Assembly (NCBI GenBank): GCA_017510335.1
Contig: JAFWNM010000013.1
Coordinates: 124,001 to 188,000, forward strand
Direction of reading: 5' to 3'
Source: Paracoccaceae bacterium
Lineage (GTDB): Bacteria > Pseudomonadota > Alphaproteobacteria > Rhodobacterales > Rhodobacteraceae
Length of the DNA stretch: 64,000 nucleotides
Under the pieces are notes generated by a model. It did not search any database, was not told the DNA's origin, and saw only the letters and a program-made list of their open reading frames with translations. Below are positions 1 to 64,000 of this stretch, in pieces; within the stretch, counting starts at the first letter, position 1, and every line of letters begins with the position of its first letter. The position numbers and the translations under genes were made by a program.

Positions 1-1
1 G

Positions 2-316
2 GCCGATGTCATGCGCGCCGAAACCCGGGAGCGGATTGAAGCGCATTTCGAAGTTTTTGCCAAATGGATGCGCGACCGGCAAGGGTTGCACCCCGAACTT
101 GTCATCCGCGAAGGCGATGCAGTGGAAGAAGTGCTGGCCCAGATACAGGATGACCCCGATATCGGGTTTCTGGTTCTGGGCGCGGGAACCGAAGGCAACA
201 CCCCTGGCCCCATCGTCACGCAACTGGTGCGCAATTCCGGCACCCTGCCAGTGCCCATAACCATTGTTCCCGGCGAACTTGACCGCGACAAACTGGAAGC
301 CATTGCCACGGGATAG
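2..316 (+). CDS. Universal stress protein, C-terminal part (5' partial)
   Basis: The reading frame is open at the left edge, so only the last 104 residues are visible. The end resembles the nucleotide-binding half of UspA-family proteins: a hydrophobic strand (FLVLGAG), a glycine-rich loop (GAGTEGNTPGP), a helix, then a strand in VPITIVPG. Usp proteins are cytoplasmic, often ATP-binding, and help survival under stress; the exact role here is unknown. The gap of about 90 bases to the next gene makes co-transcription possible. Family assignment is fairly safe; the missing N-terminus prevents telling the Usp subtype. Confidence 0.72.
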   Translation, partial: ADVMRAETRERIEAHFEVFAKWMRDRQGLHPELVIREGDAVEEVLAQIQDDPDIGFLVLGAGTEGNTPGPIVTQLVRNSGTLPVPITIVPGELDRDKLEAIATG

Positions 317-404
317 CGTATTTTTCGCCCACGCCCCCAGTTTGCACATGTGACCAAATGCGGCTAGGTCCAATGCCAGATCGCAAAACACAGGAAACAT
401 CATC

Positions 405-1250
405 ATGAAATTACTGCGCTTTGGCCCGAAAGGTCAGGAAAAACCGGGGTGTCTGGATGCACAGGGCAATCTGCGTGACCTGTCAGGGGTAAGCGATGAT
501 TTCGGCGGCGACACTGTGGCGCTGGAAGCACTGGCCAAACTGGCATTGTTGGATCTTGAGACGCTGCCGATAGTGGCGCAGAACACGCGCCTTGGCGCGC
601 CCCTTGCGCATGTTCCCAATTTTTATTGTATCGGCTTGAACTATGCCGCGCACGCCGCTGAAACCGGCGCAGAAAAGCCCAAGGAACCGCTGGTCTTCTC
701 CAAGGCCACATCCTCGCTTGCCGGACCGCATGATCCCATTATCATTCCCAAAGGGGCCGCGCGGACAGATTGGGAAGTGGAACTGGGTATCGTTATCGGA
801 AAACGGGCGCTTTATGTCGATGAAGCTGACGCATTGGGCTATGTTGCAGGCTATTGCGCGGTCAATGACGTTTCCGAGCGCGATTTCCAAAAGAACCGCG
901 GCGGGCAATGGATCAAGGGAAAATCCGCGCCCGGTTTTGGCAAGATCGGCCCGTGGATTGTGACAGCTGATGCAGTGCCCGACCCGCAGGCGCTGCGATT
1001 GCAGCTATCAGTCAACGGGCAAACACGGCAGGACTCGACCACGGCAGATATGATTTTCACAGTTGCGCAGATCATATCCTATATGTCCCACTTCATGGAA
1101 CTGGTGCCGGGCGACGTGATCGCAACCGGCACCCCGTCGGGCGTTGCGGCGGGCATGTCGCCCCCGCAATTCCTGCAACCGGGCGATGTTGTGTCGCTGA
1201 CCGTAGAAGGGCTTGGAACCCAAAGCGCTGATGTCATCGCCGCAAGCTGA
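405..1250 (+). CDS. Fumarylacetoacetate hydrolase (FAH) family protein
   Basis: A 281-residue protein of the FAH fold, which uses a divalent metal to hydrolyse, isomerise or decarboxylate beta-dicarbonyl acids. The metal ligands can be seen as Glu124 and Glu126 (DWEVELG) and Asp155 (AVNDVSERD); His83 and Glu86 (AAHAAE) match the catalytic His-Glu pair; the GDVIATGTPSGV segment near the C-terminus is the family signature. Length matches the short bacterial FAH class often annotated ureidoglycolate lyase or 2-hydroxyhepta-2,4-diene-1,7-dioate isomerase. Neighbours do not indicate a pathway, so the substrate stays open. A strong inverted repeat follows the stop. Confidence 0.88.
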   Translation: MKLLRFGPKGQEKPGCLDAQGNLRDLSGVSDDFGGDTVALEALAKLALLDLETLPIVAQNTRLGAPLAHVPNFYCIGLNYAAHAAETGAEKPKEPLVFSKATSSLAGPHDPIIIPKGAARTDWEVELGIVIGKRALYVDEADALGYVAGYCAVNDVSERDFQKNRGGQWIKGKSAPGFGKIGPWIVTADAVPDPQALRLQLSVNGQTRQDSTTADMIFTVAQIISYMSHFMELVPGDVIATGTPSGVAAGMSPPQFLQPGDVVSLTVEGLGTQSADVIAAS

Positions 1251-1257
1251 TCCGGGC

Positions 1258-1293
1258 AATGTGTCGCGGGTCACTTGATCCCCGCGACACATT
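1258..1293. terminator. Bidirectional terminator between convergent genes
   Basis: A perfect 13-base inverted repeat (AATGTGTCGCGGG and its complement) surrounds a 10-base loop, 7 bases after the FAH-family stop and before the end of the convergent DUF465 gene. There is no clear T tract, so it may need extra factors, but the position between two gene ends supports a terminator. Confidence 0.7.
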
Positions 1294-1367
1294 CTGGCGC
1301 TGTCACGCGCATATTCCATACGCATACCGCAACCCGGTGTTCGCGCCAGGCGTGTGCGTCATGGCCG

Positions 1368-1613
1368 TTATACGACCGCATCTTTCAGCAGGCGCGCAAT
1401 CTCGTCTTTCAGCGCCAGACGCTTGCGCCGCAACTCCACCTCGTGGTCCTCCGAGACAGGTTCAACCAAAGTCTCTGCCCGGTGGATGGCGCGGTTTATC
1501 TCATGATACTGGTCCGAAAGCTTAAGGAAATGCGCATCCTCAACTTTCAGGCGGTGAATTAGATCAACGGAACCAGGGAACTCTTCGGCCAGTTCGTGCG
1601 GGGTGTGCGACAT
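1368..1613 (-). CDS. DUF465 family small protein
   Basis: An 81-residue, highly charged, largely helical protein that fits the DUF465 (YdcH-like) family: short, coiled-coil-like, with repeated Leu/Ile heptads (LIHRLKVEDAHFLKLSDQYHEI) and a terminal ALKDEIARLL. The start was chosen because an AGGAG ribosome site lies seven bases before this ATG; a frame-open extension upstream has no such site. Function of the family is unknown. It stands alone, divergent from nothing and convergent with the FAH-family gene. Confidence 0.8.
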   Translation of the reverse strand: MSHTPHELAEEFPGSVDLIHRLKVEDAHFLKLSDQYHEINRAIHRAETLVEPVSEDHEVELRRKRLALKDEIARLLKDAVV

Positions 1614-1693
1614 TTCGAACTCCTGTTTTACTATACTGTCAAGAATAGTCGAAACGGCCGTTCCAAACATTGATCTGTCGCAAATGATTTCAG

Positions 1694-2236
1694 CTAAGAT
1701 GCCATAATTTCGCGCACACGTTGTGCCAGCCAGTCCAGCTGCGCATCATGCAAGCCCAACTCACCCAGATGGGCGGCCGTGTTGATCAGGTAATCACTGT
1801 TCGGCCCGCGCCCCCCCACGGCGCGCGCGATGATGTGCGCCTGTTCTTCCAGCTCCAGCCCGCCGCAATACTGCGCGTGGTCGCGGTCAATAACATATGT
1901 CACAGCGTCCAGTTGCCGCCCGTCACGCAAATACAGGGTTTCGCGGCTTTCAAGATAGGCGGCTGAAATCAGTTCGCGCGCGCGCAGGTATTCCAGTGTT
2001 TCCTCGGCAATGCGTGCAGGAATTTCAAAAGCGATGCCTTCGCAATGGCCTGTCCCCCTGTCCAGGGCAAGAACCAGCCCCGGTTGCGCGATGGTGCCGC
2101 GATGATGGATCGAACGCATGCAAAACGACCGCGTATACCCGTCCAGCCGCGCAATATGCTGGCTGGACCACGCAAAACCCGGATCCCAGATAAGGGAATC
2201 GTATCCGAATACCCAAAGTGAACTACGCCGCAGCAT
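1694..2236 (-). CDS. ChaC-like gamma-glutamylcyclotransferase
   Basis: A 180-residue protein of the ChaC family, cytosolic enzymes that cleave glutathione into 5-oxoproline and Cys-Gly. The N-terminal substrate loop WVFGYDSLIWDPGF matches the family motif GYGSLIW except that the second glycine is Asp13. The likely catalytic acid is Glu88 in YLRARE. The start was placed at the Met before this motif, with a purine-rich site (AAAGGA) upstream. It is divergent from the DUF2125 gene with 66 bases between. The Gly-to-Asp change in the loop is unusual and might alter substrate preference. Confidence 0.82.
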   Translation of the reverse strand: MLRRSSLWVFGYDSLIWDPGFAWSSQHIARLDGYTRSFCMRSIHHRGTIAQPGLVLALDRGTGHCEGIAFEIPARIAEETLEYLRARELISAAYLESRETLYLRDGRQLDAVTYVIDRDHAQYCGGLELEEQAHIIARAVGGRGPNSDYLINTAAHLGELGLHDAQLDWLAQRVREIMAS

Positions 2237-2302
2237 GTGACTGGTCCTTTTCCATGGGCAAGGTGTAAACATGTTTTGTGCAATATTGAAAAGGGGCAAG
2301 TG

Positions 2303-3259
2303 ATGCGCGTTATATTGACAACCTTGGTGCTGGCGGCAGTCGGCTATGGGGCATACTGGCACATTTCAGCGCGCAGTCTGGACACAGAAATCAGCGCGAC
2401 ACTGGCCCGCAGCGAGGTCATAAGTGTTGCAGATTACACCCTGCGCGGTTTCCCGCACAGGTTTGACCTGACGCTGAACGCCCCCCGCCTGCACCTGCCC
2501 GACGCCACGATCACATGGCGCGGCGATGTTTTGAACCTTCACGCCCTCAGCTATCAGCCCCATCATGTGATTGCCGTGTTTCCCGACCTTCAGCATATTA
2601 CCCTGTTTGGCCAGGACTGGGTTGTGCGCAGCCCTGATGCACGCGCCAGTGTTGTTGCGGCCCGCATGCAAGGCGGGTCGCTGGATCGCGCGAATCTGGT
2701 GTTCGAGGTGCCGGAATTCGCGCAAGGCAACCAATTGCACAGGGCCGATTCCCTGCGCGCAAGTCTGACCCAAATAAGCGATGCACACTACCAGCTTGCG
2801 CTGGAACTGTCGGGCCTGCGCCCTGATGCGGCAGTGCGTGCGGCGTTGGGGGCCACAGACACGTTACCGCCCCTTCTGGCGCGCAGTCGTGTGATGGCAA
2901 CACTGGAATTTGCTGAACCCTTGCAGGTGAACGGGCGTCTGCCCACTGTTCAGGACATCAACGTGACAGATGCTGAAATCATCTGGGGGGACATCAGCCT
3001 ACAGGCGACAGGGCGCTTGCGTCCCGACCTTGGCGGCACAGTTTCAGGGCAGCTTGACCTGCGCGTAACCAACTGGGATCAGGGTCTGGCGCTGATGGCG
3101 GCGGGCGGTATGATCGACCCCGACGCCACGCAAATGGCCCGTATGATGCTGACTGCGATGAGTGACCGGGAAACAGGACAACTTGACCTGCCTTTGCAGA
3201 TTCGTCAGTCCGTCATGTCAATCGGACCGCTTGTTCTGGGCCATCTGCCGCGTCTTTGA
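2303..3259 (+). CDS. DUF2125 domain protein, membrane-anchored
   Basis: A 318-residue protein with one N-terminal hydrophobic segment (residues 2-18) acting as signal anchor and a long beta-rich domain. It matches the DUF2125 family of alphaproteobacteria: start MRVILTTLVLA, the early motif DYTLRGFPHRFDL, and regular short beta repeats. The family is distantly like AsmA/periplasmic lipid-handling proteins, but no function is established. The start has an AAGGGG site. Its last 42 bases overlap the end of the convergent VanZ-like gene. Confidence 0.75.
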   Translation: MRVILTTLVLAAVGYGAYWHISARSLDTEISATLARSEVISVADYTLRGFPHRFDLTLNAPRLHLPDATITWRGDVLNLHALSYQPHHVIAVFPDLQHITLFGQDWVVRSPDARASVVAARMQGGSLDRANLVFEVPEFAQGNQLHRADSLRASLTQISDAHYQLALELSGLRPDAAVRAALGATDTLPPLLARSRVMATLEFAEPLQVNGRLPTVQDINVTDAEIIWGDISLQATGRLRPDLGGTVSGQLDLRVTNWDQGLALMAAGGMIDPDATQMARMMLTAMSDRETGQLDLPLQIRQSVMSIGPLVLGHLPRL

Positions 3260-3622
3260 CCGTTTCTGGTACCGAAACCAGATCGCGCAAGGCAGGGCCG
3301 CCACCACCCCAAGGCTGTTGGCGATAAAATCCGCAAATTCGGCCGAACGACCGAAATGCGGCTGGATCAGTTCGACCGCCCCGCCATAGGCCACTAGCCC
3401 CACCAGTATAACAGGCCAGAAGCTCATACGCGCCACATAGGCGGGAAAGGCCACGACGAAAAACACGCCAAAATGCACCAGCTTGTCGACATGTTCGGGA
3501 AAGCGCCCTTCGTTTTCGGGCACGGGCATCAACAGAACCACAGTCACCACAACCAGCAAGATTACCGAAATCACCAGCGCGATACGGCGCTGGCGCTCTG
3601 AAATGACAGGTGGTTTGAACAT
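3218..3622 (-). CDS. VanZ-like membrane protein
   Basis: A 134-residue membrane protein with three or four hydrophobic spans (about residues 13-31, 48-63, 68-85, 100-114). The motif DKLVHFGVFFVVAF followed by a later PHFGRSAEFADFIANSLG matches the VanZ-like family (conserved His in the D-K-x-x-H-F motif, and D-x-x-x-N). VanZ members can affect teicoplanin sensitivity; most have no known role. The 3' end overlaps the DUF2125 gene tail-to-tail. Confidence 0.75.
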   Translation of the reverse strand: MFKPPVISERQRRIALVISVILLVVVTVVLLMPVPENEGRFPEHVDKLVHFGVFFVVAFPAYVARMSFWPVILVGLVAYGGAVELIQPHFGRSAEFADFIANSLGVVAALPCAIWFRYQKRSKTRQMAQNKRSD

Positions 3623-3683
3623 GTGGTGTGCTGTCCCGGTCCGTGGTCAATTCCGCCGTCCGTGACAGAAACACCCCGCAGGA

Positions 3684-4544
3684 TCAAGCCTGCAGCCGCT
3701 CTCTCTGGGGGGGCTGACGCAACTGTGCGGTAATTCTGCCCATTGCACGTTCTTCAAGCTGGCGAACACGCTCTTTCGAAATTCCCAGATCGACGCCAAT
3801 TTCGGCCAGCGTGCGGGGGACGTCCAGCAAATGGCGTTCGGTGATGATGCGCTTTTCGCGCGCGGGCAGATCGTCCACGGCTGAATACAGCATCCGGCGC
3901 CTGCGCCGCGTTTCCATGTCATCAAGCACGAAATCTTCGGTTGCGGGGCTGTCATCCTCGATCGTGTCCAACCAGTCGCGCCCGTCATCTTCGCCACTGC
4001 TTTGGGGGGAATTCAGCGACAGATCCTGTCCTGACATGCGCCCCAGCATGATTTCAACCTGCGCTTCAGGCACATCAAGTTCGCGCGCGACCGATGTTGA
4101 CAGCGCCTCGTTGCGGGTTTCCCCGTCATCGAGCTTGGACAGGGTCTTGCGCAGATGGAAGAACAGTTTTTTCTGCGAGGCATTGGTGGCGGTGCGCACC
4201 ACCGACCAGTTGCGCATAACGTATTCCTGCATGGATGCCCTGATCCACCACGCTGCATAGGTCGAAAACCTTGCGCCATTTTCAGGGTCATATTTTTCCG
4301 CAGCGCGCATCAGGCCCAGATTGCCTTGTTGGATCAGGTCATCCAGCGGCATGCCATAGCGGCGGAAACGTGTCGCAACAGACACGGCCAGACGGCTGTA
4401 AGCGTTGATCAGGCGGTGCAAGGCAGCTTCGTCACGCTGATCGCGCCATGCAATGGCAAGCGCGTGTTCGGTTTGCGGGGCCAGCATTTCGCGTTTCATG
4501 GCGTTGCGGATAAACTGGCTTGTTCTGGGGTCTCGTTGTTCCAT
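3684..4544 (-). CDS. rpoH: RNA polymerase sigma-32 factor (RpoH type)
   Basis: A 286-residue sigma-70 family member that directs RNA polymerase to heat-shock and stress promoters. Region 2 is clear (LIQQGNLGLMRAAEKYDP, then FSTYAAWWIRASMQEYV), the RpoH box is QKKLFFHLRK, and region 4 ends with the helix-turn-helix LAEIGVDLGISKERVRQLEERA. Rhodobacter relatives carry two rpoH genes and this one resembles the RpoHII type by its acidic linker, but the paralogue call is an inference. The start is set by an AGAGGA site just before ATG. It is divergent from a MarR-type gene across 142 bases that contain a clean palindrome. Confidence 0.93.
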   Translation of the reverse strand: MEQRDPRTSQFIRNAMKREMLAPQTEHALAIAWRDQRDEAALHRLINAYSRLAVSVATRFRRYGMPLDDLIQQGNLGLMRAAEKYDPENGARFSTYAAWWIRASMQEYVMRNWSVVRTATNASQKKLFFHLRKTLSKLDDGETRNEALSTSVARELDVPEAQVEIMLGRMSGQDLSLNSPQSSGEDDGRDWLDTIEDDSPATEDFVLDDMETRRRRRMLYSAVDDLPAREKRIITERHLLDVPRTLAEIGVDLGISKERVRQLEERAMGRITAQLRQPPQRERLQA

Positions 4545-4583
4545 GGCGTCCTCTTGTTCGCCGGTATGTATCGACTCGAAACT

Positions 4584-4598
4584 ATAGCGTATCGCTAT
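4584..4598. promoter_or_regulatory. Palindrome between rpoH and marR-type gene (candidate operator)
   Basis: ATAGCG-TAT-CGCTAT is a 15-base perfect dyad with 6-base arms. It lies 40 bases upstream of rpoH and 89 bases upstream of the divergent MarR-family gene, the usual place for a MarR dimer site controlling both genes. Binding is inferred only. Confidence 0.5.
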
Positions 4599-4686
4599 CA
4601 GTTCCCGGGCGGGCTTGTCAATGGCCCGACTGCGGATTACCTGCTTGGCATCAATGTGCATTCGCAAACGGGGCAATGGCACCAAC

Positions 4687-5238
4687 ATGACCCAGGATAT
4701 GGCCGATCTGATTGTGCATCTTGCACGTCTGGCGCAGAATACCGGACGCACCGAACTGACGGCGGCGCAATGGACGGCGCTGCGTTTTTTCGCGCGGGCC
4801 AACCGTTTTTCACGCACGCCTTCCGCGTTTTCGGAATTTCACGCCACCACCCGCGGCACCGCGTCGCAAACCGTTAAATCCCTTGTCACACTTGGCCTTT
4901 TGCAGCGTCAAAACAACGCCTCTGACGCGCGTTCGACCTTGTTAGAGGTGACACAGGCCGGCCATGACATGTTGTGCCATGACCCCTTGGGCGATCTGCG
5001 CCGCGTGTTGGCGGCATTGCCAGAAGACCTGCGCCAAACCCTGTCGGTTGCCCTGCAGCGCGCAACCACAGACCTTGCCAGATTGCGCCAAGTGCCGACG
5101 TTTGGCACTTGTGCCGATTGTAGCCATTGCAAGGAAGGCACGGACACTGCCTATTGCCATTGCACCGAAAGCATGTTGACCAAACCAGAAATGGCATCTT
5201 TCTGCATTGATTTTCAGCCGACCAACCGCGCAAGCTGA
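4687..5238 (+). CDS. MarR-family regulator with C-terminal cysteine cluster
   Basis: A 183-residue protein. Residues 20-95 form a winged helix of the MarR class: TAAQWTALRFFARAN, then the recognition helix TTRGTASQTVKSLVTLGLL and the wing NASDARSTLLEVT. The C-terminus adds Cys142-x2-Cys145-x2-Cys148, Cys157-x-Cys159 and Cys173, a spacing that could hold an iron-sulfur cluster or zinc. That extension is not part of the standard MarR fold. The gene is divergent from rpoH, so it may tune a stress sigma factor to redox or metal state. The start was chosen at the first Met that gives a normal-length N-terminal helix. Confidence 0.82.
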   Translation: MTQDMADLIVHLARLAQNTGRTELTAAQWTALRFFARANRFSRTPSAFSEFHATTRGTASQTVKSLVTLGLLQRQNNASDARSTLLEVTQAGHDMLCHDPLGDLRRVLAALPEDLRQTLSVALQRATTDLARLRQVPTFGTCADCSHCKEGTDTAYCHCTESMLTKPEMASFCIDFQPTNRAS

Positions 5239-5321
5239 TACACCGCCCGACTTTGCGCGGGGTTAATCTGCGATATGCCTGCGTGCAAAGCCGCTGGCGC
5301 ATGGTCACGTGATCTGAACAC

Positions 5322-5350
5322 TTGCCCCTTCTGACGGCTTTCCTTACACA
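5322..5350 (+). promoter_or_regulatory. Candidate sigma-70 promoter of ppiD-trpE
   Basis: TTGCCC, 17 bases, then TACACA, ending 39 bases before the ppiD-like start codon. Spacing is ideal and the boxes are moderate matches. Confidence 0.4.
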
Positions 5351-5389
5351 GGGCGCCAACCCTATGGGAAACGTGGAAAGAGTTATCGC

Positions 5390-7252
5390 ATGTCGAAGCC
5401 CAAACCCAAATCCGGCCAGAAATTTTCGGCCAAGAATATCGCTGCAGGCTTCTTGATGGGGCTTTTGGCACTTAGCCTTCTTGGCTTCGGTGTAGAAGGG
5501 TTCGGGGGCAGTGCGCGCAGCATCGGCAGCGTGGGCGGGCGTGACATTTCCACCAATGAATACGCGCGCGCCCTTCAGAACGAACTGCGCGTCGTGCAAA
5601 GCCAGACAGGACAATCCATCACCATGGAACAGGCCCGCCTGTTCGGTCTGGACCAGATGGTGCGCGAACAACTTGTCACCACCGCCGCGCTGAACAATGA
5701 AGCGCAACGCCTGGGTATTTCAGCCGGTGATGAAACGGTGCAGCGCGAAATCCTGCAAATCAGCGCGTTTCAGGGCCTTGGGGGCCAGTTTGACCGCGAA
5801 GCCTATCGCTTTGCGCTGCAAAATGCGGGCTTGAACGAATCCGAATTCGAGGATTCCATTCGTGAAGATGTCAGCCGCAGCATTTTGCAACTGGCTGTCA
5901 TCAGTGCCGCGCGCGCCCCTGACATGCTGGTGACGCCGTTGTTGAACCATCAGGCCCAGACGCGCGACTATTCCATCCTAAGCCTTCGGTCTGACGATCT
6001 TGCGACCCCGGTAGGCATGCCTGATGACGCGGAATTACAGGCGTTTTATGACGCCAATATCGACAGTTACACCCTGCCGGAAGGCAAGCGCATCCGCTAT
6101 GCGTGGCTGACGCCCGACATGCTGATCGACACAGTCGAAATTGACGAAGCTATCTTGCGCGACGCCTATGAGGCACGCGCACAGGAATTCCGCCAACCCG
6201 AACGCCGCCTTGTGGAACGGCTGGTATTTGCCGATTTGCAGCAAGCCGAAGATGCCATGGCCCGCCTGACAGCCGGCGATATCAGCTTTGTCGATCTTGC
6301 GGCAGAACGTGGCCTGAGCATCGAAGACACCGATATGGGCGATGTGACGCGCGCCCAGCTTGGCACGGCTGCGGACGCTGTTTTCGCGCTAAACGAACCG
6401 GGCTTTGCCGGGCCTGTGGAAACGTCCCTTGGGCCGGCAGTGTTCCAGATGAACGCCATACTGGCCGCGCGCGAAACCCCGTTTGAAGACGCCGCGCCGC
6501 AACTGCGCGAAGAACTGGTCGCGGACCGTGCACGGCGTATTCTGTCGGATGATCTGGACCTGTTCGAAGACCTGCTTGCAGGTGGTGCCACAGTGGAAGA
6601 ACTGGCCAGCGAAACGGAAATGCGCGGCGGCGAACTGGATTGGCGCACAGGCGAAACCGCTGGCATCGCGGCCTATGAATCGTTCCGGTCGGCAGCGCGC
6701 AATGTGCAAGACGGCGACTTTCCCGAAATCCAGATTCTGGATGATGGCGGACTGTTCACCCTTGAACTGATTGAGGACCTGCCCCCAATTCCCCGCCCGC
6801 TTGACGATATTCGCACGCAGGTGACTGGCGACTGGCGGCGCGCGCAGATCGTTGAAAACCTGCGCATTCAGGCTGATGAGATTGTTGAGGCATTGGAGGG
6901 GGGCGCGGATTTCGCGGCACTCGAACTGGTGCCAGAGCGTTTCGAAGGGATGCGCCGCAGCGATGTGCTGCCTGACCTGCCGCGCGACCTGGTCGGTACC
7001 GCCTTTGATATGGACACCGATGATGTGCGCGTTGTCGCGGGCGCTGACCGTGTGTTTGTAATCCAGCTGCACGCCATATCCGACCCCGACCTGATGATGG
7101 ACGATGTCGCGGGCCTGCGCGATGCGCTGTCGGAACAACTGGCGCAAAGCGTAGCCCAAGACCTGTTCACTTATTTTTCGTCGGCCTTGCGCCAATCCCA
7201 ACCCATTCAGTTCAATCAACAAGTGATTGATGCTGTTCACGCGAATTTCTGA
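5390..7252 (+). CDS. ppiD: PpiD-like peptidyl-prolyl isomerase (SurA/PpiC type)
   Basis: A 620-residue protein with a short basic N-terminus, one membrane span (residues 18-36, AAGFLMGLLALSLLGFGV) and a long periplasmic part, the layout of PpiD. The SurA-like N-domain covers about residues 45-180 and a divergent parvulin/PpiC domain about residues 240-380. PpiD sits at the SecYEG exit and helps newly exported proteins fold; the isomerase centre in this family is often degenerate. Only six bases separate it from trpE, so the two are probably co-transcribed, a pairing common in Rhodobacterales. Confidence 0.85.
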   Translation: MSKPKPKSGQKFSAKNIAAGFLMGLLALSLLGFGVEGFGGSARSIGSVGGRDISTNEYARALQNELRVVQSQTGQSITMEQARLFGLDQMVREQLVTTAALNNEAQRLGISAGDETVQREILQISAFQGLGGQFDREAYRFALQNAGLNESEFEDSIREDVSRSILQLAVISAARAPDMLVTPLLNHQAQTRDYSILSLRSDDLATPVGMPDDAELQAFYDANIDSYTLPEGKRIRYAWLTPDMLIDTVEIDEAILRDAYEARAQEFRQPERRLVERLVFADLQQAEDAMARLTAGDISFVDLAAERGLSIEDTDMGDVTRAQLGTAADAVFALNEPGFAGPVETSLGPAVFQMNAILAARETPFEDAAPQLREELVADRARRILSDDLDLFEDLLAGGATVEELASETEMRGGELDWRTGETAGIAAYESFRSAARNVQDGDFPEIQILDDGGLFTLELIEDLPPIPRPLDDIRTQVTGDWRRAQIVENLRIQADEIVEALEGGADFAALELVPERFEGMRRSDVLPDLPRDLVGTAFDMDTDDVRVVAGADRVFVIQLHAISDPDLMMDDVAGLRDALSEQLAQSVAQDLFTYFSSALRQSQPIQFNQQVIDAVHANF

Positions 7253-7258
7253 ACGCCC

Positions 7259-8785
7259 ATGGCCAGCCTTACCCCTGAATTCCAGCGTTTTGAGGCGGGT
7301 TGGACACGCGGTGAAAACCAGCTTGTCTATACCCGTCTAGCTGCCGATCTGGATACGCCGGTTTCATTGTATATGAAGCTTGCCGGTGCCAGCCGCGACA
7401 GTTTCATCCTTGAATCGGTCACTGGTGGCGAAGTGCGCGGGCGCTATTCCATCATCGGCCTGAAACCGGACCTGATCTGGGAATGTCGCGGCACCCAAAG
7501 CCGGATCAACCGCGATGCACGTTTTGACCCAGACAGTTGGCAGGACATGCAGGGCCATCCGCTGGACACATTGCGCGAAGTCCTCGCCGAAAGCAGGATC
7601 GAAATGCCCGACGACCTGCCAGCAGCCTCGGCGGGTTTGTTCGGGTATCTGGGCTATGACATGATCCGTCTGGTCGAGGATTTGCCCAATATCAACCCAG
7701 ACCCCATTGGCGTGCCGGATTCCATTATGCTGCGCCCGTCTGTTGTGGCCGTGCTGGACGGTGTGAAGGGCGAAGTGACTGTGGTTTCGCCCGCATGGGC
7801 CGGGTCCGGCCTGTCGGCGCGCGCGGCCTATGCGCAAGCAGCAGAACGGGTCATGGACGCAGTGCGCGATCTGGAACGCAGCGTGGCGCAGGCCCCGCGC
7901 GAACTGGGCCATCAGACCGCTGCCCTTGGCGCGCCTGTATCGAATTTTTCCAAACCGGAATATCTGGCAGCGGTGGAGGCCGCGAAGGAATACATCCGCG
8001 CAGGCGATATTTTTCAGGTCGTCCCCTCACAGCGCTGGTCGCAGAAATTCATGCTGCCGCCTTTTGCGCTGTATCGGTCCCTGCGGCGCACGAACCCGTC
8101 CCCGTTCATGTTTTATTTTGATTTTGCCGCACAACCGGGCGGGTTCCAGATAATTGGCGCCAGCCCGGAAATTCTGGTGCGTTTGCGCGATGGCGACGTG
8201 ACCATCCGGCCCATTGCCGGCACCCGTCCGCGCGGCGCAACGCCCGAGCAGGACCGCGCCTATGAAGCGGATCTTCTGGCCGACCAGAAGGAGCTTGCAG
8301 AACATCTGATGTTGCTGGACCTTGGGCGCAATGATGTGGGGCGTGTGGCGAAAATTGGCACAGTGCGCCCGACGGAAGAATTCATCATCGAACGCTACAG
8401 CCATGTGATGCATATTGTGTCCAACGTGGTGGGCGAACTGGCCGAAGGGCAGGACGCGCTTTCGGCGCTTCTGGCTGGCCTGCCAGCAGGCACAGTGTCG
8501 GGCGCACCCAAAGTTCGCGCGATGGAAATTATCGACGAGCTGGAACCCGAAAAACGCGGCGTCTATGGCGGTGGCGCAGGGTATTTCGCGGCAAACGGCG
8601 AAATGGACATGTGTATTTGCCTGCGCACAGCCGTGCTGAAGGACCAGACATTGTATATTCAGGCGGGCGGCGGTGTGGTCTATGACAGCGACCCGGAGTC
8701 TGAGTATCAGGAAACCGTCAACAAATCCAACGCCTTGCGCCGCGCTGCCGAAGATGCGGGCCGGTTTTCGGGCGGGAATGGCTGA
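7259..8785 (+). CDS. trpE: Anthranilate synthase component I
   Basis: A 508-residue TrpE. It aminates chorismate to make anthranilate, the first committed step of tryptophan synthesis, using ammonia delivered by the TrpG subunit (not in this window). Chorismate-binding signatures are present: IAGTRPRGATPEQD, LMLLDLGRNDVGRV, AGTVSGAPKVRAMEIIDELEP and GGGVVYDSDPESEYQET. An N-terminal segment near residues 36-55 (LYMKLAGASRDSFILESV) corresponds to the feedback region that binds tryptophan. It directly follows the ppiD-like gene. A hairpin terminator lies about 275 bases downstream. Confidence 0.96.
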   Translation: MASLTPEFQRFEAGWTRGENQLVYTRLAADLDTPVSLYMKLAGASRDSFILESVTGGEVRGRYSIIGLKPDLIWECRGTQSRINRDARFDPDSWQDMQGHPLDTLREVLAESRIEMPDDLPAASAGLFGYLGYDMIRLVEDLPNINPDPIGVPDSIMLRPSVVAVLDGVKGEVTVVSPAWAGSGLSARAAYAQAAERVMDAVRDLERSVAQAPRELGHQTAALGAPVSNFSKPEYLAAVEAAKEYIRAGDIFQVVPSQRWSQKFMLPPFALYRSLRRTNPSPFMFYFDFAAQPGGFQIIGASPEILVRLRDGDVTIRPIAGTRPRGATPEQDRAYEADLLADQKELAEHLMLLDLGRNDVGRVAKIGTVRPTEEFIIERYSHVMHIVSNVVGELAEGQDALSALLAGLPAGTVSGAPKVRAMEIIDELEPEKRGVYGGGAGYFAANGEMDMCICLRTAVLKDQTLYIQAGGGVVYDSDPESEYQETVNKSNALRRAAEDAGRFSGGNG

Positions 8786-9058
8786 ATTGGATTTTCGGCT
8801 GCGTCGGGGCTGAAAGGGACGCCCAAAGGCGCGGAATCCAGGCCGAAGGCCGCCGCGCCATCGGCGGGCCGTCCCGCGGCCTGCCGATTACCCTGATGGC
8901 ACGCCAAGCCTTTGAATGCAGGAGTATGCCGCCTGCATAAAGTGCGCGTCTCAAGTGTCGGATCGGCAGACCCCGGCCCACCGATAGCGCGGGCTTTATC
9001 CAAGCACGAATAACCCCTTCAGGCCAGAATTGCATATCTTCCGCTGTCAATATGCACC
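8786..9058. other. Intergenic stretch without a gene
   Basis: No reading frame with a plausible ribosome site was found on either strand. The first half is rich in GC palindromes (for example GGCCGAAGGCC), and bases 8824-8861 resemble the gap after the P450 gene near 19580-19610, so this may be a worn dispersed repeat. Confidence 0.4.
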
Positions 9059-9084
9059 GTGGCCCCGAAACCCATCGGGGCCAC
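9059..9084. terminator. Bidirectional terminator between trpE and gcvP
   Basis: Perfect 10-base stem GTGGCCCCGA with a 6-base loop, placed between the ends of two convergent genes and 23 bases past the gcvP stop. No long T run on either strand. Confidence 0.65.
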
Positions 9085-9106
9085 TGGATCACACTGTCAG
9101 CAAGCC

Positions 9107-11948
9107 CTATTCTGCCGCGTCAAGATAGCTTTCAACAGGCGGACAGGTGCATACAAGATTGCGGTCCCCGAACACATTGTCCACGCGTCCCACAGGCGGC
9201 CAGTATTTGTCCCCCCGGAAGCTTGCGGGCGGAAAACAGCCTGTTTCGCGCGAATAGGGGCGGTCCCATTCTGCCACCAAATCCTCGACCGTATGAGGGG
9301 CATGTTTCAGCGGGTTGTTTTGCGCATCCATCCTGCCTTCTTCGACCGCGCGAATTTCGTCGCGGATGGCCAGAAGCGCCGTGATAAATCGGTCAATCTC
9401 GGCCTTCGTTTCGGACTCGGTGGGTTCGACCATCAGCGTGCCCGAAACAGGCCAGCTCATCGTGGGGGGCATGGAAGCCATTGTCAATCAACCGCTTGGC
9501 AATATCATCCACGGTGATACCCGCCTTGGCGAAAGGGCGTGTGTCAATGATGCATTCATGCGCCACGCGCCCCTTGTTGCCCATGAACAGGACATCATAG
9601 GCCCCGCGCAACCGTGCCGCGATATAATTGGCGTTCAAAATGGCCACGCGCGTGGCCTGAGTCAAGCCCGCGCCCCCCATCATCAGGCAATAAGCCCATG
9701 AAATCAGCAAGATGGACGCCGACCCATACGGCGCCGCAGACACCGGCCCTTCAGCGCCGCCTGTTTCGGGATGCCCCGGCAGGAAGGGCGCCAGATGGGC
9801 CTTTACCCCGATCGGCCCCATGCCCGGGCCACCCCCGCCATGGGGAATGGCAAATGTCTTGTGCAGGTTCAAATGGCTGACATCGCCGCCAATCTCGCCG
9901 GGTTTGACCAGCCCCACCATGGCGTTCAGGTTCGCACCGTCAATATAGACCTGCCCGCCATGCTCATGGGTTATGGCGCAGACCTCGCGCACAGTTTGTT
10001 CAAACACCCCGTGCGTGCTGGGATAGGTGATCATGCAGGCCGCCAGCCTGTCGCCGGCTTTCGTAGCCTTTTCGCGGAAATCATCGATATCCACATCGCC
10101 ATTCGCGCTGGATTTGACGACAACCACCTTCATGCCGCACATTTGTGCGCTGGCGGGGTTGGTGCCATGCGCAGACACGGGAATCAGGCAAATATCGCGG
10201 TGCCCCTGCCCGCGCGCCCGGTGATAGGCCTGAATCGTCAAAAGCCCCGCATATTCGCCCTGCGCGCCGGAATTGGGTTGCATCGACATGGCGTCATAGC
10301 CCGTGATTTCGCAAAGCTTCGCCTTCAGGTCCGAAATCGCCTGCGCATAGCCCTGCGCCTGATCGGGCGGGCAAAACGGGTGCAGGCTGGAAAATTCCGG
10401 CCAGCTTAGCGGAATCATTTCAGCCGCCGCGTTCAGCTTCATCGTGCAAGACCCAAGCGGAATCATCGCGCGGTCCAGCGCAAGGTCACGGTCGGACAGG
10501 CGGCGCATGTAGCGCATCATTTCCGTTTCGGCGCGGTTCATATGGAATATGGGGTGGGTCAGGTAATCGCTGTCGCGCAAGAAGCTTTCGTCAAACCCCA
10601 GTTCCGCACGATGCGGCGGCACGCCTTCAATGCCAAACACCCGCAAGACGGAAATCAAAACCTGTTCATCGGTGGTTTCATCCAGCGAAATGCCCACATG
10701 CGTGGTGCCGATCTTGCGCAGGTTCAGCCCTTCCTGACGTGCGGCGGCCAATATACCCGCCTGCCCCACACCGACATCAACTGTGATGGTGTCAAAGAAA
10801 TCCTTGACCACCACACGCGCACCGGCCGCGCGCAGCGCATGATACAGGCGCTGGGTGCGGAAATGCACCCGTTCGGCAATGGCGCGCAGGCCCTTGGGGC
10901 CATGGAACACCGCATACATGGACGCCATGACCGCCAGAAGCGCTTGCGCAGTGCAAACATTGCTTGTCGCTTTTTCACGCCGGATATGCTGTTCGCGGGT
11001 TTGCAGTGACAGGCGGTAGGCGCGATTGCCACGCGCATCGATGCTGACGCCGACAATACGCCCCGGCATGGCGCGCTTATAGTCGTCACGGCAGGACATG
11101 AACGCGGCATGCGGCCCGCCATAGCCCATGGGCACCCCGAAACGCTGCGCGGACCCCACGGCAATATCGGCCCCAAGGCTGCCAGGTTCGCGGATCATGG
11201 TCAACGCCAGCAGGTCGGTCGCCATGATGGCCAGCGCGTTTGCCCCGTGCAGGGCGTCAATCTGCGGTGTGAAATCGCGCAGGTCGCCATAGGTGCCGGG
11301 ATACTGGAATATCGCGCCGAATACCTGATCTGCCTGCAGGCTATCCGGTGCCCCCACAATGATTTCAATGCCCAACGGGGCCGCGCGGGTTTGCATGACC
11401 GCAATATTTTGCGGATGGCAGTTTTCATCCACGAAGAACGCCATCGCCTTGGACCTGGCCACGCGCTGCGCCATGACCATCGCTTCTGCGCAGGCCGTGG
11501 ATTCATCCAGAAGCGACGCATTGGCCACAGGCAGGCCCGTCAGGTCCGCAACCATGGTCTGGAAATTCAGCAGCGCTTCCAACCGCCCTTGGGCAATTTC
11601 CGGCTGATAGGGGGTGTATGCTGTATACCAGGCGGGGTTTTCAAAGATGTTGCGCAATATCGCGGGCGGGGTCACTGTGCCGTAATACCCCTGCCCGATC
11701 AGGCTGGTCATGATGCGGTTCTTTTCCCCCACGGCCCGCAATTTTGACAGCAATTCACCTTCGGACAGGGGCGCCCATGTCAGCGCGTCAGGCTGGCGCA
11801 GATCGGCGGGAATGGTCTGGTCAATCAACTGGTCCAGACTGTCACACCCAAGCGCGTCAAGCATTTGCGCCATTTCTTCGGGCGTTGGCCCGATATGGCG
11901 GCGATTGGCAAAATCATAGGGGTTATAATCCGTGGGGGTATAAGTCAT
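9107..11948 (-). CDS. gcvP: Glycine dehydrogenase (P protein), frameshifted near 3' end
   Basis: P protein of the glycine cleavage system: pyridoxal-phosphate enzyme that decarboxylates glycine and passes the aminomethyl group to lipoylated GcvH. The PLP lysine is Lys697 in HLNLHKTF, followed by the glycine-rich loop GGGGPG. The first frame ends after 851 residues, about 100 short of the family. The missing end ([19 protein letters not shown] through ESYLDAAE) continues in another frame. The switch is at a run of six G on the plus strand (9464-9469); removing one base restores about 946 residues, the normal length. Either the base is a sequencing error or the gene is truncated in this strain. 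Last gene of gcvTHP. Confidence 0.9.
9464..9469 (-). other. gcvP: Homopolymer frameshift site in gcvP
   Basis: Six consecutive C on the coding strand where five would keep frame. Upstream frame reads GFHAP and then leaves the conserved sequence; the other frame resumes exactly at TMSWPVSGT. Confidence 0.85.
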
Positions 11949-11969
11949 GCGTTTCTCCGCTTCCGGGGA

Positions 11970-12329
11970 TCAGCCCAGAAATTCCTTGTATTCGTCCTCG
12001 GACATAAAATCGTCCAGAACACCCAGATCATCGAGCTTCATCTTGAAGAACCACGCATCCCCCTGCGGGTCTTCGTTCACCAGCGCGGGCGTGTCGACAA
12101 GGGCCTCGTTGACCTCGACAATCTCGCCATCGACGGGGGCCAGAATGTCACTTGCGGCCTTGACCGATTCGATGACGCAGACTTCGTCACCTTTGGCCAC
12201 CATGGCTTCAATTTCAGGCAGTTCCACGAACACCACATCGCCAAGCTGTTCCGCGGCGTGTTCGGTGATTCCCACGACCACGACATCGCCCTCGACGCGC
12301 AGCCATTCATGTTCTTCGGTAAAACGCAT
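11970..12329 (-). CDS. gcvH: Glycine cleavage system H protein
   Basis: A 119-residue lipoyl carrier that shuttles the aminomethyl intermediate between GcvP and GcvT. The lipoylated residue is Lys57 in ESVKAASD. The fold signature [13 protein letters not shown] precedes it and the typical tail EDEYKEFLG ends the protein. A GAGGGA ribosome site five bases before this ATG decides the start; an alternative ATG four codons earlier overlaps the gcvT stop. It lies 8 bases after gcvT and 21 bases before gcvP in one operon. Confidence 0.96.
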
Positions 12330-12337
12330 AGAATCCC

Positions 12338-13462
12338 TCATTTGCAGTAGGTTGATGGGCGAAAGGGTAAGGCCGCCACGCGCACAGGCAAACGCTTGCC
12401 GCGCAGTTCGGCCCAAAGTTCCGTTTCCGCGCCTGCATATTCAGCAGGCACATATCCCATGGCAACAGGTCTTTCGACAGAAGGGCCAAACCCGCCCGAC
12501 GTGATGGTGCCGATTTGCGCGGCGCTGTCCTGCGTGGCAAAAAGCGGGGTTCCGGCACGCATGGGCGCACGTCCTTGCGGGCGCAGCCCCACACGCTGGC
12601 GCGCTGCCCCCTGCGCCAATTGCGGCAAGATCACATCTGCGCCCGCAAAACCGCCCGCGCGCGCCCCGCCATTGCGCCGCGCCTTCTGGATGGCCCAACT
12701 CAGCGCTGCTTCCACAGGGGTGGTGGTGGTGTCGATGTCATTGCCATACAGGCACAGCCCCGCTTCCAGCCGCAGACTGTCGCGCGCGCCAAGTCCAATG
12801 GGCGCGACATCCGCATGGGCCAGCAGCACGCGGGCAAATTCTTCGGCCTGTGCTTCGGGCACAGAAATTTCGAACCCATCCTCGCCGGTATAGCCTGACC
12901 GCGACACCCACAGGGGCACGCCGTTCCAGTCGTGATTGGCGACATCCATGAAGCGCATCTTGGCAATATCGGGCAAAAGCGCTGCCAATACCGCTTCAGC
13001 GCGCGGCCCTTGCAAGGCCAAAAGCGCGCGGTCCGTCACCTCGGCCACGTCCAGTTCAGGAAGATTTGCGCGCAGATGCGCCAGATCTGCTGCCTTGCAC
13101 GCGGCATTCACCACAGCCAGCAGATGATCGCCGCGATTGGCCACCATCAGATCATCCAGAATACCGCCCGCGTCATTGGTAAACATCGCGTAGCGCTGCC
13201 GCCCTTCCGGCAGCTCCGCCAGCGCCACAGGCACCAGCCGTTCCAGCGCCAGCGCGGCCCCCGGCCCGCGCAAGATAACCTGCCCCATATGGCTGACATC
13301 GAACAACCCCGCCTTGGCCCTGCAATGCAGATGTTCGCCCATCACCCCCAGCGGGTATTGAACGGGCATGTCATAGCCCGCGAAGGGCATCATTTTTGCC
13401 CCCAGTTCCAGATGTAGCGCATGAAGCGGGGTGCGCCGCAGGTCGGTTTGCGTATCGGACAT
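12338..13462 (-). CDS. gcvT: Aminomethyltransferase (T protein)
   Basis: A 374-residue folate-dependent T protein that releases ammonia and forms 5,10-methylenetetrahydrofolate. Signatures include [12 protein letters not shown] near the N-terminus, the [10 protein letters not shown] catalytic region, [15 protein letters not shown] and [15 protein letters not shown]. An AAGGGG ribosome site precedes this ATG. First gene of gcvT-gcvH-gcvP; the leader holds a tandem glycine riboswitch, so expression should rise when glycine is abundant. Confidence 0.95.
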
Positions 13463-13521
13463 ACTGCCCCTTCCGGTTGGGCCTGATGGCCCGGGTCCAT
13501 GTTGCGGCGGTTGGCCGCGTT

Positions 13522-13690
13522 CCATGCCCCCTCTGTCCTGTGCGCCTGAGATCGCTATCCCTTCGGCGGGCGGCCAAAGCTGGCGCGCCTCTCTCCAGAG
13601 TCCGTGTGCAGACCGGTCCTTTTGCCTGAGAGTTTACCGGGGCGGTTGCTCCTTCGGCCCTAGTTGTGAAACCAGCGTCTCCCGTATCTG
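13522..13690 (-). promoter_or_regulatory. Tandem glycine riboswitch
   Basis: In the leader of gcvT on the minus strand two copies of the glycine aptamer core can be read. The first has CCGAAGGAGCAA, then AAACTCTCAGGCAAAAGGAC; the second has a CTCTGGAGAGAGGC stem, GCCGAAGGGATAG, ATCTCAGGC and AGGACAGAGGGGG. These are the conserved core elements of the known two-aptamer class. It sits about 60 bases before the gcvT start; the short gap likely holds the expression platform. Confidence 0.93.
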
Positions 13691-13698
13691 CGCCCTTT

Positions 13699-13727
13699 TG
13701 TTAGCGGAAAGCCCGCGCATTTGGCAA
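13699..13727 (-). promoter_or_regulatory. Candidate promoter of the glycine riboswitch-gcvTHP transcript
   Basis: On the minus strand TTGCCA, 17 bases, then CTAACA, just upstream of the first aptamer. The -35 box is good and the -10 box is weak. Confidence 0.35.
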
Positions 13728-13777
13728 GCGAAAATGCCACGCTTGCACCTTTGCGGCAAACTGGTCAGATATACGGC

Positions 13778-14344
13778 ATGAGCGATCCATATTTCTTTGG
13801 CTACGGGTCTTTGGTGAACCGCCAGACCCATGATTACACTGATGCGCACCGCGCCGCGATTCGCGGTTGGCGGCGGGAATGGCGGTATTCGCACCGTCTG
13901 GACAAGACGTTTCTAAGCGTGGTCCGCGATCCCGAAACGCGGATCGACGGATTGATTGCGCGCGTGCCGCGCGCCGATTGGGCAGCGCTTGACCTGCGCG
14001 AAACGGGCTATGGCCGCCACATTGTGCCGCCAGACAGTCTGCACCACGATTCGCCCTTGCCGGTCACTGCGCAAATCTATGCAGTGTCGCTGGACGAGTC
14101 AGGCTTGCCGGATGTGTCGCATCACATTCATCTTAGCTATCTTGATGTTGTCGTGGCCGGGTTTCTGGCGGAATTCGGCACTGATGGCGTGACACGGTTT
14201 TTTGCAACGACGACCGGCTGGGGGGCCGTGCTGGATGACCGCGCAACCCCGCTTTACCCCCGCGCGCGCCCGACCACCACAGCATTGCGCGAAATGGTTG
14301 ATGACAGCCTTTCGCAATTGGGCGTCAGGCGGGACACTGCGTAG
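13778..14344 (+). CDS. Gamma-glutamylcyclotransferase family protein
   Basis: A 188-residue protein opening with YFFGYGSLVNR, the substrate-loop motif of gamma-glutamylcyclotransferase-fold proteins (GGCT/AIG2-like). The glycine-rich loop is followed by a basic segment and the family's beta barrel. Substrate is unknown; it is separate in sequence from the ChaC-like protein near 2 kb. It is transcribed away from gcvT across the riboswitch region. A hairpin follows about 90 bases downstream. Confidence 0.78.
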   Translation: MSDPYFFGYGSLVNRQTHDYTDAHRAAIRGWRREWRYSHRLDKTFLSVVRDPETRIDGLIARVPRADWAALDLRETGYGRHIVPPDSLHHDSPLPVTAQIYAVSLDESGLPDVSHHIHLSYLDVVVAGFLAEFGTDGVTRFFATTTGWGAVLDDRATPLYPRARPTTTALREMVDDSLSQLGVRRDTA

Positions 14345-14435
14345 CAGCTCAAGAAGAACGGCTTGCAAGGCGTTGAAATAAAACCTGTATGTATATGTTA
14401 ATGGAATAGGCGGCCTGCGACCTTTGCTTCGCACT

Positions 14436-14457
14436 GGGGCATTTCCGCGAATGCCCC
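14436..14457 (+). terminator. Candidate terminator after the GGCT-like gene
   Basis: Perfect 8-base stem GGGGCATT with a TCCGCG loop, followed by CTTCG. The surrounding gap of about 260 bases also carries two tandem copies of TTAACAAGGCGC and no convincing gene. Confidence 0.5.
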
Positions 14458-14602
14458 CTTCGGGCCAGCTTCACCTTAACAAGGCGCCGTTTAACAAGGC
14501 GCTGTGCGACGCAATCGCCCCGCAATTGTGTCTTGCGCAAAAACACGCAACGACAAAGAGGGGTGAGAGCGTCGCGTGAGTGCCAATGAACGCGGGCACA
14601 CT

Positions 14603-15094
14603 CTAGAATTCCTCGTCTTCCGAAACACCCCAGATGTGGCGCTTCTCCACCCATCCGCGTGCGGTTCCGATTTCCAGCCTGCACCAGTCAATCTGGCAGG
14701 CGCGGACTTGTGCAATCACACCGCGTTCCAGCAGGGCAGCAACGCTGGATGCACCGTCAGGGGCGTTGTGCATCTGCACCATGTCCCCCTGAACAAGCAC
14801 CGATCGCACACCCGACAACAGCGCGTAATGCATCCAGCCTCCCTGCCCCTCTGCATCCTCAACGCGGCGCCAGTGTTCGTATTCGGCTGTCACGCGCAAC
14901 GGCAGGTCGCGGCGTGTGAACACCCAGTCCACGCGGTGGGACGTATCCGGCCCGCGCCGCGCATTGCCTTCGCTGGCCTTCATCGACACATAGCGGGGCA
15001 AAGGCAGGTTTGTGACCGGCCCACGGTCCAAAGCCTGCGCAAGCACAGGGAAAGCGGCCAGAAGCGCCGCCAGAACAAGGGTCGTTTTCATCAT
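14603..15094 (-). CDS. Secreted SH3-like domain protein
   Basis: A 163-residue protein with a signal peptide (MMKTTLVLAALLAAFPVLAQA). The mature part has two bacterial SH3-like modules: VSMKASEGNARRGPDTSHRVDWVF and a second ending WCRLEIGTARGWVEKRHIWG. Such proteins bind peptidoglycan or protein partners in the periplasm. It is divergent from the neighbouring hydroxyacid dehydrogenase gene, an arrangement common in Rhodobacterales. Either of two adjacent Met codons can be the start. Confidence 0.8.
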   Translation of the reverse strand: MMKTTLVLAALLAAFPVLAQALDRGPVTNLPLPRYVSMKASEGNARRGPDTSHRVDWVFTRRDLPLRVTAEYEHWRRVEDAEGQGGWMHYALLSGVRSVLVQGDMVQMHNAPDGASSVAALLERGVIAQVRACQIDWCRLEIGTARGWVEKRHIWGVSEDEEF

Positions 15095-15257
15095 TTTGCC
15101 TGTCTGCCCCGGTTTTTCCGTGATCGGTGACTGCGTGTCTTGTGACGGCTCTTTCAGCCTTTTCGCGGGAACGGGGTGCAATGGGTGCTTGCAGCCTGTT
15201 CCAGTTCATTGCACTTTGCCAGAAAGCCCCTGATTTGCAAAGAGGTGAGACGCAACC

Positions 15258-16244
15258 ATGCCCACACAACGCCTGAGTGTTGTCGTAACGCGACGCCTGC
15301 CCGACGTGGTCGAAACGCGCCTGAAAGAATTGTTCGACGTCACGCTGCGCGATGACGACACGCCCATGACCCGCGACGAGCTGGCGCAGGCCATGCGCAG
15401 CGCTGATGTGCTGGTGCCCACCATCACCGACTTGATTGATGCAAGCCTGATGGCGGGCGCGGGCGAACGGCTGAAGCTGATTGCAAATTTCGGCGCGGGC
15501 GTGGACCATATTGATGTGCAATCCGCGCGCCAGCGTGGCATTCTGGTGTCCAACACCCCCGGTGTCCTGACCGAAGACACTGCCGATATGGCGATGGCGC
15601 TGATGCTGGCTGTCACGCGCAAAATTCCGCAGGGCCTGCAGGTCATGCAAACCGGCGGATGGCGGGGGTGGTCGCCCCTGGCCAATCTGGGCACGCGTAT
15701 TGGCGGCAAGCGTCTGGGCATTCTGGGCATGGGCCGCATTGGTCAGGCCGTGGCGCGGCGCGCGCAGGCGTTTGGCATGCAAATTCACTACCACAACCGC
15801 CGCCGCCTGCGCCCCGAGGTTGAGGAAAAACTGGAAGCCACATGGTGGGAAAGTCTGGACCAGATGGTGGCGCGCATGGATGTGATTTCCATCAACTGCC
15901 CGCATACGCCATCCACCTTTCACCTGCTGAATGCGCGCCGCCTGAAATTGCTGAAACCGACGGCGGTGGTCATCAACACGTCACGCGGCGAAGTCATTGA
16001 CGAAAACGCCCTGACACGCGGATTGCGCGCCGGTGAAATTGCAGGCGCCGGGCTGGATGTGTTCGAGCATGGCAATGAGATCAACCCACGGCTGAGGGAA
16101 TTGCCCAATGTGGTGCTGCTGCCGCATATGGGGTCGGCCACACTGGAAGGGCGCGTTGAGATGGGCGAGAAAGTCATCATCAATATCAAGACCTTCGCTG
16201 ACGGGCACCGCCCACCGGACCAGGTGTTGCCGTCCATGCTGTGA
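15258..16244 (+). CDS. D-2-hydroxyacid dehydrogenase (glyoxylate reductase-like)
   Basis: A 328-residue NAD(P)-dependent dehydrogenase. The dinucleotide loop is GILGMGRIGQAVARRA; the catalytic set is Arg in NTSRGEVID, Glu in the DVFEHGNEIN segment and His in LLPHMGSAT. The family reduces 2-oxoacids such as glyoxylate and hydroxypyruvate to D-hydroxyacids. With glcDEF also in the window, glyoxylate reduction is a reasonable guess. A GAGGTG ribosome site precedes the ATG. A phosphoglycerate dehydrogenase role is less likely because no ACT domain is present. Confidence 0.9.
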   Translation: MPTQRLSVVVTRRLPDVVETRLKELFDVTLRDDDTPMTRDELAQAMRSADVLVPTITDLIDASLMAGAGERLKLIANFGAGVDHIDVQSARQRGILVSNTPGVLTEDTADMAMALMLAVTRKIPQGLQVMQTGGWRGWSPLANLGTRIGGKRLGILGMGRIGQAVARRAQAFGMQIHYHNRRRLRPEVEEKLEATWWESLDQMVARMDVISINCPHTPSTFHLLNARRLKLLKPTAVVINTSRGEVIDENALTRGLRAGEIAGAGLDVFEHGNEINPRLRELPNVVLLPHMGSATLEGRVEMGEKVIINIKTFADGHRPPDQVLPSML

Positions 16245-16318
16245 AGGCGCGCTCAGGCGGGCTTCCATTTGATCGAACACCCCATGGACGCTACCTGATC
16301 GCGCGGGCCTGCGCCGGT

Positions 16319-16810
16319 TTACGCGATCTGTGCCATGGCCTCGTACAGGTCGCGGCGCGCGCCATCTGGTGCAGCGGTCCGCCCGGACCCGTCCAGCCGC
16401 CCGCGATAGTGCAATTCCCCTGCCGCATTCAGGCCAAAAAAATCTGGCGTGCATTGCGCGCCCCATGCGCGTGCCACCGCCTGGGTGTCGTCATGCAGAT
16501 AGGGGAACGGAAAATCATGGCTGCGCGCAAGATCGGCCATCTTGTCGAAACTGTCAGCAGGATAGGCTTGCGCATCATTGGCACAAATCGCGGCCACGCT
16601 CACGCCGATGACCTGCAAATCCCGCGCATCGCGCAAAATGCGGTCCAGCGCAGACAGCACATAGGGGCAATGGTTACAGATGAACATCACCAAAGTGCCC
16701 TTCGGCCCCTTGATCTCCTCAAGCGTGTAAATACGCCCGTCCGTGGCGGGCAGGCTGAACTCCGGCGCTGTCCAGCCAAAATCGCAAACTGGTGGGGAAA
16801 CGGCCATCAT
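16319..16810 (-). CDS. Thioredoxin-fold (AhpC/TSA-type) protein
   Basis: A 163-residue cytoplasmic thioredoxin-like protein. The redox motif is Cys45-Asn-His-Cys48 (MFICNHCPYV), followed by a typical strand-helix layout and the cis-Pro region QCTPDFFGLNAAGEL. It resembles the thioredoxin-family group annotated as AhpC/TSA or ResA-like, without a signal peptide. A GGAGGAT ribosome site precedes the start. It is transcribed alone and away from the next gene; partner unknown. Confidence 0.82.
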   Translation of the reverse strand: MMAVSPPVCDFGWTAPEFSLPATDGRIYTLEEIKGPKGTLVMFICNHCPYVLSALDRILRDARDLQVIGVSVAAICANDAQAYPADSFDKMADLARSHDFPFPYLHDDTQAVARAWGAQCTPDFFGLNAAGELHYRGRLDGSGRTAAPDGARRDLYEAMAQIA

Positions 16811-16976
16811 ATCCTCCTGTTTTGTCGATCAAACCAAGTCTTCGGGCAGGTCCGGCCAGTCTTGCCGGTTCACGTCCGGGATGCAACACACCGCCGCATT
16901 GTTGTGCAGTACAGGGCTTATTTTTACCCGTTTTCGGGACTATCATTGCAGCCAACAGGCAAAGCAGGCGCACCCC

Positions 16977-18218
16977 ATGGCCGAGTCCGACCCACAGCAC
17001 CGCAAAGCATGCAACCGCGTGCGCAGGCGACATGTGTTCTACATCCCGGGGTATGACCCCTTCCCCCCGCGCCGCTACCGCGAACTGTATCGCACCGAAT
17101 CTGCACTTCAGGCCGGCATTTCCGGCTACCGGATAAGCCAGCACCCCAAAGCAGGATCATCCGGTCCCTATGGCTGGCATGTCAGCGCCAGGATTGACGG
17201 GCAGGACACCGAAACCGACATGGTTATTCTGCAATGGTCCGACATCGTGCGCGCATCCATGCAAGCGGGGATCTGGTCCACCTATGCGCTGCTGCTGCGC
17301 ACTGCATGGATTTACTTTTCGGGCGGGGTCATGTTCCGGCTGTTCCGGTTGCGCGCGGGGCCGGGAATTGCGGCCATGTATCCGGTTGTCATGTTGCTGG
17401 GGCAGTTGCTTACAGCGCTGGCAGTTGCGTGGTTGCTGGGGTGGGGTCTGGCGCATGTGCTACCGCAATGGCTGGCCTATGCGCTGGGGCTGGGCGTGGT
17501 TGCGCCCGTCCTGCACGGGTTTCGCAAGATTGATGGCAGGTTTTTCGTGCATTACCTGCTGCTGGATTTCGCGTTCACCGCCAAGCATCGGGGCCGCAAC
17601 CCGCCAGAGCTGGAAGCGCGGCTGGATGAATTTGCCGACCTGATAGCAAACGCCCTGCAAAACCCCGATCTGGACGAGGTGCTGGTTGTGGGCCATTCTT
17701 CGGGCGTGCATCTGGGTGTGTCGGTGCTGGCGCGTGTTATCCGCGCAGGCCATGCCACGCGCACAGTGCCCGTTCTGTCCTTTTTGTCGCTGGGCCATGC
17801 TGTGCCGATGCAATCCTACCTGCCCGACGCACAGGACCTGCGCCATGACTTGCGCTATTTGTCCACCCGCCCAGACCTGTTCTGGCTGGACGTGACGGCC
17901 CCCGGCGATGGGTGCTGTTATGCGCTGTGCGATCCTGTCAGCAGTTCCGGTGCCGCGCCCGCCACAGGCAAACGCTGGCCCTTGGTCATTTCCGCAGCCT
18001 TCACCCAAAGCTTGCGCCCCGAAACCTACCGCAAGTTGCGCCGCCGGTATTTCCGGCTGCATTTCCAATATCTTTGCGCCTTTGATGCGCCAAAGGATTA
18101 TGATTATTTCCAGATCACCGCAGGCCCGATGACATTGGCGGACAGGTTCCGCGACCGCAAACCGTCTGCGTCCGTGTCGCATGACTGCTATTTGCCCGAA
18201 ACTGCGCGCCTGCCATGA
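16977..18218 (+). CDS. Membrane-associated alpha/beta hydrolase, function unknown
   Basis: A 413-residue protein. The N-terminus starts a hydrolase-like strand (RHVFYIPGYDPFPPRRY), the middle has two or three hydrophobic spans (about residues 125-175), and the nucleophile elbow is Gly239-His-Ser-Ser-Gly243 in VVGHSSGVHLG. A serine hydrolase attached to the inner membrane is the simplest reading. Its stop codon overlaps the start of a cytochrome P450 (ATGA), so the two are translated together and may act on the same, probably lipid-like, substrate. No named family was recognised. Confidence 0.7.
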   Translation: MAESDPQHRKACNRVRRRHVFYIPGYDPFPPRRYRELYRTESALQAGISGYRISQHPKAGSSGPYGWHVSARIDGQDTETDMVILQWSDIVRASMQAGIWSTYALLLRTAWIYFSGGVMFRLFRLRAGPGIAAMYPVVMLLGQLLTALAVAWLLGWGLAHVLPQWLAYALGLGVVAPVLHGFRKIDGRFFVHYLLLDFAFTAKHRGRNPPELEARLDEFADLIANALQNPDLDEVLVVGHSSGVHLGVSVLARVIRAGHATRTVPVLSFLSLGHAVPMQSYLPDAQDLRHDLRYLSTRPDLFWLDVTAPGDGCCYALCDPVSSSGAAPATGKRWPLVISAAFTQSLRPETYRKLRRRYFRLHFQYLCAFDAPKDYDYFQITAGPMTLADRFRDRKPSASVSHDCYLPETARLP

Positions 18219-19582
18219 CACGCCCCCCCATGCCCGACCACCGCGCCGACCGCGTGCCGTTCTGGCGCCATCTGGGCATGTTCCGGCGCGATATCTTGTC
18301 CACCCAACCCGCGCGCCTGTATCGCGCGAAAATGGCGGAAGTGAAGCTGCCGTTTCTGCATTCGGTCATGGTGAACACGCCCGATCTGGTGCGGCTGGTC
18401 TTGCAAGACCGCCCGCGCGATTTCCCCAAATCCGACCGCGTGCGCGAAGGGTTGCGGTTGCTGCTGGGCAATTCGGTCTTTGTGACCAATGGCGCAGAAT
18501 GGGCACGCCAGCGCCGTATCATTGACCCCGCGTTTGAAGGGGGGCGGTTGCGCGACACCTTCCCAGCCATGTGGGACGCAGCGCAGGCCGCCGCAAACCG
18601 CCTGCACACAGGCGAGATAGAGATTGAGGAGGAGATGAGTCATGCCGCTGCTGATGTCATTTTCCGCACGCTGTTTTCCGTGCCCATCGCGGATGGCACC
18701 GCCGCAGAAGTTTACCGCACATTCCGCGCCCATCAGCGCAGCGCGCCAATTTTGAACCTTGCGGCCCTTGTGCCGCTGCCCGCATGGATGCCGCGTTTTT
18801 TTCCCCGCCAGACACGGGCGACAGCCGCGCGTATCCGCGCGCTGATCACGCACATGACCACCGACCGCACGGCCGCCATCCATGCAGGCACCGCGCCCGA
18901 CGATCTGGCCACCAAAATCATGACAACCCGCGACCCTGAAACCGGCAGCACATTCGACACCGAAGAAATGGTCGATCAGGTCGCGATTTTCTTTCTGGCG
19001 GGGCATGAAACCAGTGCATCCGCGCTGGCCTGGACATTATACCTGATCGCCACCCATCCCGACTGGCAAGCCCGTCTGGCGCAAGAAGCGCAGGCGCTTG
19101 CGCCCTACATCCAAACCGGCACCGCGCCGGAATTCGGGGTGCTGAAACGCTTACCCCTGATCCGCGACACATTCCGCGAAGCACTGCGGCTGTATCCGCC
19201 TGTGCCGATGCTGGTGCGTGAAACGGCCAGGGCAGAGTGTTTTCGCGGCAGGACGCTGGCGCGCGGCGCGCAAGTCATCGTCAGCCCGTGGCATCTGGGG
19301 CGGCATGAAAACATCTGGCCCGACGCCCACGACTTCCGCCCCGAACGCTGGCAGGACGCTGCCACCAAACACCACGCCCGCGACGGGTTCATTCCGTTTT
19401 CAACTGGCCCGCGTGTATGCACAGGGGCAGGCTTTGCCATGGCCGAAGCTGTGCTGATACTGGCGCGATTGCTGTTCACATGGGAATTCCGCGCCATACC
19501 AGACCGCGTGCCGGTGCCCATGGCGCATATGACCGTGCGCGCGCGCGATGGAATCTGGCTGAAGCTGCGCGCGCGGGAATAA
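18215..19582 (+). CDS. Cytochrome P450
   Basis: A 455-residue heme monooxygenase without a membrane anchor. All P450 marks are present: I-helix Ala262-Gly-His-Glu-Thr266 for oxygen activation, the ExxR pair Glu322/Arg325 (FREALRLYPP), the PERW region, and heme-ligand Cys402 in FSTGPRVCTGAGFA. Sequence style (RLYPPVPMLVRET) is closer to the bacterial CYP class that hydroxylates fatty acids or terpenes than to the camphor type. It is coupled to the preceding membrane hydrolase by a four-base overlap. Redox partners are not in the window. Confidence 0.92.
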   Translation: MTRPPMPDHRADRVPFWRHLGMFRRDILSTQPARLYRAKMAEVKLPFLHSVMVNTPDLVRLVLQDRPRDFPKSDRVREGLRLLLGNSVFVTNGAEWARQRRIIDPAFEGGRLRDTFPAMWDAAQAAANRLHTGEIEIEEEMSHAAADVIFRTLFSVPIADGTAAEVYRTFRAHQRSAPILNLAALVPLPAWMPRFFPRQTRATAARIRALITHMTTDRTAAIHAGTAPDDLATKIMTTRDPETGSTFDTEEMVDQVAIFFLAGHETSASALAWTLYLIATHPDWQARLAQEAQALAPYIQTGTAPEFGVLKRLPLIRDTFREALRLYPPVPMLVRETARAECFRGRTLARGAQVIVSPWHLGRHENIWPDAHDFRPERWQDAATKHHARDGFIPFSTGPRVCTGAGFAMAEAVLILARLLFTWEFRAIPDRVPVPMAHMTVRARDGIWLKLRARE

Positions 19583-19634
19583 GGCGCGGAACAAAGGCCG
19601 CCGCGCTATCATCCCTGCCTTGCGCGTCCTGCAC

Positions 19635-20348
19635 CTACCCGTTCAGACCGCCCACATCCCCAACACCCAGTTTTGCAAACAGCGTTGTGCGAATATCCGC
19701 AACCGCACGCCAGTCCGCCGCGCGGCTGGCAAACAGCGTGGCTTGCGAACAATGCACGGGGGCGTCGTGCAGAATTTTCAGGTGGTTCGCCTGCAGCGTT
19801 TCACCCGTCGACGTGATGTCGGCAATCGCTTCGGCGGTCAGGTTCTTGATGGTCCCTTCGGTCGCGCCCTGACTGTCCACAAGCTGGTAATCGGCCACCC
19901 CATGGGCGCGCAGATACTCGCGCACCAGCCGGTGGTATTTCGTGGCAATGCGCAGCCGGAACCCGTGGCGCGCGCGAAAGGCTGCCGCCACGGCATCCAG
20001 ATCATCCAGCGTTTCCACATCCACCCAGGCCTTGGGCACCGCCACCACAAGATCGGCATGGCCGAACCCCATCAGCGCCAGTTCCACAACCTGCGCCTGC
20101 CAGTCCGCCAGCGTCTCGCGCACCAGATCGGACCCTGTAACCCCCAGATGAATGCGCCCTGCCGCCAGTTCGCGCGGGATTTCACTGGCCGACAGCAGCA
20201 CCAGTTCCACGCCATCCACCCCCGCGACACTGCCCGCATATTCACGGTCCGCGCCAGTGCGCTGCAGCGTCAGGCCATGGGTTGCGAACCAGTCAAATGT
20301 TTTCTCCATCAGCCGGCCTTTGGACGGCACGCCCAGTTTCAACATCAT
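19635..20348 (-). CDS. hisG: ATP phosphoribosyltransferase, catalytic subunit (short form)
   Basis: A 237-residue short-form HisG that joins ATP and PRPP in the first step of histidine synthesis. Motifs are LGVPSKGRLME at the N-terminus and the PRPP-binding DSQGATEGTIKN. The short form lacks the C-terminal regulatory domain and needs HisZ, encoded just upstream with a stop/start overlap. Two adjacent Met codons can start translation. Confidence 0.95.
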   Translation of the reverse strand: MMLKLGVPSKGRLMEKTFDWFATHGLTLQRTGADREYAGSVAGVDGVELVLLSASEIPRELAAGRIHLGVTGSDLVRETLADWQAQVVELALMGFGHADLVVAVPKAWVDVETLDDLDAVAAAFRARHGFRLRIATKYHRLVREYLRAHGVADYQLVDSQGATEGTIKNLTAEAIADITSTGETLQANHLKILHDAPVHCSQATLFASRAADWRAVADIRTTLFAKLGVGDVGGLNG

Positions 20349-21424
20349 GCGCCCCCCCCCAATGCAACCAATGTGTCGGGACGGATCACGCCGCCCACCG
20401 CCGGAATTTCCCGCCCCTGCCCCAGCACTGTGGTCAGCGCATCATAGCGCCCGCCCGTGGCCACCGGCGGCATATCGGCGCGCTGCGCGATGAACCCGAA
20501 CACGAACCCGTCGTAATATTCCATGTTGGTGCGCCCGAAACTGGCCTCGAACGGCAGGCTGGATGTGTCAATCCCCGCATCGTCCAGCGCGTCCAGCCGC
20601 GCCTCCAGCCGGTCCAGCGCGGGCACGAGCGCGTCCCAACCCTGCGCGCGCAAATCGCGCGCAACATCGCGCGCCCCGCCGCTTAGCGACAACAACCCTT
20701 CAAGGGCTGCAATCTGCGCGGCGGGCACAGGCGGGGTTGCGGCATCTTCCAGCAGGGCCGCAACACGTTCGGCAATCTGGGCCTCGTTGCGCAATCCCAC
20801 CAAGGGGCCAGCCTGATCAAGCAATGTCGCGCAGGGGGCCACCTGCAAGGCGCGCAGCAACTCCGCGCGCGGCGCAGCAAGCGGCCCCTGCCCGCCCATG
20901 CGTTCAAGCAGCGCGCGAAACCGTTTTGGGCGCCAGATATGCCGCATCAAGGCCGCCTTGCGCCGCGCGCTTGTGTCCAGCCCCGCAACAGCGGCTTTCA
21001 GAATGCCAATATCACCCGTGACCGGGCGCAGGTCATAGCCCGACAGAAGCTGCGCAAAACGCGCGAACACTTCCGCATCGGCACGGGCGGGGTTGTCGCG
21101 GGCGAACAGTTCAAACCCCACTTGCAGGTATTCGCGCGCGCGGCCCTGATCCTGCTTGCGGAAAACCGGCCCTGCATAACAATAGCGCGCAGGTTCCGCG
21201 CCACCTTGCATATGCGCCTGCACCACCGGCACGGTAAAATCGGGCCGCAGCATCATTTCCCCCAATGCGGGGTCATGGGTGACATAGGCGCGCGCGCGGA
21301 TGTCTTCGCCATACAGGTCCAGCAGCGTTTCAGCGGGTTGCAGAATGTCTGCCGTGACCACCTGCGCGCCCGCGTCTTGCAACTGCGCCAGCAGGTTTTG
21401 GGCAAGGGTCGCTGCGGCGGTCAT
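20345..21424 (-). CDS. hisZ: ATP phosphoribosyltransferase regulatory subunit
   Basis: A 359-residue HisZ: a class II aminoacyl-tRNA synthetase-like protein that lacks tRNA binding and serves as histidine-sensing partner of short HisG. Class II motifs are visible as [23 protein letters not shown] and [15 protein letters not shown]. The start overlaps the hisS stop (ATGA) and its own stop overlaps hisG, so all three are translationally coupled. A run of nine G lies four codons before the stop, a potential slippage spot. Confidence 0.92.
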
Positions 21425-22944
21425 GTGTGGCGGTCCAGAATATCGCGCACAGCCTGCACCAGATTGTCGCGCGGCACTTCCACTTGCGCAGGCTGGGATT
21501 TCCATTCTTCTACAGTGGCTTGCTGGGCAATCTTCGCACCAAGGATTAAGTCCTTGATCTGCACCATCCCCTTGGCGGCTTCATCCCCGCCTTGGATAAT
21601 GGCAATGGGGCTGCCGCGTTTATCGGCGTATTTCAACTGGTTGCCGAAGTTTTTGGGGTTGCCCAGATACATTTCTGCGCGAATGCCAGCGGCGCGCAAG
21701 TCCCCCACCATGGCCATGTAATCGGCCATGCGGTCACGGTCCATCACAGTCACAACAACCGGCCCCTGCGCGGCTGCGTCCAGCCGCCCCTTGGCGGCAA
21801 GGGCGGCCAACAGGCGGTCCACGCCAATGCTGACACCCGTTGCAGGCACCGGCTGGCCAGTGAAGCGCTTGACCAGATCATCATAACGCCCGCCGCCTGC
21901 GACGCTGCCAAACTGGCGCGGGCGGCCCTTTTCGTCGAGGATTTCGAAGGTCAGTTCGGCCTCGAACACAGGGCCGGTGTAATAGCCGAGGCCACGCACC
22001 ACCGAGGGGTCGATGATAATGCGGTCGGGGCCGTAGCCTTGGGCGGCAAGGAGTGACGCTATTTCTTCGAGTTCCTTTACACCCTCGCAGCCTATATTGC
22101 TGCCACTTATTGCTTCTCGAATTTCTTCGGCGATAAAGCTATTATATCCAGTGCGATCGAAGTCCTCGCCTGCAGATATATCTTCGGCGCTCTTCGCCGT
22201 AGATGTCATGCTCAAGTAATCCAAACATCTTTGCGCTTGGGCAGTCGTCAAGCCGACTCCGTCGATGAAAGCCCCAGACGAATCCTTGCGCCCACTTTGA
22301 AGGAGTTCAGCAACACCCGAGAAGCCCACCTTGTCGACTTTATCTATCGTTCGAAGAACAGCGGCGCATAGTTCAGGTTGGTCGCCGATTCCCATCAACT
22401 CGAGAACACCATCCAAAACCTTCCGGTTGTTCACGCGGATCACATAATCCCCGCGCTCGATCCCCACGGCCTCCAACGCGTCTGACAGCATCGCGCAAAT
22501 CTCGGCATCTGCCGCCACCGACGCCGCGCCCACAGTATCGGCATCGCATTGATAGAACTGCCGGAACCGCCCCGGACCGGGCTTTTCATTGCGCCAGACC
22601 GGTCCCATCGCGTAGCGGCGGTAAGGGGTCGGCAGGTCGTTGCGGTATTGCGCCGCGACCCGCGCCAAGGGCGCTGTCAGGTCATAGCGCAGCGCCAGCC
22701 AGTCACTGTCTTCTTCCCATGCGAACACGCCTTCATTGGGGCGGTCCACATCCGGCAGGAATTTTCCCAAAGCCTCGACCGTTTCTACAGCAGATGTTTC
22801 CAGCGCGTCGAACCCGTAGCGATGATACACATCGGCAATCTTGTCCAGCATCGCCTTGCGCGCGGTCACTTCGGTGCCGAAATAGTCGCGGAACCCTTTG
22901 GGGGTTTCGGCTTTCGGGCGTCTGGGGCCTTTGGTTTTTGCCAT
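21421..22944 (-). CDS. hisS: Histidyl-tRNA synthetase
   Basis: A 507-residue class II synthetase that charges tRNA-His. Motif 2 is [19 protein letters not shown], the histidine-specific motifs are the [11 protein letters not shown] segment and the GGGRYDDLV loop, and motif 3 is [13 protein letters not shown]. The protein is longer than the E. coli enzyme (424) because of an insertion domain. Codons for residues about 174-295 differ: ATA, TCT and AGT appear and GC falls to roughly 50 percent, while both flanks are much richer in GC. This points to a recombined internal block. First gene of hisS-hisZ-hisG. Confidence 0.95.
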
Positions 22945-23088
22945 GATCGGACACTCCTGTCAGGGTCGGTCTGGCCTTAGCCCAAGGGGCGGCAAGGGGC
23001 AAGAGTGCGCGCGCGCAATCCCGCGACGCCCCGCGCGGACCACCCACCAGATATTGCGGCACAAACCCGCCCCACCCCCATATCACGC

Positions 23089-23097
23089 TTATCCACA
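23089..23097 (+). promoter_or_regulatory. DnaA box upstream of dnaB
   Basis: A perfect TTATCCACA, the consensus DnaA site, 90 bases before the dnaB start and just upstream of a candidate promoter. A single site does not make an origin; it could regulate dnaB. Confidence 0.5.
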
Positions 23098-23120
23098 GGC
23101 CATGCACAGGCTTATACAAT

Positions 23121-23150
23121 TTGCGCACCACGCCCGAATCCTGCTAGTGT
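23121..23150 (+). promoter_or_regulatory. Candidate promoter of dnaB
   Basis: TTGCGC, 18 bases, TAGTGT, ending 36 bases before the start codon. Confidence 0.4.
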
Positions 23151-23186
23151 AGGCGCTAACGAGCATGGACATCGGCGGTAACAGGC

Positions 23187-24671
23187 ATGAACGAGATCAC
23201 AACGATCCGGTCGGGGGACACAGCGACCCCCGACACAATGCCCCATAATATTGAAGCGGAACAACAGCTTCTGGGGGCAATTCTGGTCAATAACGATGTG
23301 TATGACCGCATTTCGACGCTGGTGAAACCGGCGCATTTCTTTGACCCTGTGCATCAGCGCATTTTCGAAATCGCGGCCGCGCGCATTCTGAAAAACGCGC
23401 TGGCCAGTCCGGTGACCATCAAGGCCTTCATGGAAGATGATGAAGGGCTGAAGGAACTGGGCGGGCCTGCCTATCTGGCGCGGCTGGCGGCGGCGGCAAT
23501 TTCGGCCTATGCGGCGCGCGATTATGCGCAGATGATCTATGAACTGGCCGTGCGGCGCGACCTGATCCGGTTGGGACAGGATATTTCGGCGCGCGCCAGC
23601 CAGATGGATGTCGCCTCGGAACCCAAGGAACAGATTATCGAGGCCGAACAGCGGCTGTATAAGCTGGCCGAACAGGGCGTGGCCGAACGCGGGTTCCAAA
23701 GCTTCCTGAAGGCCGTGACCGAAGCCGTAAATATTGCCAATGCCGCCTATCAGCGTGATGGCGGGCTTGCGGGCATTTCCACAGGGCTGATCGATCTGGA
23801 CAAGAAACTGGGCGGGCTGCATCCGTCGGACCTGATCATCCTTGCCGGGCGTCCATCGATGGGCAAAACATCGCTTGCGACGAATATCGCGTTCAACATC
23901 GCCAAAGCCTATAAGCGCGGGCAAAAACCTGACGGGTCCGAAGGGGCTGTTCAGGGCGGCGTTGTGGGCTTCTACAGTCTGGAAATGAGTGCCGAACAGC
24001 TGGCCGCGCGTATTCTGTCGGAAGCTTCCGAAGTGCCCAGCGAACAGATTCGCCGTGGCGACATGACCGAGGAAGAATTCCGCCGCTTTGTCGAAGCGGC
24101 CAAGTCGCTGGAAGCCTGCCCGCTGTATATTGACGACACGCCCGCCCTGCCAATTGCGCAAGTCGCAGCCCGTGCGCGGCGGCTGAAGCGCACGCATGGG
24201 CTGGATGTGCTGATGGTGGATTACCTGCAACTGCTGCGCGGCACATCCAAGGAAAGCCGCGTGCAAGAGGTGTCGGAAATTACCCAAGGTTTGAAGGCAA
24301 TCGCCAAGGAACTGAACATCCCGGTCATTGCGCTGTCGCAGCTGTCACGTCAGGTCGAAAGCCGCGAAGACAAACGCCCGCAACTGTCGGACTTGCGCGA
24401 ATCCGGCTCCATTGAACAAGATGCCGATGTGGTGATGTTTGTATACCGCGATGAGTATTACCGCGAACGCGAAAAGCCGTCTGATCATGACCTGGAAGCC
24501 ATGGCCAAATGGCAGGAGATCATGGAAACCGTGCATGGCAAAGCCGAAGTCGTCATCGGCAAACAGCGTCACGGCCCCATCGGCACAGTTGAATTGTCGT
24601 TTGAAGGGCGCTTCACCCGTTTCGGCAACCTTGTCAAACCGTGGCAACAGGGCGGTGGTGACGGGTTCTGA
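23187..24671 (+). CDS. dnaB: Replicative DNA helicase
   Basis: A 494-residue hexameric helicase that unwinds DNA at the replication fork. The N-terminal domain begins MPHNIEAEQQLLGAIL; the RecA-like motor has Walker A GRPSMGKTS, Walker B LMVDYLQLL, the arginine-finger region and the DnaB signature LSQLSRQVESR...RESGSIEQDADVV. No intein is present. The downstream fosA-type gene begins one base after the stop, which is unusual for this locus. Confidence 0.97.
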   Translation: MNEITTIRSGDTATPDTMPHNIEAEQQLLGAILVNNDVYDRISTLVKPAHFFDPVHQRIFEIAAARILKNALASPVTIKAFMEDDEGLKELGGPAYLARLAAAAISAYAARDYAQMIYELAVRRDLIRLGQDISARASQMDVASEPKEQIIEAEQRLYKLAEQGVAERGFQSFLKAVTEAVNIANAAYQRDGGLAGISTGLIDLDKKLGGLHPSDLIILAGRPSMGKTSLATNIAFNIAKAYKRGQKPDGSEGAVQGGVVGFYSLEMSAEQLAARILSEASEVPSEQIRRGDMTEEEFRRFVEAAKSLEACPLYIDDTPALPIAQVAARARRLKRTHGLDVLMVDYLQLLRGTSKESRVQEVSEITQGLKAIAKELNIPVIALSQLSRQVESREDKRPQLSDLRESGSIEQDADVVMFVYRDEYYREREKPSDHDLEAMAKWQEIMETVHGKAEVVIGKQRHGPIGTVELSFEGRFTRFGNLVKPWQQGGGDGF

Positions 24672-24672
24672 C

Positions 24673-25080
24673 ATGCCCGCGCAGGGCATTACAGGGGTAA
24701 ACCATGTCACCCTTGTGGTGGCAGATTTGCCGCGTTCCGTGCAGTTTTACAGTGACATTCTGGGATGTGTTCTTCGTGCGCAATGGGCGCGGGGGGCGTA
24801 TCTGGACGCAGGCGGGCTGTGGCTGTGCCTTGAACTGGGCGAACCGGACATACGCGATGATGACACGCATCTGGCCTTGTCCTGTGCAGACGACCAGTTT
24901 CCGGCACTGGCACGCCGGATTGCGGCCCATGCCCCCCAATGGAAGGAAAACCGTTCCGAAGGGGCGTCGTTGTATTTTCTGGACCCCGACGGGCACAAGC
25001 TGGAACTGCATCTTGGGGACATGTCCTCGCGCCTTGCACAGTATCGAAGGTTCCCACCAGACGGCTACCGCGAATTCTGA
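24673..25080 (+). CDS. fosA: FosA-type fosfomycin glutathione transferase (VOC family)
   Basis: A 135-residue vicinal-oxygen-chelate enzyme very like FosA, which adds glutathione to fosfomycin. Metal ligands fit: His11 (NHVTL), His66 (DDTHLAL) and Glu111 (KLELH). The block SEGASLYFLDPDGHKLELH is nearly the FosA signature, and an arginine-rich tail (SSRLAQYRR) matches the oxyanion site. It starts one base after dnaB ends and has no good ribosome site of its own, so translation is probably coupled. Chromosomal fosA genes exist in several genera; real resistance must be tested. Confidence 0.85.
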   Translation: MPAQGITGVNHVTLVVADLPRSVQFYSDILGCVLRAQWARGAYLDAGGLWLCLELGEPDIRDDDTHLALSCADDQFPALARRIAAHAPQWKENRSEGASLYFLDPDGHKLELHLGDMSSRLAQYRRFPPDGYREF

Positions 25081-25196
25081 TCCGGGTCGCGCCTGTGCCC
25101 CGCAATCATCACGCGCCTGCCGCAGTCGTGCCTGATTCTGACTGCATTACCTAACAACACGTTAATACGAGTGCTGTAGAGCAGGAGGGTCGACAT

Positions 25197-25337
25197 ATGC
25201 AGACAACAGCAAGAACACGCTGGATCAGCAAACTTATCGCGCAAGCAGAGGCTTCGCAAACACCCCTTCCATGGACACGCAGCGCAAAACGCGCGCGGCG
25301 CAACGCGGCGGCCTGCATGCTGTCCGGGGCGGCCTGA
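25197..25337 (+). CDS. Small basic protein, 46 residues
   Basis: An open frame of 46 codons with a very strong ribosome site (AGGAGGG, 7 bases before ATG). The product begins MQTTARTRWISKLIAQAEA, contains PLPWTRSAKRARRN in the middle and ends in a short hydrophobic stretch. It is basic and has no recognised domain. A 13-base-arm terminator lies about 110 bases downstream, so the gene has its own transcription unit. No function can be assigned. Confidence 0.6.
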   Translation: MQTTARTRWISKLIAQAEASQTPLPWTRSAKRARRNAAACMLSGAA

Positions 25338-25447
25338 CTTACAGCGCATTCCTGAAACTGTCGCACCATATCGGAACCCGCGATGCACTGTTTTGGCAGT
25401 CGGGGGCGCGAGACTGTGTTTTGGTAACAAGTGAAATCAGTATGTTG

Positions 25448-25479
25448 TTCAAAGGGCACCCAAACAGGTGCCCTTTGAA
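25448..25479. terminator. Bidirectional intrinsic terminator
   Basis: Perfect 13-base arms (TTCAAAGGGCACC) around a CAAACA loop, the stem closing with A/T pairs on both sides. It serves the 46-residue gene and the convergent small heat-shock gene. Confidence 0.85.
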
Positions 25480-25500
25480 TTCTTGCATTCGCAATCGGCT

Positions 25501-25959
25501 TCAGGCGGCCTGCTCGCGCATGATCTGGCGTGGTGCGGCGGCCTGAATTTCAATCTGACGGGGCTTGAGTGCCTCTGGCAGTTCGCGCACCAGATCAATA
25601 TGCAGCATGCCATCTTGATGCACTGCGCCTGTCACGCGGACATGATCGGCCAGATGGAAGCGCCGCTCGAATGCGCGGGTGGCAATGCCGCGATGCAGGA
25701 ACTGGCGGTCTGTCGCATTGTCCTGACCGCGCCCAGTGACAAGAAGCGCGTTTTCCTTGACTTCGACGCTTAGATCATCCGCGCCGAACCCGGCGACGGC
25801 AATGGAAATCCGATAGGCGTTTTCCTGCACGCGTTCAATATTATAGGGCGGATATGTGGTGTTTTGCAGGTCGCTTGACATAACACGGTCAAGCAGATCG
25901 GCCATGTGGTCAAAACCAATGCTGGCACGGTATAGCGGGGTTGGATCAAATCGACGCAT
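25501..25959 (-). CDS. Small heat-shock protein (Hsp20/alpha-crystallin)
   Basis: A 152-residue chaperone of the IbpA type that holds unfolding proteins. The N-terminus MRRFDPTPLYRASIGFDHMADLL matches bacterial class A small heat-shock proteins, and the alpha-crystallin domain runs from about YPPYNIERVQENAYRISIAVAGF to a terminal IEI-like anchor (RQIEIQ). An AGGAGG site six bases before the chosen ATG decides the start; another ATG two codons upstream touches that site. A heat-shock type promoter about 110 bases upstream fits control by the rpoH product at 3.7 kb. Confidence 0.92.
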   Translation of the reverse strand: MRRFDPTPLYRASIGFDHMADLLDRVMSSDLQNTTYPPYNIERVQENAYRISIAVAGFGADDLSVEVKENALLVTGRGQDNATDRQFLHRGIATRAFERRFHLADHVRVTGAVHQDGMLHIDLVRELPEALKPRQIEIQAAAPRQIMREQAA

Positions 25960-26069
25960 AAGCATCCTCCTTGAAGTGAAGCGATGGTATGTTTCACGCC
26001 CTCCGGAACTGGACAGGCGCGGTTTTCGGGTTTGCGGCAGGTCCAAAACAGGCCCCTGCTGCCCTTATG

Positions 26070-26098
26070 ATCTGGGAAAGCAGATACAGGGTTTCAAG
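26070..26098 (-). promoter_or_regulatory. Heat-shock (sigma-32-type) promoter of the hsp20 gene
   Basis: On the minus strand CTTGAAA, 15 bases, CCCAGAT, close to the sigma-32 consensus (CTTGAAA and CCCCAT). It implies a leader of about 100 bases before the hsp20 start. Confidence 0.55.
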
Positions 26099-26116
26099 CC
26101 CCCCTGACGGGTAATT

Positions 26117-26950
26117 TCAAGGGCGCAAAAACCGCGCGCCGCCCCCTGCACTCATCTGGCGGGGGCCAGTATCCGTGCCATCGGGCACGCGCATGAAACG
26201 CCTGTCGCCCTGCGCAAGTGCTGCGCGCAGCACATCCAGCCGCGCCCCCAGTGTCGCACCAAAGGACACTTCCACATCGCGCCCGCCCATAGTGGCATCC
26301 CCCTTGGCGGACACAACGGACACAATGCGCGCCTGACCATTGTGCATGGTAAAGACCGGCGCCCCCGATGACCCGAAATCCACCGAACAGGACATGACCA
26401 GAACGCCATCGCGTTCCTGCCCCAGAACATCGCATGATTCCTGCAGCGCCGGGGTTTCGCTGCGGTCGCGCCCATAGGACACAACGCCAATTCTGTCGCC
26501 CGCGCGCGGTTGGCTGTGTACGCCAAACGCCGTGACGCCGAACCCCCGCATCGGGTGCGTCAATTCCAGAAGCGCCAGATCATGGGCAATATTTTGTGCA
26601 GAAACGCCGCCTGCGCGGTCATAGGCGGGGTGGATGGCACTGCGCAGCACCCGTCCTTCGGCAACGGCGCGACCATTGCGAAACCCTGCGCGAAAAGCGA
26701 TATCTTGATCTTGAAAACGCGCCCCGGTCTGGCGGTCATAAAGGCAATGCGCCGCAGTCAGAACATGGGTTTCGCTGATCAACGCGCCCGTGCAAAAGCC
26801 CGATTGCCCGAAATCCACGCGCCCGACCCCTTCCCAGCCGTAAATCTGCATGCCGCTGTCAAGCATTTGCAGCGGGCTGTCAGTGGATTGCGCCAGCACG
26901 GGCGGGGTAAACGCTGCGAAAATCGCAATCAGCGAAGCCAGAAATCGCAT
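26117..26950 (-). CDS. Secreted trypsin-like serine protease
   Basis: A 277-residue protease with a signal peptide (MRFLASLIAIFAAFTPPVLAQ). The catalytic triad is His68 (LTAAHC), Asp124 (HDLALLEL) and Ser195 in DFGSSGAPVF; the usual GDSGG motif is changed to GSSGA, which keeps the nucleophile. Cysteines 53/69 and 173/188 could form the expected disulfides. It lacks a PDZ domain, so it is not DegP. It lies about 80 bases after glcF in the same direction but may be separate. Confidence 0.87.
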   Translation of the reverse strand: MRFLASLIAIFAAFTPPVLAQSTDSPLQMLDSGMQIYGWEGVGRVDFGQSGFCTGALISETHVLTAAHCLYDRQTGARFQDQDIAFRAGFRNGRAVAEGRVLRSAIHPAYDRAGGVSAQNIAHDLALLELTHPMRGFGVTAFGVHSQPRAGDRIGVVSYGRDRSETPALQESCDVLGQERDGVLVMSCSVDFGSSGAPVFTMHNGQARIVSVVSAKGDATMGGRDVEVSFGATLGARLDVLRAALAQGDRRFMRVPDGTDTGPRQMSAGGGARFLRP

Positions 26951-27027
26951 CCATAGACCTTCGGTTCAGGGGGTGTTCAGGCAATATCGCATGGCATGAT
27001 GGCCAGAAAATGGCAATCCCGGCCCTG

Positions 27028-28314
27028 TCACGGCGACAGGGCACGCGGCTTTGGCCCGCCCGTGGCCCAGTCCAGCAATTCCACCATATGCACCACCGGC
27101 ACTTGCGTTCCAGACCCGATCTGCATCATGCAACCCAGGTTTCCTGCGGCAATCACATCGGGCGCAGGCGCTTCCAATGCGGCCACCTTGCGCGATTTCA
27201 ACACGTTCGAGATTTCGGGCTGCATCAGGTTATAAGTGCCTGCCGACCCGCAGCACAGATGGCTGTCGCGCGGTTCCACCACGTCAAACCCCGCCCGCGC
27301 CAGCAAATCCTTGGGGAAGGTCTTGATCTTCTGACCATGCTGCAAGGAACATGCGGCATGATAGGCCACTTTCATACCTTGCGTTGGTCTTTCGGGCAGG
27401 TCCAGTTTCATCAGCACTTCGGACACATCCAGTGCAATCGCCGCCACCGCTTGTGCCTTTTCGGCCAGGGGGTCATTGCGGAACATATGCCCGTAATCCT
27501 TGACGGTGGTGCCGCATCCGCTGGTGTTGATGACAATCGCATCCAGCCCCGCGCCCTGCAGTTCCGCGTGCCAGGCATGAATATTCCTTGCCGCACTTGC
27601 ATGGCTTTCGCGGGTCTTGCCCATGTGGTGGGTCAACGCCCCGCAACACCCCTGCCCCTGCGCAATCACCACTTCCGCGCCAAGGCGGCGCAACAGGCGA
27701 ATGGTGGCATCATTGATATCGGTATTCACTGCGCGCTGTGCGCAGCCCGTCATCAGCGCAACACGCATCTTTCTTGGCCCCTGCGGCGCGAATACCTGCG
27801 GGTCATCATTGCGGCTGACCGGCGGAATATGGTTCGGGGCCATGTCCAGCATGGCGCGCAAACGCGCATCTGGCATCAGCGCACGGAACGGGCGGCCCAG
27901 CTTCGCGCCCAGAAGCGCCAGCCGGAAACGTGTGGGATAGGGCAAAACCCGCGCCAGGCCCCAGCGCAACAGGCGGTCCGACAAGGGCCGCTTATAGGTG
28001 CGTTCAATATGGGCGCGCGCATGGTCCACCAGATGCATGTAATGCACCCCCGACGGACAAGTTGTCATGCACGCAAGGCACGACAGGCAGCGGTCAATAT
28101 GCTTGACTGTCTTCTCATCAGCGGGACGCCCCTTTTCCAGCATGTCCTTGATCAGGTAAATCCGGCCCCGCGGGCTGTCCAACTCATCCCCCAGCACCGC
28201 ATAGGTCGGGCACGTCGCCGTGCAAAACCCGCAATGCACGCAGGCGCGCAGCACCTCGTTTGAACGCGCGATGGCGGGGTCTTGCAACTGCTCTGTGGTG
28301 AAATTCGTCTGCAT
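27028..28314 (-). CDS. glcF: Glycolate oxidase iron-sulfur subunit
   Basis: A 428-residue protein with two 4Fe-4S motifs, CVHCGFCTATCP and CLSCLACMTTCP, near residues 25-100, and two CCG-type cysteine domains (TGCAQRAV...GCCGAL and AACSLQH...CCGSAGTY). It passes electrons from the GlcD/GlcE flavin subunits to the quinone pool, oxidising glycolate to glyoxylate at the inner membrane. Last gene of glcD-glcE-glcF; only eight bases separate it from glcE. Confidence 0.95.
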   Translation of the reverse strand: MQTNFTTEQLQDPAIARSNEVLRACVHCGFCTATCPTYAVLGDELDSPRGRIYLIKDMLEKGRPADEKTVKHIDRCLSCLACMTTCPSGVHYMHLVDHARAHIERTYKRPLSDRLLRWGLARVLPYPTRFRLALLGAKLGRPFRALMPDARLRAMLDMAPNHIPPVSRNDDPQVFAPQGPRKMRVALMTGCAQRAVNTDINDATIRLLRRLGAEVVIAQGQGCCGALTHHMGKTRESHASAARNIHAWHAELQGAGLDAIVINTSGCGTTVKDYGHMFRNDPLAEKAQAVAAIALDVSEVLMKLDLPERPTQGMKVAYHAACSLQHGQKIKTFPKDLLARAGFDVVEPRDSHLCCGSAGTYNLMQPEISNVLKSRKVAALEAPAPDVIAAGNLGCMMQIGSGTQVPVVHMVELLDWATGGPKPRALSP

Positions 28315-28322
28315 CCTGCCCC

Positions 28323-29423
28323 CTAGCCCATCATTGCGGGGTTCAGCACCCCGCGCGGGTCAAATTTCATGCGCAGCCCTTGCGCAATTTTTTCCAAAGC
28401 CGCCGGTTGCGGCGGAAAAACGGCCATGCGCGCGCGTGTTACATGACTGGCGCGCACCAATGTCGCATGTCCCGCAAACGCCCCCAGACGCGCGCGCAAA
28501 TCCACGCCTTCAGGGGTCAGAAACCACAACAACCCGCCGCCCCAATCCAGGATGACAGGACAGGACATGCGCGCCACCAGATCCGGCGCCGCCGAAGGGG
28601 CCACCGACACGCGCCATACATCGCCCGCCAGCCCCGCAAATTCAGTCACATCACGGATGTTGCGCCACAAGGCCACGCTTTCGGGCGCCTCCAGAACCTG
28701 CCAATCCCCCCCCAAAGCGGCTTGCAATTGCGCAGTCCGATACGCGACCTGCCGCGCAAACCCCTCGATGCGCAAGCAAACGCATCCCTCACTGTCCACA
28801 GCGGCACCGCTGACTTCATAAGGCGTGCCCAGCGCCGCTGACATCACCCTGACTGCATCAGGCACAGACAGGGGCGCGCTGCGCAATGTGGCTTCGGTTT
28901 CGGGCGCGGGCAACAACTTGAACGCGCATTCTGTCATCACCCCAAGCGTGCCCCAGCTTCCCGCCATCAACTTGACCAGATCATACCCCGTGACATTCTT
29001 CATCACCCGCCCGCCATTCTTGATGATCGCGCCTGTCCCGTCGACGAAACGCACGCCAATCAGGCTGTCGCGGCAGGCACCTGCCTGCACCCTGCGCGGA
29101 CCAGAGGCATTGGCCGCCACCATCCCCCCCACGCTTGGCACCCCCTGCGTGCCCAGAAGCGCGCGCATGTCCATCGGTTCAAACGCCAGTCGCTGCCCCT
29201 CACTGGCAAGCGCCGCCTGCGTTTCGGCCAGCGGCGTGCCCGCGCGTACAACCAGCGTCAACGCGCCCGGATCATACAGCGTGATGCCCGACAGCCCTGC
29301 CGTTGACAACACAGCCCCCGCCACGGGGCCGCCCATATCCCGCGTGCCCCCCCCCATAATGCGCAAGGGGGCCACAGTGGCGCGCACCATCTCGGACAGG
29401 TCTTGTTCACTTTCAGGGCGCAT
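28323..29423 (-). CDS. glcE: Glycolate oxidase FAD-binding subunit
   Basis: A 366-residue FAD-binding-4 protein. The flavin segments are LRIMGGGTRDMGG near residue 20 and QGVPSVGGMVAANASGPRR, with KNVTGYDLVKLMAGSWGTLG typical of GlcE. The start codon was chosen by a GGAGG site eight bases upstream. It lies between glcD and glcF; the gap to glcD holds two hairpins that may weaken read-through. Confidence 0.93.
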   Translation of the reverse strand: MRPESEQDLSEMVRATVAPLRIMGGGTRDMGGPVAGAVLSTAGLSGITLYDPGALTLVVRAGTPLAETQAALASEGQRLAFEPMDMRALLGTQGVPSVGGMVAANASGPRRVQAGACRDSLIGVRFVDGTGAIIKNGGRVMKNVTGYDLVKLMAGSWGTLGVMTECAFKLLPAPETEATLRSAPLSVPDAVRVMSAALGTPYEVSGAAVDSEGCVCLRIEGFARQVAYRTAQLQAALGGDWQVLEAPESVALWRNIRDVTEFAGLAGDVWRVSVAPSAAPDLVARMSCPVILDWGGGLLWFLTPEGVDLRARLGAFAGHATLVRASHVTRARMAVFPPQPAALEKIAQGLRMKFDPRGVLNPAMMG

Positions 29424-29460
29424 GGCACCGGCCTCCATAGCTGCCGAAAACAGCTTTCAT

Positions 29461-29521
29461 CTTGCCAAAAAATACTCGCGGGGTGAATTGGGCCAAAGGC
29501 CCAAGAGGGGGCACAGCCCCC
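29461..29521 (-). repeat. Tandem hairpins between glcD and glcE (REP-like)
   Basis: Two adjacent perfect hairpins: AGGGGGC-ACA-GCCCCCT (29506-29522) and TTGGGCC-AAA-GGCCCAA (29488-29504). On the coding strand they are followed by GCGAGTATTTTTTGGCAAG. This layout recalls intergenic repeats common in Rhodobacterales and could act as an attenuator inside the operon. Confidence 0.5.
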
Positions 29522-30955
29522 TTACGCGGCCCGCCGCGTTGCACTTGCCGCCAACGGGAACACCTTGGCGGCATTCATCAACCACCTGGCGTCGAACACA
29601 TCCTTGATACGCATCTGCGCTTCCATATCCGCGGCCGTATATTGCACGCCCATCAGGTCGCGCTTTTCAATACCCACGCCATGCTCCCCCGTCAGACACC
29701 CGCCCACTTCCACACATAGCTTCAGGATATCCGCGCCAAAGGCCTCGCAGCGTTCCAGATCACCGGGTTTATTCGCGTCAAACAGGATCAGCGGGTGCAT
29801 ATTCCCGTCCCCCGCATGAAAAACATTGGCGACATCCAGCCCGTAGTCGCGCGACATCTCGCCAATACGGCGCAGGACCAGCGGCAGGCTGGACACCGGG
29901 ATCGTGCCATCAAGACACATGTAATCATTGATCTGCCCCATCGCCCCGAAGGCAGATTTCCGCCCCAGCCATATTCTGGCGCTTTCCTCAGCGGATGCGC
30001 TTTCGCGCAGCTCAATCGGGGCGTGGCGCTGTGCAATATCCTTGATGCGCGCAAGCTGTTCATCAATCTCTCGCGGTGATCCTTCAACCTCGACAATCAG
30101 CAGCGCTTCGCAATCAGGGTATCCTGCCTTGGCAAAATCCTCGCAGGCGCGAATGCAGGGCCGGTCCATGAATTCGATGGCGACAGGCAAAATCCCTGCC
30201 TTGATGATGTCGGACACGCAGGCACCGGCCACTTCATTGCTGTCAAACCCCATCAGGACAGGGCGCGCGCCTTCGGGTTTGGGCAGGATTTTCAGGGTGG
30301 CTTCTGTCACAATGCCCAGTTGCCCTTCGGACCCGCAGACCACCCCCAGCAGGTCCAGCCCGCCCGCATCCAGATATGGGCCACCAAGGGTCATGATGGT
30401 GCCATCCATCAAAACCATGGTCACCCCCAGCAGGTTATTGGTTGTCACCCCATATTTCAGGCAATGCGCCCCGCCGGAATTCATGGCAATGTTTCCCGAA
30501 ATCGCGCAGGCCAACTGGCTGGACGGGTCCGGCGCGTAGAAAAAACCATCCCCCTCAATATGGGCTGTCACTGCCAGATTGGTTATTCCCGCCTGAACAC
30601 GCACATACCTGTCCTGGGTGTTCACTTCCAGCACATCGCGCAAACGCGCCACACCAATGACAACCGAATCCGCACTGGGCAGGGCACCGCCCGCCAAGGA
30701 TGTGCCAGACCCGCGCGGCACGACGGGCACACCTTCATCATGGCAAATGCGCAAAATTTCCGCCACATCTTCCGTGCATGATGGCAGCGCTACAGCCATG
30801 GGAATGCAGCGATAGGCCGTCAACGCGTCGCATTCATACGCGCGGCATCCGGTTTCATCGGTGATCAGTGCCTCCTGTGGCAGCACTTCGCGCAGTCGCG
30901 CCAGCACCTGCGCGCGCTTGGCAAGGACGGCACCGTTCGGTTCGGGCATTTCCAT
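29522..30955 (-). CDS. glcD: Glycolate oxidase catalytic subunit
   Basis: A 477-residue FAD-linked oxidase. The PP-loop PRGSGTSLAGGA and the later segment ISGNIAMNSGGAHCLKYG bind FAD; GDGNMHPLILFD and LTGEHGVGIEKRDLM are the C-terminal signatures of the GlcD/lactate dehydrogenase group. GlcDEF together oxidise glycolate; D-lactate is an alternative substrate. The start was placed at an ATG preceded by GGGGG; two other in-frame Met codons are close by. A perfect 10-base inverted repeat overlaps the start region. Confidence 0.95.
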   Translation of the reverse strand: MEMPEPNGAVLAKRAQVLARLREVLPQEALITDETGCRAYECDALTAYRCIPMAVALPSCTEDVAEILRICHDEGVPVVPRGSGTSLAGGALPSADSVVIGVARLRDVLEVNTQDRYVRVQAGITNLAVTAHIEGDGFFYAPDPSSQLACAISGNIAMNSGGAHCLKYGVTTNNLLGVTMVLMDGTIMTLGGPYLDAGGLDLLGVVCGSEGQLGIVTEATLKILPKPEGARPVLMGFDSNEVAGACVSDIIKAGILPVAIEFMDRPCIRACEDFAKAGYPDCEALLIVEVEGSPREIDEQLARIKDIAQRHAPIELRESASAEESARIWLGRKSAFGAMGQINDYMCLDGTIPVSSLPLVLRRIGEMSRDYGLDVANVFHAGDGNMHPLILFDANKPGDLERCEAFGADILKLCVEVGGCLTGEHGVGIEKRDLMGVQYTAADMEAQMRIKDVFDARWLMNAAKVFPLAASATRRAA

Positions 30956-30967
30956 GACAACCCCCAT

Positions 30968-30994
30968 ATATTGGTAAGTTCAGGTTACCAATAT
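30968..30994. promoter_or_regulatory. Inverted repeat upstream of glcDEF (candidate operator)
   Basis: ATATTGGTAA, 7 bases, TTACCAATAT: perfect 10-base arms just before the glcD start. TTGGT/ACCAA half-sites are typical of GntR-type repressors of glycolate and pyruvate genes, although the spacing is wider than usual. A weak terminator for the upstream exporter gene is the alternative. Confidence 0.5.
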
Positions 30995-31023
30995 GGCGAA
31001 TACAAGGAAAGCGCGAAATGCCC

Positions 31024-31638
31024 CTATACCACCAGGGCACGCAGCATCAGTTTTGCCGCAATGGCCCACATGATCAGGCCAATGAAAATTTCCAGCACCC
31101 TCCAGGCACCGGGCCGCGCCAGAACCGGGGCCAGCAGGCGCGCGCCATACCCCAAACTGGCAAAAAAGACAAAAGACGCCGCAATAGCCCCCGCGCCGAA
31201 CGCCCATTCCAGGGGCGCATATTGTAATGACAGCGCCCCCAGCAAGGCGACAGTGTCCAGATAGACATGCGGGTTCAACCAGGTGAAGGCCAGGCAAATG
31301 GCCACAACCCGCACCAGCGGCACCGGCGCACTGTCAGTCGGGTACAAGGCCGCACCACCGCGCCATGCGGCGCGAAACCGCAACGCGCCATAGACCAGCA
31401 AGAAGACCACACCAGCCCACAGCATGATCTGCTGAAAGGTAGGCAATGTGGCAGCAATCATATGCGCCCCTGCCACGCCAAGGGCCACCAGTAGCGCGTC
31501 AGACACTGCACAAATCAGCACCACAACGCCCACATATTCGCGCCGCACCCCTTGGCGCAACACAAACGCGTTTTGCGCGCCAATCGCGGCAATCAACCCC
31601 AGCCCGGAAAAGAACCCCGCAATCCAAGCACCCCCCAT
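31024..31638 (-). CDS. LysE/ArgO-type amino-acid exporter
   Basis: A 204-residue inner-membrane protein with about six hydrophobic spans. The start FFSGLGLIAAIGAQNAFVLRQG and the LAFTWLNPHVYLDTVALLG segment are signatures of the LysE/ArgO family, which export lysine or arginine. The start was set at the Met that opens the first span, behind a G-rich site. It lies 68 bases upstream of glcD in the same direction, separated by the inverted repeat. Confidence 0.9.
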   Translation of the reverse strand: MGGAWIAGFFSGLGLIAAIGAQNAFVLRQGVRREYVGVVVLICAVSDALLVALGVAGAHMIAATLPTFQQIMLWAGVVFLLVYGALRFRAAWRGGAALYPTDSAPVPLVRVVAICLAFTWLNPHVYLDTVALLGALSLQYAPLEWAFGAGAIAASFVFFASLGYGARLLAPVLARPGAWRVLEIFIGLIMWAIAAKLMLRALVV

Positions 31639-31837
31639 ATCCGCCCCCCGTGCAATCCGATGGGGGCTTATCAATCACGGCGGCTCAGGCTTCAAGCATT
31701 GTTGCGCCCGGCCCCATGACAAGGGCGCACAGGCAAGTGCATGGGTTGTTCAGAAGCGGCACTGCAACCTTGGGTCAAGCACACCCACAAGGCCGGATGA
31801 AACCCGCCTGGGTAATGCCATGGAAATGCCGTCCGCA

Positions 31838-31854
31838 GGGGGGTCAATCCCCCC
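31838..31854 (-). terminator. Candidate terminator after ecm
   Basis: GGGGGG-TCAAT-CCCCCC hairpin 24 bases past the ecm stop on the minus strand, next to a run of nine C. The rest of the 240-base gap holds no gene that I can support. Confidence 0.4.
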
Positions 31855-31877
31855 AAGGACGCCCCCCCCCTGCAAGA

Positions 31878-33857
31878 TCACTGCGCCGCAATGGGCGCAG
31901 GATCAACCAGCGCAACAATATCCATCATGATGCGGTTTAGCTGGAAATCCTTGGGCGTATAAACCTGCGCGATCCCCATCGCGCGCAAGCGTTCGGCGTC
32001 ATCTTCGGGAATGATACCGCCAACGATCACCGGCACATGTTCCAGCCCTTCGGCCCGCAAAAGGCGCATCAACTCTTCCATCAGCGGGATATGCGACCCC
32101 GACAGAATGGACAGCCCCACAACATGGGCGTTTTCATCGCGCACGGCGGCAACAATCTCGGCGGGGGTCAGGCGAATGCCCTCATAATGAATATCCATCC
32201 CGCAATCGCGGGCGCGCGCGGCAATCTGTTCGGCCCCGTTGGAATGGCCGTCCAGACCGGGCTTGCCCACTACGAATTTCAGCTTGCGGCCCAGTTTTGC
32301 GCTGACCGCCTCCACAGCGTCGCGCACGGGGTCCAGCCCCTCGGTGCGGTTGGATGGCGCGCGGCTAACCCCCGTCGGCCCGCGATACTGGCCAAAGGCC
32401 GCGCGCACAGTCTCGCCCCATTCGCCAGTGGTGGCCCCCGCTTTGGCCGCCGCAATCGAGGCGGGCATGACATTGACGCCCGCGCGCGCAGCCTCGCGCA
32501 GATCGGCCAGCGCCTGTTTGACGGCGCCCGCGTCGCGCGCATCGCGCCAGGCGTGAAGGCGGGCAATCTGGTCGGCCTCGGCCAGCGGGTCGCACACCAT
32601 GATCGCGTCTTCGCCTGTGGTCAGGGGCGATGGTTCGGTGGTGGTAAATTTATTCACCCCCACCACCAATGTCTCGCCGGACTCGATGCCCGTGATGCGT
32701 TCTGCATTGGCCTCGACCAGCCGCGATTTCATATACTCGATCGCCCGCACCGCGCCGCCCATATCATCAATTCGCGCCAGTTCTTCGCGTGCGCCTGCCA
32801 TCAACTCGGCCACTTTGCGGTCAATGGCGGGGTTGTTGTCAAACAGGTCATCGAATTCCAGCAAATCCGTCTCGAACGCCAGCACCTGTTGCAAGCGCAA
32901 GGACCATTGCTGGTCCCACGGGCGCGGCAGGCCAAGCGCTTCGTTCCATGCGGGCAATTGCAGCGCGCGGCAGCGGGCTTTTTTCGACAGCGTGACGGCC
33001 AGCGCTTCAATCAGGATGCGATAGACATTGTTTTCCGGCTGCTGTTCGGTCAGGCCAAGACTGTTTACCTGCACCCCATAACGGAACCGGCGGTATTTGG
33101 GGTCATCAATACCATAGCGAATGCGACAAATCTCGTCCCATAAATCAACAAATGCGCGCATCTTGCACAGTTCGGTCACGAAGCGGATGCCGGCGTTCAC
33201 AAAGAACGAAATCCGCCCCACCATCTGCGGGAAATGTTCCGCAGGCACCTTGGTTTTCAGATCATCCAGCACCGCACAGGCCGTGGCCAGCGCAAAGGCC
33301 AGTTCCTGTTGCGGTGTCGCGCCCGCTTCTTGCAAATGGTAGGAACACACGTTCATCGGGTTCCATTTGGGCAGATGCGCGCGCGTGTAGGCCGCCACAT
33401 CGGTGATCATGCGCAAGCTGGGTTCGGGCGGGCAAATATAGGTGCCGCGCGACAGATACTCCTTGATCAGGTCGTTTTGCACCGTGCCGTTCAGTTTGGA
33501 AATATCCGCGCCCTGTTCTTCGGCGGCAGCGATATACAGCGCCAGCAACCACGGGGCTGTGGCGTTGATTGTCATGGAGGTGTTCATCTGTTCCAGCGGA
33601 ATCTGGTCAAACAGCATGCGCATATCGCCCAGATGGCAGACAGGCACGCCAACCTTGCCCACTTCGCCGCGCGCCAGTTCATGATCGCTGTCATAGCCTG
33701 TTTGCGTGGGCAGATCGAAGGCCACAGATAGCCCTGTCTGGCCCTTTGACAGGTTGGTGCGATACAGCGCATTCGAGGCTTTGGCCGTCGAATGTCCTGC
33801 GTAGGTGCGAAACAGCCAAGGCTTGTCTTTTGCGGGTGCGGTTGCGGCGTCGGTCAT
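31878..33857 (-). CDS. ecm: Ethylmalonyl-CoA mutase (MeaA-type B12 enzyme)
   Basis: A 659-residue coenzyme-B12 mutase. The N-terminal barrel has RTYAGHSTAKASNALYR and the radical-site region TGLSVAFDLPTQTGYDSD; the C-terminal cobalamin domain has Asp536-Gly-His538-Ser-Asn-Gly541, the DxHxxG base-off motif. Length and sequence fit ethylmalonyl-CoA mutase of the ethylmalonyl-CoA pathway for acetyl-CoA assimilation, a Rhodobacterales hallmark, better than methylmalonyl-CoA mutase. The partner Ccr gene is not in the window. It is transcribed alone. Confidence 0.9.
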   Translation of the reverse strand: MTDAATAPAKDKPWLFRTYAGHSTAKASNALYRTNLSKGQTGLSVAFDLPTQTGYDSDHELARGEVGKVGVPVCHLGDMRMLFDQIPLEQMNTSMTINATAPWLLALYIAAAEEQGADISKLNGTVQNDLIKEYLSRGTYICPPEPSLRMITDVAAYTRAHLPKWNPMNVCSYHLQEAGATPQQELAFALATACAVLDDLKTKVPAEHFPQMVGRISFFVNAGIRFVTELCKMRAFVDLWDEICRIRYGIDDPKYRRFRYGVQVNSLGLTEQQPENNVYRILIEALAVTLSKKARCRALQLPAWNEALGLPRPWDQQWSLRLQQVLAFETDLLEFDDLFDNNPAIDRKVAELMAGAREELARIDDMGGAVRAIEYMKSRLVEANAERITGIESGETLVVGVNKFTTTEPSPLTTGEDAIMVCDPLAEADQIARLHAWRDARDAGAVKQALADLREAARAGVNVMPASIAAAKAGATTGEWGETVRAAFGQYRGPTGVSRAPSNRTEGLDPVRDAVEAVSAKLGRKLKFVVGKPGLDGHSNGAEQIAARARDCGMDIHYEGIRLTPAEIVAAVRDENAHVVGLSILSGSHIPLMEELMRLLRAEGLEHVPVIVGGIIPEDDAERLRAMGIAQVYTPKDFQLNRIMMDIVALVDPAPIAAQ

Positions 33858-33914
33858 CTTGGCACCTTTGTCCAGCTTGGGTATGGCGCGCAGCCCAGAA
33901 GGTGCCGCGCAACT

Positions 33915-33944
33915 TTCTTACCTAAACGGATGATTTAAGCGCAA
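33915..33944 (-). promoter_or_regulatory. Candidate promoter of ecm
   Basis: On the minus strand TTGCGC, 18 bases, TAAGAA, about 58 bases before the start codon. A TTGACA also occurs slightly upstream. Confidence 0.3.
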
Positions 33945-34019
33945 GATAATGTCAAGCCAAAATCGCTGCAATGCGGCAATCCGAAAACCCCGCCCCTGTT
34001 ATGGGTGTTTGCATATCGC

Positions 34020-34058
34020 AAAAAACAGACCGCACCGGCATGTGCCAATGCGGCCTGT
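34020..34058 (-). terminator. Intrinsic terminator after the lytic transglycosylase gene
   Basis: A long stem (ACAG-A-CCGCA pairing with TGCGG-C-CTGT, inner GGCA/TGCC) with six T following on the minus strand, about 40 bases after the stop. Confidence 0.8.
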
Positions 34059-34094
34059 CAGCTACAGGGGGCTATTTATGCTGTCGCCACTGCG

Positions 34095-34604
34095 TCAGGC
34101 GCGGCGCGGGTTTGTGGGGCAATCACGGCGCACTTCGCGCTCGCGCAGGCCAGTTGCGACAAGCATGCAGCGGTCGCGCGCCTCATAATAATAACCGCGT
34201 GCATACCACATGACCGCGCGATCAATACTCCCATTCGACACCAGCCATGCCCCCCGCAAATAGCGGCCTGCATATTCAAGGTTCACTTCCGCGTTCAACA
34301 AATCCTCGGGCCTGCCCTGAAACCCCATTTGGCGGGCTGTCTGGGGCAAAATCTGCATCAATCCCCAATAAGGGCCATTGCGGGCATGGGCGCGATAATC
34401 GCTTTCGCGTTGGATAACTCGGTGCAGCAGCGCTTCTGGAATACCGTGTTTGGCCGCATACTGGCGCACAAGGGCGCGCATTTGCGGTGTCTCTCCGGGA
34501 TATAAATCCGCGCTTGGCCCTATGGCGCGCGTGGCTTGCGGGCTGGAATTGCCGCACGCCGCCAAGGCAAGCACAACAACGGTCATCAAGACATAACGTG
34601 GCAT
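34095..34604 (-). CDS. Lytic transglycosylase, lipoprotein
   Basis: A 169-residue protein with a lipoprotein signal (VVVLALAACG; lipid Cys18) and an SLT domain: LLHRVIQRESDYRAHARNG carries the catalytic Glu, then YWGLMQILPQTARQMGF and the region NAEVNLEYAGRYL. It cleaves peptidoglycan to anhydromuropeptides, likely from the outer membrane inner face. It starts four bases after the TfoX-domain gene, so they share a transcript, and it ends before a strong terminator. Confidence 0.9.
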   Translation of the reverse strand: MPRYVLMTVVVLALAACGNSSPQATRAIGPSADLYPGETPQMRALVRQYAAKHGIPEALLHRVIQRESDYRAHARNGPYWGLMQILPQTARQMGFQGRPEDLLNAEVNLEYAGRYLRGAWLVSNGSIDRAVMWYARGYYYEARDRCMLVATGLREREVRRDCPTNPRRA

Positions 34605-34608
34605 GGGA

Positions 34609-34947
34609 TCAATCCTGTCGCATGGGGGCCGCAATAACGCCAAGCGCGTCAAGCGCTGCGTCAAATGGCAGGGGTTTGGGGCAATGTTCCGATTTCAGCG
34701 CATCGAACCGCGCGCGCAGGCGCAGCTTTTCCGCGCCTTTGCAATCATTCCACGGCCGGCCTTGCAACCCCATTTCCAGAACATAATATGAAATGAAATG
34801 CGGCCGCACGCCCGATTGCAAAAGCCGGGCATAGGCTGCGTCGCAGCCCAGATCGCGCAATTCCTCGGCAGAGGTTATGCCCACACGCGCAAAAGCGGCC
34901 TCCATCGCGGGGCCTAGATTGCGGATCGATGAAATCGGCGTTGGCAT
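34609..34947 (-). CDS. TfoX/Sxy C-terminal domain protein
   Basis: A 112-residue protein. The start SSIRNLGPAMEAAFARVGITSAEELRDLG is the helix-hairpin-helix-like TfoX C-terminal domain, followed by ISYYVLEMGLQGRPWND. The N-terminal half of full TfoX is absent. TfoX proteins influence competence in some gammaproteobacteria, but stand-alone C-domain proteins have no known job. It overlaps nothing and is followed at once by the transglycosylase gene. Confidence 0.85.
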   Translation of the reverse strand: MPTPISSIRNLGPAMEAAFARVGITSAEELRDLGCDAAYARLLQSGVRPHFISYYVLEMGLQGRPWNDCKGAEKLRLRARFDALKSEHCPKPLPFDAALDALGVIAAPMRQD

Positions 34948-35084
34948 GGGTATATAAAGGGTGTTGCGTGCCCGTGCAGGGTCACATCCCCAACGTCATT
35001 AACAAACCGTTGCGCCTGGGCAAAGGCTATTTTCGCGCATGCTGCCCGTTTGTGCGGACCTGTAGGCGGCAAACGGCCTGTCTG

Positions 35085-35231
35085 TCAGATCAGCGCCCAG
35101 TCGCTAAACCGCGTGACAGGCTTTTGGGCAAGCGCGTTGCGCGGGTGGCCGGGGCGCATATCTGCACTGATGCCGGGGGCCGCGCCGGGGCGCTTGGCGG
35201 TTGCGGGGCGCGGTGTGGGAAATGAACGCAT
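35085..35231 (-). CDS. Possible small protein, 48 residues
   Basis: A short frame with an AAGGA ribosome site and a candidate promoter (TTGGTG, 17 bases, TATACC at 35307-35335). The product starts MRSFPTPRPATAKRPG, is basic and proline-rich, and ends RFSDWALI. No family was recognised and high-GC sequence often gives chance frames, so this is weak. Otherwise the 430 bases between the TfoX-domain gene and serS hold nothing I can identify. Confidence 0.3.
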   Translation of the reverse strand: MRSFPTPRPATAKRPGAAPGISADMRPGHPRNALAQKPVTRFSDWALI

Positions 35232-35374
35232 GGAACCTGTCCTTGAAAACATGACTAACAGCTTGCTATCTGGACGGAAGAACCGGGCAAGATTCAGGCG
35301 ATCAAGGGTATATATTAAGACGTTAGCGCCACCAACACCCCATCTGCGGCCATTGCGCAACAGCGCACAACGGC

Positions 35375-36667
35375 TCAGGCAAGATCACCCGCAGGGGTGA
35401 TGCGCGTCCTGCCCCCCAGATACGGGTGCAGCGCCGCTGGCAAATCCACACCGCCACCCGCTGTCTGGCCATTTTCCAGAACCGCAATCAGGCACCGCCC
35501 CACTGCCACGCCCGAGCCATTCAGCGTATGCACAAATTCAGGCTTGCCCCCGTCTTGCGGGCGGAAGCGGGCATTCATGCGCCGCGCCTGAAAATCCCCG
35601 CAGACAGACACGCTGGAAATTTCGCGGTATTTGCCCTGCCCGGGCACCCAGACTTCGATATCATGGGTTTTCTGCGCGCCAAACCCCATATCGCCCGTGC
35701 ACAGCACGATACGCCTGTAGGGCAGTTCCAGCGCTTCCAGCACGGCCTCGGCGCAGCGGGTCATGCGGTCATGTTCAGCCAGAGAATCATCGGGATGGGT
35801 GATCGACACCATTTCGACCTTCTCGAACTGGTGCTGGCGCAACATGCCGGTGGTGTCCTTGCCCGCACTGCCCGCTTCGGACCGGAAACACAGGGTATGC
35901 GCACAAAACCGCAGCGGCAGCGCGGCGCCGTCCAGGATTTCGCCAGCGGCAAAATTGGTCAGCGTCACTTCGGCTGTCGGGATCAGCCACCAGCCATTTG
36001 TGGTTTGATAGCTGTCCTCGGAAAATTTCGGCAACTGGCCGGTGCCATACATCGCCTCGTCGCGCACCAGAACGGGGCTGTTCACTTCGGTCAGGCCATG
36101 CTGGTCCACATGCAGATCGGTCATGAACTGTGCAAGCGCGCGGTGCACCCGCGCAACAGCGCCGCGCAACACCACAAAGCGCGATCCCGACAATTTGGCC
36201 GCCGTGGCAAAATCCATATTGGGGGCAATGCCCGCAATCTGGAAATGTTCAACAGGCTGGAAACCGAAATCGCGCGGCGTGCCCCAGGTTTTCAACTCGA
36301 CATTGTCGGCTTCATCCGCGCCATCGGGCACATCCGCCAAAGGCAGGTTTGGCAGGGTTTCCAAAAGCGCTGTCAGTTCCGCATCAGCCACGCGCGCCTG
36401 ATCTTCCAGCGCGGCAATTTCGGCCTTCTTTTCGGCGACAAGCGCGCGCAGGCGTTCAAATTCGGTATCGTCGCCCTTGGCCTTGGCCGCGCCCACCTGT
36501 TTGGAAGCCGCGTTCTGCGCCGCCTTGGCCGTTTCCACCGCCGAGATGGCCGCACGCCGGGCCTGATCAATCTCCAGAATGCGGCCTGACTGCGGCGCCA
36601 TCCCGCGACGGGCAAAGGCGGCGTCAAAGGCGGCTGGGGTCTCTCGGATGGCGCGAATGTCGTGCAT
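35375..36667 (-). CDS. serS: Seryl-tRNA synthetase
   Basis: A 430-residue class II synthetase. The N-terminal helical arm (about residues 25-105, rich in Ala/Lys/Glu) grips the tRNA long arm. Motif 2 is [26 protein letters not shown], and motif 3 is [17 protein letters not shown]; the start MHDIRAIRE is typical. The ATG was preferred over a TTG four codons earlier, with a GAGAGAG site in front. Confidence 0.96.
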
Positions 36668-36865
36668 GCTCTCTCTCAATTCGGTGTCTGGCGGCGTGTC
36701 GGGCGCGCGGGAATCGGCGCGCGCAGGCCCCTGTTATGGCCCATCCCGGCGCCAAGTGGTAGGGCCTGCAGACCAGAGCACGCGCATGGCGGCATCTGCG
36801 TGATTGACCCCACGCCCGGCAGTCAGGTAGACTGCGTGCAGATTGTGCCAGACAGGAGCTGCCGC

Positions 36866-38488
36866 ATGGATGGCAATTCGCGCGTCCCGGAAACGGACGA
36901 CGCCCCCCCCGCCCAAGCGGGATTTTTTGATAACCCTGTTTTCACCGACCCTTCTGCCCGTGCCCTGTCCCAAGTGGGTGTCATTGATGTGGGGTCAAAC
37001 TCTGTCCGGTTGGTGGTGTTTGATGGCGCAGCCCGTTCGCCTGCGTATTTTTTCAATGAGAAGGTGCTGTGCGGCTTGGGCAAGGGGCTGGTCACCACGG
37101 GCCGGCTGAACCCAGAGGGGCGCGACCGCGCCCTTGCCACCATCAAGCGCTTTGCCCTGCTGACGCGCGGCATGGCCATGACAAACCTGACCATGGTTGC
37201 CACTGCCGCCATGCGCGAAGCCGAAGACGGCCCCGAATTTCAGGCGCTGATCGAAAAGGAAACCGGGTTGCGCATGCGCGTGATCGATGGTGCGGAAGAA
37301 GCGCGCCTGTCGGCGCAAGGTGTGCTGACCGGCTGGCCCGAAGCGAAAGGGCTGGTGTGCGACATTGGCGGGTCGTCCATGGAACTGGCAGTCATTGGCG
37401 ACCGGCAGGTGCACCAGACCGTAACATCCCCGCTTGGCCCTTTCAGGTTGCAACAGGTGGCAGGCGGCAAGAAGGGCTTGCGCCAGCATATCGGCACAGT
37501 CCTGAAATCCTTGCGCGATCAGGTGGGAAACCACCATGATGCGTTGTATCTGGTGGGGGGGTCATGGCGGGCCATCGCACGGCTGGACATGGAACGGCGC
37601 GGCTATCCGCTGAAGGTGCTGCATGAATATACCATGACACCCAAATCTGTGCGCAAGACCATCGACTGGATTGCGGAACAGGATATGGTGGACCTGCGCG
37701 CACGCACCGGCATTTCCGCCGAACGCATGTCCCTTGTGCCGCTGGCCGCACAGGTGTTGCGCCAGTTGGTGCATGTGTTCAGCCCGCAAGTGATCTGCAT
37801 TTCCAGTTACGGCATACGCGAAGGCATTTTGTATGAGCAAATGCCACAGGCCCTGCGTGCGCGCGACCCGCTGATTGAAGCGTGCCATTTCATGGAACAC
37901 GCAAGCGCCCGCCTGCCCGGTTTTGGCAAGAAACTGTATAATTTCCTGTTGCCGCTGTATCGCAACCGCAATGATGACCGCCTGCGCCTGATCCGCGCAG
38001 CCTGTTTGCTGCATGATGTCAACTGGCGCGCGCATCCTGATTACCGTGCCGATGCGTGTTTTGACACATCGACGCGCGCCAATCTGGGCGGGCTGGACCA
38101 TACGGGACGGGTGTATCTGGGCATCGCGCTGATGTATCGCTACAAGACCAATGGCATGCGCCCACGCATCAAGGAAATTGCGGGGCTGCTGCCAGCGAAG
38201 GACCTGGCAGAAGCCAAGATGCTGGGCCGCGCGCTGCGTTTTGGGTCAATGTTTTCAATGGACGGGCCGGAAAACGCGGGTGAATTGCGTTATTTCCCGA
38301 AGAAACATGTGCTGGAACTGGTGCTGGAACGCGACATGCAGGCCCTGTTCACCGAAGTCGCACAGCAAAGATTCCAGTCATTTGCGCAGCAACTGGACGC
38401 AGAAGCGAAGGTGCGGGTGCGGCGCAACTACAGTTCCAGGGCCGAAGGCGCGTCCGCGTCGTCCCCCGCGTCTGGGGGGGCTGCCTGA
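36866..38488 (+). CDS. ppx: Ppx/GppA phosphatase (exopolyphosphatase)
   Basis: A 540-residue protein. The actin-like ATPase core has IDVGSNSVRLVVFDG, TMVATAAMREAEDG, VCDIGGSSMELAVIG and VGGSWRAIARLD; the C-terminal half is HD-like helical (LIEACHFMEHASARLPGFG, AACLLHDVNWRAHPDYRAD). The family removes terminal phosphate from polyphosphate or pppGpp. The start is set by AGGAG nine bases upstream. It is divergent from serS and overlaps the end of the next convergent gene by 61 bases. Confidence 0.9.
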   Translation: MDGNSRVPETDDAPPAQAGFFDNPVFTDPSARALSQVGVIDVGSNSVRLVVFDGAARSPAYFFNEKVLCGLGKGLVTTGRLNPEGRDRALATIKRFALLTRGMAMTNLTMVATAAMREAEDGPEFQALIEKETGLRMRVIDGAEEARLSAQGVLTGWPEAKGLVCDIGGSSMELAVIGDRQVHQTVTSPLGPFRLQQVAGGKKGLRQHIGTVLKSLRDQVGNHHDALYLVGGSWRAIARLDMERRGYPLKVLHEYTMTPKSVRKTIDWIAEQDMVDLRARTGISAERMSLVPLAAQVLRQLVHVFSPQVICISSYGIREGILYEQMPQALRARDPLIEACHFMEHASARLPGFGKKLYNFLLPLYRNRNDDRLRLIRAACLLHDVNWRAHPDYRADACFDTSTRANLGGLDHTGRVYLGIALMYRYKTNGMRPRIKEIAGLLPAKDLAEAKMLGRALRFGSMFSMDGPENAGELRYFPKKHVLELVLERDMQALFTEVAQQRFQSFAQQLDAEAKVRVRRNYSSRAEGASASSPASGGAA

Positions 38489-38811
38489 TCGTCGTCATCC
38501 GCGTCCGGACGTGCCGCCCTGCGCCGGATCAGTATATCGCCATTGGGCAGCATTTCCGGCGGGTGGTAATCCACCATGTCACGCAACTGGCCAAACAGGC
38601 GGCGCATTTCCGGTTCGAGGGCCTGCATGTCGCGGTCCAACTTGCGCATATGCGGGTCGACATCTTCCAGAAAACCGCGCAGCATCCGGTCTATCAGGCC
38701 AAAGACGCTGTCCCCCTGCCCGGCTTCCGGCGGGTCGGGCGCGTCACTGGCGTGAAGCCCTGGCCCAATGGCCAGACATGCGCAAAATACGATGGGTGCA
38801 AACCGTCTCAT
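38428..38811 (-). CDS. Secreted acidic protein of unknown function
   Basis: A 127-residue protein with a signal peptide (MRRFAPIVFCACLAIGPGLHA). The mature part has an amphipathic helical region (MLRGFLEDVDPHMRKLDRDMQALEPEMRRLFGQL), then YHPPEMLPNGDILIRRR and a very acidic tail (DADDDD, DAGDDADAP). I do not recognise a named family, although similar small proteins occur in Rhodobacterales. The ribosome site is weak. Its last 61 bases overlap the end of ppx on the other strand. Confidence 0.65.
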   Translation of the reverse strand: MRRFAPIVFCACLAIGPGLHASDAPDPPEAGQGDSVFGLIDRMLRGFLEDVDPHMRKLDRDMQALEPEMRRLFGQLRDMVDYHPPEMLPNGDILIRRRAARPDADDDDQAAPPDAGDDADAPSALEL

Positions 38812-38868
38812 GGCGCGATGATACCGCAAGCCGCGTCAAACAGCCAGCACCCGATGATCAGGTCACGC

Positions 38869-39552
38869 TTACGCCGCGCGGCTGGACCGGATTTCTTCCC
38901 ACGCGCGGTTCAAATCGCGCAGCCGGTGTTCGGCCAGCTTCACGGCCTCTGGCGGGACACCCCGCGCGGCCATACGGTCGGGGTGGGTATCGCGCACAGC
39001 CTGACGATACACGCGGCGAATATCTTCCAGCGGCGCATCCTGTGTCACTTCAAGAACATCATAGGGGTCAGGGTCGACATCGCCCACAAACCGCGCGCGG
39101 ATACAACGAAAACACCGCTCCGACAGGCCGAATATCTGCGCGACATGTGACAGGAACTGCTCTTCGGCGGGATGGAAACTACCATCCGACATGGCCACTT
39201 CGAACAACCCTTCCATAATGTCCATCAACACCGGGTCGCGCGGCGGGAACATGCTTGCAATCTTGCGCGCATACAGGTCAAACCCTGCCACATCCTGTCG
39301 CGCCAAGTTGAACACGCGCGCGGCGTTGGCTTCTTCTTCGGGGGCAATGATGAAGACGCGCCGGAAAGCCGCAACCTCGCCGCGGGTGACCTGGCCATCG
39401 GCCTTGGCCAGCTTTGCCCCCAAGGCGATGACCGCAATGGTAAACGCGACGCTGCGTTCAGGGGCACTGCGCAAACGGTCAAACACCGCGCTAAGGCTTT
39501 CACCCTGACGCAGCGCTTTCAGCGCTTCGGCTATGCGTATCCAGATCGACAT
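38869..39552 (-). CDS. TerB-DnaJ (DjlA-like) co-chaperone
   Basis: A 227-residue protein. Residues about 25-145 form a TerB helical domain (AKADGQVTRGEVAAFRRVF and MSDGSFHPAEEQFL repeats, with metal-type acidic loops), and residues 165-225 form a J domain with the His-Pro-Asp motif in DTHPDRMAARG. The J domain stimulates DnaK. The N-terminal membrane span of E. coli DjlA is missing, so this one is cytosolic. Confidence 0.88.
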   Translation of the reverse strand: MSIWIRIAEALKALRQGESLSAVFDRLRSAPERSVAFTIAVIALGAKLAKADGQVTRGEVAAFRRVFIIAPEEEANAARVFNLARQDVAGFDLYARKIASMFPPRDPVLMDIMEGLFEVAMSDGSFHPAEEQFLSHVAQIFGLSERCFRCIRARFVGDVDPDPYDVLEVTQDAPLEDIRRVYRQAVRDTHPDRMAARGVPPEAVKLAEHRLRDLNRAWEEIRSSRAA

Positions 39553-39605
39553 GTCGAAAAGCTATCAGGGCTGTCGGGGAATTGCAGCAGGCGAAACGCC
39601 GCAAG

Positions 39606-40103
39606 TCACAGAATTTTTTGCATCAGCACCAAATCATGAAACTGCCCGAATTTCCAGCCAACCTGCGGCATGGTGCCAACAGTGGCATACCCCAATGCCG
39701 CATGAAACGCGACACTGGCGACATTGGACGCGGTTACAGCACCGACCATGACATGGTTGCCCGCGCGGCGCGCGTGATCTTCCAGCGCCAGCAACAGCGC
39801 ACGCCCTGCCCCCTGCCCGCGCGCCGCGTCCTGCAGGTTGATGGTGTGTTCCATGCATCGCGCATAGCCCAAACCGCCGCGAAACTGCGCGTAGCTGGCA
39901 AAGCCCAGAACCTGCGCCCCCGACTGCGCCAGCAAGAACGCATGGCCCGCCCCCTGACGGTCACGAATCATCGCTGCAATCTCGGCGGGGCTGCGTTCCA
40001 CCGGGTTGAAGGTGATGACTGTATCGCGAATGATGGGATTCCAGATAGCGCAGATACTGGCGGCATCATCAGGGGTCGCATCGCGCAAGGTCAGGTCAGT
40101 CAT
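39606..40103 (-). CDS. GNAT acetyltransferase (phosphinothricin acetyltransferase-like)
   Basis: A 165-residue N-acetyltransferase. The N-terminus LRDATPDDAASICAIWNPIIRDTVITF and the acetyl-CoA loop RGQGAGRALLLAL match the PAT/MddA group, which acetylates phosphinothricin or methionine sulfoximine. Later LGYATVGTMPQVGWKFGQFHDLVLMQ is typical. The substrate here is unknown; resistance is not implied. Confidence 0.88.
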   Translation of the reverse strand: MTDLTLRDATPDDAASICAIWNPIIRDTVITFNPVERSPAEIAAMIRDRQGAGHAFLLAQSGAQVLGFASYAQFRGGLGYARCMEHTINLQDAARGQGAGRALLLALEDHARRAGNHVMVGAVTASNVASVAFHAALGYATVGTMPQVGWKFGQFHDLVLMQKIL

Positions 40104-40158
40104 CAGGGGGCCTCTGTCATCGAAAACCCCGAACCTGTGCGCCGTCCCACACCCAAGG

Positions 40159-40617
40159 TCAAGGGGCGTTTTGCGCGCCTGCGTCAAGGCTTTGCGCCGC
40201 TTCGGCAGCCGCCTCGATCGCCAGCAGAATAGACGCGTGGCGATTGCGATACGCGCGCGCGGGCAGCAGCACTTCAAACCCCTCGAATGGGGCGTCGGGC
40301 ACGGGGCCGTCCTGTTGCAACATGGCCCGCAACTGGTCACGCGCGCGCGCAAGTTCCTGCGCATTGCGCCCCAACACCACCTGTCCCACAATGGCCGCCG
40401 CCGCCTGCCCCAGCGCACAGGCTTTTACATCCTGCCCGAAGCGGCTGACATGCCCATCTTCCAGATCCAGATCCACCGTCACGGTCGACCCGCACAAAGG
40501 CGAGCGGCGCTTCACGCTGGCTTGCGGGTTGTCCAGTCGCTGATGATGCGCAATGTCAGTGGCCAGCGCCAGAATGCGCCCGGAATACAGTTTTATAAGG
40601 TCGGCATTCTCGCTCAA
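40159..40617 (-). CDS. NifU/IscU-like iron-sulfur scaffold protein
   Basis: A 152-residue protein of the NifU N-terminal family, starting at TTG behind an AAAGGA site (MSENADLIKLYSGRILA). Cluster-binding positions appear as Cys in SPLCGS and Cys in ACALGQAAAA. The third family cysteine near the C-terminus is replaced (ARAYRNRHASILLAI), so it may not assemble clusters by the classic route. It is divergent from hisI with 62 bases between, a pairing seen in Rhodobacterales. Confidence 0.78.
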   Translation of the reverse strand: MSENADLIKLYSGRILALATDIAHHQRLDNPQASVKRRSPLCGSTVTVDLDLEDGHVSRFGQDVKACALGQAAAAIVGQVVLGRNAQELARARDQLRAMLQQDGPVPDAPFEGFEVLLPARAYRNRHASILLAIEAAAEAAQSLDAGAQNAP

Positions 40618-40679
40618 GACGGGTTTTCCTTTGTGATGTGTCAGGCTATGCCTTGACCGCCCAACACAGGACATAGCCC

Positions 40680-41042
40680 ATGATTTTCGATCCGCAAACC
40701 CTCTGCTATGATGAAAAGGGACTTATCCCCGTGATCGCGCAGGATCATGAAACCGGACAAGTGTTGATGATGGCATGGATGAATGCCGAGGCTGTGGCAA
40801 AAACGCTGGAAACCCGGCGCGTTACCTATTGGTCACGTTCGCGCAAGTCCTTCTGGATCAAGGGCGAAACGTCAGGGCATGTGCAAAAACTGGTTGATTT
40901 CCGGCTGGATTGCGACCGCGATTGCCTGTTGGTCACGGTCGCGCAAACAGGCCCGGCCTGCCACACCAACCGCAAAAGCTGTTTCTATACTGCCGTGCGC
41001 GATGGCGTGGAAACGGAATTGATGCAACCGCTTACAGATTGA
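40680..41042 (+). CDS. hisI: Phosphoribosyl-AMP cyclohydrolase
   Basis: A 120-residue HisI, the third step of histidine synthesis. The Zn/Mg site is visible: MMAWMNAEA at the N-terminus, [17 protein letters not shown], then DCDRDCLLV and the Cys motif [11 protein letters not shown]. It lacks the HisE domain. Its last 11 bases overlap gluQ tail-to-tail. Confidence 0.97.
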
Positions 41043-41880
41043 CCATCGCGCGAATATCGGCAGGGCTGGCCCCTGCCGCGCGGTAGGTGGACAGCGCGCG
41101 TGCATCGTCGCGCTTGGCCAGACGTTTGCCGCTTTCATCACGAATAAGATCATGGTGCCAATAGGTTGGTTGCGGAAGCTCAAGCAATGCCTGAAGCAGC
41201 GCGTGAATGGCTGTCGCGTCAAAAAGATCCGCGCCACGGGTCACTTCGGTAATGTCTTGGGCGGCGTCATCAACAACAACCGACAAGTGGTAACTGGTGC
41301 CCATATCACGGCGCGACAGCACCACGTCGCCGATATTGGCAATCATATGGTCCCCATCAAGCCGGTGATGGCCACCATATAACGGACCGTTTTCCACAAA
41401 CCCGACAAACCCAACCAGCGAAAGCGCGCGGCGCATGTCCAGCCGAAGGGCATCCGCAGCGCCCGCATCCGACATGGCCCGCCCGCGACAGGTGCCGGGA
41501 TAAACAACGCCATCAGGGCCAATCATTGCAGCCCCTTCTTGTGGGGCCGACAAGGCCGCGCGTATGTCGCCGCGCGTGCAGCGGCACGGATACAACACGC
41601 CCAATCCGTTCAGTTTACGCAACGCCGCATGATAGGCGGGCCTCCGGTCTGACTGGCGCATGACGGGCGTGGGCCAGACCAACCCCAGCCAGTGCAGGTC
41701 ATCATAAATTTGCGCCTCGAATGCGGGGGTGCATCGGGTTTGGTCAATATCCTCGATCCGCAGCAAAAACTGGCCCGACCGGCCATGCGACGCAGCAATC
41801 AGTGCCGAATAGGCATGGCCCAGATGCAACGGACCCGTGGGCGAAGGGGCAAAGCGCGTGATTTGCCCGTCAGGCTGCAT
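41032..41880 (-). CDS. gluQ: Glutamyl-Q tRNA(Asp) synthetase
   Basis: A 282-residue truncated glutamyl-tRNA synthetase that glutamylates queuosine in tRNA-Asp. It has the HIGH-like [11 protein letters not shown], a KMSKS-like KRLAKRDDA and a zinc site (CRCTRGD and later YPGTCRG), and no anticodon domain. The start overlaps the trmFO stop by 11 bases, so the two tRNA-modification genes are coupled. Confidence 0.92.
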
Positions 41881-43219
41881 CGCGCTTCTGGCCTGCCAAC
41901 CATGTGGAAAATGCCAGTTTCGCGCGGTCTGTATATGCCTTGTAACGGTCACGCCGCCCGCGCCGCCCGCCTTTGGCGTCAATCGGGGGGAACAGGCCGA
42001 CATTCACGTTCATCGGCTGAAAGGTCTTCGCTTCTGCCCCGCCGGTAATGTGATGCACCAAGGCCCCGATCGCGGTGTCGCGCGGCGGCGCGTCAATGCT
42101 TTGGCCCAACAGCTCTGCCGCGGCCAGACGTCCCGCCAACAACCCCATCGCAGCGGATTCGACATATCCTTCCACCCCGGTTATCTGGCCCGCAAAGCGG
42201 ATATTCGGGCGCGTGCGCAACCGCAACTGGTCATCCAGCAAGGTGGGCGAGTTCAGAAACGTATTGCGGTGAATTCCGCCAAGCCGCGCGAAGGACGCGT
42301 TTTCAAGGCCAGGAATCATTTTGAAAACAGTTGCTTGCGCGCCATACTTCATCTTAGTTTGAAAACCCACGATATTATAAAGCGTTCCCAGCGCATTATC
42401 ACGGCGCAACTGCACAACCGCATAAGGTTTCTTGTCCGGCGCATGCGGGTTTGTCAGGCCCACGGGCTTCATCGGGCCGTGGCGCAATGTTTCACGCCCG
42501 CGTTCTGCCATCACCTCAATCGGCAGGCAGCCGTCAAAATACTGCGCAGTCTCGCCTTCATGGAATTCGGTCTTGTCCGCAGCCAGAAGCGCGTCGATAA
42601 AAGCCTCATACTGGTCGCGGTCCATGGGGCAATTCAGATAGGCGGTGCGCTGTTCCTCGGTATCCCCTTTGTCATAGCGCGATTGAAACCACGCCTTGGA
42701 CAAATCGACTGTATCGAAATAGACAATCGGCGCAATCGCATCAAAAAACGCAAGGGCGCGCGCGCCGGTTTCCTGCGCGATGGCTTCGGCCAGCGCGCCG
42801 GATGTCAGCGGGCCAGTGGCAATAATCCACTGCCCCTTATCGGGCAAGCTGGACACTTCGCCGCGTGCCAGTGTGATATTGGGATGTGCCAGCAGTTTTT
42901 CGGTGACCGCGCGCGCGAACGCATCACGGTCCACCGCCAATGCGCCACCTGCGGGCAGGGCATGCCGGTCGGCCATGTCCATGATCACCCCGCCAGCCGC
43001 GCGCATTTCCCAATGCAACAGCCCAACGGCGTTTTGTTCATCATCATCCGACCGGAAAGAATTGGAACACACCATTTCCGCAAGATAGTCGGTCTGATGC
43101 GCGAATGTGCCGGTTTGCGGGCGCATTTCATGAATGACCACCTGCACGCCCAGTTCGGCGGCCTGCCATGCGGCCTCTGATCCGGCCATTCCGCCGCCGA
43201 TGATGTTCAATTGCGTCAT
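41870..43219 (-). CDS. trmFO: tRNA (uracil-5-)-methyltransferase, folate-dependent
   Basis: A 449-residue FAD protein that methylates U54 of tRNA with methylenetetrahydrofolate. The FAD loop is [16 protein letters not shown]; signature stretches are [25 protein letters not shown] and HHITGG. The active-site cysteines lie in VCSNSF and LNCPM. TrmFO instead of TrmA is usual for part of the alphaproteobacteria. A GAGG site precedes the start. Confidence 0.95.
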
Positions 43220-43289
43220 TGCCCAGCCTCTTCTTTGCCCTGCCCCCCAGATAGACGGCGCATCGCGTTTTGGCAAACGCACATCGCAT

Positions 43290-43331
43290 AAAAAAAAAAA
43301 ACCGCCGCGCATGGGCAAACCATGGCGGCGG
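43290..43331 (-). terminator. Strong intrinsic terminator after the 37-residue gene
   Basis: A 12-base-pair stem with one bulged G (CCGCCGC-G-CATGG against CCATGGCGGCGG) and a GCAAA loop, with twelve T following on the minus strand. It ends the unit that starts upstream of the small membrane protein. Confidence 0.92.
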
Positions 43332-43403
43332 CAGTCAGGGTCAGGGAACGCGGGCGGCACGGGACGGTGCACTGATCGCGCGGCGGACTGACCCGCAGGC
43401 AGT

Positions 43404-43517
43404 TCAGGCAAAAAGCGGCAGATGAAGCGTGGCAAGAACCAGAACCGTCAAAGCAAGGCCCCCGGCCAGGTCTTGCCAAAACCCATGGCGGTCAGATCGG
43501 AACTGAAAGCGGAACAT
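43404..43517 (-). CDS. 37-residue single-span membrane protein under an SOS-type promoter
   Basis: A complete small gene: GGGAGGG ribosome site nine bases before ATG, 37 codons, and a strong terminator about 75 bases after the stop. The product has a basic N-terminus ([16 protein letters not shown]) and one hydrophobic span ([20 protein letters not shown]), so it should insert in the inner membrane. Its promoter overlaps a perfect GAAC-N7-GAAC LexA-type box. Size, topology and control resemble SidA, the SOS-induced 29-residue division inhibitor of Caulobacter, though I see no clear sequence match. It lies just after recG. Function is inferred only. Confidence 0.8.
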
Positions 43518-43547
43518 GACACCCTCCCTCTGCTGTGTTAATGATTT

Positions 43548-43578
43548 GTTCGCATTTGTTCTGGAACCTGTCAAGAAC
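43548..43578 (-). promoter_or_regulatory. SOS (LexA) operator and promoter
   Basis: GAACCTGTCAAGAAC (43564-43578) is a perfect GAAC-N7-GAAC box, the alphaproteobacterial LexA consensus. On the minus strand it contains TTGACA, a perfect -35 box. A second GTTC-N6-GTTC pair (43548-43561, spacing one short) falls where the -10 would be. Transcription would run into the 37-residue gene. Confidence 0.72.
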
Positions 43579-43590
43579 AAAATCGGAACA

Positions 43591-45681
43591 TCATCCGACA
43601 GAAAGGTATTTGATCGCCTTGTCCTGCTCCATCAGCCATAGGGCTGTTCTGGCGGCCTGCCCGCGCGGGCTGCGCAATTCGGGGTCATCGGCCAGCAGTT
43701 TACGCACATCCGTTTGCGCAACCGCCATCAATGCCGCCTGTCGTTCCATATCAGCCACGCGAAACCGGGGCAGGCCCGATTGCGCAGTGCCGATCAAATC
43801 ACCCGCGCCGCGAATTGCCATATCTTCTTCGGCAATGCGAAACCCGTCTTCGGTGTCGCGCAGCAATTTCAGGCGGCGCGCGGCGGTGTCGCCCAGCGGG
43901 GCCTCATACATCAGCAGGCATGTTGACGCCGCGCTGCCGCGCCCCACCCGCCCGCGCAACTGATGAAGCTGCGCCAGACCGAAGCTTTCGGCGCGTTCGA
44001 TCACCATGATCGACGCATTGGGCACATTTACCCCCACTTCAATCACGGTGGTCGCCACCAGAAGCTTGGTGCGCCCGGCAACGAAACCGGCCATGGCCGC
44101 GTCCTTTTCGGCGGGGGGCAACTGGCCATGCACCAGCCCGACAACCCCTTCGCCCAACGCCGCGCGCAAATGCTCGAACCGCGATTGCGCGGCGGTCAGA
44201 TGCACCAGTTCCGATTCCTCGACCAAGGGACACACCCAATAGGCCTGACGCCCTTCTGCCATCGCCTGGCGCAGATGCGCCACCACTTCGTCCATGCGCG
44301 CGGTTGACACAAGCGCGGTCTGGACCGGCTTGCGCCCCGGCGGTTTTTCATCCAACACCGACACATCCATATCCCCGTATTGCGCCAGCGCCAGCGACCG
44401 CGGGATGGGTGTTGCCGTCATGACCAGCACATCCGCGCCCGCCCCCTTGGCCGCTAGGGCGGCACGCTGCGCAACACCGAAGCGGTGCTGTTCATCGACA
44501 ACCGCAAGGCGCAGGTCGGAAAACTCCACCCCTTTCTGAAAAACCGCATGCGTGCCCACCAGAATTTGAATGCGCCCTTCGGCCAGCGCTGCAAGCTTTT
44601 GCGCGCGCTCGGATGCTTTGTCGCGCCCGGTCAGCAGCGCAAGCGTCACCCCCGCCATATGTGCCAGCGGCTGCAGGCTTTCCAGATGCTGGCGCGCCAA
44701 TATTTCCGTGGGGGCCATCATCACGCCCTGCCCGCCTGCCTCGACCGCGACCAGAAGCGCCATCAGCGCAACAAGTGTCTTGCCCGCACCAACATCGCCC
44801 TGCAACAAGCGGTTCATACGCAGGGGCGCGGCCATATCCGCCGCGATTTCGGCAATCGCGCGGCGCTGTGCCCCGGTGGGCGCATAGTCCAACCCCGCCA
44901 GAACACGGTTCTGCAACCGCCCGTCCCCCACACTGACGCGCCCTGCCTTGCGCCTTTGGCGCGCGCGCGCCAATGCAAGCGTCATCTGATGGGCGAAAAA
45001 TTCGTCATAGGCCAGCCGCGCGCGCGCCGGGGCAGATGGCAGGACATCGGCCAGCGTGGCGGGGCTATGCACAGCAACAATCGCACTGTGCCAGTCCGGC
45101 CACCCCTCGCGCGCCAAAAGGGCGGGATCAATCCATTCTGCCAGATGCGGCGCGCGGGCAAGCGCGGCCTGTGTTCCCTTGATCAGCAATTTTTGCGTGA
45201 CACCGGCGCATAGGGCATAGACAGGTTCCGCCGCAGGCAGGTTTTGCGCGTCATCGGGATGCAGCACATGATCAGGATGCACCATTTGCGCGACGCCATC
45301 GAACAATTCCAGCTTGCCCGACACCAAACGCCGTTGCCCTGCAGGCAGAAGCTTTTGCAAATACTCGCCCCGCGCATGGAAGAACACCAGTTGGAAATCC
45401 TGCGCATCATCGCGGACATGAACCCGGTGCGGGCGGCCCCGCCCAGATGGCGGCTGATGGGTCATCACTGTCACTTCGACCGTGGCAATACCGGGATAGT
45501 CCATGCCCCGGATTGTGGCGCGGCGCGTCCGGTCCACAAGCGCATGGGGCAGATGAAACAGCAGATCGCGCGGGGTTTGCACATTCAACGCCGCGAAATT
45601 CCTGGACGTTTTGGGACCAATTCCGTCAAGGGTTTCCAATTCCGCAAAAAGCGGGAACAGAATTTCAGGGCGCGCCGACAT
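43591..45681 (-). CDS. recG: ATP-dependent DNA helicase RecG
   Basis: A 696-residue helicase that remodels stalled forks and branched DNA. It has an N-terminal wedge domain with LDGIGPKTSRNF, then motor motifs: Walker A LLQGDVGAGKT, DEQH-type box VVDEQHRFGV, VMTATPIPRSLAL, and RecG-specific QLHQLRGRVGRG. It starts one base after ligA stops (TGACATG), so it is translated with ligA. Confidence 0.97.
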   Translation of the reverse strand: MSARPEILFPLFAELETLDGIGPKTSRNFAALNVQTPRDLLFHLPHALVDRTRRATIRGMDYPGIATVEVTVMTHQPPSGRGRPHRVHVRDDAQDFQLVFFHARGEYLQKLLPAGQRRLVSGKLELFDGVAQMVHPDHVLHPDDAQNLPAAEPVYALCAGVTQKLLIKGTQAALARAPHLAEWIDPALLAREGWPDWHSAIVAVHSPATLADVLPSAPARARLAYDEFFAHQMTLALARARQRRKAGRVSVGDGRLQNRVLAGLDYAPTGAQRRAIAEIAADMAAPLRMNRLLQGDVGAGKTLVALMALLVAVEAGGQGVMMAPTEILARQHLESLQPLAHMAGVTLALLTGRDKASERAQKLAALAEGRIQILVGTHAVFQKGVEFSDLRLAVVDEQHRFGVAQRAALAAKGAGADVLVMTATPIPRSLALAQYGDMDVSVLDEKPPGRKPVQTALVSTARMDEVVAHLRQAMAEGRQAYWVCPLVEESELVHLTAAQSRFEHLRAALGEGVVGLVHGQLPPAEKDAAMAGFVAGRTKLLVATTVIEVGVNVPNASIMVIERAESFGLAQLHQLRGRVGRGSAASTCLLMYEAPLGDTAARRLKLLRDTEDGFRIAEEDMAIRGAGDLIGTAQSGLPRFRVADMERQAALMAVAQTDVRKLLADDPELRSPRGQAARTALWLMEQDKAIKYLSVG

Positions 45682-45682
45682 G

Positions 45683-47845
<2,163 letters not shown>

Positions 47846-47901
47846 TCATGTTCCACACGGCAAGTGATAGGCGGCAGGGCCGGTCAGGTCCAGCCCGAAG
47901 A

Positions 47902-47920
47902 CGCCCCCGCAAAGGGGGCG
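47902..47920. repeat. GC hairpin upstream of ligA
   Basis: CGCCCCC-GCAAA-GGGGGCG, a 7-base perfect stem in the gap between ligA and ctrA; it resembles the G/C-rich hairpins near glcE. Confidence 0.4.
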
Positions 47921-47997
47921 CAGGCCCCCTGATCTCGCATGCTGTGTTTTCCAGAACAAGTTGACAGCCTTGTGCAGCTTGCGAATAAAGCGTCGAA

Positions 47998-48023
47998 GAT
48001 TGACCTGCAAAAGCAGGTCAATC
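47998..48023 (-). terminator. Terminator after ctrA
   Basis: Perfect 11-base stem GATTGACCTGC with an AAAA loop, eight bases after the ctrA stop. Confidence 0.75.
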
Positions 48024-48030
48024 AAAGCTG

Positions 48031-48747
48031 TCACGCAGTCATCGCCTTAATCGGTGCAGGGTCGGATAAAGCAGTCGGATCGCGCAACACATACCCGCGG
48101 CCCCAGACCGTTTCGATGTAATTCTCGCCGTCTGTTGCTTCTGCAAGTTTCTTGCGCAACTTGCAGATAAATACGTCAATAATCTTCAGTTCGGGTTCGT
48201 CCATGCCGCCATACAAGTGGTTCAGGAACATTTCCTTGGTCAGCGTGGTGCCCTTGCGCAGGCTGAGAAGTTCGATCATCTGGTATTCCTTGCCGGTCAG
48301 ATGCACGATCTTGTCGTCAACCTCCACAGTTTTGGCGTCCAGATTCACGGCAATCTTGCCCGTGCGAATGACTGATTGCGCATGTCCCTGGCTGCGCCTG
48401 ACAATGGCATGAATGCGTGCCACCAGTTCTTCGCGGTGAAACGGTTTGGTCAGATAGTCATCCGCCCCACCGCCAAATCCGCGCAATTTTGTGTCCGTGT
48501 CGGTTTCCCCGGTCAGGATCAAAATGGGTGTATCCACCCGTGACAGCCGGATCTGGCGCAAAACATCCAGTCCGCCAAGGTCGGGCAGGTTCAAATCCAG
48601 CAAAATAAGATCGTAATCATAAATCTTGCTCAATTCGATCGCTTCTTCCCCCATATCCGTACAATACACATTGAAATTCGAATGTGTGAGCATCAATTCG
48701 ATGCTTCTGGATGTGGTGGGATCGTCTTCAACGAGCAAAACGCGCAT
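48031..48747 (-). CDS. ctrA: Cell-cycle response regulator CtrA
   Basis: A 238-residue OmpR-type regulator. The receiver has Asp8/Asp9, phosphoacceptor Asp51 (LILLDLNLP) and Lys104-type KPF; the DNA-binding half ([17 protein letters not shown]...[12 protein letters not shown]...WGRGYVL) is almost the CtrA signature. In Caulobacter it controls division, motility and replication; in Rhodobacterales it is usually non-essential and acts on flagella and gene transfer agent. It lies 87 bases after sciP in the same direction, with a CtrA-like box between. Confidence 0.97.
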
Positions 48748-48793
48748 GAGGTTCTCCTTTTGTCGCAGCTTTCACCACATTTATGTAAATTCG

Positions 48794-48808
48794 TTAATTC
48801 TCTGTTAC
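48794..48808 (-). promoter_or_regulatory. CtrA-like box upstream of ctrA
   Basis: TTAA-N7-TTAC, one base from the CtrA consensus TTAA-N7-TTAA, 47 bases before the ctrA start. It suggests autoregulation. Confidence 0.45.
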
Positions 48809-48834
48809 CGATACCGAAAAATAGCACCAACAAC

Positions 48835-49113
48835 CTATGGTTGTCGATACTTTTGCAAGCTTGTGACTTTCAATGCATCAACACCGTGCTGGGAAACCGC
48901 AGTTTCCCACAGATCGAACTCCTCATCGCTAAGATCATAGCGGTCCAGAACCGTTTTTCGGTTCATCAAGCCGTGCTGCACAGCCAACACAACAAGGGCC
49001 TTTCGGCTGGCCACCCAGCGGCGCGTGTTTGCCGGGGGCAGATCGGCCAATGTCAGAACGCGACCATCTGGCAATGTGACGGCGCGCGGCCCTTCGACCT
49101 TCTTGATATACAT
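48835..49113 (-). CDS. sciP: CtrA inhibitory protein SciP (DUF1153)
   Basis: A 92-residue DUF1153 protein starting MYIKKVEGPRAVTLPDG with the helix-turn-helix-like segment RRWVASRKALVVLAVQHGL and LSDEEFDLWETAVSQHG. In Caulobacter SciP binds CtrA and blocks transcription of CtrA targets. Tandem location directly before ctrA is common in Rhodobacterales. A GGGGG site precedes the start; a 15-base palindrome (ACAACC-TAT-GGTTGT) covers its last codons. Confidence 0.93.
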   Translation of the reverse strand: MYIKKVEGPRAVTLPDGRVLTLADLPPANTRRWVASRKALVVLAVQHGLMNRKTVLDRYDLSDEEFDLWETAVSQHGVDALKVTSLQKYRQP

Positions 49114-49197
49114 GTGACCCCCTATACCGCTTGGTCTTTTGCAGGAATAATCGCGCCACAGTCTTAATTGCGGGTTTATGAACTTGCCGACGGCCCC

Positions 49198-49225
49198 TTG
49201 AGAATACATTGCATTTTCTTATATT
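49198..49225 (+). promoter_or_regulatory. Promoter of mnmA
   Basis: TTGAGA, 16 bases, TATATT, ending 28 bases before the start codon in an AT-rich pocket. Confidence 0.55.
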
Positions 49226-49253
49226 TTGTCCTGACCCTTCCGGAGATGACAAC

Positions 49254-50393
49254 ATGCCCTTTGACCCGCCCCTGAATTCCCTGGGCTTTGCCAAGCCCCC
49301 CGCGCAGACGCGTGTTGTCGTCGCCATGTCGGGCGGGGTGGACAGTTCTGTGGTCGCAGCGGAACTTGCCGCCGAGGGCTATGATGTGGTCGGCGTGACG
49401 TTACAACTTTATGACCACGGGGCGGCCTTGGCCAAAAAAGGCGCGTGCTGCGCGGGCCGCGATATCCATGATGCGCGCCGCGTTGCCGAAGAAATGGGGT
49501 TTCCGCATTACGTTCTGGACTACGAATCCAAATTCCGCGACTCGGTGATTGATGAATTCGCTGATGCCTATCTGGCCGGGGCCACGCCGGTTCCCTGTAT
49601 CCGCTGCAATGAGCGGGTGAAATTCCGCGACCTGCTGGAAACCGCGCGCGACCTGGGTGCGGATTGCATGGCCACAGGGCATTACATCCAGCGGATGCAA
49701 GGCGAATTCGGCGCGCAACTGCACCGCGCGGCGGACCCGGTGCGCGACCAAAGCTATTTCCTGTTTTCCACCACGCCCGAACAACTGGACTATTTGCGCT
49801 TCCCGCTGGGGCATTTGCGCACCAAGGCGGAAACACGCGCGCTGGCCGTGCGCCACGGGTTAAGCGTGGCCGACAAGCCCGACAGTCAGGACATCTGTTT
49901 TGTGCCCGACGGCAATTATGCCGCCGTTATTGAAAAGCTGCGCCCCGGTGCTGCAGACCCCGGCGAAATTGTGGACATGCAAGGCACTGTGCTGGGCCAG
50001 CATAACGGTGTCATCCACTACACAATCGGCCAGCGGCGGGGTTTGGGGATCGGCGGGTTGGCCGATCCGCTATATGTTGTGAAACTGGACCCGGACGCGC
50101 GGCGCGTGATCGTCGGGCCAAAAAATGCGCTGGCCACCCGCACAGTGCCGGTGCGTGAAATCAACTGGTTGGGGGACCGTCCGTTTACCGCACAGGCGGA
50201 ATGGGAAATGTCGGTAAAGCTGCGATCAACGCGCCCGCCTGCCCCTGCCATCATCCGGCCCCTATCCGCCACCGAGGCAGAGGTGGAGCTGTTGACCCCG
50301 GAGGAAGGCGTAAGCCCCGGTCAGGCTTGCGTGTTCTACGCCCCAGAAGGCAGCCGTGTCCTTGGGGGGGGCTGGATATGGAAGGGGCGCTAA
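49254..50393 (+). CDS. mnmA: tRNA-specific 2-thiouridylase
   Basis: A 379-residue enzyme that thiolates U34 of tRNA. The PP-loop is AMSGGVDSS, the catalytic cysteines lie in [11 protein letters not shown] and [11 protein letters not shown], and [14 protein letters not shown] is the signature of the C-terminal part. A GGAG site precedes the ATG. Single-gene unit with its own promoter, divergent from sciP. Confidence 0.97.
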
Positions 50394-50509
50394 GGCGCAT
50401 TTGACGGCCACACAGTGCAAAACCCGATGACATGGCCATCAGATGGCCTTGCCCTGTCGCCCCCCCAAGCGGTAGGGAGGGCGTGATACATAACAGGACG
50501 GGCACGCGC

Positions 50510-51475
50510 ATGGGGTTGGCACCATTGGTCATGAGTTGCGGCGACCCTTCGGGGATCGGGCCGGAAATTGCCGTGAAGGCATGGCACGCGACAGGCGCAA
50601 GCTGCCCGTTCGTGTGGCTGGGCGATCCGCGCCATTTGCCAGAAGGCACGGAATTCGAACTGATTTTTGCGCCGGATCAGATGACGGGGCGCAAATTCCC
50701 GGTGCTGGAAGTCGGCTTCGTGGCGCTGGCCCGGCCGGGCCAGCCCGATCGTGCCAATGCCGCGGGGGTGGTTGACGCCATACGCCAAGGGGTGGCGTTG
50801 GTCCGCGCTGGCGCGGCCAGTGGGCTGGTGACCTGCCCCATCAACAAGGCGGCGCTGAAAACTGGCGCGGGGTTTGCATTTCCCGGCCATACCGAATTTC
50901 TGGCCGATCTGGCAGGCGGTGTGGATGTGGTGATGATGCTGGCCTGCGAGGCACTGCGCGTGGTTCCCGTCACCATCCATATTCCGCTGTCGGATGTTCC
51001 CGCCACGCTGACGCAAGACCTGCTGGAACGCTGCTTGCGCGTAACCCGTGATGCCCTGATCCGCGATTTCGGAATCAAGGTCCCACGTCTGGCGGTTGCG
51101 GGGCTGAACCCGCATGCGGGCGAAAGCGGCACCATGGGGCAGGAGGAGATGACCGTGATTACCCCTGTTCTGGACCGCTTGCGCAAAGAAGGGATGGACC
51201 TGTCCGGCCCGCTTTCGGCCGATACAATGTTCCATGCCGGCGCGCGCGCGACCTATGATGCGGCGATTGCCATGTATCACGATCAGGCGCTGATCCCCAT
51301 CAAGACGATTGATTTCGCAGGCGGCGTGAACGTGACACTGGGCCTGCCGTTCATCCGCACATCGCCCGACCATGGCACCGCCTATAATATTGCCGGTCAG
51401 GACAAGGCCGACCCCACATCGCTGATTGCAGCCCTGCGCATGGCGCGCAGCATGGCCGAAAGGCGCGCAGCATGA
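50510..51475 (+). CDS. pdxA: 4-hydroxythreonine-4-phosphate dehydrogenase
   Basis: A 321-residue NAD enzyme of vitamin B6 synthesis. It opens [12 protein letters not shown]; the metal-binding histidines are in [19 protein letters not shown] and [10 protein letters not shown]; the tail has [14 protein letters not shown]. An alternative GTG nine codons upstream has a site too close to it. It overlaps rsmA by four bases (ATGA), the same pair as in E. coli. Confidence 0.95.
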
Positions 51476-52332
51476 TCGACGCCCTGCCCCCGTTGCGCGA
51501 TGTGATCCGCACCCATGATCTGCGCGCCAAAAAAAGCTTTGGCCAGAACTTCCTGCTGGACCTGAACCTGACCGCGCGGATTGCGCGTGCCGCCGGTGAT
51601 CTGCATGCCTGCGATATACTGGAGGTCGGCCCCGGGCCCGGCGGGTTGACACGCGGGCTACTGGCCGAAGGGGCACGCAAGGTGCTGGCCATTGAAAAAG
51701 ACCCCCGCTGCCTGCCTGCACTTGCAGAAATTGCCGATGCCTATCCGGGGCGGTTGCAGGTCATTGAAGGGGACGCGCTGGCCGTGGACGCACTGGCGCA
51801 CTTGACCCGGCCGGTCAAGGTGGTGGCCAACCTGCCCTATAATGTGGGCACCGAACTGCTGATCCGCTGGATGACGCCAGCACAATGGCCGCCCTTCTGG
51901 GACAGTCTGACACTGATGTTCCAGCGCGAAGTGGCCGAGCGCATTGTCGCGCGCCCCGGGTCCAAGGCCTATGGGCGGCTGGCGCTCATGGTGCAATGGC
52001 GCGCTGATGCGCGGGTGGTGCTGCACCTGTCGCCCGAAGCGTTCACCCCCCCGCCCAAGGTCAGTTCCGCTGTGGTGCATATCACACGGCTGGCGGAACC
52101 GCGTTTTCCCGCAGATGCGCGCGTGCTGGAAACGGTGGTCGCGGCCGCGTTCAACCAGCGGCGCAAAATGCTGCGCGCGGCGCTGCGCGGCCTGCACCCG
52201 CAGATCGAGGATTTGTTGCAACAGGTGGGCATTGCCCCAACTGCCCGCGCCGAAGAAATCGGGCTGGAAGGGTTTTGCGCGCTTGCCCGTGCCCTTGCGG
52301 CAGCGCGCGCGGGGGAATCTGCCGCACCCTAG
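51472..52332 (+). CDS. rsmA: 16S rRNA dimethyladenosine transferase
   Basis: A 286-residue KsgA-type methyltransferase that dimethylates A1518 and A1519 of 16S rRNA. The S-adenosylmethionine motif is [16 protein letters not shown], the acceptor motif is [10 protein letters not shown], and [11 protein letters not shown] opens the fold. Translationally coupled to pdxA. Confidence 0.97.
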
Positions 52333-52437
52333 AGCGTATTGCCCAAAACCGCGAACCGATTTTAAGCTTCTCGAACATGCAAAATCAATAAGCCAAATCA
52401 TGTCGCGTGAATACGCATGAACGCGGCATGCCCTAGG
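52330..52437. repeat. Intergenic inverted-repeat element
   Basis: Begins TAGAGCGTATTGC, then AACCGCGAACCGATTTT, and ends with AATACGC pairing with the opening GCGTATT. The layout recalls short dispersed elements of alphaproteobacteria that start TAGAGC and contain GAACCGGTTTT. It lies between rsmA and a convergent gene. Confidence 0.4.
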
Positions 52438-52473
52438 TGCAGATGGTGCGCGCAGTCAACCAGCCCCCCCGCG

Positions 52474-53496
52474 TCAGTCGGCGGGCAAGGGCACTGTCGG
52501 CAGGGAATACGCATAACGCCCGTATTCGCGGCGCAACCAATCCGCCGCGCAACTGCTGACATCGCCCAGCCGCACAAGATCCGCTTCGCGCATCCGGGCC
52601 GAACGCATCAACATGATGCGCCGTGCAAGGCTGGCACGCCCGCGCGGGGTTTTGAAGAATTCCTCGGTCGGGGCCAGTTCGGCAACGGGGCTGCCCGTCA
52701 CCGCAAGCGCGGGGTAGCTGCCCAACCCCTTGTAAAGGGCAAGACTGCATGCCGCCGGTTGATCCGGGCATTCCATAGCGCAGACCTGACGCAGGGGCGC
52801 GGCCAGCCCGGATTGCGCCAACCAGTCGCGCAGATCGTTGTCCGTGATGGCGTGCCCGGCTATGCGCCGTTGCGGGTCGCCGGGATGGGTGGCAGCAGCA
52901 AGGCCCGCCACATCCGGCCAGCCCGAAGCAAGATAGGACAGGGACGCAGGAAACCAGTCACTGCCCAGCACATCGGGGGAAAACCCGCTTTCGCGCCGGC
53001 TGGCAAGGATGACCAGCGCTTCATTCACTGCGCGTGTGTCATTCATGGCAGCGAAGCCTTCTGCAACCTCCAGCCCACCGTCCAGTTGCCACAGCCGTGT
53101 CCAAAGCAGGGCGTAATCGCTCTCAGGCGCGGCAAGTGTCATCCAGTTGCGGCCCGACAGACCACCGGGCGCACGCAAGGCCAAGATACGGTCCTGTCGG
53201 GACAAGGCGGTTACCCATGGCCCTTGCAAGGCCGATGTCTTGTCAATCAGCCCCAGCAGCACGCGTGCAGCCCCGTTTCCATCCTGCGCCAGCCCCGCCA
53301 GTGCCGGAATGGCCTGCGCTTCATCATCGGCCAGCCAGTTGTCAAACGCGCGTTGAAACTCTGGCTGCGTGCGCCCTGTCAGCATTTCGCCATGGGCCAC
53401 ATTTGCCGGCCACACCACACCAAGGGCCACCGCAATGCACAGCAGGCGCTGGCCAAACTGGCGCAAGGCACGCCAAGGCATATCCTGTTGCCTCAT
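52474..53496 (-). CDS. Secreted protein of unknown function
   Basis: A 340-residue protein with a signal peptide ending near residue 36 (LLCIAVALGVVWPANVAHG). The mature part is helical with an alternating small/large pattern (EAQAIPALAGLAQDGNGAARVLLGLI resembles Sel1/TPR helices) and two cysteine pairs (VCAMECPDQPAACS). No named family was recognised. The start is firmly set by GGGAGGATCT before ATG. It is convergent with rsmA. Confidence 0.72.
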   Translation of the reverse strand: MRQQDMPWRALRQFGQRLLCIAVALGVVWPANVAHGEMLTGRTQPEFQRAFDNWLADDEAQAIPALAGLAQDGNGAARVLLGLIDKTSALQGPWVTALSRQDRILALRAPGGLSGRNWMTLAAPESDYALLWTRLWQLDGGLEVAEGFAAMNDTRAVNEALVILASRRESGFSPDVLGSDWFPASLSYLASGWPDVAGLAAATHPGDPQRRIAGHAITDNDLRDWLAQSGLAAPLRQVCAMECPDQPAACSLALYKGLGSYPALAVTGSPVAELAPTEEFFKTPRGRASLARRIMLMRSARMREADLVRLGDVSSCAADWLRREYGRYAYSLPTVPLPAD

Positions 53497-53973
53497 AGAT
53501 CCTCCCGTTCAGGTCCGTCTACAGTCGGGTTTTGCGCCGGCAAGGCCAGACTGCCATTCCGGCCCAGTTGCCGGAACGCGTCCTTGCTGTAGCCCAGCCA
53601 AAGCAACAAGTCTTACTTTGCAAAAGGATACAATAAAAAAACAGATGATCCCGGCACAGTCCCCCGCGCATGTCCCACCGCGCACCAAATAGCCCAGGAA
53701 CACCGGATCAAGAATGCCGCCACCCTATTGTGCGCGCGCCAAAGCTGCAATGCGGATATTCCGGGAAAAACGCCCTGTTGCGCGTCAGTGCGTTTGTTTC
53801 CACGCTTCATGCAATCGCCACATGCACCCCGGATTGTCGCCTGTGCAGCGCGCCGCTGGCAAAGTCAGTGGATCAAGACGCGCGCGAATCCCACACAGGG
53901 GGTTTTGAAGGCAGGGCTTTTCGCATATCTTCCCTTCCATTGGGCGCATTCAGTTATTCAGGGAAAATTAACC
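53497..53973. other. Intergenic stretch of 477 bases without a recognised gene
   Basis: The part near 53600-53645 is AT-rich (TACAATAAAAAAA) and may hold a promoter for the downstream gene. I found no convincing reading frame, tRNA or known RNA motif. Confidence 0.5.
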
Positions 53974-54978
53974 ATGTCCGGGAACGATCAAGACGACCTG
54001 CAGCTTCTTGATGCCCCCGTTGCGCAGAACGCGCAAAACAAGGGTATCGCAGCTGATATCGACCTGACAAGCGCCACAACCGAAGCAGAATGGCTGGCGC
54101 GCCTAGATGAAATCGGTGACGAACTTGACCCTGTGGCGGGCGGCTTCACCCCGCTTGGCGCGGACCATGCCGCGCTGTATGCCGATGCGGGTGACACATT
54201 GCTGGTCACCTTTGAAAGCATTGCCACCATCCGCAAACGCCAGCCCGACCACCGGCCAAAAGGGTTTACACATGCGCAGGCGCGCGGCTGGTCCAGCCTG
54301 AATATTCTGGCCCGCCAACCCCGCTGGTTCCGCGACCCTGAAATTTACGACTATTTCGACGCCCAGATCGATACCGGGTTTTTCGAGAATTTTCGCCGCG
54401 TGCTGTTTTACGGCGAAGGCATGTGTGGATATGCCGCCTGCGCCTATAGTCTGGCAGCAGCAGGCGCCACCGTGCTGGCCATTGCCCCGCAGGCAACGCT
54501 TGATCCCACACTGGCAGGCTGGGACCGGCGTTTCATGGGCGCGCGACGGCTGGATTTCCGCAGCCGTTTCGGGTTTGCGCCTGCCATGCTGGACGGGGGG
54601 CGCAACGCGTTTGTTGTCCATGACCCCGCGCAACGGCTGGACCTGATGCATGCCACACTGTTCCGCCGCCCCTTCGTGACATTGCTGCGCAGCCCAAATC
54701 TGGGCAAGGACACAGCCGCCGCGCTGGCACGTCTGGGGGCGCTGGACCCCATGATTGACGCCGCAGCCCAAGGCAAGATGACGCCTGCGGTGTTTCACAC
54801 GCTGATGCGCGCGCGGCGCACGGATGCGGCCTATCTGGAGCGGCTGACCAAACGCTGCGCGAAACAAGGCGGCCATCCTGCGCTGACACTGACCGCCGCG
54901 CGCCACGCGCTGGCACAATCCGACAGCCGCAAGCTGCGCAAATACCTGACAAGGGCAGAAAAACAGCTCTCGCGCTGA
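53974..54978 (+). CDS. Rhodobacterales protein, alpha/beta-hydrolase-like
   Basis: A 334-residue protein. It has an acidic N-terminus, IDLTSATTEAEWLARLDEIGDEL, then LYADAGDTLLVTFE, and a nucleophile-elbow-like turn VLFYGEGMCGYAACAYS followed by ATVLAIAPQATLDP, suggesting an alpha/beta-hydrolase fold with Glu or no serine at the usual nucleophile place. Similar proteins are often labelled phosphoadenosine phosphosulfate reductase, but no PAPS motif or catalytic Cys tail is present, so I doubt that name. The ribosome site is AGGGAAAA. Confidence 0.65.
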   Translation: MSGNDQDDLQLLDAPVAQNAQNKGIAADIDLTSATTEAEWLARLDEIGDELDPVAGGFTPLGADHAALYADAGDTLLVTFESIATIRKRQPDHRPKGFTHAQARGWSSLNILARQPRWFRDPEIYDYFDAQIDTGFFENFRRVLFYGEGMCGYAACAYSLAAAGATVLAIAPQATLDPTLAGWDRRFMGARRLDFRSRFGFAPAMLDGGRNAFVVHDPAQRLDLMHATLFRRPFVTLLRSPNLGKDTAAALARLGALDPMIDAAAQGKMTPAVFHTLMRARRTDAAYLERLTKRCAKQGGHPALTLTAARHALAQSDSRKLRKYLTRAEKQLSR

Positions 54979-55071
54979 CCAATTGGGGGCCTTTGGGCAG
55001 ATGTGCAAAATCCTGCATGATCCGACGCATTCGGGCTGGAACTGCGTGCGGGTTTTGGCTAGGGATCACGC

Positions 55072-56109
55072 ATGCAGCACACATTGACCATACCCCGCCC
55101 TGATGACTGGCATCTTCATTTGCGCGATGGCGCAATGTTGCAGGCCGTGGCCCCTGAATCCGCCCGCCATTTTGCGCGCGCCATCATCATGCCGAATCTG
55201 GTGCCGCCAGTGGTGACTGGCGCACAGGCCGCCGCCTACCGGACGCGCATTCTGGATGTGACGGGCAGTGGCTTCACACCCCTGATGACGCTGTATCTGA
55301 CCGAAGACACCGACCCTGCTGATGTGGTTGCAGCACATGCTGCGGGCATCATAACTGCGGTCAAGCTGTATCCGGCCGGCGCCACCACCAATTCGGCCTC
55401 GGGTGTGCAGAATTTCGACCGCGTGCGCCCCGTTCTGGACGCAATGGCGCAGGCCGGAATTCCCTTGCTGACACATGGCGAAGTGACCGACCCCGCCATC
55501 GATATTTTCGACCGCGAAGCAGTGTTTATTGACCGCGTGCTGGACCCCATTCGCCGCGCGACACCGCAATTGCGCGTGGTCATGGAACATATCACCACCG
55601 CCGATGCTGTCGCCTATGTCCAAAGCCAGCCAGAAAATCTGGGCGCGACAATCACAACCCATCATCTGGTCATCAACCGCAACCATATTCTGGTGGGCGG
55701 GATCAAGCCGCATTATTATTGCCTGCCTGTGGCCAAACGCGAAAGCCACCGTCTGGCGCTGGTGGGTGCGGCAACATCAGGCGATGCGCGTTTCTTCCTT
55801 GGCACCGACAGCGCCCCCCATACCGATGACACCAAGGAATCGGCTTGCGGCTGCGCGGGCTGTTTTACCGCCACAAACACCATGTCCATTCTGGCCCATG
55901 TGTTCGAGGATGCGGGCGCGTTGGACAAGCTGGAAGGGTTTGTGTCACGCAATGGCCCTGCATTTTACGGCCTGCCCGTCAACCCGTCCACCCTGACACT
56001 GGAACGTGGCCAGACCCCTGTTCCCTATCCCGCCAGGATCGAAACCGGCACCGGGCCGGTCACGGTCTTTGACCCCGGTTTCCCGCTGTTCTGGCGGGTC
56101 GCAGAATAA
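55072..56109 (+). CDS. pyrC: Dihydroorotase (class II)
   Basis: A 345-residue zinc enzyme of pyrimidine synthesis. Metal ligands are in [10 protein letters not shown]; the carbamylated lysine is in [12 protein letters not shown]; then THGEV, MEHITT, ITTHHL and the catalytic Asp in LGTDSAPH. It lies ten bases before pyrE. Confidence 0.97.
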
Positions 56110-56118
56110 GGCACGCAT

Positions 56119-56787
56119 ATGATCCCTTCCAGTTTTCCAGACCGCCAGACTGTTGCGCGCATGACCGCGCGCATGTTGCTGGACATCAAGGCCGTGCATT
56201 TCAACGCGCGCGATCCCTTCACCTTCGCCAGCGGGTTGCAGGCCCCCACATATATTGACTGCCGCAAGCTGATCAGTTTTGCGCGCATTCGCGGCGCCTT
56301 GATGGATTTTCTGACCTGCCGCGTCATGGAAGATGCCGGCTTCGAGGCGTTTGACAACGTCGCGGGCGGTGAAACTGCGGGCATTCCCTTTGCCGCGCTT
56401 GTGGCCGAACGCATGGCCCTGCCCATGACATATGTGCGCAAGAAACCCAAAGGCTACGGGCGCAATGCCCGTATCGAAGGCACCATGACCGAAGGGCAGC
56501 GCGTGCTGCTGGTCGAAGACCTGACCACCGATGGGGGGTCGAAACTCAGTTTTGTGGACGCCATCCGCGAAACCGGCGCGGAATGTGCGCATACGGCTGT
56601 GATCTTCTATTACGGCATTTTCCCCGAAACAGAACCCCGCCTTGCTGAACATGGCGTCAAGCTGCATTACCTGTGCACAGGGTGGGATGTTCTGGCCGAG
56701 GCACGGCGCAGCCAGGATTTCGACACCGAAACGCTGGACGCTGTTGAACGCTTCTTGCGCGCACCGCGGGAATGGGCAGCCGGGTAA
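56119..56787 (+). CDS. pyrE: Orotate phosphoribosyltransferase
   Basis: A 222-residue enzyme that joins orotate to PRPP. PRPP motif is [32 protein letters not shown] and [14 protein letters not shown] are typical. Slightly odd is the length, near the usual maximum for bacterial PyrE. It follows pyrC directly. Confidence 0.95.
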
Positions 56788-56814
56788 CGCCTGCGGGCAT
56801 GGGGGCCGTGCAAC

Positions 56815-57219
56815 ATGCCACATTCCATTGCGATTCGCGTCTACTATGAAGACACTGACCTTGCGGGCATTGTCTATTACGCGAATTACCTGAAATTCAT
56901 TGAACGCGCTCGTTCGGAATGGGTGCGCGCACTGGGCATAGATCAGGCGCAGATGCATGCGCAAGGCGCAGGCGTTTTCGTCGTGCGCCGTGTGGTTGCT
57001 GATTACCGCGCCCCTGCCCGTTTCGATGACGTGCTGGACGTTACAACCGAGCACCTGTCCCATTCCGGCGCCCGGCTGGAGATGCGCCAATGCGTGCTGC
57101 GCGCGGGCAAACTGCTGTTTGAAGCACAGGTCACGCTGGTGTGTCTGGCCTCCTCTGGCCGCCCGCAGCCGCTTCCAAAGGGGTTACTTGCCGCTTTGTG
57201 CAAAAATATTACAATATAA
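56815..57219 (+). CDS. ybgC: Tol-Pal associated acyl-CoA thioesterase
   Basis: A 134-residue hot-dog thioesterase. The catalytic segment is VYYEDTDLAGIVYYANYLKFIERARSEW, typical of YbgC with Asp in YEDTD. It opens the Tol-Pal cluster but is separated from tolQ by about 100 bases with their own promoter. Confidence 0.95.
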   Translation: MPHSIAIRVYYEDTDLAGIVYYANYLKFIERARSEWVRALGIDQAQMHAQGAGVFVVRRVVADYRAPARFDDVLDVTTEHLSHSGARLEMRQCVLRAGKLLFEAQVTLVCLASSGRPQPLPKGLLAALCKNITI

Positions 57220-57242
57220 ACGCAAGGTATAACGCGCTTGTG

Positions 57243-57271
57243 TTGGTAAGGCGCTTTTATTCCTGTATGCT
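57243..57271 (+). promoter_or_regulatory. Promoter of tolQRAB
   Basis: TTGGTA, 17 bases, TATGCT, about 50 bases before tolQ. Confidence 0.55.
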
Positions 57272-57322
57272 CTGCGTCAAAGCAAGCCGCCCAAGAAGCG
57301 GCGCATTTTGAGTGAGCAGACC

Positions 57323-58021
57323 ATGGACCCACAAACTCTGAGCATGACGCAAGAGATCGATTTCTCGTTGGTTGCGTTATTTGCGCGCGCAACACTGACC
57401 GTGCAATTGGTAATGATCAGCCTGATCCTTGCCTCTTTCTGGTCATGGGGCATCATCGTGCAAAAGCATATCCGCTACCGGCGCGCCCGCGCCGAAGCCG
57501 AGGAATTCGAAGCCGCATTCTGGTCGGGCGAACCGCTGGACGAATTGTATGACCAGATCGGCCCTGCGCCCGCCACGTCACCGCAGCGCGTATTCGCAGC
57601 CGGCATGACGGAATGGCGCCGTTCGCACCGCGCAGACGGGGCGCTTATTCCCGGCGCTGTATCGCGCATCGACCGGTCGATGGATGTGGCCATCAGCAAG
57701 GAATCGCGCGAGCTGACACAGGGCCTGACGTTTCTGGCATCAGTGGGGTCTGCATCGCCGTTCATCGGGTTGTTTGGCACGGTCTGGGGGATCAAGCACG
57801 CCTTTGAAGAAATCGCGCTGGCACAATCCACCAATCTGGCCGTTGTCGCCCCCGGCATTGCCGAAGCGCTTCTGGCCACAGGTCTGGGCCTGCTGGCCGC
57901 GATTCCAGCGACGATCTTCTATAACAAGCTGACCGATGATTCCGACGAGATCATCTCGGGGTATGAAGCCTTCGCGGATGAGTTCAACACAATCCTGTCG
58001 CGCCAGATGGACGCAGCCTGA
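57323..58021 (+). CDS. tolQ: Tol-Pal system protein TolQ
   Basis: A 232-residue inner-membrane proton-channel protein with three spans (about residues 13-40, 138-160, 170-195). The ASPFIGLFGTVWGI and PGIAEALLATGLGLLAAIPA segments are MotA/TolQ signatures. With TolR it uses proton flow to drive TolA at the division site. The ATG was preferred to a TTG five codons upstream. Confidence 0.96.
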   Translation: MDPQTLSMTQEIDFSLVALFARATLTVQLVMISLILASFWSWGIIVQKHIRYRRARAEAEEFEAAFWSGEPLDELYDQIGPAPATSPQRVFAAGMTEWRRSHRADGALIPGAVSRIDRSMDVAISKESRELTQGLTFLASVGSASPFIGLFGTVWGIKHAFEEIALAQSTNLAVVAPGIAEALLATGLGLLAAIPATIFYNKLTDDSDEIISGYEAFADEFNTILSRQMDAA

Positions 58022-58024
58022 CCC

Positions 58025-58495
58025 ATGGGTGCGCAATTCCTGAAAAAAGGCGGCGGAACAGGGCGGCGCAGGCGCCGCGGCGGGGCCGCGCGCATGTCCG
58101 AAATCAACGTGACCCCGTTTGTCGATGTGATGCTGGTGTTGCTGATCATCTTCATGGTCGCAGCCCCCATGCTGACAGTGGGTGTGCCCGTGGAATTGCC
58201 GCGCACATCAGCAGGCGCCTTGCCTGCGGAACAGGAAGAACCGCTATCCGTCACGCTCAGCACTGATGGCACTGTGATGATCATGTCGTCCGAAGTCAGC
58301 CTGAATGACCTGATCCCGCAACTGCGCGCCATCGCCGCCGAACGGCGCGACAACCGCGTGTATCTGCGCGCGGACGGGGCCATTCCCTATGAACGGGTTG
58401 TGCAGGTCATGGGCGCACTGAATTCGGGGGGATTCAACAATATCGGTCTGGTGACCGAACAAGGCGGCCCGCGCTTCGACGGGCAGCCGAACTGA
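58025..58495 (+). CDS. tolR: Tol-Pal system protein TolR
   Basis: A 156-residue ExbD-type protein. It has a very basic start (GRRRRRGGAAR), one span with the proton-carrying Asp (INVTPFVDVMLVLLIIFMV) and a periplasmic domain. It lies three bases after tolQ. Confidence 0.96.
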   Translation: MGAQFLKKGGGTGRRRRRGGAARMSEINVTPFVDVMLVLLIIFMVAAPMLTVGVPVELPRTSAGALPAEQEEPLSVTLSTDGTVMIMSSEVSLNDLIPQLRAIAAERRDNRVYLRADGAIPYERVVQVMGALNSGGFNNIGLVTEQGGPRFDGQPN

Positions 58496-58496
58496 T

Positions 58497-59723
58497 GTGA
58501 GAAAGCCGGTCAGGCACATGGCAGTCGCTGTAGACATCATATCACGGTTGGACACGGGGCAGAAAGTCTCGGGCGTGGCGCATATCGCGCTGATCGCCTG
58601 GGTCATGCTGTTTGACCTGTTTCAGGCCCCCGACCGGAACACAAGCATTCCGGTAACCGATGTCGCGCTGATTTCCGCCGAGGAATTCGCCGCCCTGTCC
58701 GCACCTGCCAGCGCCCCGCCGCCGACACCCGCGCCCGCGCCCCAACCAGAACCGGCCCCCCCACCTGCGCCGCAGCCGGAAATCACGCCGCCAGCACCGC
58801 TTACCCCGGCACCGGAACCGCAACCGCAACCCGCACCGGTGCCACAACCCGCCCCAGAACCGGCACCACAGCCGCAGCCCGAACCCGCCGCACCGTCGAC
58901 GGGGGTGATTTTCTCGCCACAAACCACCCCGGGGGCCAGCCAGCGCCCCCGCCCGCGCCCTGTTGACCGCGTGGCCCCTGTCCCCACCGAAGCGCCCCCC
59001 GAAGACGCCCAGACAGATCTGGCCGCGCAACCGGCCGCCACCCCCGATCCGGGTGCCGAGCAATCTGTTCCCGTAGACGAACAGCCCGAAACCGCGCCGC
59101 CAGAAGCCACGACCGAAATCGTGACCGAAGCAACCGAAACCGATGACAGTTCGTCCGAACGCGCAGCAGCGGCCCCCAATATCAGCCAGCGCCCGCGTCC
59201 GCGCCCGGACCGTCCTGCGCCCGCCCCTGAACCCATCCCCGAACCTGCGCAAACCGCGACGGCCCCAACCCCAACGCCTGCCCCCACACCCACGCCACAG
59301 CCCCAGCCAGACCCCGAACCCGCAGCGCCCCCCGCCGATGCCATCAATGATGCGCTGGCCGCAGCGCTGGCCGAAAGTGCCGCGCCCGGCCCTGTCAGCA
59401 CGGGCCTGTCCTCCATCCAGGCCGATGCGCTGCGTCTGGCGATCCAGCAATGCTGGAACATCGTGTCCTTGTCGACCGAAGCGCTGCAGGTCACTGTCAC
59501 AGTCGGCTTTTCCATGACCCCGTCGGCCATGCCCGAACAGGGCACAATCCGTGTTGTCGGGTCCTCTGGCGGGACCGAATCCGCTGTGAATCAGGCCTTC
59601 GAGGTCGCCCGGCGCGCAATCATCCGCTGTGCAGGCGATGGTTATGGCCTTCCCCCCGAGCAATATGACGCATGGCGTGATATAGAGATCACATTCAACC
59701 CCGAAGGCATGAGACTCAGATGA
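58497..59723 (+). CDS. tolA: TolA-type energy-transduction protein, proline-rich
   Basis: A 408-residue protein: one N-terminal span (about residues 24-43), a long linker (70-300) made of Pro/Ala/Glu repeats instead of the Lys/Ala helix of E. coli TolA, and a C-terminal domain with [19 protein letters not shown] and a later [15 protein letters not shown]; the two cysteines likely pair. SQRPRPRP occurs twice in the linker. It links TolQR to Pal. The GTG start is one base after tolR; an ATG at codon 8 is an alternative. It overlaps tolB by ATGA. Confidence 0.9.
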
Positions 59724-61045
59724 GACGGTTTTCCCAGATTCTGCCCCTGATTGCCCTGACACTGGCAACGGTATTTGCCGGTTTCGCGCCTGTGCAGGCG
59801 CAACCGCTGCGACTTCAGATTACCGAAGGCGTGATAGACCCGATGCCCATCGCGGTTCCTGCTTTCGTGGCCGAAGATAACGGCGGCACAAGGTATACTG
59901 ACGGACTGGCGCGCGTGGTGGCCGCGAACCTGACTGGCACAGGATTGTTTCGCGAAGTGCCCCCGCAAGCCCATATCGCGCGTATCACCAGTTTCGACGC
60001 TGGCATAGGCTTTGCGGATTGGCGCGCCATCAATGTTCAGGCGCTGATCACAGGCGCTGTGTCGGTTTCGGGCAACCGGATGAACGTGAAGTTCCGCGTC
60101 TATGACGTGGTATCAGGCCAGCAACTTGGCCAGGGGCTGCAATTTGCAGGCACAGTCAATGACTGGCGCAGGATGGCGCATAAAGTGTCGGATGCAGTCT
60201 ATACCCGCATCACTGGCGAGGATGGCTATTTTGACAGCCGCGTTGTGTTCGTGGCCGAATCCGGTCCGCGCGACAACCGCGCCAAACGTCTTGCGATCAT
60301 GGATCAGGATGGCGAAAATGTCGAATACCTGACAGACGGGCGCACACTTGTCATTGCACCGCGCATGTCACCGACAGGGGACCGTGTGGTGTATACAAGC
60401 TATGAGTCCGGCAGCCCGCGCATTGTGCTGCTGAACCTGGCCAGCGGGCAACGCCAGATGGTGGGCGACCAGCCCGGCGCGATGACCTTCTCGCCACGGT
60501 TTGCACCTGATGGGCAATCGCTGGTCTATTCTCTGGCGCGCGGGGGCAACACAGACCTGTATCGCATGGACCTGCGCGGTGGACAGCAACAGCAACTGAC
60601 CAATTCACCCGCCATTGCAACGGCACCCAGCTTTTCGCCGGACGGGCGGTTCATCGCGTTTGAATCCGACCGTTCCGGCACTAGCCAGATCTATGTCATG
60701 CCCGCCACCGGCGGCGAGGCGCGGCGCATCAGTTTCGGGCAGGGGCGGTATTCAACACCTGTCTGGTCCCCACGCGGCGACCTGATCGCCTTCACCAAAT
60801 CGAATGCGGGCCGGTTCCATATTGGTGTGATGCGCACCGACGGGTCGGAAGAACGCCTGCTCACGGCGTCGTTTCTTGACGAAGGCCCGACATGGGCGCC
60901 CAATGGCCGCGTAGTGATGTTCACCCGAGAGGCGCAGGGCGGCGACCCGTCGTTGTTTTCCGTCGACATCACGGGACGCAACCTGCGCCGGGTGCCGACA
61001 CAAGGACCGGCATCTGACCCGGCATGGGGCCCGTTGCGCCCGTAA
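59720..61045 (+). CDS. tolB: Tol-Pal system beta-propeller protein TolB
   Basis: A 441-residue periplasmic protein with a signal peptide ([14 protein letters not shown]), an N-domain ([18 protein letters not shown]) and a six-blade propeller with repeated [22 protein letters not shown] motifs. It binds Pal and outer-membrane partners. Confidence 0.97.
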
Positions 61046-61102
61046 TGCCCGCAATCTGACACCACAATCTGAAAACGAAACCAGAATTCCAAGGGATAGA
61101 CC

Positions 61103-61645
61103 ATGAACCTGACGACGAAATCACTTCTTTTGCTGGGCGCGCTGGCGCTTGCGGCCTGTAACAACCCGCGTGCTGGCGGCACATTCGGCGGCGGCGGCGC
61201 TGACGGGTTTGGCGGCACCGGCGGCGGCTATGGTACCGGCATCAGCACCGGGGAACTGGGCGACCCCAACGACCCCCGCTCGATTGCGCATTTCAACCAG
61301 CGCATCGGGGACCGCGTGTTCTTTACTGTGGACAGCTCCAGCCTGACACCTGAAGGGCGCGAAACGCTGAACGCGCAGGCCCGCTGGCTGAACGCGAACC
61401 CGCAATATGCAATTGTGGTCGAGGGCCATGCCGATGAACGCGGCACGCGCGAATATAACGTGGCCCTTGGCGAACGCCGCGCGAATGCCGTGCTGCAATA
61501 TCTGGTCAGCCAGGGCGTCAGCGCGGGGCGCATGCGCACAGTCAGCTATGGCAAGGAACGCCCGGTCGAAGCTTGTGCCGCACAACGCTGCTGGGATATC
61601 AACCGCCGTTCGGTGACAGTCATTTCCGGCGGCCTGACAGGGTAA
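61103..61645 (+). CDS. pal: Peptidoglycan-associated lipoprotein Pal
   Basis: A 180-residue OmpA-type lipoprotein. The lipobox is ALALAACN, a glycine-rich linker follows, and the OmpA domain has VEGHADERGTREYNVALGERRA, which binds diaminopimelate of peptidoglycan. Outer-membrane end of the Tol-Pal bridge. Confidence 0.97.
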   Translation: MNLTTKSLLLLGALALAACNNPRAGGTFGGGGADGFGGTGGGYGTGISTGELGDPNDPRSIAHFNQRIGDRVFFTVDSSSLTPEGRETLNAQARWLNANPQYAIVVEGHADERGTREYNVALGERRANAVLQYLVSQGVSAGRMRTVSYGKERPVEACAAQRCWDINRRSVTVISGGLTG

Positions 61646-61649
61646 GATC

Positions 61650-62507
61650 ATGCGTTTGTTGCGAGTAACGACCATCGCATTGCTGATGCTGGGGCCAATT
61701 TCGGCCCCGGCACAGGCACAAGACGCATCGCAGACAGCGGGACAGGCAGTTGGACAAGGCGATAGCCTTGCCCAACTGCGCAGTGAAATCAGCGCGTTAA
61801 GCGGTCTGGTTGCCGGGCTGGCCGCCGACCTGTCATCAGGGGCGGGAAATGTGGGACAAACCCAAGGGTTTGATGGCAGCCTGATTGACCAGGTCGAACG
61901 AATCCGCGAAGAACTGGCCAGCCTAACAGCGCGCGCGGAAGCGCTGGAATTCCGCATCCGGCGGGTTGTTGATGATGCCTCCAACCGGATTGGCGACATG
62001 GAATTCCGCCTGACCGAACTGGAAGGCGGCGATACATCCGCCCTGCCGCCAACACCCCCGCTTGGCGGTGACGCGGGCGCGCCCGCTGGCGCGGTCAGTG
62101 ATGGCGGACAGGCACCACAGCTTGCCGCTGGCGAACAGACGGCCTTCGATGCTGCGCGCGCATTGCTGGATGCGGGCGACACAGACGGCGCAAAATCCGC
62201 GCTGTCGGTCTTTTTGGAAACCTATCCCGGCAGCCCGCTTGGCGCGCAGGCCAGCGCCATGCTGGCACAGGCCCAACGCGACAGTGGCGCGGATTCCGAC
62301 GCGGCTCGCACTTGGTTGAACCTGTATCTGGCCAACCCCGAAGGGCCGGACGCGCCCCATGCGCTGCTAGAACTGGGCAACAGCCTTGCGCATTTGGGCC
62401 AACAAGCCGAAGCCTGCGTCATGTTCGAGGAACTGTTCACACGCTTCCCTGACAGCGCGCAATCCCAGATGGCGCGCGACGCCTATCACCTTCAAGAATG
62501 CCCCTGA
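61650..62507 (+). CDS. cpoB: Cell division coordinator CpoB (YbgF)
   Basis: A 285-residue periplasmic protein: signal peptide (LMLGPISAPAQAQ), a coiled-coil trimer region (about residues 40-130), and C-terminal TPR repeats (EQTAFDAARALLDAGDTDGAKSAL, ALLELGNSLAHLGQQAEACVMFEEL). In E. coli CpoB couples Tol to septal peptidoglycan synthesis. It overlaps tilS by ten bases. Confidence 0.93.
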   Translation: MRLLRVTTIALLMLGPISAPAQAQDASQTAGQAVGQGDSLAQLRSEISALSGLVAGLAADLSSGAGNVGQTQGFDGSLIDQVERIREELASLTARAEALEFRIRRVVDDASNRIGDMEFRLTELEGGDTSALPPTPPLGGDAGAPAGAVSDGGQAPQLAAGEQTAFDAARALLDAGDTDGAKSALSVFLETYPGSPLGAQASAMLAQAQRDSGADSDAARTWLNLYLANPEGPDAPHALLELGNSLAHLGQQAEACVMFEELFTRFPDSAQSQMARDAYHLQECP

Positions 62508-63772
62508 CAGCGCCCATGTCCCCTGACAGCGCGCTACAGGCGGCATTCGCGGCGCAGATGAACAGGTTTTGCGCCGCAGCCACCATCCGGCAGCTTGGTG
62601 TTGCCGTGTCCGGGGGGGGCGATTCCATGGCCCTGCTTCGGCTGGCCCATTCATGGGCCTGCCAGCGGGACATGACACTGCACATCGCAACGGTTGATCA
62701 CGGGTTGCGCGCCCAATCCGCACAAGAAGCCGCGATGGTGGCCCGATGCGCGGCCAGACTGGGCCTGTCGCACCAGACACTTCACTGGCGCGGGTGGGAC
62801 GGGCACGGCAACCTGCAAGACATGGCCCGTCAGGCCAGAAAACACCTGCTGTCTGGCTGGGCGCAGCAGCAGGGGCTGGATGCCGTTGCACTGGGCCACA
62901 CCCGCGATGATCAGGCAGAAACCTTGCTGATGCGCCTTGCGCGCGGGTCAGGTGTCGAAGGGCTGGCAGCTATGCCTGCGCGTGATATCGCGCATGGCAG
63001 CACATGGCTGCGCCCGCTTCTGGACATGGGGCGCGCGCGACTGCGCGACTATTTGCGCGCCTTATCCGAAGATTGGGTGGACGACCCGTCAAACCTGGAT
63101 ACCAGTTTTGACAGGGTCAAGGCACGGCAGGCGTTGGACCTGCTGGCCCCCTTGGGGCTGGATATGGAACGCCTTGCCCGGACGGCCCAACGCATGCGCG
63201 CCGCGACCCAAAGCCTTGATTTCCTGACCGACACGCTGGCCGCACAAATTCTGCGGGTGGACCATGGCGATTTCATCTTTGATGCGGGCGCATTGGACGC
63301 CCTGCCGCAGGACACCCGCACAAGGCTGGTTGCGCGCGCCCTGCAGGCCATTTCGGGCAATCCCTACCGGCCCCGTCTGGACGCGCTGACAACCGCCTTG
63401 CGCAACCCGTCCCGCACAACGCTGCATGGCTGCATGCTTACGCGCACCAAGGGGCAGCTGCGCATTACGCGCGAATACAACGCTGTTGCCCGAACGCGCG
63501 CGCCACTGGGCAGCGCATGGGACGGGCGCTGGCATCTGCACCCCCCCGCCGCGTTGCCCAAAACCGCGCCACTGCTGCATATTGCCGCGCTTGGCCCCAA
63601 AGGCGCGGATCAATGCCGCCCGCGCGACAGATGGCGTTTGCCCTATGCGTCACTGCTGGCCAGCCCCGCAATCTGGCAAGATACCACGCTGGTTGCCGCC
63701 CCCCTGGCCATGCCTGATTGCGGCTGGCAGGCGAAAACCCGTGATCTTTGGCCGCGCACGCAACTTTCTTGA
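62498..63772 (+). CDS. tilS: tRNA(Ile)-lysidine synthase
   Basis: A 424-residue PP-loop enzyme that converts C34 to lysidine in tRNA-Ile. The loop is VAVSGGGDSMALL, then TVDHGLRAQSAQEA and LGHTRDDQAETLLMRLARGSG. It sits between cpoB and ftsH as in many Rhodobacterales. An ATG six codons later is an alternative start. Confidence 0.95.
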   Translation: MPLTAPMSPDSALQAAFAAQMNRFCAAATIRQLGVAVSGGGDSMALLRLAHSWACQRDMTLHIATVDHGLRAQSAQEAAMVARCAARLGLSHQTLHWRGWDGHGNLQDMARQARKHLLSGWAQQQGLDAVALGHTRDDQAETLLMRLARGSGVEGLAAMPARDIAHGSTWLRPLLDMGRARLRDYLRALSEDWVDDPSNLDTSFDRVKARQALDLLAPLGLDMERLARTAQRMRAATQSLDFLTDTLAAQILRVDHGDFIFDAGALDALPQDTRTRLVARALQAISGNPYRPRLDALTTALRNPSRTTLHGCMLTRTKGQLRITREYNAVARTRAPLGSAWDGRWHLHPPAALPKTAPLLHIAALGPKGADQCRPRDRWRLPYASLLASPAIWQDTTLVAAPLAMPDCGWQAKTRDLWPRTQLS

Positions 63773-63782
63773 GGCGCGCAGA

Positions 63783-63810
63783 TTGATTGCAGAACCTTGA
63801 TCGCTATGTA
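63783..63810 (+). promoter_or_regulatory. Candidate promoter of ftsH
   Basis: TTGATT, 16 bases, TATGTA, 115 bases before the start. A palindrome CACCAT-GT-ATGGTG (63846-63859) lies in the leader. Confidence 0.4.
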
Positions 63811-63925
63811 ACAAGGGTAAGAAGCGCGCGGTTTTCGCGTGACAACACCATGTATGGTGCGCAAACATCGCGCTCTCGGGCTGCAACGTGACCCGCGCAC
63901 CTGACCGAAACCAAAGGAGACGCCC

Positions 63926-64000
63926 GTGGGTAATGCACGGAATTTCGCTTTCTGGATCGTGCTGTTCTTGCTGATGATCATGCTTTTCAACATGTTCAGC
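63926..64000 (+). CDS. ftsH: ATP-dependent zinc metalloprotease FtsH (3' partial)
   Basis: Twenty-five codons from a GTG start with an AAGGAGA site run to the window edge. The sequence MGNARNFAFWIVLFLLMIM matches the first membrane span of alphaproteobacterial FtsH, and ftsH after tilS is conserved order. The protease degrades unfolded membrane proteins and RpoH. Confidence 0.85.
   Translation, partial: MGNARNFAFWIVLFLLMIMLFNMFS

Follow-up and report, generated by a model that had tools for sequence, protein, structure and literature searches.

A LexA-type microprotein gene of Rhodobacteraceae with a structured 3' region complementary to the ftsZ ribosome site: a candidate SOS division brake

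Introduction

The family Rhodobacteraceae includes abundant marine and photosynthetic bacteria, and the literature searched yielded no description of how these organisms stop dividing while their DNA is repaired. SidA of Caulobacter is described as a 29-residue inner-membrane protein that acts on FtsW (PMC4211646). A sequence-only reading of a 64,000-nucleotide stretch of a Paracoccaceae genome (hereafter the window) singled out a 37-codon frame lying between recG and trmFO, which was proposed to encode a tiny SOS-controlled membrane protein and possibly a new division inhibitor analogous to SidA. Here we asked whether this frame is a gene, whether LexA is likely to control it, and by what means its transcript could restrain division.

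Results

A compact locus downstream of recG

The gene lies on the minus strand, which the sequence-only reading had left unstated. Along this strand, the region 43290-43589 contains, in order, a LexA-type box, a -35 hexamer within a second box, GAAC repeats, a short leader with the ribosome-binding site AGGGAGG, the frame, a 3' untranslated region (UTR) and a hairpin. The coding sequence (43404-43517, stop codon at 43404-43406) specifies a 37-residue predicted membrane microprotein. Its ribosome site, read from the sequence, is at 43523-43529, and many same-genus homologues have GGAGGA at the corresponding position. The transcript would end at an intrinsic terminator (43290-43332, minus strand) made of a G+C-rich hairpin and 12 T, the latter visible as an A run at 43290-43301 on the plus strand. 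The frame, ribosome site, hydrophobic span and 12-T terminator that had been reported for this locus were all found. Upstream is recG (43591-45696, minus strand, putative start).

Distribution, neighbours and selection

A single-protein query matched 10 of 100 family genomes, including the genome of origin, and a GTTC-N7-GTTC sequence was present upstream in 10/10 of these loci. A profile built from these ten members matched 341 of 394 Rhodobacteraceae genomes (E<=0.01) and 36 of 38 genomes of the same genus. Among 385 genomes sampled across the class, the five matches to this profile all belonged to the own family, and none of the 380 class genomes outside the family was matched. A second profile (34 members) matched 56 of 80 genomes that had been picked for weak or absent matches to the first. 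In 24 genomes that at least one of the two profiles had missed, we read 20 recG loci. Twelve of them had a perfect box after recG and, with it, a diverged frame some 37-50 residues long; two (L194 and L196) had a frame and no perfect box, two (L204 and L205) had a possible frame without a perfect box, and L198-L201 had neither. By these frames and the profile counts, the gene is fast-evolving and occurs widely across the family. The sequence-only reading had left open whether frame and box are kept in relatives; both are, the box in 156 of 163 loci as detailed below. Two matches were considered false and were dropped from the 163-locus counts: L095, from a deltaproteobacterial MAG, and L150, a second weak match in G046 with neither box nor recG. 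The promoter alignment (155 loci) also excludes L067, as do the UTR and dN/dS sets.

Placement between recG and trmFO held in part. In 160 of 165 unique loci, recG was the immediate upstream gene, on the same strand. trmFO, counted when it followed the gene within the fetched stretch of each locus, was found in 28 of 30 same-genus loci and in 0 of 135 others. As for recG itself, 27 of 39 alphaproteobacterial genomes outside the family have a probable mfd on the opposite strand within a few kb of it; recG and the probable mfd of the window's genome are on different contigs. A mobile origin of the gene was considered and rejected, as one query protein found no match in plasmids and phages.

Codon-level comparison indicates purifying selection on the frame: pooled dN/dS was 0.25 over 197 pairs, and pN was lower than pS in 34 of 35 disjoint pairs. 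Judged by its distribution, neighbour, box and selection, the 37-codon frame is a real gene, tiny and unannotated and present in most Rhodobacteraceae genomes. It was not described in the literature searched, including passages of PMC6473078; supplementary lists of predicted LexA sites may already name the locus.

A conserved LexA-type promoter

The box on which the SOS proposal had been based, GAACCTGTCAAGAAC (43564-43578; GTTCTTGACAGGTTC on the minus strand), is indeed perfect and contains the -35 hexamer TTGACA (43569-43574, minus strand), which is also a column of the promoter consensus. As stand-alone evidence it was rejected, since GAAC-N7-GAAC occurred three times in the 64-kb window versus 1.42 expected and 16 of 100 shuffles reached three. 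The widely shared box is a different one, GTTCCGATTTTGTTC (43575-43589, minus strand), which overlaps the former, abuts the -35 hexamer on its upstream side and is one base off the recG stop codon. A perfect GTTC-N7-GTTC box was found within 260 nt upstream in 156 of 165 loci, or 156 of 163 after removal of the two false matches, and the background was five boxes in 498 kb on the same strand (0.26% per 260 nt). Because of this conservation against the background, we took the box as real.

Two perfect boxes spaced by 11 nt were seen in only 4 of 163 loci, and in two same-genus loci (L043 and L044) the box of the GTTCTTGACAGGTTC type was perfect and the other box had a 6-base spacer. In 136 of 155 aligned promoters the shared box was followed by TTTAC or TTGAC. 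The consensus of the 155 loci was tttgTTc.caaATGTTCt.AaAAaGTTCTTtACa, followed by approximately 14 less conserved bases and then by TGaGAACAAa..ggcAACaaa. The last element corresponds in the window to the GAAC repeats GAACAAATGCGAAC (43548-43561, minus strand) over the -10 region, which may serve as a second operator.

In the window's genome, recA and lexA carry GAAC-N7-GAAC boxes (GAACATTTAACGAAC and GAACGCGCATAGAAC, respectively) within 70 nt of their starts, and GTTC-N7-GTTC is a described alphaproteobacterial LexA motif (PMC3323433, PMC12700426). Taken together, the conserved promoter box, the boxes of the same class at recA and lexA and the described motif make LexA control of the gene very likely. 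Outside the family, 28 recG loci had no box within 500 nt after recG (the recG end was ambiguous in L234).

A single-span microprotein

Members are about 32-40 residues long (5th-95th percentile, 33-40), and all 151 examined had one strongly hydrophobic stretch (17-residue hydropathy >1.6). Most share the core (F/L)WQDxxGxxxLxxxxxxxLHLP, in which D16, G19 and HLP are conserved; D, one L and P were invariant among 34 diverse members. AlphaFold2 predicted one helix covering residues 10-36 (mean pLDDT 80.4, and only 57 for residues 1-10). These data support the earlier view of a tiny single-span protein, whose membrane location is predicted. The basic head assigned to it did not extend to the family: ahead of the most hydrophobic stretch, net charge averaged 0.06 and was positive in 32% of members. 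The supposed lack of a described protein family was borne out, as the protein had no Pfam match up to E=10 and no significant family match was obtained in Pfam, NCBIfam, PHROGs and PADLOC, where the best protein E value was 0.025 and matches were scattered among single members.

A structured 3' region

The 3' UTR (43302-43403, minus strand; approximately 100 nt) overlaps the terminator hairpin. A terminator was recognised in 130 of 148 homologous loci, and the UTR statistics refer to these 130. Three motifs were strongly enriched over shuffled sequences: CTGCCTG in 99 UTRs (2.4 expected), CTGCCTGCG in 71 (0.6 expected) and CCTGTCCC in 71 (1.8 expected). In the window, CTGCCTGCG is located just past the stop codon (43394-43402, minus strand).

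With the terminator removed, 122 UTRs folded with a mean z of -2.31; the mean for 130 control stretches, taken upstream in the same loci, was -0.59. The window RNA had a z of -3.05 with its terminator (0 of 200 shuffles as stable) and of only -0.68 without it. This region is short in the genus of the window, where eight loci have 26-35 nt ahead of the terminator. Because the hairpins fell out of register in MAFFT alignments, an RNA covariance model was replaced by a partner-swap test, in which each locus's own stem arms were compared with the arms of other loci. It gave z values of 6.7 for a hairpin around CTGTCCC (83 loci), 8.9 for a hairpin around the last CTGCCTG (69 loci) and 12.6 for an outer stem (100 loci). 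A stem score of 5 was reached by the two inner hairpins in only 30% and 35% of loci, and consensus folds of both mRNA and UTR contained only the terminator. By folding and partner swapping, the 3' UTR is best described as a structured RNA. Rfam gave no match in 15 loci, nor at the place of the gene in the window; the only Rfam matches in the window were two adjacent glycine riboswitch aptamers (RF00504) at 13531-13695 on the minus strand.

Complementarity to the ftsZ ribosome site

Immediately after CTGCCTGCG, the window's UTR contains GGTCAGTCCGCC / GGUCAGUCCGCC (43382-43393, minus strand), which is complementary to the ribosome site of ftsZ in the same genome, GGCGGAGTGATC / GGCGGAGUGAUC (ftsZ on L280); of 12 positions, 11 pair, including a single G-U. 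We examined 31 UTR-ftsZ pairs, 21 from genomes among the best protein matches (designated here "Roseobacter-type", a label of this analysis) and ten from same-genus genomes; two further genomes of the genus, G403 and G406, had no ftsZ match and are outside this set. AGGCGGA was present at the ftsZ ribosome site in all 31. The longer CAGGCGGA was found in 21 of 21 Roseobacter-type genomes, 11 of which had CAGGCGGACAG, and the genus had AGGCGGA in 10 of 10 and GAGGCGGAGTG in six. None of nine genomes from other alphaproteobacterial families had AGGCGG within 30 nt of its ftsZ start. On the RNA side, UCUGCCUG pairs with CAGGCGGA (one G-U), and CUGUCC pairs with GGACAG; the pairing covered 14 of 15 bases in G374 and 16 of 17 in G402.

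The UTR-ftsZ match exceeded the shuffle mean in 30 of 31 genomes, with p<0.05 in 14 of 31, and own partners were equalled by swapped ones in 1 of 5000 trials within the genus and 0 of 5000 over all 31 genomes, all p values here ignoring shared ancestry. For eight genus members left after two near copies were dropped, the figure was 8/20000. For the 21 Roseobacter-type genomes alone the swap test was not significant (886/5000), because the ftsZ site hardly varies in this group. G400 was an exception, its match being not above shuffles, and in G415 the matching stretch was the 5' arm of the terminator. Openness differed only slightly between the matching stretch (0.50) and the remainder of the UTR (0.42), and was higher in the former in 21 of 31.

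We also compared ftsZ with other genes. In ten genomes, the controls that reached the ungapped ftsZ score numbered 0/24, 2/31, 0/32, 6/27, 0/29, 9/27, 1/30, 0/26, 5/30 and 6/92. Duplex energies separated ftsZ from same-genome controls less well than ungapped scores did, and by this measure ftsZ did not outdo the average control in G002 or G320 (one G320 control, kept in, was the antisense of the UTR itself). Over the ten genomes ftsZ had a mean z of 2.01, versus a mean of -0.02 (sd 0.37, maximum 0.57) for 12 ortholog groups, a comparison that favours ftsZ in that its starts were set by protein match and those of the controls by a simple calling rule. Of 1017 other gene 3' ends in ten genomes, only 11 matched the ftsZ site equally well (6 of 726 in the window's genome). 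In the window's genome, ftsZ ranked only 25th of 680 as a target of the UTR by duplex energy and 44th of 680 by ungapped score. Overall, the comparisons point to complementarity between the UTR and the ftsZ translation start region beyond chance, which is only moderate in the window's genome and absent in G400.

By eye only, we read five genomes that carry a diverged gene and three that lack it, including G017, in which the ftsZ start was ambiguous; a fourth genome lacking the gene, G008, had no ftsZ match. G056 has no gene after recG (L198) and no profile match, yet it keeps CAGGCGGA at ftsZ; in G054, which also lacks the gene, the ftsZ site is CAGGTAAAC.

Of 352 called genes, 22 had AGGCGG close to the start, and four of these 22 were ftsZ itself. 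With names assigned by eye, others were ddl (L305, L309, L311 and L313), lpxC (L297 and L305), murC (L313) and ftsA (L309). The 3' RNA could accordingly have further targets in cell-wall synthesis and division.

Discussion

A proposed SOS division brake

Of the sequence-only reading, the LexA-type promoter, the tiny single-span protein and the absence of a described family were supported, as was conservation across the family; division inhibition is something that we infer, and this is strengthened by the absence of SulA over cut-off and by the complementarity of the 3' UTR to ftsZ. The SulA profile (PF03846) had no match over cut-off in 149 family genomes, the E. coli control being positive; a single match below cut-off, in G120, had two stops inside. 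We propose that this is a Rhodobacteraceae-specific SOS gene which restrains division via an RNA acting on ftsZ and perhaps also via the peptide, a proposal whose chances of being right or wrong we regard as evenly balanced. LexA bound to the box or boxes over the -35 region would keep the gene off, and RecA-triggered cleavage of LexA would turn it on. The short transcript would then have two outputs. One would be a single-span inner-membrane peptide, with its N-terminus predicted inside by the positive-inside rule. The other would be the structured 3' region, whose C-rich seeds CUGCCUG, CUGUCC and UCCGCC may pair with the CAGGCGGACAG- or GAGGCGGAGUG-like ftsZ ribosome site, so that less FtsZ would be synthesized and division delayed. 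Taken together, promoter, neighbour, peptide and RNA are most simply explained by such a brake. Only tentatively do we advance the fuller version, in which one LexA-controlled transcript carries two independent brakes, one targeting the divisome through a membrane microprotein and one targeting ftsZ translation through a 3' RNA, and has co-evolved with the ftsZ ribosome site across a family in which no SulA was found. As the gene is widespread, its promoter clear, its neighbour conserved and its RNA target predicted, the proposal is directly testable.

Comparison with known systems and other explanations

The nearest parallel to the RNA output is DinR, the 3' RNA of dinI, which represses ftsZ in Klebsiella (PMC10907235). 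In both cases the 3' part of a LexA-controlled small-protein mRNA faces the ftsZ ribosome site, but the protein, RNA and lineage differ; DinR pairing is described as experimentally shown and its pairing stretch as Klebsiella-specific (PMC10907235), whereas the pairing here is predicted and family-wide. If correct, our proposal suggests that SOS control of ftsZ by a 3' RNA arose more than once, and that an ftsZ ribosome site can be shaped by a partner RNA.

SidA is the closest parallel to the peptide, and it provides a rival explanation: the peptide alone may act, as a SidA-like membrane inhibitor of the FtsW/FtsI/FtsN complex, the 3' region being there for stability or as terminator context. 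The size of the microprotein, its predicted single helix and its LexA-type promoter agree with SidA as described in PMC4211646, an alphaproteobacterial protein of similar length (about 30-40 residues for the two) with one predicted membrane span. The codon-level constraint, the conserved D16, G19 and HLP core and the lack of SulA over cut-off also fit a peptide that acts by itself. However, this explanation does not account for the structured, motif-bearing 3' region and its co-variation with ftsZ, and we consider it unlikely. The microprotein was set beside SidA by description only; its profile had no match in the 380 class genomes outside the family. The gene is not filed as a member of either SidA or DinR.

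Alternatively, the product could resemble TisB or DinQ of E. coli, depolarising the membrane and slowing metabolism, with division arrest being secondary. DinQ is likewise a tiny hydrophobic single-span peptide behind a LexA-type promoter, and TisB is named as similar (PMC3567139); the several promoter half-sites found here may reflect tight repression. Mobile toxin-antitoxin pairs, however, would hardly hold one chromosomal place beside recG in 160 of 165 loci or escape the plasmid and phage search made with one query, and this explanation seems to us improbable. A LexA-controlled small regulator of some other membrane process (a protease, a transporter or gene transfer agent release) is a quite doubtful candidate, for although LexA is reported to feed into the CtrA and gene-transfer-agent network in Rhodobacterales (PMC6473078, PMC9638019), no genomic link to such genes was seen, recG being the only neighbour checked and found conserved.

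The proposed brake, with its RNA on ftsZ, would also resemble SulA of E. coli in being an SOS division brake aimed at FtsZ; SulA is a soluble protein, and the family differs in having no match to its profile over cut-off in the 149 genomes. YneA, SosA, DivS and ChiZ are larger proteins than the microprotein. They offer a further likeness, as SOS-induced division inhibitors of other bacteria (PMC4211646).

Other LexA-type boxes

Two additional perfect boxes were noticed. A GTTC-N7-GTTC box at 26964-26978 of the window is close upstream of both a minus-strand frame with a likely signal peptide and a plus-strand frame, and may be there by chance. Elsewhere in the window's genome (contig C30), a perfect LexA-type box at 15872-15886 of locus L347 is located between a frame that, judged by eye, is photolyase-like and a divergent frame with a likely signal peptide that, again by eye, is CAP-domain-like; both frames are candidate SOS genes.
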